A stretch of 37,477 bases of DNA. Origin: Solirubrobacterales bacterium (GTDB taxonomy: Bacteria; Actinomycetota; Thermoleophilia; Solirubrobacterales; 70-9). The position numbers were made by a program, and so were the translations under genes. The stretch lies in the NCBI GenBank assembly GCA_021154855.1, contig JAJKHV010000171.1:1-37477 (forward strand). The letters are read 5' to 3'. The notes under the pieces were generated by a model. It ran no database searches and was not told the origin of the DNA. It was given only the letters and a program-made list of their open reading frames with translations. This document shows positions 1-37,477 of the stretch, piece after piece. Each line of letters opens with the position of its first letter. The first letter of the stretch is position 1.

Positions 1-493
1 CGCAGCGCGCCTTATGGGCGGCATCCCGCGCGCGCCCGCCGCAATCGTAGGAGGCGTAGACGTTCAGGCAGCGGTTGGGCTCGCCGAGGGGTCGGATGTA
101 GGCGGGCATCTTCTTCTCCCAAAACAGCCGATTGAGTCGGATCAGGTAGTCATCTCCGTAGCCCTGCGCGATCGCCCGTGGGTCGATCAGCTCGTGGCCG
201 TCGCCGGTGTCGGCGGTGGTGATGTGCAGAACGGGACGAGCCCGCGCCGCCTGCCAGCGTTCGATCGACTCGGGGAAGTCCGAACCCCAGGTGCGGAAGC
301 TCTCGATCAGCGCCGGGTGCTTGTCGAGCGCCGTGCTGAAATGGCCGAAGTCGGCCGAATCGCCGGTGTCGCTGACCCCGAAGAAGACCTTCTTGCCACG
401 TGGCAGCAGGGCGCCCGCGTTGGCGGCGTGGGGCACGATGGTCAGGCTGAGCAGTGCAAGGGCAAGCGCGACCGGGATGATTCGCTTTGCCAT
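1..493 (-). CDS. Secreted glycoside hydrolase family 26-like protein (partial, 3' end outside window)
   Basis: Reverse-strand reading from ATG at 493: MAKRIIPVALALALLSLTIVPHAANAGALLPRGKKVFFGVSDTGDSADFGHFSTALDK...PAYIRPLGEPNRCLNVYASYDCGG. It has a signal peptide and a GH26-like 'RPLGEPN' segment. The ORF track omits it because it runs off the window edge. Confidence 0.6.
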   Translation of the reverse strand, partial: MAKRIIPVALALALLSLTIVPHAANAGALLPRGKKVFFGVSDTGDSADFGHFSTALDKHPALIESFRTWGSDFPESIERWQAARARPVLHITTADTGDGHELIDPRAIAQGYGDDYLIRLNRLFWEKKMPAYIRPLGEPNRCLNVYASYDCGGRARDAAHKARC

Positions 494-657
494 CGGGCGC
501 ATCCGAGCCTCATTCGACTGGCGGGGGGCTTGTCCCTCCCGCTGAAGGATCCGGAGTCGGAGGTCGGTAGTTGACAGCCGGCCCGTCAGCGGGGGAGATC
601 TGTGCCCTGTAACACCCGCTGGCGGCGATTGATCCGGTGTGGCGACCGTGGCGGGAC

Positions 658-2219
658 TCAGGCAGCCGACTCGAGCGCGCCGTTGCGACGATGCGCGGCG
701 ACCAACCCGAGGACTTCAGGTGCGAACTTGGTGATGAAGCTGGGACCGATGCCGCGGATCGCGACGAGGCTTGCCTCATCGCCCGGACGGGTCGCCGCTA
801 TTGCCGCCAGGGTCGTGTTGTGGGCGATCGTGAAGGCGGGTTTGCCATCGGCCGCGCGCAACCGCCACGCCTTCAGCTCCTCGAAGAGCGGGCCGTCGGC
901 CTCCGACAGCTCGGCGGGAGGGGCCGCGGCGGCCTTGGCGCGCTTCGGGGCCCGCACCGCGATCGTCTCCGGCTCCGGCAGCCAGTCCTGCGCATCGCAG
1001 ACGTCGCAGCAGCGGGCCAGCGGCCGGCCCGCCTCGCGGTCGCCGAAGTGATCGAGGACGCTGCGCCGCCGGCAACGGTCGGAATAGATGAAGGACTTGA
1101 TCGTGCGGTAGTCACGCCAGCCGCGCTCGCGGGCGATTGCCAGCTCCGGATCGCGCTGTTCGATGAAGCGGACCAGCCGCCCGAGGTCTGCCTTCATGGC
1201 AAGCAGTACGGCTTTTGCGGGCAACCCGTCGCGGCCGCCTCTTCCCGCCTCCTGGTAGTAGGCCTCGAGGCTGGTCGGGATCGCCATGTGCCAGACCGAG
1301 CGCACGTTGGCCTTGTCGACGCCCATGCCGAAGGCATTGGTGGCGACGATCACTTCCGCCTCGCCGGTCATGAAACGGCGCTGCGTCGTGGTCCTCTCCT
1401 CCGCCTCTATGCCGGCGTGGTAGCCGAGCGCCCGCAGGCCGCAATCGCGCAAAGACTGCGCGACCTCGTCGGTGTCGCGCCGGTCCCGCAGTAGACGATC
1501 GCCGGCCGGTTGCCGGGATCGGCGAGCCCCGCTTCGAGCAGCGCCAGCCGCCGTGCCTTCGATCCTTTGCCCTCGAGCCGGACGACGTCGAAGGAGAGGT
1601 TGGGACGGTCGAAGCCGGAGCGCACCTGCAGCGGTTTGCGCAGGCCGAAGCGCGAGACGATCTCGGCCGCCACCGCCTTGGTTGCAGTCGCCGTGCAGGC
1701 CATCACCGCTGGGCGCCCGAGCCGCTCGGCGACTTCAGGCAGGCGCAGGTAGTCGGGCCGGAAGTCGTGGCCCCACTCCGAGACGCAGTGCGCCTCGTCG
1801 ACCGCGATCAGATCGATCCGCCGCTGCGCCAGCGCGTCGAGGAAAACGCCGGAGGCGAAGCGCTCCGGCGAGCAGTAGACGATCCGGGCGGCGCCGCTGC
1901 GGACCTGATCGAGCGCGGCACGCGCGGCATCGGGATTCATCCCCGAGGAGATCATCGCCACGGGATGGCCGGCGGCGATCAGCCGCCGCCACTGGTCGTT
2001 CATCAGCGCGATCAACGGCGAAACGACAATCGTCAGATCCTCCGTCGCCAGCCCCGGCAGCTGGTAGCAGAGGCTCTTGCCCCCACCAGTAGGCATCACG
2101 ACCAAAGAGTCGCGCCCTTCGAGGCCGGCTTCCACGGCCTCCTTCTGTCCAGGCCGCCAACTCTGAAATCCAAGTTGCGCCAGCAGCGCGTCGGCTCGAT
2201 TCTCCGTCTTCGAGGTCAC
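658..2219 (-). pseudogene. recQ: ATP-dependent DNA helicase RecQ, interrupted by a -1 frameshift near 1478-1487
   Basis: ORF 1407-2219 carries the N-terminal half (MPTGGGKSLCYQLP, VDEAHCVSEWGHDFRPDY). ORF 658-1452 in another frame carries the rest (VIVATNAFGMGVDKANVRSVWH, YYQEAGRGGRDG, CCDVCD zinc motif, HRDC-like C-terminus). The two halves join if one base is restored. Confidence 0.88.
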
Positions 2220-2261
2220 AAGCTCAGGCTATGCGGCTGACCGGCGGGTGGCGTGGAGATC

Positions 2262-2300
2262 TGGGGTCTTCGCCCGCAGCTTGCGAGGACGAAGACCCCA
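2262..2300. repeat. Inverted repeat, 11-bp perfect arms (TGGGGTCTTCG / CGAAGACCCCA), 17-nt loop
   Basis: Arms at 2262-2272 and 2290-2300, between the stop of the lipoprotein gene (2363, -) and the start of recQ (2219, -). Confidence 0.8.
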
Positions 2301-2378
2301 TCTCCGCGACAGGACCCGCCGGCCTACCGCCCCCCGCCCTCTCCGCGACAGGACCCGCCGGCCTACCGCTCCACGCCC
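2301..2378. repeat. Tandem duplication, two 39-bp copies with 2 mismatches
   Basis: tctccgcgacaggacccgccggcctaccgccccccgccc followed directly by tctccgcgacaggacccgccggcctaccgctccacgccc. The second copy overlaps the 3' end of the 2363-2770 CDS. Confidence 0.9.
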
Positions 2379-2770
2379 TCTGCGGTGGCCTTGCTCTCGC
2401 CGCTCACGGTAAGGGTGCCGCGCTCATCCGCTCCGCCCGGGCAGTAGATGGTGTATTCGCCGCCGTCAAGGGTGAGTGAGAAGCTGGCGCTGAAGCCCTC
2501 GGAAAGGTTCTCCTTCTCGCCAAGGATTGTGCTGCCTTCGAGAACCTCAAACTCGCTTACCGTTGAGGTGCCGGCGTTTTCGACTTCAAAGATGATCGGT
2601 CCCGCCGGCGCCTTCGCGGTGTTCGGCACGCAACCGGCATCGGTCAGCTCGAAGGACAGCTTTTTGGCGCCTTTCGGCACTTCTTCGTCGGAGCCACAGC
2701 CGGCAATGAGCAGAGGGGCGAGACCGATGCCGACGGCGATCAATGAGGTACGGAAGGTGGTTCGGTTCAT
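2363..2770 (-). CDS. EfeO-like cupredoxin-domain lipoprotein
   Basis: MNRTTFRTSLIAVGIGLAPLLIAGCGSDEE (lipobox LIAGC), then a cupredoxin-like domain (PAGPIIFEVENAGTSTVSEFEVL...GEYTIYCPGG). Adjacent to an FTR1 permease gene. Confidence 0.75.
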   Translation of the reverse strand: MNRTTFRTSLIAVGIGLAPLLIAGCGSDEEVPKGAKKLSFELTDAGCVPNTAKAPAGPIIFEVENAGTSTVSEFEVLEGSTILGEKENLSEGFSASFSLTLDGGEYTIYCPGGADERGTLTVSGESKATAEGVER

Positions 2771-2806
2771 TGGCGCGATGGCTCCTTAGTTCGTGTCCGG
2801 GGAGAA

Positions 2807-2820
2807 TTAGGGCACCCTAA
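2807..2820. promoter_or_regulatory. Putative DtxR/IdeR-type iron box (TTAGGGCACCCTAA)
   Basis: TTAGG-N4-CCTAA dyad 37 bp upstream of the lipoprotein start codon; resembles part of the DtxR/IdeR consensus TTAGGTTAGSCTAACCTAA. Confidence 0.6.
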
Positions 2821-2913
2821 CAAAACTGGAACAGATCAGTCGGAATTGGCCTGAGCGCGTCTCCGCCGAGCGAGCGCCGCCGTGTGATCCCGTATCGCCT
2901 GGAGAACGGATGC

Positions 2914-3771
2914 TTAAGCGGGGCTCTCGGCGGGAGCGGTCTGCCGCCGCACCGGCGCCCGCCGCAGCCGCAGCCGGTCCGGCCAGAGGACGTAGAGAAC
3001 CATCGGAACCGCGTAGAGCAGGTAGACGAGAGCCTCGCCGACGGTCGGCGTCGGTTGCAGGCCCAGCATCCCGGTCAGCAGGGAGCCCGAGATCGTTCCC
3101 GGCTGGACCAGCCAGGTCAGGTCGATTGCCTGGCCCTGCAGGCCGTTGAACCAGCCCGCCTCATGGGCGGTGTGCAATGAGGTCGAGAGCAGGCCGGCAG
3201 CGACGAAGACAAGGATCAATCCAGTAATCCGGAAGAAGCGCGTGAGGTTGATCCGCACGCCGCCGCGGTAGATGCCGAGGCCGATCGCGATTGCTGCGAC
3301 CAGCCCGATCACCGCGCCGGCTCCGGCGGCGGTCGTATCGCTGGCATCCTGGAACGCGGCGAGCAGGAAGACCGAGGTCTCGAAGCCCTCGCGCAGCACG
3401 GCGAGGAAGGCCATTGCCACGAGTGCCATGGTCGAGCCGCTGGCAAGGGCGCTTGCGGCGTTGCCTTCCAGCACCTTCTTGATCCCGCGGGCGTTGCGCC
3501 GCATCCAGACGATCATGTAGGTGACAGCGGAGACCGCGATCAGTCCGATCACCGTCTCCAGGCCCTCCTGCTCACGCTGGGGAAGCTGCTCGCCGACGAC
3601 TCGCAGGACCACGGCGAGGCCGACGCAGAGCGCCACCGCAACCGCAATCCCGAGCCACATCTGCCGCATCGCGTCCTGTCTGCCCTCCTTGACCAGGAAG
3701 GCGGCGATGATGCCGATGATCAGCGAAGCCTCGACTCCCTCGCGCAGGGCGATGACCAGAGTTGGGATCAT
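2914..3771 (-). CDS. efeU: FTR1-family high-affinity iron permease
   Basis: Two REGxE motifs (LREGVEASLIIGI and LREGFETSVFLL) in a polytopic membrane protein of 285 aa. Confidence 0.88.
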   Translation of the reverse strand: MIPTLVIALREGVEASLIIGIIAAFLVKEGRQDAMRQMWLGIAVAVALCVGLAVVLRVVGEQLPQREQEGLETVIGLIAVSAVTYMIVWMRRNARGIKKVLEGNAASALASGSTMALVAMAFLAVLREGFETSVFLLAAFQDASDTTAAGAGAVIGLVAAIAIGLGIYRGGVRINLTRFFRITGLILVFVAAGLLSTSLHTAHEAGWFNGLQGQAIDLTWLVQPGTISGSLLTGMLGLQPTPTVGEALVYLLYAVPMVLYVLWPDRLRLRRAPVRRQTAPAESPA

Positions 3772-3809
3772 CGCTGCTCGCTGGGCTGTTCGGCGCGGGT
3801 CGACATGAG

Positions 3810-3830
3810 TTAGGCCCCCCTAATTAGGGG
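3810..3830. promoter_or_regulatory. Putative DtxR/IdeR-type iron box (TTAGGCCCCCCTAATTAGGGG)
   Basis: TTAGG-N4-CCTAA at 3810-3823 overlaps the perfect 14-bp palindrome CCCCTAATTAGGGG at 3817-3830, upstream of the efeU start at 3771. Confidence 0.6.
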
Positions 3831-3887
3831 TCCCAAAAAGTAGCACGGCGCCGCCCTATGTCTCTACTTCCAGGCCGGTCCGCCGGG

Positions 3888-5282
3888 TTAAGGCAGCCAG
3901 GGCTCGTGCCACTGGCAGATGCCCCGGGTCAGCTTCTCCGCCTCGGGAGGGCCCCAGGTTTCCGGCGCGTATGGGATCACCGGTCCTGGCTCGTCGAGCA
4001 GCGGCTGGACGATCCTCCACGTCTCTTCGACCGTGTCCTGGCGGGTGAAGAGCTGATGGTGGCCGGCGATCGCGTCGCCGAGCAGCCGCTCGTAGGGCTC
4101 GGGATCCTCGCCCGGCGTTTTCTCGAAGAGGACCTCGAGGTTGGCCGGCTCGAAAGCCTCCTCGCCGGCCTGCTTGGCGAAGAGGCGCATGCGCGCGCCC
4201 GGTACGGGCTCGATCCGCACCGTCAGCCGGTTCGGTTCCGGCCGCTTGCCGGCGCCGACGCCGAGTGGCGGCGGGCGCTTGAAGACGACGCTCACCTCGC
4301 TGGACTTGGCCGGCATGCACTTGCCGGTGCGGACAAAGAAGGGCACTCCGTGCCAGCGCCAGTTGTCGACGGCCAGCTCGATCGCGGCAAAGGTCTCCGT
4401 GGTTGAGTCCGGCGCCACGCCGTCGATGTCGAGGAAGCCCTTGTACTGGCCGCGCACGTAGTGCTGCGGGTCCGCCGTGCGCGTCGCCTTGAAGAATTCG
4501 AGCTTCTTATCCCGCACCGAGTCGTGGTGGTTGCCCGTCGGCGGGCCCATGCCGACCAGGGCGAGCACCTGCAGGGCATGGTTCTGGATCACGTCGCGCA
4601 TCGCCCCGACCGCGTCGTAGAAACGACCGCGATCCTCGACGCCGAAGTCCTCCGCGATTGTCATCTGCACGTGGGAGACGTGCTCGCGATTCCAGACCGG
4701 CTCCAGGGTCGCATTGGCAAAGCGCAGGTAGGTGATGTCCATCACCGGCTCCTTGCCGAGGTAGTGGTCGATGCGCAGGATCTGGTTCTCGTCGAGGATC
4801 TCGCAGAGCTCCGCGTTCAGCTTGCGTGCCGATTCGAGATCGTGGCCGAACGGCTTCTCGATCACCACGTGGGCGTTCCCAGTCAGCCCGGCGGCGCCGA
4901 GCCCATGCACGACCGTGGCAAAAAGCGACGGTGGGATCTCGAGGTAAAAGACGGGCCGCTTCGCGGCGGCGATCGCTTCGGCCACCCGCTTGAACGTAGC
5001 GGCGTCGGCGTAGTCGCCCTGCACGTAGGAAAGCCGCGCTGCGAGCCGGGTGAAGACGTCTTCATCGGGATTGCTGACGGTTGTCGCGATCGCCTCGTGG
5101 GCGTGCTTGCGCAGCTGCTCGGTGTCCCACTCATCGATCGCGACGCCGACGATCGGGCAGTCGAGCAGACCGCGCGCCTCCAATCGGTAGAGGGCGCGGA
5201 AGGTCATCTTCTTCGCCAGGTCGCCGCTGATCCCGAAGATCGTCAGGACGTCGGCGGTTCGATCCTTTTCGGCCTTGGCCAT
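3888..5282 (-). CDS. zwf: Glucose-6-phosphate 1-dehydrogenase
   Basis: Rossmann start LTIFGISGDLAKKMTFRALYRL; active-site RIDHYLGKEPVMDITYLRFAN; FFVRTGKCMPAKSSEVSVVFK. Confidence 0.95.
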   Translation of the reverse strand: MAKAEKDRTADVLTIFGISGDLAKKMTFRALYRLEARGLLDCPIVGVAIDEWDTEQLRKHAHEAIATTVSNPDEDVFTRLAARLSYVQGDYADAATFKRVAEAIAAAKRPVFYLEIPPSLFATVVHGLGAAGLTGNAHVVIEKPFGHDLESARKLNAELCEILDENQILRIDHYLGKEPVMDITYLRFANATLEPVWNREHVSHVQMTIAEDFGVEDRGRFYDAVGAMRDVIQNHALQVLALVGMGPPTGNHHDSVRDKKLEFFKATRTADPQHYVRGQYKGFLDIDGVAPDSTTETFAAIELAVDNWRWHGVPFFVRTGKCMPAKSSEVSVVFKRPPPLGVGAGKRPEPNRLTVRIEPVPGARMRLFAKQAGEEAFEPANLEVLFEKTPGEDPEPYERLLGDAIAGHHQLFTRQDTVEETWRIVQPLLDEPGPVIPYAPETWGPPEAEKLTRGICQWHEPWLP

Positions 5283-5351
5283 GCGTCCGCCAGGCTACCC
5301 GTTGCCCGCCTGCTCTCACACACATCGTCCCGGCTCGCGTAGGGTTATGCC

Positions 5352-6368
5352 ATGGAGCTGGGAATGGTCGGCCTCGGCCGCATGGGGGCCAACATGGCGC
5401 GGAGGCTGATGCGCGACGGGCACCGCCTCGTCGTGTACGACGTAAGTGCGGACGCCGTTTCCGCGCTCGCCGCCGAGGGTGCCGAGGGAGCGTCCTCCCT
5501 GCAGGGCCTGGCCTCGAAGCTGAGCGCCCCCCGCTCGGTCTGGGTGATGGTCCCTGCCGGCGAGATCACCGAGAAGACGGTCGGGGACGTCGCGGCTGTT
5601 TTGGACACCGGCGACGCGATCATCGACGGTGGAAACTCCTACTACCGCGACGATATCCGCCGCGCCGCGACGGTCGCCGAGAAGGGAATCGACTACGTCG
5701 ACTGCGGCACCAGTGGCGGGGTCTTCGGCCTCGAGCGCGGCTACTGCTTGATGATCGGGGGCCCGGATCGGGCCGTGGAGCGGCTCGATCCGGTCTTCGC
5801 CTCACTGGCGCCGGGAGTCGAGTCAGCGGCGCGCACGCCGGGCCGCTCGGGCGAGGTCTCACCTTCGGAGAACGGCTACCTGCACTGTGGCCCCAACGGC
5901 GCCGGTCACTTCGTGAAGATGGTCCACAACGGGATCGAGTACGGGATCATGGCCGCCTACGCAGAGGGTCTCAACATTCTCAAGAACGCAAACGCCGGCA
6001 AGGTTCAGCGCGAGGCCGATGCCGAGACCGCGCCACTCGAGCAGCCCGAGTACTACCAGTACGACCTCGACCTTCCCGAGGTGGCGGAGGTCTGGCGGCG
6101 GGGCAGCGTGGTCGGCTCCTGGCTGCTCGACCTGACCGCCGCCTCGATGCAGGAATCCCCCGACCTCTCGGACTTCGCCGGCCGCGTCTCGGACTCCGGC
6201 GAGGGCCGCTGGACCTCGATCGCGGCGATCGACGAGGGCGTGCCGGCTCCAGTCCTCACCACTGCCCTCTACGAGCGCTTCTCCTCGCGCGATCTCGACG
6301 ACTTCGCCAACAAGGTGGTCTCGGCGATGCGCAAGCAGTTCGGCGGCCATGACGAAAAGCCGTCCTAG
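5352..6368 (+). CDS. gnd: 6-phosphogluconate dehydrogenase (decarboxylating), short form
   Basis: MELGMVGLGRMGANMARRLMRDGHRLVVYD; CGTSGGVFGLERGYCLMIGG; GPNGAGHFVKMVHNGIEYGIMAAYAEGLNIL. Confidence 0.95.
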   Translation: MELGMVGLGRMGANMARRLMRDGHRLVVYDVSADAVSALAAEGAEGASSLQGLASKLSAPRSVWVMVPAGEITEKTVGDVAAVLDTGDAIIDGGNSYYRDDIRRAATVAEKGIDYVDCGTSGGVFGLERGYCLMIGGPDRAVERLDPVFASLAPGVESAARTPGRSGEVSPSENGYLHCGPNGAGHFVKMVHNGIEYGIMAAYAEGLNILKNANAGKVQREADAETAPLEQPEYYQYDLDLPEVAEVWRRGSVVGSWLLDLTAASMQESPDLSDFAGRVSDSGEGRWTSIAAIDEGVPAPVLTTALYERFSSRDLDDFANKVVSAMRKQFGGHDEKPS

Positions 6369-6380
6369 GGCGGACCGGCG

Positions 6381-7055
6381 ATGAGCATCGATCTCGAGGT
6401 CGCCGGCGACGAAAAGGCGGCGGCACGGCGCGCGGCCGAGCTGATCGCCGAGGCAGGCCAGGCCGCGGTGGCGGAGCACAACACGTTCTCGCTGGCGATG
6501 AGCGGCGGTCGCAGCCCCTGGGCGATGCTGGCGATCCTCGGTGAATTAAAGGAGATGCCGTGGGCCGAGACGGAGCTCTTCCAGGTCGACGAGCGGATCG
6601 CCTCGCCCGGCAGTGAGGAGCGCAACCTCACGCACATGGTGCTCGGCCTCTCGATGGACCACCAGGCGATGCTGCGGCCGATGCCGGTCACGCAGCGCGA
6701 CCTCGACGGTGCTGCTCGCGATTACGAAAACACGCTCCCCGACCCGCTCGACTGCGTCCACCTCGGCCTCGGCCCGGACGGTCACACCGCCTCGCTCGTC
6801 CCTGGTGACCCGGTCCTCGACGTGACCGACCGCCGGGTCGCGATCACCGAGACCGCCTACCAGGGCCATTCGCGCATGACCCTCACCTATCCGGCCCTCG
6901 CCACCGCTGGCAAGATCGTCTGGCTGATCACCGGCCCCGACAAGGTCGAGGCCCTCACCAAGCTTCGCGCCGGCGACACTTCGATCCCGGCCGGCCGGGT
7001 CGAAAACGACGCCATGATCATCGTCGCCGACGAAGCCGCTGCGGCTGGCCAATAG
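6381..7055 (+). CDS. pgl: 6-phosphogluconolactonase
   Basis: LAMSGGRSPWAMLAIL; VDERIASPGSEERNLTHM; LGLGPDGHTASLVPGDPVL. Directly downstream of gnd. Confidence 0.93.
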   Translation: MSIDLEVAGDEKAAARRAAELIAEAGQAAVAEHNTFSLAMSGGRSPWAMLAILGELKEMPWAETELFQVDERIASPGSEERNLTHMVLGLSMDHQAMLRPMPVTQRDLDGAARDYENTLPDPLDCVHLGLGPDGHTASLVPGDPVLDVTDRRVAITETAYQGHSRMTLTYPALATAGKIVWLITGPDKVEALTKLRAGDTSIPAGRVENDAMIIVADEAAAAGQ

Positions 7056-7080
7056 ACGTATGCAGAACCGTTTCATCAGC

Positions 7081-7100
7081 TGTTAGCGAATTCGCTAACA
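7081..7100. promoter_or_regulatory. Perfect 20-bp palindrome TGTTAGCGAATTCGCTAACA, candidate operator of the HTH gene
   Basis: Fully self-complementary; ends 7 bp before the ATG at 7108. Confidence 0.75.
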
Positions 7101-7107
7101 TATTGCC

Positions 7108-7461
7108 ATGGACCCGATGAAAGCGACGAAGCCAGCCGCATCGTTGGTGGGCCAGATCCAGGCGCGTAGCGGCCTCAGCCAGGCCGAACTTGCCCGCCGG
7201 GCGGGGCTGCCTCGCTCCGTTGTCAACGCCTATCTACGTGGAAATCGGGAGCCCGGGGCGGACGCCCTGGCGCGCCTTGCCGCCGCGGGCGGGTTTGGGC
7301 TCGAGTTGGCTACGCGCGAGCCGCCGGTCGACGTCGACCGCGCGAGCAAGATCCTCGTTCAGGTTCTGGAGCTCGCCGAGGCGCTGCCGTTTCGACCGCG
7401 TCCCGATCTCGACTATCCGAGCCTGGCAGGTCGGATTGCGGTGGGCAGAGTGGCGTCATGA
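7108..7461 (+). CDS. XRE-family helix-turn-helix protein (candidate antitoxin/regulator)
   Basis: IQARSGLSQAELARRAGLPRSVVNAYLRGNREPGADALARLAAAGG is a typical XRE HTH; ATGA overlap with the next gene. Confidence 0.85.
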   Translation: MDPMKATKPAASLVGQIQARSGLSQAELARRAGLPRSVVNAYLRGNREPGADALARLAAAGGFGLELATREPPVDVDRASKILVQVLELAEALPFRPRPDLDYPSLAGRIAVGRVAS

Positions 7462-8021
7462 GTGAGCTCGTCGACAAGCTCTTCGCCATCCATGATTCGC
7501 TCACCGATGCGGGTGTTGCTCATGCCTTCGGCGGCGCGATCGCACTCGCATATTGCGTGGAGGAGCCTCGGGGTACGCGTGACCTCGACGTCAACATCTT
7601 CGTTCAGGCATCCGAGGCGGAATCGGTCCTGGCCTCTCTACCGAAAGGAGTCAGGGTCAGAAAAAAGGACGTCGTCAAAGTCGAACGAGACGGCCAGGCC
7701 CGACTCGACTGGGACGGAACCCCAATAGACGTTTTTCTCAACAACGTTCCACTGCACGAGGCAGTCGCGGCTTCTGTCGTCTGGGTGCGGCTGCAGGATC
7801 GCGATGTGCCGGTGCTCGACTGCGCCTCGCTGGCGATCTTCAAGGCCTTCTTCGACCGGACCAAGGACTGGGCTGATCTCGAGGCGATAGCCCAGGCGAC
7901 GCCGGAGGACATCGACGCCGCGGCCGCGACGATCACCAAGCTCGTCGGCGAGGACGACCCGGCCGTTCAGCGACTCGAGAGCCTCATCCCCCTCGACGTC
8001 GGCTCGTCCCCGTCCCGGTAG
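7458..8021 (+). CDS. Nucleotidyltransferase-fold protein (candidate AbiEii/MenT-like toxin)
   Basis: Pol-beta NTase motif AFGGAIALAYCVEEPRGTRDLDVNIF followed by a third acidic motif GTPIDVFLNNVP. Confidence 0.75.
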   Translation: MSELVDKLFAIHDSLTDAGVAHAFGGAIALAYCVEEPRGTRDLDVNIFVQASEAESVLASLPKGVRVRKKDVVKVERDGQARLDWDGTPIDVFLNNVPLHEAVAASVVWVRLQDRDVPVLDCASLAIFKAFFDRTKDWADLEAIAQATPEDIDAAAATITKLVGEDDPAVQRLESLIPLDVGSSPSR

Positions 8022-8027
8022 GGATTT

Positions 8028-9392
8028 CTACGCGGGAGCGATCGCCACTGCGTGGTTGGAGACGATCCGGTTGTCCGGGTCGTAGCGGCGCTTGACGTCG
8101 GCCAAGCGGGCGCAGACCTCCGGCGGCAGGATCGCGTCGGTGTCGCAGGGGCGCTCGGCGAAGTTGAAGTAGCCGCCCTCGGCTGCCCACGGTTCCATCG
8201 CCTCGTCAAAGCGGTCGAGGTGCGCCTCGATCGCCTGGCCCAGCTCAGGGGTCATCGGCAGGCCGATGCCGAACATGGCGAAGGCCGCGTCGAGGTGGGA
8301 GAGGGCGCCGCCATTCTGGTCCTCGCGACCGAGTGCTCCACCCACGTGGCGCAGCTCGGCCAGCAGCAGCGGCGACTGTGCCGCGGGGCCTGCAAGTCCT
8401 GCGAAGGCCTCGATCGCCTCGTCGGGCAGCTCGCGAAGGATCTGGTGGTGGCCCATGCCCGGCACCGGGTTCTCGGGGTCCATGTGTATCCGGCAGAGGC
8501 CGGCGGCGGGAATCTGGCCGAAGGTATCCATGATCGTCTCGCCGATCTCCCGCAATGGCGCGATCGTCGCTTCGCCCTTTGCCTGGTCGCCGATGCAGGC
8601 GCCGTCGATCGTCAGCAGCGGACGACCGCGGATCGGCTCCGGCACGTCCGGGATCGGCGGTGGGGTGATGAAGCGCACCACCGAGGTGACGTCATCGGAC
8701 ACGCCGGCGGTCCAGTCGCGATAGGCGCGCACCGCCTCGGCGCCGACCTCGGCCGGGAAGACCAGGGCGCCGGCGTAGACGTCGGCAATCGGGACCAGGT
8801 CGAGCTGCAGGGCGGTGACGATCGCGTAGCCGCCTCCGCCGCCGCGCAGCGCCCAGAAGAGGTCGGGGTCGCTTTCGGCGTCGACCGTGCGCGGCTCTCC
8901 TTCGGCGGTGACCAGCTCGATCGTGCGGACGCGGTTGCAGGCGAAGCCGTAGCGGCGGCCGAGCCAGCTCAGCCCGCCGCCGAGCGAGTAGCCGATCACG
9001 CCGACGTCGGGAGAGGAACCCGGCAGCGAGCTGAGGCCGTGGGCGCCCGCGGCTTCGCTCAGCTCGAGGACCAGCACGCCTGCCTCGACCCGTGCCGTCT
9101 CTGCATCGGGGTCGACGGCGATCCCGCGCATCCGCTCGGTCTTGATCAGGATCGTCCCCTCGAGCGATCCCAGCGCGACGGCGCCGTGGCCCGTTCCCTG
9201 GCCCGAGACGCGAAGGTCGTTTTTGCCGGCGAAGCGGACGACCTTGGCGACGTCCTCGGCGCTCTCGACGAAGGCGACGGCCTCCGGCTGCTGATCGGCG
9301 ACCAGGTTCCAGGCGAGGCGAGCCTCGTCCCAGTCGGCGTCGGCGGGGGTTGCGATGCGGCCGGCAATCGCCAGCCCGGTGAAGTCACTCAT
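8028..9392 (-). CDS. FAD-binding oxidoreductase, berberine-bridge-enzyme type
   Basis: VRVSGQGTGHGA and GGGLSWLGRRYGFACNRVRTIELVTAEG resemble sites of 6-S-cysteinyl/8-alpha-histidyl FAD attachment; C-terminal BBE motif VKRRYDPDNRI. Confidence 0.88.
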   Translation of the reverse strand: MSDFTGLAIAGRIATPADADWDEARLAWNLVADQQPEAVAFVESAEDVAKVVRFAGKNDLRVSGQGTGHGAVALGSLEGTILIKTERMRGIAVDPDAETARVEAGVLVLELSEAAGAHGLSSLPGSSPDVGVIGYSLGGGLSWLGRRYGFACNRVRTIELVTAEGEPRTVDAESDPDLFWALRGGGGGYAIVTALQLDLVPIADVYAGALVFPAEVGAEAVRAYRDWTAGVSDDVTSVVRFITPPPIPDVPEPIRGRPLLTIDGACIGDQAKGEATIAPLREIGETIMDTFGQIPAAGLCRIHMDPENPVPGMGHHQILRELPDEAIEAFAGLAGPAAQSPLLLAELRHVGGALGREDQNGGALSHLDAAFAMFGIGLPMTPELGQAIEAHLDRFDEAMEPWAAEGGYFNFAERPCDTDAILPPEVCARLADVKRRYDPDNRIVSNHAVAIAPA

Positions 9393-9407
9393 TCAAGTCT
9401 CCTTGGA

Positions 9408-10058
9408 TCAGCTCAGCGTCAAGCGTTGGACGGTGCCTCCGGCCCCCACCAGCACCGCGCTCACCATATCTGGAGGGAAAAGGCCGTGTGCGGCAATCCC
9501 AGGGTCGGCCTCGAGACGGGCCGCGAGGGCTTGCGGATCGTCGATCTCGCCTCCGTAGTCGGCGATGATTCCGCCGTCGGGACTGGGCGGGAAGTCGCGC
9601 AATCTGACCTCGGGGCCGAGTCGGTCGAGGGTCGAGCGCAAGCCGAAGGAGAAGAGCTCGAGCGGCACAGGGGCGTTCAGCGAGCCGACCGGCTTGGTCG
9701 AGTCTGCGATGACGACGAAGCGCTCCGCCGCCGCCGCGACGATCTTCTCGCGCAGGTGGGCGCCACCGCCGCCCTTGATCAGCCAGCCGTCGGGCGTGAC
9801 CTGGTCGGTGCCGTCGATCGCGATGTCGAGTCGCTCCAGCTCGCTGAACTCCTCGACCGCGATTCCCAGATCGCGAGCCTGCACCTCGGTCGCAACCGAT
9901 GTCGCAACGCAGCGGATTGCGCTCAGGCCGCGGGCGGCGATCGCCGGCAGCAGAAGGGCGACGGTCGATCCCGTCCCCAGTCCCACCGTCATCCCCTCCT
10001 CGACCAGATCCGCGGCGGCTTCGGCGGCGATGCGCTTCTCGGCGTCGGCGTCGCTCAT
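9408..10058 (-). CDS. rpiA: Ribose-5-phosphate isomerase A
   Basis: VGLGTGSTVALLLPAI; IDGTDQVTPDGWLIKGGGGAHLREKIVAAAAERFVVIADSTK. Confidence 0.95.
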   Translation of the reverse strand: MSDADAEKRIAAEAAADLVEEGMTVGLGTGSTVALLLPAIAARGLSAIRCVATSVATEVQARDLGIAVEEFSELERLDIAIDGTDQVTPDGWLIKGGGGAHLREKIVAAAAERFVVIADSTKPVGSLNAPVPLELFSFGLRSTLDRLGPEVRLRDFPPSPDGGIIADYGGEIDDPQALAARLEADPGIAAHGLFPPDMVSAVLVGAGGTVQRLTLS

Positions 10059-10083
10059 GGCGTCGCACTCTAGCCCCGCGTTT

Positions 10084-10133
10084 GCTGACTTCGTCTTTAG
10101 TCGCCCTATTGGACGACTAACGACGAAGTCAGC
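10084..10133. repeat. Long inverted repeat, 20-bp arms (1 mismatch), 10-nt loop
   Basis: GCTGACTTCGTCTTTAGTCG (10084-10103) / ccctattgga / CGACTAACGACGAAGTCAGC (10114-10133), in the rpiA-FHA divergent intergenic region. Confidence 0.92.
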
Positions 10134-10158
10134 GTCGGAGATTTATGCTCGCGACCAG

Positions 10159-10737
10159 ATGGCCGCGCGGATTTGGTTGACGGGACCCGGGGGAGAGCCT
10201 CGGTCGGTGGCGCTGTCTGAGCGCACCGTCGTCGGCCGGGACCCCGAGGCCGACGTCCACATCGACGACGAAAGGGTCTCCTGGAACCACCTCGAGATCG
10301 AGCGCCGCGGCGAGGTTCTGATGGCCACCGACCTCGATAGCCGCAACGGCACCGCCCTAAACGGCGAGCCGCTCGATCGACCTCGCCGCCTGCGCAACGG
10401 CGACACGTTGATCGTCGGCGGCCACCGGCTCGAAGTCTCACTCGGTCCGGCGACCCCGGTCGGCGCGACCGTTCCCAGCACTCAACCCGCGGTTGCGCTG
10501 ACTGAAGAAGAGCGGGCGACCGCCGCGGCCCTGGTCGCTCCCTACCGCAGTGAGGGCGCCTTTGCCGGTCGTCCCGCCACCCGAGCCGAGATCGCCGCCA
10601 CGCTGCAGGTCAGCGAGCGCACCGCCCAGCGGCGACTCGACGCCCTCGCCGCCAAGCTCAATGTCTCAGGCGACTCCGGTCGCGAGCGCCCCCGCCTGAT
10701 CGCCGCCCGCGTGATCGAGCTCGGCCTCGACCGCTGA
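10159..10737 (+). CDS. FHA-domain protein with C-terminal HTH-like region
   Basis: In-frame ATG at 10159 (the ORF track extends further upstream, antisense to rpiA). FHA core VGRDPEADVHIDDERVSWNHLEIE...DLDSRNGTALNG; C-terminal RAEIAATLQVSERTAQRRLDALAAKLNV. Confidence 0.85.
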   Translation: MAARIWLTGPGGEPRSVALSERTVVGRDPEADVHIDDERVSWNHLEIERRGEVLMATDLDSRNGTALNGEPLDRPRRLRNGDTLIVGGHRLEVSLGPATPVGATVPSTQPAVALTEEERATAAALVAPYRSEGAFAGRPATRAEIAATLQVSERTAQRRLDALAAKLNVSGDSGRERPRLIAARVIELGLDR

Positions 10738-10742
10738 CCCGG

Positions 10743-10764
10743 ACCGGGCCAAAGCCGGCCCGGT
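10743..10764. terminator. GC-rich hairpin (ACCGGGCC / GGCCCGGT) after the FHA gene
   Basis: 8-bp perfect arms with a 6-nt loop, starting 5 bp after the stop codon; no clear U-run. Confidence 0.5.
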
Positions 10765-10848
10765 GGGGGACACAGGCGTCGTTTTCGCGTGCGGGCCCCA
10801 AGCGGAGCATCGGTTGTGCAAATGCAACCGACCCGAAAGGGGAGTCCC

Positions 10849-11907
10849 ATGTTCAACCGCTCGATCTTCACCGCCCTGCTCGTTCTCCTTGCGCTCGCCG
10901 TACCGGCCACTGCCTCCGCCGCGTCCTCGCGAACCGGCGCAGTGGTCTTCTCGCGTGCGAGCGAAGAAGGCAGCGTGCTCAAAGGCGGCCTCTACGCAGC
11001 CAAGGAAGGCCATCTCAACCAGCTGACCGAAAATCCGGCCGACAGCGAACCGGACTTCTCCGCCGACGGACGCAAGATTGCCTTCATCCGCAGCGGCGAC
11101 GTCTGGGCGATGCGCGCCGACGGCACCGGCCAGCACAAGCTGACCAGCGGCGCCGAGGTCGACAGTCGTCCGCAGTTCTCGCCCGACGGCCATTACGTCG
11201 TCTTCGAGCGTCGCAACGCAGCGGACGGCAGCCTGCGCGATCTCTATCGCGTCAACTTGGGGGGCAGCGCCCACACGCTTGTGACCGGCGCTTACGACGA
11301 GCACGAAGCCTCCTTTTCACCGGACGGACGAGCGCTCGTCTTCGTCCGCAGCACTCCCGAGACCGGCGGTGGCTTCGCCGACGACATCTTTTCGGTGCGG
11401 CCTTCTGGGGCCGGCCTGGCGCGCCTGACGAGCAGCGGTCACATCGACGAGTTCTCGCCCCGCTATTTCAAGGGCGGAATCGTCTTCAGTCGCGGCCAGA
11501 GCGGTGAAGGCCCCGGCGCCTATGCCGACATCTTCACGATGCGGGGCAGCGGCAGCAACGTCCGGGTCCAGGTGGCCGGCGCCGGCTCGTCCTTCGTCGA
11601 AGACGTCGCGCCGGGAGCGCAATTGCTGCTCTTTCGCCGCGATCAGGGCCTCTGGGTGAAGAAGATCGGGCCCGGACGCGCCCACAAGCTGAGCCAGGTC
11701 GCCGACGGCTCCTCGACCAACTCGGTCTTCTCTTCAGACGGCCGCCGTGTGGCGGCCTTCATCGCCACTGAAGAAGAAGAGTCGCTCTCTGCGATCGACG
11801 TCGGCACTCGCCGCAGCGCCGAGCTCGCGGAAGGGTTCTCCCTGGAAAGCGGCTCGGTGGCGACCAGCATCGGACCGGTCATCACCTGGCAGCCGGTGCC
11901 TCGCTAA
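10849..11907 (+). CDS. Secreted TolB-like WD40/beta-propeller protein
   Basis: Likely start at ATG 10849: MFNRSIFTALLVLLALAVPATASAASS signal peptide, then PDFSADGRKIAFIRSGDVWAMRADGTG-type repeats. Confidence 0.8.
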   Translation: MFNRSIFTALLVLLALAVPATASAASSRTGAVVFSRASEEGSVLKGGLYAAKEGHLNQLTENPADSEPDFSADGRKIAFIRSGDVWAMRADGTGQHKLTSGAEVDSRPQFSPDGHYVVFERRNAADGSLRDLYRVNLGGSAHTLVTGAYDEHEASFSPDGRALVFVRSTPETGGGFADDIFSVRPSGAGLARLTSSGHIDEFSPRYFKGGIVFSRGQSGEGPGAYADIFTMRGSGSNVRVQVAGAGSSFVEDVAPGAQLLLFRRDQGLWVKKIGPGRAHKLSQVADGSSTNSVFSSDGRRVAAFIATEEEESLSAIDVGTRRSAELAEGFSLESGSVATSIGPVITWQPVPR

Positions 11908-11916
11908 GCCCCGCTC

Positions 11917-11970
11917 CGGGGCGTGTCTGAGTTTCCCACGAAATCTGTGGTCAAAATCAGGCACGCCCCG
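11917..11970. repeat. Inverted repeat, 14-bp arms (1 mismatch), with an inner CCAC/GTGG stem
   Basis: CGGGGCGTGTCTGA (11917-11930) / TCAGGCACGCCCCG (11957-11970) in the TolB-like/kinase intergenic region. Confidence 0.85.
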
Positions 11971-12012
11971 TTGCGGGTGTCCCTCGTCTCTCTGCGGCGA
12001 TATAACCGCCGC

Positions 12013-13830
<1,818 letters not shown>

Positions 13831-13910
13831 AAGCTTTCCGGACTGGGGCCCACCGCTCCAGGCCAAGCGGCCGTCGACGTATCGCTCCATCGGTGGGATT
13901 GCGCGGGGCC

Positions 13911-13968
13911 TCGGGGGAGGGTCTGCGGGAACTCCCGGTCGAAGGCCGGCCCGCAGACCGTCCCCCGA
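13911..13968. repeat. Long inverted repeat, 19-bp arms (1 mismatch), 20-nt loop; terminator-like
   Basis: TCGGGGGAGGGTCTGCGGG (13911-13929) / CCCGCAGACCGTCCCCCGA (13950-13968), between the kinase gene and tkt. Confidence 0.92.
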
Positions 13969-14006
13969 CGCCCCTCCCCATCACAGCCGTCTCATAGGAT
14001 CGATAC

Positions 14007-16076
14007 GTGAGCCGCGACCTCGACCAGCTCTGCATCAACACGATCCGGACGCTTTCGATCGACGCAATTCAGAAGGCCAATTCCGGCCACCCGGGCACCC
14101 CAATGGCGCTTGCCCCCGTCGCCTACACGCTCTGGCAGCGGTTTCTGCGCTTCGACCCGGCTGACCCGATCTGGCCCGGCCGCGATCGCTTCGTCCTCTC
14201 CGCCGGCCACGCTTCGATGCTGCTCTACTCGCTGCTCCACCTCGCCGGTGTCAGGGCGGTCGACCCGGACTACGAGATCGTCGGCGATCCCGCCGTCTCA
14301 CTCGCCGACATCGAAAGCTTCCGCCAGGTCGACTCCCGCGCCCCCGGCCACCCCGAGTACCGCTGGACCTCGGGGGTCGAGACCACCACCGGTCCGCTCG
14401 GCCAGGGTGTCGCCACCTCGGTTGGGATGGCGATCGCCGGCAAATGGCAGGGCGCCCGGTACAACCGGCCGGGCTTCGAGCTCTTCGACTTCGACGTCTA
14501 TGCGATCGCCGGCGACGGCTGCCTGATGGAGGGTGTCTCCAGCGAAGCCGCCTCGATCGCCGGCCACCTCGAGCTCGACAACCTCTGCTGGGTCTACGAC
14601 AACAACCAGATCACGATCGACGGCAAAACCCAGATCACCTATGACGACGATGTCGTAGCCCATTTCATGGGCTACGGCTGGAACGTCACCCGTGTCGGGG
14701 ACGCCAACGACACCGACCTGATCGCCACCGCCTTCGAGGAGTTCAAGGGCGAGGAGGGGCGGCCGACGCTGATCATCGTCGACAGCCATATCGGCTGGGG
14801 CGCTCCGCACAAGGTCGATACCCCGGCGGCCCACGGCGAGCCGCTCGGCGAGGAGGAGGTGCGCGAGACCAAGCGCGCCTACGGCTGGCCCGAGGGCGCC
14901 CAGTTCCGGGTCCCGGACGGGGTGCGCGAGCGCTTCGCCGACGGGATCGGCAAGCGCGGCGCCGAGCTGTCGGCGGCTTGGGCGAGCAAGCTTGCCGACT
15001 ACGCCAGGGACAACGCTGATCTCGCCAATGAGATTGACACCCAGCAGAAGCGCGAGCTGCCCGACGGCTGGGACGCCGGCATCCCGAGCTTCGCGCCCGA
15101 CGAGAAGGGAATCGCCACCCGCAAGGCGTCGCAGCAGGTCGAGAACGCGATCGCCGAGCGCCTGCCCTGGCTGCTGGCCGGCTCCGCCGACCTCACCGAC
15201 TCGACCTCGGTGCGGCTCAACTTCGACGGCGCGGCTGATTTCGAGCCCGGCGCCTACGACGGCCGCCAGCTCCACTACGGCATCCGAGAGCACGAGTCGG
15301 CGGCGATCTCCAACGGCCTTTCACTGACCAAGCTGCGCCCGCTTTGGTCCACCTACCTCACCTTCTCCGACTACGCACGGCCGGCGATCCGGCTCTCGGC
15401 TCTGATGGAGCTACCGGTGATCCACCTCTTCACACATGACTCGATCGGCCTCGGCGAGGACGGCCCGACCCACCAGCCGGTCGAGCAGCTCGCATCCCTG
15501 CGGGCAATCCCCGGCCTCGACGTGATCCGTCCCGCCGATGCCAACGAGGTCGCCGAGGCCTGGCGGGCTGCGATCGATCGCCACCACCAGCCGGTTGCCC
15601 TGATCCTCACCCGCCAGAACGTGCCGGTCTTCGACCGCTCCAAGTACGCCTCGGCCGCGGGCCTGCGGCGGGGCGCCTATGTGCTCGCCGACCCTGAGAA
15701 CGGCGATCCCGAGGTCATCTTGATGGCCACCGGCAGCGAGGTGGCCCTGGCGCTGTCCGCGCACGAGCAGCTGTCCGGCGAGGGAGTTCGCTCGCGGGTC
15801 GTCAGCATGCCGTGCTGCGAGCTCTTCGATGGGCAGGAGAAGGAGCACCGCGACGGGGTCGTGCCGCCGGGGCTGCGTGCACGAGTCTCGATCGAGGAGG
15901 CCTCGACCCTAGGCTGGGACCGCTACGTCGGCCCCGAGGGCGCCCGGATCGGCATGCATACCTTTGGCAGCTCAGCGCCGCTGAAGGACCTTCAGAGCAA
16001 GTTCGGCTTCACCCCTGAGAAGGTCGCCGAGGCGGCGCGCGGGGCGGTCGAGCAAGCTGAGAAAGTGAAAACGTGA
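14007..16076 (+). CDS. tkt: Transketolase
   Basis: IDAIQKANSGHPGTPMALAPVAYTLW; ETTTGPLGQGVATSVGMAIA; GDGCLMEGVSSEAASIAGHL; THDSIGLGEDGPTHQPVEQLASLRAIPGL. Confidence 0.97.
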   Translation: MSRDLDQLCINTIRTLSIDAIQKANSGHPGTPMALAPVAYTLWQRFLRFDPADPIWPGRDRFVLSAGHASMLLYSLLHLAGVRAVDPDYEIVGDPAVSLADIESFRQVDSRAPGHPEYRWTSGVETTTGPLGQGVATSVGMAIAGKWQGARYNRPGFELFDFDVYAIAGDGCLMEGVSSEAASIAGHLELDNLCWVYDNNQITIDGKTQITYDDDVVAHFMGYGWNVTRVGDANDTDLIATAFEEFKGEEGRPTLIIVDSHIGWGAPHKVDTPAAHGEPLGEEEVRETKRAYGWPEGAQFRVPDGVRERFADGIGKRGAELSAAWASKLADYARDNADLANEIDTQQKRELPDGWDAGIPSFAPDEKGIATRKASQQVENAIAERLPWLLAGSADLTDSTSVRLNFDGAADFEPGAYDGRQLHYGIREHESAAISNGLSLTKLRPLWSTYLTFSDYARPAIRLSALMELPVIHLFTHDSIGLGEDGPTHQPVEQLASLRAIPGLDVIRPADANEVAEAWRAAIDRHHQPVALILTRQNVPVFDRSKYASAAGLRRGAYVLADPENGDPEVILMATGSEVALALSAHEQLSGEGVRSRVVSMPCCELFDGQEKEHRDGVVPPGLRARVSIEEASTLGWDRYVGPEGARIGMHTFGSSAPLKDLQSKFGFTPEKVAEAARGAVEQAEKVKT

Positions 16077-17197
16077 GCGACGAGAGAGAGGCAACGATGA
16101 AGCCAACCGCGAAGTTGCACGAGGCGGGCCAGAGCCTCTGGCTCGACAACATCACCCGGCCGATGCTGGCCGAAGGGGTCCTGAAGGGCTACATCGAGGA
16201 GCTCTCGGTCACCGGCCTGACCTCCAACCCGACGATCTTCGACAAGGCGATCTCCGCTGGGGATGCCTACGACGAGCAGATCGCTCAGCTCAGCAACACC
16301 GCCGTTCCCGAGCAGGGAATCGGCGCCACTCCCCCCGAGAGGATCTTCTTCGAGCTGGCGCTGGCCGATCTGCGCGACGCCACCGACCTCTTCGCCACGG
16401 TGCACGAGCGCACCGACGGCGTCGACGGCTTCGCCTCGCTCGAGGTCTCGCCCTTGATCGCCGACGACGCCGAGGCGACGATCGAGGAGGCGGCCGCGCT
16501 CCACGCCAAAGCCGAGCGCGACAACCTCTTCATCAAGATTCCCGGCACCGAGGCAGGGCGCAAGGCGATCGAGGAGTCGATCTTCGCGGGGATCCCGATC
16601 AACGTCACCCTGCTGTTCGACGACAAGCAGTACCTGGCTGCCGCCGACGCCTACATGCGGGGGATAGAACGCCGGATCGAGGCTGGCCTCAATGCCAACG
16701 TCGCTTCGGTGGCCTCGATCTTCATGAGCCGCTGGGATGTCGCCGTCTCAGGCGAAGTTCCCGACGAGCTGCACAACCGCCTCGGCCTGGCGATCGGCTT
16801 CCGCGCCTACCGCGCCTACCGAGAGCTGCTCGACTCACCGCGCATGCAGCGGCTGATGAACGAGGGCGCGCGGCCGCAGCGCCTGCTCTGGGCCAGCACC
16901 GGCACCAAGGACCCGGACGCATCCGACGTTCTCTACATCGAGGGCTTCGCCTCGCCGTTCACGATCAACACGATGCCGGAGCCGACCCTGCATGCCTTTG
17001 CCGACCACGGTGAGGTGGCGGAGCTGGTGCCGGCGGACGGCGGCGAGTCTGAGCAGCTGCTGGCGCAGTTCGCGAGCGCCGGGATCGACGTCGACGCGCT
17101 CGCGGAGAGGTTGCAGGAGGAGGGCAAGGCGAGCTTCGCCAAGTCCTGGGACGAGATGCTGAAAACGATCGAGTCGCAGGTCGGGGCGCGCCTGTGA
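16073..17197 (+). CDS. tal: Transaldolase (alternative ATG start at 16097)
   Basis: [64 protein letters not shown]. The GTGA overlaps the tkt stop. Confidence 0.95.
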
Positions 17198-17198
17198 G

Positions 17199-17252
17199 CG
17201 ACCAAATCGACACGGTGATTTCCGCTGCTTCGAGTCCGTGTCGATTTGGTCG
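17199..17252. repeat. Perfect long inverted repeat, 17-bp arms, 20-nt loop
   Basis: CGACCAAATCGACACGG (17199-17215) / CCGTGTCGATTTGGTCG (17236-17252), starting 2 bp after the tal stop codon. Confidence 0.95.
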
Positions 17253-17264
17253 GGAGCCAGTGAG

Positions 17265-18914
17265 GTGAGCAAAGCGCCGCCGCTGCGCCGGCGGCCGGCC
17301 TGGCAGGCGCTCGAGAAGCATTTCGCCGAGATCGAGAGAGAGCACCTGCGCGAGCTCTTCGCGTCGGACCCGCAGCGGGGCGAGCGGCTGGTCGCCGACG
17401 GCGCCGGCCTGCACCTCGACTTCTCCAAGAACCGGATCACCGACGAGACGGTGATGCTGCTCGGTCAGCTGGCCAAAGAGTGCGGCTTCGAGCAGCGCCG
17501 CGAAGCAATGTTCGCCGGCGAGCACATCAACGTCTCCGAGGATCGCGCCGTCCTCCACGTGGCGCTGCGCATGCCGCGCGGGCGCTCGCTTATCGTCGAC
17601 GGCGTCGACGTGGTCAAGGGGGTCCACGAGACGCTCGACCGCATGGCCGCCTTCGTCGAGCGCGTCCACTCCGGCGAGTGGACCGGGCACACCGGCAAGC
17701 CGATCCGCAACGTCGTCAACGTCGGCATCGGCGGCTCCGACCTCGGCCCGGTGATGGCTTACGAGGCGCTGCGCCATTACTCGCGCCGCGCACTCTCCTT
17801 CCGCTTCGTCTCCAACGTCGACGGCACCGACTTCGCCGAGTCGACCCGCGACCTCGATCCCGAGGAGACGCTCTTCGTGATCTCCTCGAAGACTTTCACC
17901 ACGCTGGAGACGATGACCAACGCTGTTAGCGCGCGCGAGTGGCTCCTTTCATCGCTGACCGGGCTCGGCGGCGATGAATCCGCTGTCGCCAAGCACTTCG
18001 TCGCAGTCTCGACCAACGCCGAGGAGGTCTCGAAGTTCGGCATCGATACCGAGAACATGTTCGGCTTCTGGGAGTGGGTCGGGGGGCGTTACTCGATGGA
18101 CTCGGCGATCGGTCTCTCGACCATGCTGGCGATCGGACCGGCCCGCTTCGAGGAGATGCTGGCCGGCTTCCACGCCATCGACGAGCACTTCCGAGAGGCG
18201 CCGCTCGCCGAGAACCTACCGGCGTTGATGGGACTGCTCTCCGTTTGGTACGGCGACTTCTTCGGCGCCCAGACCTGCGGCGTCTTTCCCTACGACCAGT
18301 ACCTGCACCGCTTTCCCGCCTACCTGCAGCAGTTGACGATGGAGTCCAACGGCAAGCACGTCACTCTCGACGGCGCCCACGTCGACTACGACACCGGCGC
18401 GATCTTCTGGGGCGAGCCCGGGACCAACGGCCAGCACTCCTTCTACCAGCTGATCCACCAGGGCACGCGACTGATTCCCTGCGATTTCATCGGCTTCTTT
18501 CACTCGAACAACCCGCTCGGTCGCCACCACGACCTGCTGATGTCCAACGTCTTCGCCCAGAGCGAGGCGCTCGCCTTCGGCAAGACGGCGGAGGAGGTGC
18601 GCGCCGAGGGCACGCCGGAGCAGGTCGTGGCCCACCGGGTGATGGAGGGCAACCGTCCCTCCAACACGATCCTCGCCGAGCGCCTCGATCCGCACACGCT
18701 CGGCACCCTCGTCGCCCTCTACGAGCACAGCGTCTTCACCCAAGGCGCGATCTGGGGGATCGACGCCTTCGACCAGTGGGGCGTTGAGCTGGGCAAGGCC
18801 CTGGCGGTGGCGATCATCCCCGAGCTCGAGTCCGACGAGGAGCCGAAGCTGCGCCACGACAGCTCGACCAACGCGCTGATCCGCCGCTACCGCAGCGCCC
18901 GTCGCGGAGAGTAG
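17265..18914 (+). CDS. pgi: Glucose-6-phosphate isomerase
   Basis: Likely GTG start at 17265; the track start at 17238 lies inside the hairpin. [52 protein letters not shown]. Confidence 0.95.
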
Positions 18915-18923
18915 GCTCGCCGC

Positions 18924-20312
18924 ATGCTTTGGCTCGACCCGCTCCCATTGGCGGCGTCGGCCTCGAATCTGCTCGCCGCGCGCGAGCAGATGGCCTTCAC
19001 GCTCGGCTTCCACATCGTCCTCGCTTCGCTCGGAGTCGCCCTCCCGGCGACGATCCTGGTCGCCAACTACATCGGCCTCAAGCGCGACGATGCAGACGCG
19101 ATCGAGCTGGCGCAGCGCTGGTCGAAGGCGATGGCCGTCACCTTCGCCGTCGGCGCCGTCACCGGCACCGTGCTCAGCTTCGAGTTCGGCCTGCTCTGGC
19201 CGCGCTTCATGGATCGCTTCGGCGCCGCCTTCGGCATCGCCTTCGCGATCGAGGGACTCTTCTTCTTCACCGAGGCGATCTTCCTGGCGATCTACATCTA
19301 CGGCTGGAAGCGGCTGAGCGGTTGGGCGCACTTCTGGGCGGGGGTGCCGATGGTGGTCACCGGCATCGGCGGTGCCTTCTCCGTCGTCGCCGCCAACTCT
19401 TGGATGAACCAGCCGCAGGGGTTCACCCTCGACGCCGCCGGCAAGGTCGTCGACACCAACCCGATCGAGATCCTCTTCAACCGGGCGACCGGCTACGAGG
19501 TCCCGCACATGATCCTCGCCGCCTACATGGTGGTCGGCTTCCTCGTCGCCTCGATCTACGCCGCGGGCATGCTGAAGGGACGGCGCGACCGCCTGCACCG
19601 GCTCGGCCTGCTGATCCCGCTGACGATCGCCTTCATCGCCACGCCGGTCCAGCTCTTCGTCGGCGACACCGCCGCCCGGGAAGTGGCCGACGACCAGCCC
19701 GCCAAGTTCGCCGGCTTTGAGTGCATTCAGAAGACCGGCACCCACCAGACCGAGTACGTCGGTGGCATCTGCACCTCGAGCGGGGTCAAGGGGGCGATCC
19801 CGGTCCCCGATCTCGACTCCTTCCTGGTCGGCTTCAACGCCGACACCAAGGTGACCGGCCTCGCCGACATCCCCGAAGACCAGCGTCCCCCCGCGAACAC
19901 GATGCTCCACCTCGCCTTCGATGCGATGGTCGGGATCGGCACGGCCCTGCTCGCGCTTGGCGTCTGGCTCGCCTTCGCCTGGTGGCGGCGGCGCGACATC
20001 CCGAAGACGGCATGGTTCCTGCGCGCCGTGGCGGTCTCGGGGGCGGGGGCAGTGCTGGCGCTCTGGTGTGGCTGGATCGTCACCGAGGTCGGTCGACAGC
20101 CCTGGATCGTGCAGGGCTACATGCGCACCTCCGAAGCGGTCACCGAGGCGAAGGGAATCTGGTTCAGCTTCGCCCTGGTGCTGGCGCTTTACGCAGCGAT
20201 CGGCACGATCGCGATCCTCGTCCTGCGCCGCATGTCGCGCCGCTGGCGCGAGGGCAGCGCGGAACCCCAAGGCACCCCATACGCCCCGCCGGCAGCCGAG
20301 GTGCCCCGATGA
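18924..20312 (+). CDS. cydA: Cytochrome bd-type ubiquinol oxidase subunit I
   Basis: REQMAFTLGFHIVLASLGVALP; GTVLSFEFGLLWPRFM; EGLFFFTEAIFLAIYIYGWKRL; GRQPWIVQGYMRTSEAVT. Confidence 0.93.
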   Translation: MLWLDPLPLAASASNLLAAREQMAFTLGFHIVLASLGVALPATILVANYIGLKRDDADAIELAQRWSKAMAVTFAVGAVTGTVLSFEFGLLWPRFMDRFGAAFGIAFAIEGLFFFTEAIFLAIYIYGWKRLSGWAHFWAGVPMVVTGIGGAFSVVAANSWMNQPQGFTLDAAGKVVDTNPIEILFNRATGYEVPHMILAAYMVVGFLVASIYAAGMLKGRRDRLHRLGLLIPLTIAFIATPVQLFVGDTAAREVADDQPAKFAGFECIQKTGTHQTEYVGGICTSSGVKGAIPVPDLDSFLVGFNADTKVTGLADIPEDQRPPANTMLHLAFDAMVGIGTALLALGVWLAFAWWRRRDIPKTAWFLRAVAVSGAGAVLALWCGWIVTEVGRQPWIVQGYMRTSEAVTEAKGIWFSFALVLALYAAIGTIAILVLRRMSRRWREGSAEPQGTPYAPPAAEVPR

Positions 20313-20379
20313 TCAGGCCGACGGACCTGAAAACCCACTCGGGCTCCGGTTTGATGCCCGTCGACGGGGGGTTTGGGCG

Positions 20380-21399
20380 ATGACGCGCGCCGACGTCTGT
20401 GCAGTGATCCTCTGGGTCGGGGCGACGTTCTATGCGCTCTTCGGCGGGGCTGACTTCGGCGGCGGCTTTTGGGACCTGGTCGCGGGCGGCGCAGAACGGG
20501 GCGAGCGACCGCGGGCGCTGATCCAGCGCTCGTTGACCCCGGTCTGGGAGGCCAACCACGTCTGGCTGATCTTCATCCTCGTCGTCCTCTGGACAGCCTT
20601 CCCGCCCGCCTTCAGCGCGGTGATGACGACCCTCTACGTTCCGATCGCTCTGGCAGCGCTTGGGATCGTTCTGCGCGGCTCCGGCTTCGCCTTCCGCAAG
20701 TCGATTGAGGGACTCTCGGGCCGCCGCGCGGCCGGGGCCACCTTCGCGATCTCCTCGCTGCTGACGCCGTTCTTCATGGGCGCCACGGTTGGCGCGATTG
20801 CCGCCGGCAACGTGCCCGGCGACGGCAACGGCGCTCCCTTCTCCAGCTGGCTGGCGCCGCTGCCGCTGCTGACCGGGGCGATGTTCGTCGCCAGCGGCGC
20901 CTACCTCGCAGCCGTCTTCCTGATTGGCGACGCCCGCCGCGCCGGCGACGGCGAGCTGCAGCGCTACTTCGCCCGGCGGGCCCTCGCCGCGGCTGCTGTC
21001 GCCGGCCTTGCTGCCGCCTTCGGCCTGATCGAGCTGCACTCCGAAGCCCGCTACATCTTCGACCGCCTCACGGACGAGGGCCTGCCGCTGCTCATCCTCT
21101 CGGTCATCTGCGGGATCGGTGTCCTCGCCCTTCTGCTCTCGGCCGCTCGCCGTCCCGCCGCGGCTTCGCGACACGTCCTGCGGCCGCTGGCCGCCGGGGC
21201 CGTGATCGCGGTCATCTGGGGCTGGGGCGTCGCCCAGTTCCCCTATCTGATCCCGACCTCGCTGAAGATCGCCCAGTCGGCGGCGCCTCCCGACACCCTC
21301 TCCAGCGTGATCGTCGTCTTCGTCGCCGCGGCGATCCTCGTCCTGCCGGCCCTGGCCCTGCTCTACTGGCTCTCACAGAGGGAACTCTTGGGTGAGTGA
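20380..21399 (+). CDS. cydB: Cytochrome bd-type ubiquinol oxidase subunit II
   Basis: In-frame ATG at 20380: MTRADVCAVILWVGATFYALFGGADFGGGFWDL; PVWEANHVWLIFILVVLWTAFPPAFSAVM. Confidence 0.92.
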   Translation: MTRADVCAVILWVGATFYALFGGADFGGGFWDLVAGGAERGERPRALIQRSLTPVWEANHVWLIFILVVLWTAFPPAFSAVMTTLYVPIALAALGIVLRGSGFAFRKSIEGLSGRRAAGATFAISSLLTPFFMGATVGAIAAGNVPGDGNGAPFSSWLAPLPLLTGAMFVASGAYLAAVFLIGDARRAGDGELQRYFARRALAAAAVAGLAAAFGLIELHSEARYIFDRLTDEGLPLLILSVICGIGVLALLLSAARRPAAASRHVLRPLAAGAVIAVIWGWGVAQFPYLIPTSLKIAQSAAPPDTLSSVIVVFVAAAILVLPALALLYWLSQRELLGE

Positions 21400-22072
21400 G
21401 GTGAGCGATATCCGCGCCGTCCTCTTCGACATTGACGGAACCCTGCTTGTCACCGGTGGCGCCGGCGCCGTCGCCTGGCAGCGCGCCTTCGACGACCTGC
21501 ATGGGGTCGCGGCCGACATCGCCGAGCACACCGATGCCGGTATGACCGACCCTGAAATCGCCGCGATCGTCTTCCGCGAGGTGATCGGCCGCGAGGGCAG
21601 CCAGGAAGAGCGCGCGAAAGCGATCGGCTGCTACCTCAAGCACCTGCCCGACGCCGTAGCCGAGTCGGCCGGATACCGGGTGATGCCGGGGATCGAGGCA
21701 CTGCTGCCGCGGCTGGTCGAGAACGGGCTCCTGCTCGGCCTCGTCACCGGCAACATCGAAGCGGCCGCCCACATCAAGCTCGCCCGCGGCCACCTCAACC
21801 GATTCTTCAGCTTTGGCGGCTACGGCTCGGACTCTGCCGACCGCACAGAGCTGACCAAGGCGGCCCTCAGGCGAGGCAGTCAGGTCTCCGGCGGCATTCT
21901 CTCCGATGGCGCCTGCATCGCTGTCGGCGACACACCCCGTGATGTAAAAGCCGGCCACGGAGCGAGCATCGCGGTGGTGGGCGTGGCCACCGGCAGCTAC
22001 GGCATCGCGGCGTTGCGCGACGCGGGGGCAGACTGGGCCCTGCAGAGCGTCGAGCACGGCTTCCCCGCTTAG
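21392..22072 (+). CDS. HAD-family hydrolase (phosphoglycolate phosphatase-like)
   Basis: AVLFDIDGTLLVTGG; GLVTGNIE; VGDTPRDVKAG. Confidence 0.88.
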   Translation: MSEVSDIRAVLFDIDGTLLVTGGAGAVAWQRAFDDLHGVAADIAEHTDAGMTDPEIAAIVFREVIGREGSQEERAKAIGCYLKHLPDAVAESAGYRVMPGIEALLPRLVENGLLLGLVTGNIEAAAHIKLARGHLNRFFSFGGYGSDSADRTELTKAALRRGSQVSGGILSDGACIAVGDTPRDVKAGHGASIAVVGVATGSYGIAALRDAGADWALQSVEHGFPA

Positions 22073-22172
22073 CAGGCGTTATTCACATCTTTGGCAATAA
22101 CCCTTGTTCGCTTCGGCCTGCCTGCGTAGCCTGAGCGATCGCTCTCGGGTTGTCGGACGGATTCCCGAGGCC

Positions 22173-24755
22173 ATGGCAAAGGGACGTGTGAAGCTTCAGG
22201 GACGCAGGGGATTAGCGGTGCTGCTCGCATTTTTCGGGTTCTTTGCGATCGCCAGCGCGCCCACCATCGCCCACGCGGAATTTGAAATCAGCAGCTTCAC
22301 GGCCACGATGTTCGATGTCGAAGGGCATCCCGAGAACCGCGCCGGCTCCCATCCCGACCGGGTCAATATCGACTTCGCCCTGAATCTCGACGGCACGACT
22401 CCAAGAGACCTTGTCTTCGAACTCCCAGCGGGCTTCGGCGGCAACACCGGCGCCGTTCAGGAGTGTTCGCGGGCGCTCTTTGAGGCCGGAGAAGAATGCC
22501 CGCCGGAGAGCCAGACGGGGACCTTCAACGTCGTCGTCGCGGGAGGAGGACAGGCAGATCTACCGGTCTTCCAACTCGAACCCGGCCCAGGCGAATTCCT
22601 CTCCTTTGCCTCGAAATCCGCGCTTGAAACCGACCTGGAGACGGAACTGCGGCCAAGCGATTTCGGTATCACGCTGAGGGCGGACGAACTTCCCAAACAG
22701 GCGGTGACCGAAGGCCATATGGAACTCTGGGGAATTCCGGCCGATCATCAGGTCGGGACCGGGATACCACGTCGGCCGATGCTGACCGTGCCAACCCGGT
22801 GCGGCCCGCTCATCTTCAGCTTCCACACTCGCTCCTGGCTCGACGGGGCGCCTTGGCTGAGTGCGAGCAGCGACACCGGTGCGCCGCTCGAAGGCTGCGC
22901 CGATCTCGCCTTCGAGCCGTCGGCGGGAATGGGGTTGAGCAATCCGGTGGCCGACTCACCGACCGGTGTGCGAATGGAATTGACCACTCCCGAAGAAGAC
23001 GACGAAAGCGAATTGGCCGATGCCCTGATCAAGGACGTCACGGTCGACCTGCCCGCCGGGGTCACCGTGTCCCCCTCCGGGGCCGCAGGGCTGATGGCCT
23101 GCACCGATGCCCAGCTCGACCTGGGAAGCACAAATGAAGCCCACTGTCCTCCCGGCTCGAAGGTGGGGAAGATTGAACTGAGCTCGCCGTCGCTGAGCGA
23201 GCCGCTGGTGGGGGCCGTCTACCTCGGCGAGGAACGCGCGCCGGAGCGATTTCGAGTCTTCGTCGTAGCCCCCGGCCCCGGGGTGACCGTCAAGTTCGTC
23301 GGTGCCCTGCACGTCGACCCGACCACCGGTCGGTTCTCGGCAACGCTGACAAACCTTCCTCAGCTTCCCTTTCGCCGCCTCAGCCTGAGTTTCGACGGTG
23401 GGCCAGCCGCACTGCTTGCATCGCCGCTGGCCTGTGGCCCCGCCACCACCGTCGGGCGGTTCGTGCCGTACGGCGACGGCCCGTCGGCCGAATCGCAGGC
23501 GATCGTGGCGGTCGCCGCCCGGATTCCCGGCTCGCAGTGCCCGGGAGCGATTCCCTTCGCCCCGCGGTTGGTGACGCACAGCTCTCAGACCAAAATCGGA
23601 CACCGGACCAGCCTCTCGGTGGACCTGGTGCGCAAGGACGGCGAACAGGTTCCGCGACGGTTTGAGCTCACACTGCCGGCCGGAGTCAGCGCTGCCCTGG
23701 GCAACGTCGAAGCCTGTCCCGATGCCGGCGTGGCAGCCGGGACCTGCACGGCGGCCAGCAGGATCGGCGGGGTGATCGCCGAGGCGGGGCCAGGCCCCAA
23801 CCCGGTGGCGCTGCGCGGCGACGCCTACGTCACCGGTCCATATCGGCATGCCCCCTTCGGCATGCTGATGCAGTTCCACGCTGCGCTCGGCCCCTTCAAC
23901 CTCGGCACGATCTCCTTCCGCGGTGCGGCGACGGTCGACGGCAAGACCGGGCGGGTCACGGTCTCGACCGACAGGCTTCCGGCGCAGATTGAAGGCGTTC
24001 AGATCAGGTTTCAGGCGATCGAGCTGAGCATCGACCGGCCGGGGCTCGTGCGCAACCCGACCTCCTGCCGGCCCGCATCGGTCGATGCCGCGATTGAATC
24101 GAGCAGTGGGGCGCTGGCCAGGGCGACCAGTCCACTCGAGCTGAGCGCCTGCCACCGGCTCGGATTCCGGCCGCGCCTCCAGGTTGCCCTGGAAGACCGG
24201 GCGGAGCTGCATCGACACGGCCATCCCGGCATGCGCATCTCAGCCCGCATGCGTTCCGGCGACACCGGCCTGCGCACGATGAAGATCGTTCTTCCGCGAG
24301 GGCTGGGATTCGGCATTGGCAGCCTCGAGGAAATCTGTTCGCGTGCGGACGCGGAGGCCGGCGCCTGTCCGGCTGGGGCGCGGGTCGGCAGCGCCGTCGC
24401 GCGGAGCGCACTGTTGAGCAAGCCGCTGAAGGGCTCAATCTACATCGTCCGGCCCAAGGGCAACGGCCTGCCGGACCTCGGAATCAGCGTCTCAGCGCTG
24501 GGCACCAAGCTGAATTTCGGCGGCCGGACCGAGACTGAGAACGGCCACCTCATCACTAGGCTGGTCGGCCTCCCAGACGTGCCGCTCTCGAGCTTCACGA
24601 TGCGCCTCGGAAGCGGCGGGGGGTTCAGCTTGGAAACGGGCCTTTGCGCTCGAGGCCGACCGCGGCGCCTCGATTCCCTCTTCCTCGCCCGCGGGCAGGA
24701 TGGGTCCAGGCGCAGGACACAGGTCCCGGTCGAGACTGACGCCCGCTGTCGATGA
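22173..24755 (+). CDS. Large secreted protein with four repeated LPAG...C...CP..S..G modules, function unknown
   Basis: ATG at 22173 gives signal peptide MAKGRVKLQGRRGLAVLLAFFGFFAIASAPTIAHA. Internal repeats include ELPAGFGG..VQECSRALFEAGEECPPESQTG, DLPAGVTV..MACTDAQ..AHCPPGSKVG, TLPAGVSA..VEACPDAG..GTCTAASRIG and VLPRGLGF..LEEICSRADAEAGACPAGARVG. Confidence 0.85.
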   Translation: MAKGRVKLQGRRGLAVLLAFFGFFAIASAPTIAHAEFEISSFTATMFDVEGHPENRAGSHPDRVNIDFALNLDGTTPRDLVFELPAGFGGNTGAVQECSRALFEAGEECPPESQTGTFNVVVAGGGQADLPVFQLEPGPGEFLSFASKSALETDLETELRPSDFGITLRADELPKQAVTEGHMELWGIPADHQVGTGIPRRPMLTVPTRCGPLIFSFHTRSWLDGAPWLSASSDTGAPLEGCADLAFEPSAGMGLSNPVADSPTGVRMELTTPEEDDESELADALIKDVTVDLPAGVTVSPSGAAGLMACTDAQLDLGSTNEAHCPPGSKVGKIELSSPSLSEPLVGAVYLGEERAPERFRVFVVAPGPGVTVKFVGALHVDPTTGRFSATLTNLPQLPFRRLSLSFDGGPAALLASPLACGPATTVGRFVPYGDGPSAESQAIVAVAARIPGSQCPGAIPFAPRLVTHSSQTKIGHRTSLSVDLVRKDGEQVPRRFELTLPAGVSAALGNVEACPDAGVAAGTCTAASRIGGVIAEAGPGPNPVALRGDAYVTGPYRHAPFGMLMQFHAALGPFNLGTISFRGAATVDGKTGRVTVSTDRLPAQIEGVQIRFQAIELSIDRPGLVRNPTSCRPASVDAAIESSSGALARATSPLELSACHRLGFRPRLQVALEDRAELHRHGHPGMRISARMRSGDTGLRTMKIVLPRGLGFGIGSLEEICSRADAEAGACPAGARVGSAVARSALLSKPLKGSIYIVRPKGNGLPDLGISVSALGTKLNFGGRTETENGHLITRLVGLPDVPLSSFTMRLGSGGGFSLETGLCARGRPRRLDSLFLARGQDGSRRRTQVPVETDARCR

Positions 24756-27700
24756 GCGGTTCCGAGAGTCATGTACGGCCTCCGTTGGGAACGAGGCTGC
24801 TGGAGGGAATCGCCGAGCTGATGACCAGCCGCTCGCGCCTGGTCATCTGTATCTGGATTGTGGCCGTTGCGGCGCTGGCGGTCGAGGGTCGCAACCTCGA
24901 CCGCGACCTGACGATTCATCCCCCTTTCATCGAAGGAACCGCTAGCAAGCGGGCCCACGAAATCTCCCAGCGCGAGTTCGGGGGCGATAACGCCATCGTC
25001 GTGATGCTCCGTGGTCCGCACGCCGAGGTCGAACGCCAGGGGCGCGACCTCGCGAGCCACCTCGATGCGATGCCGGCCACGCTGGCGATCTCGCCCTGGG
25101 CTCGCGGTGCCAAGGTCGAGGGATTGAGCCCCGCCCCCGGAGTTGCGGCGATCGTCGTCCGCTTCGAAAGCGACGAGGAACAGGGGACGGCGGAGCTCTT
25201 GCCTCCGGTCAGGCGGCAGGTCGACGAGCGGGTCTCGAATCCCGTTCGGGCCAGCCTCGCCGGCTTGCCAGTCGTGATCGACTCGCTGCGCAAGGCCGGC
25301 AAAGAATCGAGCACGATCGGTGAGCTGATCGCCGTTCCGATCCTGCTGATCGTGCTGCTGCTGGTCTTCAGGTCGGTGCTCGCGGCGCTGATGCCGGTGA
25401 TCATCGGTGGCGCCGTCGTCGCCGCCACGCGGGGCATATTGAGCCTCCTGCTCGGTTTTGTCCAGATCGACCTCTTCGCGCTCGCGGTCGTGGGAATGAT
25501 GGGACTGGCGCTTGGCGTCGACTACTCGCTGTTGGTGGTCTCGAGGTATCGGGAGGAACTCGAGGGCCGCGATGTCGCCGAGGCTGTTCGCAGGACCGTG
25601 ACGGCAACGGCGCGCTCGATCTTGCCGGCCGGCGGAGGGCTGATCGTCGCCATGTTCATGGCCTCGCTGGTGCTGCCCGGCGGAATCGTTCAGTCGATCG
25701 CCATCGCGGTGGTCACAGCCACCCTGCTCAGCGTGATCTCGGCGATCTTCGTCGTGCCGGCGCTGCTGACCGTCCTCGGTCACAACCTCGACCGCTGGTC
25801 ATTGCCCCGAAGACGTGCCGCTCGGCGGACGCCGTTGCTCTGGTTTCGGAGGTTGGCCACAAACCGGGGAGCCGTCGTCTCGATTCTGGTCGGCTTGGTC
25901 CTGCTTTCCTGCTGGGCCTTCACCCTCGACTCCGGCGCCGCCAGCATCAGCTTCCTGCCGCCCGGCGATTCCGGTCGCCAGGAACAGGAAGAGGTCGAGG
26001 ATGCGCTTGGACCGGGCTGGATCGCTCCGATGGAAGTCATCGTCAACGGCCGCGGCCAGCCGGTTACCTCTGCGCAGCGGCTGCGGTTCCTGGCGGCATT
26101 TCAGCGCCGCGTCGAACGCGACCCCGGGGTCGAGACGATGGCCGGCTTTGCGCGTTTGGAGGCCGGCACGAGGAAAGTGGGGGGTATCGAAAAGGAGCTG
26201 GTTCGCCAAGAACATGGCCTGGAACGTCTTGGCTCGGGGATCTCCCGGTTGCGTACTGGCGCGGCTCTCAACAGCCGCGGCCTGGGCAAAGCCGCCGCCG
26301 GTTCCGGGGAACTCAAAGCGGGTCTCGGCGCCGCAAACAGCGGGGCGGGGATCTTGGCCCACGCCCTGCAGCAGACAAGTAGTGGGTCCAGCCGCCTTTC
26401 CGACGGGCTCGATCGAGCCGACGACGGAAGCGGCAAGCTGGCTCAGGGCACGACGAAGGCGAGCACCGGCGCCGGCCGGCTCGCCGATGCGCTCGAGCGA
26501 GCGCATGAAAAGACCGCCGAATCGGCGGGCAGCACACGGCTCTTGAAGAACGCGATGCGAAGCGGGAACGACCGGCTCGGCGAACTGAATGCGCCGCTTG
26601 ACTCGACCGAAGAACAGCTTGCGGCAGCCTGGCAGGCATTGCAGCGAATGACGACCGGACGAAGCGATTCCGAATACGCGGCCGTGCAGAGCGCGATCGA
26701 AGCGGCGACGCTGCAGCTCACGGGCAAGGACGTGCGCAACGGGGAACAGTCTGACCCCGCATACGCCGGCGTCGGCTCTGGCGTCAATAGAGCCGAAGGC
26801 CAGTTCGGGGTCGGCCTCTATCTGGCTGCCCGTATGGACAAGAGCAACCGTCAGGCGAGCACAGGCATCAAGAAGCTCGCCGACGCCTCGGCGCGCCTCG
26901 ACGATGGTCTGCAGCGCCTCGCGACGGGCAGCCAGCAGGTTTCAGACGGCGTAGGCGCGCTGGCTCAGGGGGGTGCAAAACTTACGCCGGCTTTGCGGCA
27001 GCTGGGCCAGGGGGCCGAACGCCTAGGTGGAGGACTCGGCTTGCTCGAAGGGGGCGCCGGCCAACTCGCCAGCGGCTTGAGCACGGGGGCGCAGAAATCG
27101 AAACTGCTGACCAGCGGACTGAATCGGGTGGACAAGGGCCTCGAAAAATCCGGCTCCGGCGGTTCTGGCTTGTCAGGCCTCCATGAAAAGTCGCCCGGCC
27201 TTTTCCACTCGGCCTACTTCATCCTCGCCAGCCTTGACGGAAGCAAGCCGGCGCAGCGCAATCAACTGGTCTCCCTGGTCAACCTCGACCGCGGCGGCAT
27301 GGACGCCCGGATGCTGGTGATTCCCCGCGACGATCCGACCAGCGATCAGGCACGCGAGACGAAGGACCGCCTTGAAGTCGAGTCCGAACGACTTGCCCGC
27401 CAGACCGGCACCGAAGTGGTCGTGGGCGGGGTTGCTCCCGGCGAGATCGACGTCAACGACGCGATCCGCGGGCAGGCGCCGCTGATGCGGATCGTCCTCT
27501 CGCTGGTCAGCCTGCTGATCTTGATCCCGGTGCTGCGCTCTCTGACGGTGCCGATTCTCGCTGCGCTGATCAACCTACTCACCGTCAGCGCCAGCTTTGG
27601 AGTGCTCGCTCTCTTGTTCGACGGTTCCTTCTTTGGGGGGCCGGGGTTTGTCGACGCCAGCGTGATCGCGGGGACGATGATGGTGATGTTCGGCCTCGCC

Positions 27701-27871
27701 ATTGACTATGAGGTGTTCGTCTTTGCGCGGATCCGTGAGGAATACGTGCGCACCGGCTCGACCGAAACGGCGGTCGCCGGTGGCCTCGATCGGACCGCCC
27801 ATGTCGTCACCGGCGCGGCGATGATCATGATCTCCGTCTTCCTCGCCTTCTCGGTGTCGGACTTCATCTAG
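24752..27871 (+). CDS. MMPL/RND-family transporter, apparently truncated by an in-frame TAG (homologous reading continues to TGA at 28033)
   Basis: GVDYSLLVVSRYREELEGRDVAEAVRRTVTATARSILPAGGGLIVAM; second half FGLAIDYEVFVFARIREEYVRTGSTETAVAGGLDRTAHVVTGAAMIMISVFLAFSVSDFI*. ATGA overlap with the upstream gene. Confidence 0.92.
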   Translation: MSGSESHVRPPLGTRLLEGIAELMTSRSRLVICIWIVAVAALAVEGRNLDRDLTIHPPFIEGTASKRAHEISQREFGGDNAIVVMLRGPHAEVERQGRDLASHLDAMPATLAISPWARGAKVEGLSPAPGVAAIVVRFESDEEQGTAELLPPVRRQVDERVSNPVRASLAGLPVVIDSLRKAGKESSTIGELIAVPILLIVLLLVFRSVLAALMPVIIGGAVVAATRGILSLLLGFVQIDLFALAVVGMMGLALGVDYSLLVVSRYREELEGRDVAEAVRRTVTATARSILPAGGGLIVAMFMASLVLPGGIVQSIAIAVVTATLLSVISAIFVVPALLTVLGHNLDRWSLPRRRAARRTPLLWFRRLATNRGAVVSILVGLVLLSCWAFTLDSGAASISFLPPGDSGRQEQEEVEDALGPGWIAPMEVIVNGRGQPVTSAQRLRFLAAFQRRVERDPGVETMAGFARLEAGTRKVGGIEKELVRQEHGLERLGSGISRLRTGAALNSRGLGKAAAGSGELKAGLGAANSGAGILAHALQQTSSGSSRLSDGLDRADDGSGKLAQGTTKASTGAGRLADALERAHEKTAESAGSTRLLKNAMRSGNDRLGELNAPLDSTEEQLAAAWQALQRMTTGRSDSEYAAVQSAIEAATLQLTGKDVRNGEQSDPAYAGVGSGVNRAEGQFGVGLYLAARMDKSNRQASTGIKKLADASARLDDGLQRLATGSQQVSDGVGALAQGGAKLTPALRQLGQGAERLGGGLGLLEGGAGQLASGLSTGAQKSKLLTSGLNRVDKGLEKSGSGGSGLSGLHEKSPGLFHSAYFILASLDGSKPAQRNQLVSLVNLDRGGMDARMLVIPRDDPTSDQARETKDRLEVESERLARQTGTEVVVGGVAPGEIDVNDAIRGQAPLMRIVLSLVSLLILIPVLRSLTVPILAALINLLTVSASFGVLALLFDGSFFGGPGFVDASVIAGTMMVMFGLAIDYEVFVFARIREEYVRTGSTETAVAGGLDRTAHVVTGAAMIMISVFLAFSVSDFI

Positions 27872-27932
27872 ATCCGCAACTTCGGTGTCGCTCAGGCCGT
27901 CGCCGTCTTCATCGACGCATTCCTGGTCCGGC

Positions 27933-28292
27933 TTATCGTCGTGCCGGCGATGATGAACTGGATGGGCGAGCGTTGCTGGTGGGCGCCGCGGTGGCTGAGC
28001 GGACGCTCTCGCGCAGGTCCGGGTCGAGGCTGAATCGTGCCGCCGGCCGGCCGGACGTCTCGCCGTCGCTGACCCCGGGCCGGGCCCGGATCACCCCGAA
28101 GGCTTCCAGCGCCTCGAGGTGACGTCGCAAGGTTTGGTAGCTGGCTGGGCTGTGTGTGGCCAGCTCGGTGGCGGTCGCATCGGTGACCTGGCTCAGCAGG
28201 CGAAGTATCTGCAGCCGCACCGGGTCCGCCACCACGTCCAACCAGTGCGAATTTCGTTGTGCTCTCGAGGGCGTTGCCGCCGGTGCGCTCAC
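27933..28292 (-). CDS. ArsR-like winged-helix transcriptional regulator
   Basis: WLDVVADPVRLQILRLLSQVTDATATELATHSPASYQTLRRHLEALEAFGVIRARPG; GTG start. Confidence 0.78.
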   Translation of the reverse strand: MSAPAATPSRAQRNSHWLDVVADPVRLQILRLLSQVTDATATELATHSPASYQTLRRHLEALEAFGVIRARPGVSDGETSGRPAARFSLDPDLRESVRSATAAPTSNARPSSSSSPARR

Positions 28293-28377
28293 CGTGTTCG
28301 AATCCTCCGTTCGCGAATCGCCCCAAAAAAACTAGCCCGTTTACGGCCGTTCAGGAGGTAGCTTCAGTTAAGGCCCA

Positions 28378-28395
28378 TCACTACGTATCACTACG
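28378..28395. repeat. Direct repeat TCACTACG x2 at 10-bp period
   Basis: TCACTACG-TA-TCACTACG upstream of the ArsR-like gene. Confidence 0.7.
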
Positions 28396-28426
28396 CGAGA
28401 TTCCTCAGGTGAACGCGGAAGTCTCG

Positions 28427-29632
28427 TCAGGCAAGAGTGCAGCGCGCTTGATAAATCGAGAGGAAACCGCTCTCGAAGCCGCGCCGGGCCATGCGCAGGT
28501 AGAGGCGCCAGACGCGCAGCCGTTCGGGGCCCGCGAGGCGCACCGCATCATCGAGGTTCTGGTCCAGCCGCTGCGCCCAGTGGCGCAGGGTCTCGGCGTA
28601 GTCATCGCCGAACTCCTCGACGTGGCGGGTGACGAACCCGGCCCGCTCCAGCGCCAACAGCACTCTCGAGAGGTGCAGCGGTTCGGCGTCAGGGAAGACG
28701 TAGCGCTCCGAGAAGGGCCCGGCCTCGGGGTCGCTGTGGCGCAGGCGGGCGATGCCGTGGTTGAGCAAGCGCCCTCCGGGTTCGAGCAGGCCCGCCAGAG
28801 TGCGGGCATAGACGTCGATCTGGGCCTCGCCGACGTGCTCGACCATGCCGATCGAGGCGATCGCGTCGAAGCGCTCTCCAACCAGGTCGCGATAGTCCAT
28901 CACGCGGATCTCGACCCGGTCGCCGACGCCCGCCGCCTCGGCCCGTTCGCGGGCGCGTTCGGCTTGCGGCGGTGAGAGCGTGATGCCGACGACATTGGCG
29001 CCATGGCGGGTCGCCGCCCAGAGCGGGAAGCTGCCCCAACCGCAGCCGACGTCGAGCACCCGATCGCCCCCTTTCAGCGCCAGCTTGCGGCCCACCATCT
29101 CGAGCTTCTCCTCCTGCGCGGCCTCCAAGGTCTCGGCCCCGCGCGAGAAGACCGCGCAGCTGTAGGTCATCGAGTCGTCGAGGAAGAGCGAGAAGAACTC
29201 GTTGGAGACGTCGTAGTGGTGGCGCACCGCCTCGGCGTCGCGCTCCTTGCTGTGGCGTGTGGCGCTCGGCCGCAGCTCCGCCGCCGGCCGTTTCGGGGGG
29301 CGGTTCAGCCCGGCGGCGCGGACCGCGGCGATCAGCAGCCGTGCCTTGTCGCCGGCCTCCAGGGCGGGCGGCTGCCAGCCGTCGAGCAGCTCGATCACAG
29401 CGTCGATGTCATCGACCTCGATCGCGCCGCTGACATAGGCGCGGCCGAGGCCGAGCTGGCCTGGCGCTCGCAGCGCGTGGGCGGCAGCGCTTGGCGAGCG
29501 CACGTAGAAGGTCGGTCCGTCACCGTTGCTCGCCGGCAGTCGCGTGCCGTCCCAAAACTCGACCGTGAAGGGTCGCTCGGGGAGGCGCGCTTCGATCTCG
29601 CGGCGCAGGGGAGCGGTCCTGGCAAACGGCAT
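28427..29632 (-). CDS. cfa: Cyclopropane-fatty-acyl-phospholipid synthase family methyltransferase
   Basis: VRHHYDVSNEFFSLFLDDSMTYSCAVF; VLDVGCGWGSFPLWAATRHGANVVGITLSPPQ; in-frame ATG at 29632. Confidence 0.92.
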   Translation of the reverse strand: MPFARTAPLRREIEARLPERPFTVEFWDGTRLPASNGDGPTFYVRSPSAAAHALRAPGQLGLGRAYVSGAIEVDDIDAVIELLDGWQPPALEAGDKARLLIAAVRAAGLNRPPKRPAAELRPSATRHSKERDAEAVRHHYDVSNEFFSLFLDDSMTYSCAVFSRGAETLEAAQEEKLEMVGRKLALKGGDRVLDVGCGWGSFPLWAATRHGANVVGITLSPPQAERARERAEAAGVGDRVEIRVMDYRDLVGERFDAIASIGMVEHVGEAQIDVYARTLAGLLEPGGRLLNHGIARLRHSDPEAGPFSERYVFPDAEPLHLSRVLLALERAGFVTRHVEEFGDDYAETLRHWAQRLDQNLDDAVRLAGPERLRVWRLYLRMARRGFESGFLSIYQARCTLA

Positions 29633-29719
29633 CGGCGCGGACCTTATCGCCGCCGCGCTCCGGCTGAAAGGTCGCCTTGGCTTTTCTCGCGTCCTCGATC
29701 CGTATGATCGCGGCAGCTG

Positions 29720-30646
29720 ATGGAAACCGCGGGACCACTGCCATCCGATATCCAGCCGGTCGCCAACGAGACCCGCGACCGAATCATCACCGGCCTGGTG
29801 ACGCTGGTCCCGTTCGTCGCGATCGGCCTCGCGGGCTGGCAGGTGTGGGGCAAGGCACTGCACTGGAGCGACGTCTTCCTCTTTTTGAGCATGTACCTCT
29901 TCACCGGCCTGGGGATCACGGTCGGCTTTCATCGCCACCTCACCCATCGCAGCTTCAAGGCGAAGAGGTGGCTGCACGGCCTGCTGGCGATCTTCGGCTC
30001 GGCGGCGATCGAGGGCCCGGTGATCTCGTGGGTTGCGGACCATCGCAAGCACCACGCCTTCTCCGACGAAGTGGGCGATCCGCACAGCCCCCACGTCGAT
30101 CACGGCCACGGCTGGTCCGGCGCTATGCGGGGCCTCTTCCACGCCCACATGGGCTGGCTTTTCATTCACACCCAACGCGGCAACAAGGAGCGCTTCGCTC
30201 CCGACCTGATCAAAGACCCGGTGATCAACTGGGTCGACCGTACCTTCCTCTACTGGGCGATCGGCGGCCTGTTTCTGCCCTTCGCGCTCGGCTGGGTGAT
30301 CGGGGGCACTCTCTTCGCCGCCTTTACCGGTCTGCTCTGGGGAGGCCTCGTCCGCGTCTTCGTCCTGCATCACTTCACCTACAGCATCAACTCGCTCTGC
30401 CACGTCTTCGGCAAGCGGGACTTCGAGACCAGCGACGAGTCGCGCAACCTCGCCCTGATCGCAATTCCGACCTTCGGCGAGGCCTGGCACAACAACCACC
30501 ACGCTTTCCCCACCTCCGCCACCCATGGCCTCGGGCGTTGGCAGCTCGACATCTCCGCGCTGGTCATCGATTCGCTCGAGAAGCTGGGCCTCGTCTGGGA
30601 CGTAGTGCGGCCAACGCCGGAGCGCATGGCCGCCAAGTCCAGCTGA
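29720..30646 (+). CDS. Acyl-CoA/acyl-lipid fatty acid desaturase (delta-9 type)
   Basis: Three histidine boxes: HRHLTH, DHRKHH and HNNHHAFP. Confidence 0.93.
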   Translation: METAGPLPSDIQPVANETRDRIITGLVTLVPFVAIGLAGWQVWGKALHWSDVFLFLSMYLFTGLGITVGFHRHLTHRSFKAKRWLHGLLAIFGSAAIEGPVISWVADHRKHHAFSDEVGDPHSPHVDHGHGWSGAMRGLFHAHMGWLFIHTQRGNKERFAPDLIKDPVINWVDRTFLYWAIGGLFLPFALGWVIGGTLFAAFTGLLWGGLVRVFVLHHFTYSINSLCHVFGKRDFETSDESRNLALIAIPTFGEAWHNNHHAFPTSATHGLGRWQLDISALVIDSLEKLGLVWDVVRPTPERMAAKSS

Positions 30647-30721
30647 CCGGCGCACATCGGCGTCCTCTGGTCGCTCGGCGTGCAAAGCGCGTGTGTACTC
30701 GATCTGCTTGGTCCGGCAGCC

Positions 30722-33130
30722 TCAGGGCGCTTCTGGGGATTCGTACCAGTCGATCCATCCGCTGCAAGCCTCGTTCAGGGGCACGACGCGGTGTGACCGG
30801 GCGGGAACTGCCACCAACTCGCCAAGGTTGGCCTTGCCCGCGTAGCCGCTGAGGCTCTGCAGTGTGCTCGCGCCTGCGGCGGAGACCGTGAAGCGGATCG
30901 GCTTGCCGTCGCTCTCGATCTCCCCGGCAGGCCAGAACTGGCCGTCGTTGGCGAGGCTGATCGTATTGGGGCGCTGCCCATCGAGCGCTGGGGGAAGCGA
31001 CTCGTGCAGGCTCGGCGCCACCAGCGTCAAGTCGATGGGAGAGAAGTACTGCAGCGAGAGCAGCCAACGCCCCGCCGGCAAGCTCATCGTCTGCGCTGCA
31101 CTGTCGCCGGTTTCCAGCGCCGCCGCGGGGCTCCAGTGCCCCTTGCCGCCGATCACGGCGCCGGGGAAGAGTCCGGCCCGGCCCTGGCTCGAGGTGAGGA
31201 TGCGGATCTCGGGCGAGGCGCAGTCGGCGTGCGCTGCCGGCTCGATGCCCTCGAGCAGCACGTGGCGATCCTCGGGAACCGGGCCGGCCTTCTTCCAGAG
31301 GACGTAGGAGGGGGTGGCGGCGACTCGCCTGAAGCCGGGCGGTGCTTCGCTGTTCCAGGCGGCGTGCCCGGTGATCACGTAGGGAAAGCGTTCGAGCGTG
31401 CCGTGCGAGAAGGAGTCGAAGTCGATCGGGCTGTAGGCATCGCCGGTGTCGAAGGGCTTTTCCGGGCTGGGGGAGACATCGGCGTCGGGAAACTCGACGA
31501 GAGGCACGTGGGTGTCGGCGCCCTGGAGCTCATAGGCCGCGTAGCGGTCCTGACCTGCGTAGAGCACCGATTCGCCACGCACGATCGGCATAAAGGCCCG
31601 CAGCTCCGCTCCATGTCCAGGCGGCCCCACGGGCGCGTCACGAAGCACCAGCAGGCTCGAGTAGATCGCCCCACCGATGAAAACAACGGCAAGCACGCCC
31701 CAAGCAACCCGCTGCGTCCCGGCCGACGGGCGGATCTCGCTACCGGGAGCCGCGTCTTCGGCCCCTCGATGGGCCTTTTGGCTGCCCAGCTCGAAGAGGA
31801 GGGGTCGGATGGCGATCAGCATCGCCAGCGGGGCGGCGATCATCAGCGCCTTGGCCTGGGAGTACTCGCCGCTGCCGGCCACCGCGGCGATGTAGAGGAC
31901 GGTGCAAGCGGCCAGGGCCAGTGGCACGGCGAGCTGGCGCCGGCGCAGCCACCAGGCGGCACCGAGGATCACCGCGAGCGCTCCGATCGCGGTCGCCAGC
32001 CCGGTCAGCTGAGCGCCGCCGGCAGCGTTGAGGCGATAGCTCGACGCCGGCCAGATGCCGAGCGCCTCGACCGGCGAGACGGGGCCGTAGGTGTTCGTCC
32101 CCGCCACCCGGTTGAAGCCATGGACGAAGGCGTAGGGCCCGACGACGGTCAGGACGACGAGCACGATCAGGACGGCCAGCGTCAGCGCCACGGCCGGTCG
32201 GCGCACCGTCCGCACGAACGCCCGCGGCCGCAGCGCTCGTCTAACCCCAGGCACCGTTGCGCCCCAGAGGATCACGATGGCCACCGGCCAGGCGAGCCCG
32301 GCGAAGCTGTAGGAGAAGAAGATCCCACCGACCAGCGCCAGCGGGGTGAGCGCTGTCAGCGCTCCTTTCAGGCCAGTCCCATCCCAGCCTCGGCCGCCCC
32401 TGTCCCGCCTCCAATCGAAGTCGTGGAGGTAGACGGCGAAGGCGAGCACGAAGAGCGCCTCGGCGGTCTCCTTGAAAGCGCCCTGGGCAAAGTAGGAGGC
32501 GCCGAGATAGGGGATGGCGACCAGGATCGCGGCAAGCGCCCGGCGCACCGGGCGGAGATCGCCAAGCGCGGTCAGCGCCGTCAGCGCGGTGAGGATGCCG
32601 ATAGCGAAGATCTGCCCGACGAAGGCCTGGCCAAGGCCGATGCCCGGCAGCACCGCGACCGCCGCTGCGAGCGCGTGCGGACCCAGCGGGTATCCGGCTT
32701 CGGGCGCAGGCCCGAGGCCGCTGCGCAGCCACTCCGCCCAGGCCAGATGCAGGCCCAGGTCGTTGTTGAAGCCGACCCCGATGATGCCCCACCGTCCACT
32801 CACCGCAAACGGAATCGAGAGAACCAGAGCGACGATGAGGGCGACCGGGATGCCCTCGCGCAGGATGGCGCCGTCGCTTTCGCCGCGACGCGGCTGCCAC
32901 CAGAGCAGCAAAGCCGCCGCAAAGATCAGCGCCACGACGCCGAAGGTCGCGCTGGTCGCGTGTCCCGGCGCCCGCGCGAGCAAGCCGGCAACGCTCAACA
33001 CCGCCCCGAAACCGACGGCCGGCCCAAGCCAGCCTCGCGAGCGATCCTCCCCGGCGAGGCCGAGGATGGCGCGTCCCACCAGCATCGAGGCGGCGCAGAT
33101 CAGCGCCGCCGAGGCATAGGTCCCGATCAT
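30722..33130 (-). CDS. Large polytopic membrane protein with C-terminal extracytoplasmic domain (GT-C-like topology)
   Basis: 802 aa with many hydrophobic segments, then a soluble C-terminal region; no specific catalytic motif recognised. Confidence 0.75.
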   Translation of the reverse strand: MIGTYASAALICAASMLVGRAILGLAGEDRSRGWLGPAVGFGAVLSVAGLLARAPGHATSATFGVVALIFAAALLLWWQPRRGESDGAILREGIPVALIVALVLSIPFAVSGRWGIIGVGFNNDLGLHLAWAEWLRSGLGPAPEAGYPLGPHALAAAVAVLPGIGLGQAFVGQIFAIGILTALTALTALGDLRPVRRALAAILVAIPYLGASYFAQGAFKETAEALFVLAFAVYLHDFDWRRDRGGRGWDGTGLKGALTALTPLALVGGIFFSYSFAGLAWPVAIVILWGATVPGVRRALRPRAFVRTVRRPAVALTLAVLIVLVVLTVVGPYAFVHGFNRVAGTNTYGPVSPVEALGIWPASSYRLNAAGGAQLTGLATAIGALAVILGAAWWLRRRQLAVPLALAACTVLYIAAVAGSGEYSQAKALMIAAPLAMLIAIRPLLFELGSQKAHRGAEDAAPGSEIRPSAGTQRVAWGVLAVVFIGGAIYSSLLVLRDAPVGPPGHGAELRAFMPIVRGESVLYAGQDRYAAYELQGADTHVPLVEFPDADVSPSPEKPFDTGDAYSPIDFDSFSHGTLERFPYVITGHAAWNSEAPPGFRRVAATPSYVLWKKAGPVPEDRHVLLEGIEPAAHADCASPEIRILTSSQGRAGLFPGAVIGGKGHWSPAAALETGDSAAQTMSLPAGRWLLSLQYFSPIDLTLVAPSLHESLPPALDGQRPNTISLANDGQFWPAGEIESDGKPIRFTVSAAGASTLQSLSGYAGKANLGELVAVPARSHRVVPLNEACSGWIDWYESPEAP

Positions 33131-33175
33131 CAGGGGCGGAAACTACGGCAGCGGGACGACGAGCGCCGCCCCGGC

Positions 33176-33892
33176 TCAGTACTTCTCGGCTGCCCGCTCC
33201 AGGGTCTCGCGCAAGTTCTCATTGCGCAGCGGGCCCTCGTGCCCGGCGCAGACGACCGCCGGTTCCAGCGCCGCCAGCTTGCGAACCGATTCCTTGGCCT
33301 TGGCGTGGTCCCATGCCCAGGCGGGATGTGGGACGCTCGCCTCGCCAGCCGGCAGCGCCCGTCCCAGCCGCACTGCCGAGTCGACCAGGTAGATCACGTC
33401 GCTGACGATCGCCAGCCGGTCGCTTTCGCGCCACAGCCCGATCAGGCCGGGTGCGTGTCCGGGAAAGTGGATGACTCGGAAGCCCGCCACGTCGTCGCCG
33501 TCCGAAACGGTGCCGTCGATCTTCACTGCACCACCGTCCCATCGCTTCATCAGCGTTGGGTAGATCCAGCGCACGGGGGCGAATGGAAGCTGCGAAAGAT
33601 CCATGTAAGGAGTGATCGAGGCATCACTTTCGGCGTCGGCGACGTCGTCGCCGTGACAGAAGACGGGGACGCCCATCGAAGGCGCCGTTCCACGGTGGTC
33701 GGCGTGGGCGTGCCCGAGCACGACCCGCTTCAATCCGCCCAGCTGCGCGGCGGCGGCCTTCGCCTTCTTGACCATTGCCTTGGTCCCGGCGTCGAACTGC
33801 ACTACCCCGTCGCCCTCCTCGAGGAAGTAGACGTTCATCGACTTGCCGAGATCACCCCGCAGCAGCCAGACCCCGTCGGCGACCTTCTCCAT
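33176..33892 (-). CDS. MBL-fold metallo-hydrolase
   Basis: VLGHAHADHRGTAPSMGVPVFCHGDD; VIHFPGHAPGLIGLW; VCAGHEGPL. Confidence 0.88.
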   Translation of the reverse strand: MEKVADGVWLLRGDLGKSMNVYFLEEGDGVVQFDAGTKAMVKKAKAAAAQLGGLKRVVLGHAHADHRGTAPSMGVPVFCHGDDVADAESDASITPYMDLSQLPFAPVRWIYPTLMKRWDGGAVKIDGTVSDGDDVAGFRVIHFPGHAPGLIGLWRESDRLAIVSDVIYLVDSAVRLGRALPAGEASVPHPAWAWDHAKAKESVRKLAALEPAVVCAGHEGPLRNENLRETLERAAEKY

Positions 33893-33907
33893 GATGAGAT
33901 CAGCCTA

Positions 33908-34060
33908 ATGCCCAGCGTCTGGAAAACCGGAATGGCGGTTCTGATCGTCTGTCTCGTCGCCTCGATGGCGATCGCGATCTACCGCCTTGCCACCACCCCA
34001 CAGGAAATCCTCGGCGACGGCTTCCGCGGCTTGCCGGTTCACGCCCAGCCGCGGCGTTAG
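33908..34060 (+). CDS. Small single-TM protein
   Basis: MPSVWKTGMAVLIVCLVASMAIAIYRLATTPQEILGDGFRGLPVHAQPRR: plausible start, one TM helix, fits the gap between the MBL gene and uspA. Confidence 0.45.
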   Translation: MPSVWKTGMAVLIVCLVASMAIAIYRLATTPQEILGDGFRGLPVHAQPRR

Positions 34061-34099
34061 TATCAGCCCGGTTCAGCGACCGAGTCCCGAGGAGGCGGC

Positions 34100-34543
34100 G
34101 TGTTCACTCGCATCGTGGTTGGAACCGACGGGTCAGATACCGCCGCCGAGGCGGTCCACCAGGCCGTCGACCTGGCCAAGCTGGCCGGCGCCCAGCTCAA
34201 CATCGTCAGCGCTTACGAGCCACTGCCGAAACGCAGGGTGGAGGGCGAGAAGCTCGGTGCCCCGGCAGACGTGCAGTACGAGATCGGTCCGCGCGAGGAC
34301 GTCAACCTGATCCTCGACGCCGCCGCCGCGGCGGCCCGCAAGGAGGGGATCGACGTGCAAACCCATCCCGTCCAGGGCGAACCGGCCGAGGCAATCCTCA
34401 ACGTCGCAGAAGAGACGAAGGCCGACCTGATCGTGGTGGGCAACAAGGGCATGACCGGGGCGCGCCGCTTCCTGCTCGGCAGCGTGCCGAACAACGTCTC
34501 GCATCATGCGCCCTGCAGCGTGATAATCGTCAGGACGACCTAG
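34100..34543 (+). CDS. Universal stress protein (UspA family)
   Basis: FTRIVVGTDGSDTAAEAVHQAVDLAKLAGAQLNIVSAY; IVVGNKGMTGARRFLLGSVPNNVSHHAPCSVIIVR. Confidence 0.93.
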   Translation: MFTRIVVGTDGSDTAAEAVHQAVDLAKLAGAQLNIVSAYEPLPKRRVEGEKLGAPADVQYEIGPREDVNLILDAAAAAARKEGIDVQTHPVQGEPAEAILNVAEETKADLIVVGNKGMTGARRFLLGSVPNNVSHHAPCSVIIVRTT

Positions 34544-35901
34544 GCTGACGGCTCCGTAGCTTTTGCGGCGTCGATCAGGCCGGCGCCCTGACGGGTCGCC
34601 GGCAGGCCGAGATCGCGGGCGGTCTGGCGCAGCCGCTGGGTCACCGCGCCGACCTTGCCCTTCTTCTTCGCCTTCGGATCGATCGTGCCGCTGGCGAGGA
34701 TCATCGCGGCGAGGCCCGAGACGTGGGCGGCCGCCATCGAGGTTCCGACGTAATCGCTCGGCTCACCGAAGTCGCGGGCGCTGCCTTCTTTCAGCGTTAC
34801 CTGGTAGATCGGGTCGGAGAGGACCGAGGGGCAGCCGGTGGCCGGGAAGCCGCCACCGGGGGCGATCACGTCGACTCCCTTGCCGGACAGCGAGTAGCTG
34901 CCGAGACAGCCGCCCTCGGTGCTGCCGCCGACGCCGATCACGTGCGAGCCGGTGGCCGGGGGCGCGACGCAGGTCTCGGAGCCGAGGTTGCCGATCGAGG
35001 CGACCGCGATCACACCCCGGCGGTAAGCCTGCCGCAGCGCTTCTTCGACCCCCGGCACTTCTCGGTCGCAGCCGAAGTTGAAGCTCATGTTGATCACGTC
35101 GGCGCCGCTGGCGACCGCGAAGCGGATCCCCTTGGCGATGTCGTCGGCGCGCCCGCGGCCGTGTTTGTCGAGCACCCGCACCGGCATCAGCTTCGCCCGG
35201 AAGGCGAGCCCGGTCAGCCCGATGCCGTTATTGGTCTTCTCGGCGATCGTCCCGGCGACGTGTGTCCCGTGGCCGTTTTCGTCGAGCGGCAGGCGGTCGT
35301 TGTCGACGAAGTCATAGCCCTTGACGAACTGCCCGCTGGAGAAGTCGGGGCTGCGGCGGAAGTTGGTTCCCTTGGCGCGGTAGGCGACGCCGGTGTCGAG
35401 CACGGCGACCGTGACGCCCTCGCCGCCAGGGTGACCGACTTCTTCCAGGTGCTTCCAGGCCCCGACCGCGTCGATGCCGCCCGGCGAGAGGGGCAGCAGT
35501 GGAGTCGCCCCGCCTTCCCAGGGCAGGAAGTTCCACTGCTTCAACACCCAGCCGCCAGGGGGGCCGGGGGGACCGCTGATCGGGCCGGGATCATTTGGGA
35601 CCGTCGCCAGAGGTTCCTCAGGGGCCGTCGACGCCGTGGCGATGTAGTTGGGCGCCGCATATTGCACTCGGGGGCTGTCGCGCAAAGCAGCCGCCGCCTC
35701 AGGCACGCCAACCCGCGCTGGCAGGGGGACAGTGCGGACCGTCGATGCGCCGGCGAACTTGACCAGCAGCTGATGAGAGGCGAAGCCGTGCGCCGTCCCG
35801 ACGCCGCTCGTCGCACCGGCCGGCGCCGCGCCCAGGCAGAGAGCAACAACCAAGGCTGCGGCGGCGGTCGGAAGGCGTCGGTTCATCTCGGTTCGGCGCA
35901 C
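34540..35901 (-). CDS. Secreted subtilisin-like S8 serine protease
   Basis: Catalytic triad contexts VAVLDTGVAYR, DENGHGTHVAGTI and YVGTSMAAAHVSGLAAMIL; signal peptide from the alternative ATG at 35886. Confidence 0.93.
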   Translation of the reverse strand: MRRTEMNRRLPTAAAALVVALCLGAAPAGATSGVGTAHGFASHQLLVKFAGASTVRTVPLPARVGVPEAAAALRDSPRVQYAAPNYIATASTAPEEPLATVPNDPGPISGPPGPPGGWVLKQWNFLPWEGGATPLLPLSPGGIDAVGAWKHLEEVGHPGGEGVTVAVLDTGVAYRAKGTNFRRSPDFSSGQFVKGYDFVDNDRLPLDENGHGTHVAGTIAEKTNNGIGLTGLAFRAKLMPVRVLDKHGRGRADDIAKGIRFAVASGADVINMSFNFGCDREVPGVEEALRQAYRRGVIAVASIGNLGSETCVAPPATGSHVIGVGGSTEGGCLGSYSLSGKGVDVIAPGGGFPATGCPSVLSDPIYQVTLKEGSARDFGEPSDYVGTSMAAAHVSGLAAMILASGTIDPKAKKKGKVGAVTQRLRQTARDLGLPATRQGAGLIDAAKATEPSA

Positions 35902-35957
35902 GCAAATCCCTGCATTGGCGAGCTACTCCCTAACACCAGCCCACCGGCGAAGTTGTA

Positions 35958-36482
35958 GTGACACATACTCCCGTATGGATGAGCGCCGAGGCCTCGACAT
36001 CCGAAGACGAGCAGTTGATGGCGCTGGCGCTGGAACGCGCCCGCGAGGCCGAGCAACACGGCGACGTGCCGATCGGCGCCGTGATCGCCCGGGACGGCGA
36101 ACCGCTCGCGACCGCGGGTAACGAGCGCGAGCTGCGTGGGGACCCAACGGCCCATGCCGAGATCCTCGCGATCCGTGCGGCAGCCGAGGCGATCGGCGGC
36201 TGGCGGCTGCCGGGCACGACCCTCTACGTCACGCTCGAGCCCTGCGCGATGTGCGCCGGCGCGATCGTCCTCGCCCGCGTCCCGGCGGTCGTCTACGGTG
36301 CCGCCGACCCCAAGGCCGGCGCCGCGGGCAGCGTCCTCGACGTCCTCGGCGAGCCAGCTCTCAATCACCGCCCCACCGTCGCCGGCGGCGTCCTCGAAGC
36401 GGAGTGCGCGGCGCTGCTTCGCGGCTTCTTCGCCGCCCGGCGAAGCGGAGAGGGTGGGATTCGAACCCACGAGGCGGGTTAA
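35958..36482 (+). CDS. tadA: tRNA-specific adenosine deaminase
   Basis: DPTAHAEILAIRAAAE; TLEPCAMCAGAIVLARVPAVVYGAADPKAGAAGSVLDVL. Confidence 0.92.
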   Translation: MTHTPVWMSAEASTSEDEQLMALALERAREAEQHGDVPIGAVIARDGEPLATAGNERELRGDPTAHAEILAIRAAAEAIGGWRLPGTTLYVTLEPCAMCAGAIVLARVPAVVYGAADPKAGAAGSVLDVLGEPALNHRPTVAGGVLEAECAALLRGFFAARRSGEGGIRTHEAG

Positions 36483-36535
36483 CCCCGCCCACGCGATTTC
36501 CAATCGCGCTCCTTAAGCCGCTCGGACACCTCTCC
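36446..36535 (-). tRNA. tRNA-Ser (anticodon GGA)
   Basis: Reverse complement GGAGAGGTGTCCGAGCGGCTTAAGGAGCGCGATTGGAAATCGCGTGGGCGGGGTTAACCCCGCCTCGTGGGTTCGAATCCCACCCTCTCCG: 7-bp acceptor stem, long variable arm, TTCGAAT T-loop. Confidence 0.96.
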
Positions 36536-36574
36536 GTGGTCCGGCAAGGGTATTGCTTCCGCTGCTGGGGGCGA

Positions 36575-37477
36575 CTACGCGACCGCGGTCCGGGGGGCGG
36601 TGGGCGAAGCTTCCGGCAGCGGCAGCACGATCGCGTCGCGCTCGTCGGTGAAGGCGGCCGGGCGGTGGCCGCGCAGGCGCTCGTGGTTGCAGACGACGTA
36701 GCACCACTCCATCAGCCGCATGCGCGAGGCGGAGTCGATCTCGGTGATCGTCGCGCCGACCAGGTGCCGGCCGTCCGCCCCGCGGCAGGAGCGAACCTCG
36801 ACCTGCGCGGCAACCTCGTGTGGCTTGCCCGCCGCATCCTCGAGTTGCAGAAGGACCGCGGGTCTGGCGCCTACCTCGAGCGGCGCCTCCATCACCAGTC
36901 CGACGCCGGCAGCGCTGGCGTCGATCAGGCGCCCGGGCACGTGGCCCTCCTCGGAAAAGCACTGGGCGGGCGCATCGCCCTCGAAGCGATAGATCAGCCG
37001 TCGCTGCTGGCGGCGGCCGACGGCGAGCAGGGTGCGGCCGATCCGCCGCAGCTCGATCAGGCCGAGCAGCGGCACGACCACCGCGGCGACGCCGGGCAGG
37101 TCGTGCAGCGGCCCGATGCCGACCAGGTCGAGCAGCCGCAGCACCGTTCCAGCTCCGACCAGCAGCGCGCAGAGCAGGACCAGGTGCAACTTGCGCACCG
37201 CCTTCAGCCCGCCGCCGCCGGTCCCCTGCTTCGGCGTCACCTTGAAGGCGGTGTGGCCGGGGCGGAAGGCGCAGCGCAGCGCCCGCGCGTAGATCTCCAT
37301 CGTCAAGAGCTCGTAGTGAGCCGTCTCGCCGATCTTCATGTAGCCGCGGGCGAGCGCGGAGCCGGCGGTCAGGTTCAAAGTCACCGAAGGCAGCCAGAGC
37401 GCCGCCAGCGCCACCAGGCTGATCTTCATCGGCAGCTCCCAGGTCCACAGCACCAGGCCCAGGGTGGCGAGGAGGAG
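36575..37477 (-). CDS. Cellulose synthase-like (BcsA-type) glycosyltransferase C-terminus with PilZ domain (5' end outside window)
   Basis: ALRCAFRPGHTAFKVTPKQGTGGGGLKAVRKLHLVLL (BcsA-like TM/linker), then PilZ motifs RRQQRRLIYRFEGD and DASAAGVGL. Confidence 0.75.
   Translation of the reverse strand, partial: LLLATLGLVLWTWELPMKISLVALAALWLPSVTLNLTAGSALARGYMKIGETAHYELLTMEIYARALRCAFRPGHTAFKVTPKQGTGGGGLKAVRKLHLVLLCALLVGAGTVLRLLDLVGIGPLHDLPGVAAVVVPLLGLIELRRIGRTLLAVGRRQQRRLIYRFEGDAPAQCFSEEGHVPGRLIDASAAGVGLVMEAPLEVGARPAVLLQLEDAAGKPHEVAAQVEVRSCRGADGRHLVGATITEIDSASRMRLMEWCYVVCNHERLRGHRPAAFTDERDAIVLPLPEASPTAPRTAVA

Follow-up and report, generated by a model that had tools for sequence, protein, structure and literature searches.

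The two-gene locus that follows the zwf-gnd-pgl gene set in the window (the whole 37,477-nucleotide stretch of DNA analyzed here) is probably an autoregulated chromosomal toxin-antitoxin (TA) module of the MenT/AbiEii superfamily with a new antitoxin architecture (Table 1). Downstream of pgl, a palindrome is followed by a gene for an XRE-type helix-turn-helix (HTH) protein and a gene for a nucleotidyltransferase (NTase); beyond the latter, a BBE-type oxidoreductase gene and the ribose-5-phosphate isomerase gene (rpi) are located on the other strand. The preliminary description had recognized the ATGA-overlapping genes for a 117-aa HTH protein and a 187-aa NTase of the pol-beta type, which the open reading frames bear out, and had placed them between pgl and the BBE oxidoreductase gene, with flanks and coordinates that are correct. 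Under the mechanism proposed here, growth would be arrested when the NTase attaches nucleotides to an RNA; the most likely target is tRNA 3' ends, which the toxins MenT1 and MenT3 modify in this way. The XRE protein would bind the palindrome that contains the putative -10 element and repress the operon, and its C-terminal helix and tail would bind and inactivate the NTase, perhaps through induced autophosphorylation of T40, as MenA1 acts on T39 of MenT1.

Table 1. Features of the XRE-NTase locus (positions in the window)
Feature	Position	Strand	Basis
Perfect 20-bp palindrome, predicted operator (arms TGTTAGC and GCTAACA around GAATTC)	7081..7100	.	Sequence; same place before most homologous pairs
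Likely -10 element TAACAT (right arm of the operator)	7096..7101	+	6 bp before ATG; conserved TANNNT hexamer
XRE-HTH gene, predicted antitoxin/autorepressor, 117 aa	7108..7461	+	Pfam HTH_3, 6.7e-10
Recognition-helix start P35-R36-S37-V38, predicted operator reader	7210..7221	+	Mutual information with operator half-site
C-terminal module, residues 78-104 (RASKILVQVLELAEALPFRPRPDLDYP), predicted NTase-binding neutralizing segment	7339..7419	+	Conserved across partner types
ATGA overlap coupling the XRE and NTase genes	7458..7461	+	ORF coordinates; 4-bp overlap shared by most homologous pairs
MenT1/AbiEii-like NTase gene, predicted toxin, 187 aa	7458..8021	+	AF2 pLDDT 94; Foldseek MenT1; Pfam AbiEii
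NTase motifs I-II, G25-G26 ... R38-x-T40-x-D42-x-D44	7530..7589	+	Conservation in 100 members
Third catalytic acid D91 (PIDVF)	7728..7730	+	99/100 members
NTase motif III K129 and motif IV K136-D137-x-x-D140 (+DxxD)	7842..7877	+	Conservation in 100 members

As judged by its motifs, the NTase is of the AbiEii/MenT (DUF1814) type: all four motifs, as defined for the DUF1814/AbiEii proteins (PMC3985639), are present and nearly invariant. The pattern hG[GS]-x15-DhD of motifs I and II is found together with the motif II arginine, with 15 residues between GG and D42. All 100 family members possess G25, G26, R38, T40 and D42 as well as D137 and D140 of motif IV (K136-D137-W-A-D140 in the window protein), and D44 and K129 are each present in 99. 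Motif position, namely two residues before the first catalytic aspartate, aligns T40 with T39 of MenT1 (MenT1 residues as published), the autophosphorylation site of that toxin, for which the roles of T39 and D41 have been described (PMC11375011).

A Foldseek search of the PDB with the AlphaFold (AF2) model of the NTase retrieves MenT1 entries as all five best matches (E-values from 4e-10 to 9e-8, TM-score 0.72, 22-23% identity), followed by LnuA, ANT(2'') and JHP933 at 1e-5 or weaker and by MenT3, which is weaker still. Thus, in the comparison with MenT and AbiEii that the preliminary description called for, the nearest solved relative is MenT1 and not AbiEii itself. The structure-based identity to MenT1 is low (23%), the fold is common to antibiotic NTases too, and PDB sequence searches with the NTase and with the NTase profile found no MenT chain. 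In Pfam, the window NTase matches AbiEii (PF08843) with 24.5 bits (cut-off 22.5); among 34 relatives, just 10 match this family at E <= 0.1, compared to 26 for DUF6036 (PF19502). A match to Abhydrolase_6, under the cut-off of that family, was taken as chance.

The partner protein had been described as a bare XRE protein, but beyond the HTH it contains a conserved C-terminal module. The AF2 model of this protein includes four HTH helices and a separate helix, residues 76-92; HipB is among the nearest folds, with weak E-values. The module, a helix and a tail of about 27 residues with the pattern L-x-x-V-L-x-L-A-x-x-(L/F)-P-x-R-x4-L-x-x-P, is present in nearly all XRE partners. Among 108 non-redundant NTases, 87 are accompanied by an XRE protein with the module, 10 by a non-XRE partner that shares just this module, and one by the module alone. 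Given that the module is kept when the HTH domain is replaced or lost, it is probably the part that binds and silences the NTase. The distances between NTases correlate with those between C-terminal modules with r of 0.72, vs 0.63 for the HTH domain. A search of the PDB with the module profile found no MenA1 chain even at an E-value of 10, a result of limited sensitivity for such a short module.

Most of the non-XRE partners are proteins of about 160 aa with the N-terminal sequence MAFVV...GPRSRTLATF that belong to no Pfam family (e.g., L091, 4386-4877; L065, 1008-1487; L115-L121). In locus L052, the partner is a 73-aa non-XRE protein with the module; a PDB sequence search started from this protein found no MenT or MenA chain. 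In L113, no HTH gene precedes the NTase gene, and there is just a stretch of about 30 residues of the module upstream of position 1497. A third type of upstream partner, a protein of 100 aa without an XRE domain in which the module is not recognized, is encoded in L074.

The possibility that the pair is a regulated antibiotic- or metabolite-modifying NTase of the ANT(2'')/LnuA kind, combined with an XRE repressor, appears unlikely. LnuA and ANT(2'')-Ia rank among the fold matches that follow MenT1, and Pfam Aminoglyc_resit weakly matches 5 of 34 family members (best value 0.014), but MenT1 fits far better (4e-10 vs 2.6e-5), and the invariant +DxxD motif IV has been described as specific to AbiEii/DUF1814 (PMC3985639). 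Furthermore, the association with one short C-terminal module, whatever the N-terminal domain, is not expected of simple repression.

The putative operator TGTTAGCGAATTCGCTAACA is, as originally noticed, a perfect 20-bp palindrome that ends 7 bp upstream of the ATG of the XRE gene. No other perfect palindrome of at least 18 bp is present in the 37.5 kb of the window; with up to three mismatches allowed, the sequence is found at this single place and in none of 100 shuffles. The host genome assembly (74% complete) contains GTTAGC-N6-GCTAAC in one exact copy and, elsewhere, one copy with a single mismatch, and the operator is effectively unique in this assembly. Among the homologous loci, all six outer pairs are intact within 80 bp of the start codon in 58 of the 88 XRE loci, vs 5.6% of control scans, and a perfect 18-bp palindrome is found in 20 of the 88, vs 0.4% in controls; the commonest spacing between the operator and the start codon is 7-8 bp. 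The search for XRE-NTase neighborhoods with the same palindrome thus shows that the pair and a matching operator are conserved, whereas the palindrome sequence varies by clade.

In 43 of the 45 loci with a spacing of 7-10 bp, the right arm of the palindrome forms a TANNNT hexamer 6-9 bp upstream of the start codon, and where the spacing is longer, a hexamer resembling TANNNT tends, on inspection, to fall between the operator and the start. This arrangement suggests that TAACAT serves as the -10 element and that transcription yields a leaderless mRNA; a scan with the sigma-70 consensus and for terminators found neither a promoter nor a terminator. With the -10 element inside the operator, binding of the XRE protein would block the promoter. 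The proposal of autoregulation through the palindrome gains from this comparison, in that the conservation of the palindrome at the promoters of homologous pairs points to such a mechanism. Two loci, L018 (about 1260-2414) and L142, contain two divergent XRE-NTase pairs back to back, with a GTTATC-type palindrome in the common intergenic region.

The operator sequence varies with the recognition helix. Among 65 HTH residues, residue 36, the first residue of the modeled recognition helix, has the highest background-corrected mutual information with the operator half-site bases, followed by residues 25, 26, 38 and 35, but these statistics overstate the evidence because the operator/helix classes almost coincide with clades (13 changes on the NTase tree, with a minimum of 12) and so represent few independent switches. 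Operator base 3 is also predicted best by residue 36. H36 is associated with GGTATC (G at position 3 in 36 of 36), P36 with GTTATC (6 of 6), R36, the variant of the window clade, with GTTAGC (complete in 8 of 11), and Q36 with ATATC (6 of 8). In L057 (1160-1185 in the oriented locus), the operator is TGATACC-N6-GGTATCA, in which the half-sites of the usual GGTATC-N6-GATACC have changed places, and the recognition helix differs (SAST). We assign about an even chance to a more general reading, namely that the MenT1-like NTases form an undescribed toxin family whose neutralizer is a module of about 27 residues, that this module has been fused to two or more unrelated N-terminal domains (XRE and one of about 120 residues with no Pfam match) and stands almost alone in one locus, and that the XRE branch switched operator specificity several times while keeping the neutralizer.

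A scan of GTDB contigs identified 35 homologous NTases (34-69% identity) from Actinomycetota and a number of proteobacterial groups; the XRE gene is located directly upstream of nearly all of these, mostly with the ATGA overlap. In whole-genome searches, 28 of 397 genomes from the phylum, 32 of 299 from the class to which the window belongs and 66 of 296 from another class contained the NTase, and a single genome can have as many as three copies. This is apparently an undescribed, widespread branch of the MenT/AbiEii TA systems. Literature searches for NTase toxins with Xre antitoxins did not find the pair described, and the novelty is provisional given that the coverage of these searches was partial, with the original MenT survey outside it.

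The preliminary description considered a TA or defense module distinct from AbiE; a two-gene, TA-like NTase module is what we find, and specific support for defense is lacking. An AbiE-like phage-defense (abortive infection) system with an XRE antitoxin, a reading compatible with the TA module favored here, has only a small probability. Weak AbiEii matches were obtained in both Pfam and PADLOC, and AbiE is a phage-defense TA system (PMC3985639), but the PADLOC E-value is just 0.0059, and a search of plasmid, phage and viral-contig collections yielded no match to the module. Membership in AbiE proper and in the HEPN-MNT systems is rejected because the required partner is missing: in the former case, there is no AbiEi (COG5340, winged HTH), the partner being an XRE protein of HTH_3, and in the latter case, the partner has no HEPN match and the NTase matches AbiEii/DUF6036 rather than MNT.

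The gene order next to pgl differs among relatives. The XRE-NTase pair is located beside pgl in the window and in three other cases (L001, G404 and G648). In G398, from the same genus, and in G624, this place is taken by an inverted pair that consists of a 43%-identical NTase and a MAFVV-type antitoxin. In G397, also from the same genus, the place beside pgl is occupied by an RHH gene and, after it, a PIN-domain gene, a pair that is VapBC-like by inspection (L092, about 5109-5820), and an XRE-NTase pair is encoded on another contig. In G399, pgl and rpi are in direct contact, with no insert. This pattern of presence and absence agrees with the original reading of the pair as an insertion, and the replacement of one TA type by an unrelated one at a single site fits the picture of a landing place for TA modules. 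A housekeeping regulator and enzyme without TA behavior is very improbable: the pair is retained beside pgl in several family members, but its presence is patchy in most sampled taxa, single genomes carry multiple divergent copies (e.g., G056), other TA pairs replace it at the same site, and proteobacterial copies are nested among actinobacterial ones in a midpoint-rooted tree.

Considered as a TA family, these loci provide numerous compact pairs whose DNA-binding and neutralizing functions apparently reside in separate, recognizable pieces. Two questions thus become directly accessible to experiment: whether a single short peptide suffices to silence an NTase toxin, and how the operator specificity of XRE proteins shifts along with the recognition helix.

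Among the characterized systems, MenAT1 of M. tuberculosis (Rv0078A-Rv0078B) resembles the pair in the fold and size of the NTase, in the location of the antitoxin gene upstream of the NTase gene and in the threonine two residues before the first catalytic aspartate. Most of what is known of MenT toxins comes from M. tuberculosis, with diverse antitoxins and no unifying mechanism before the autophosphorylation proposal, and a single MenA1 helix is enough to act on MenT1 (PMC11375011). However, MenA1 (68 aa) lacks a DNA-binding domain (PMC10435456), whereas the partner described here has an XRE domain and a predicted operator of its own, and no likeness to MenA1 is detectable in the C-terminal module of this partner. 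AbiE (AbiEi-AbiEii, DUF1814, type IV) shares motifs I-IV, the regulator gene before the NTase gene and, in line with what is predicted here, autorepression through inverted repeats, but AbiEi combines a winged HTH with an uncharacterized C-terminal domain in place of XRE, and the abiE promoter contains two widely spaced repeats rather than one 20-bp site (PMC3985639). The DUF6036 NTases resemble the family through the Pfam matches given above; the window protein itself does not match this family of unknown function, of which a literature search found no mention. Finally, the locus has the general layout of TA systems with XRE antitoxins, such as HipBA, HigBA and RES-Xre, i.e., a two-gene operon with the antitoxin gene first and a palindromic operator at the promoter, as inferred from the TANNNT hexamer; it differs from these systems in that the toxin is an NTase and that the predicted neutralizing module lies in a short C-terminal tail that is common to non-XRE partners.
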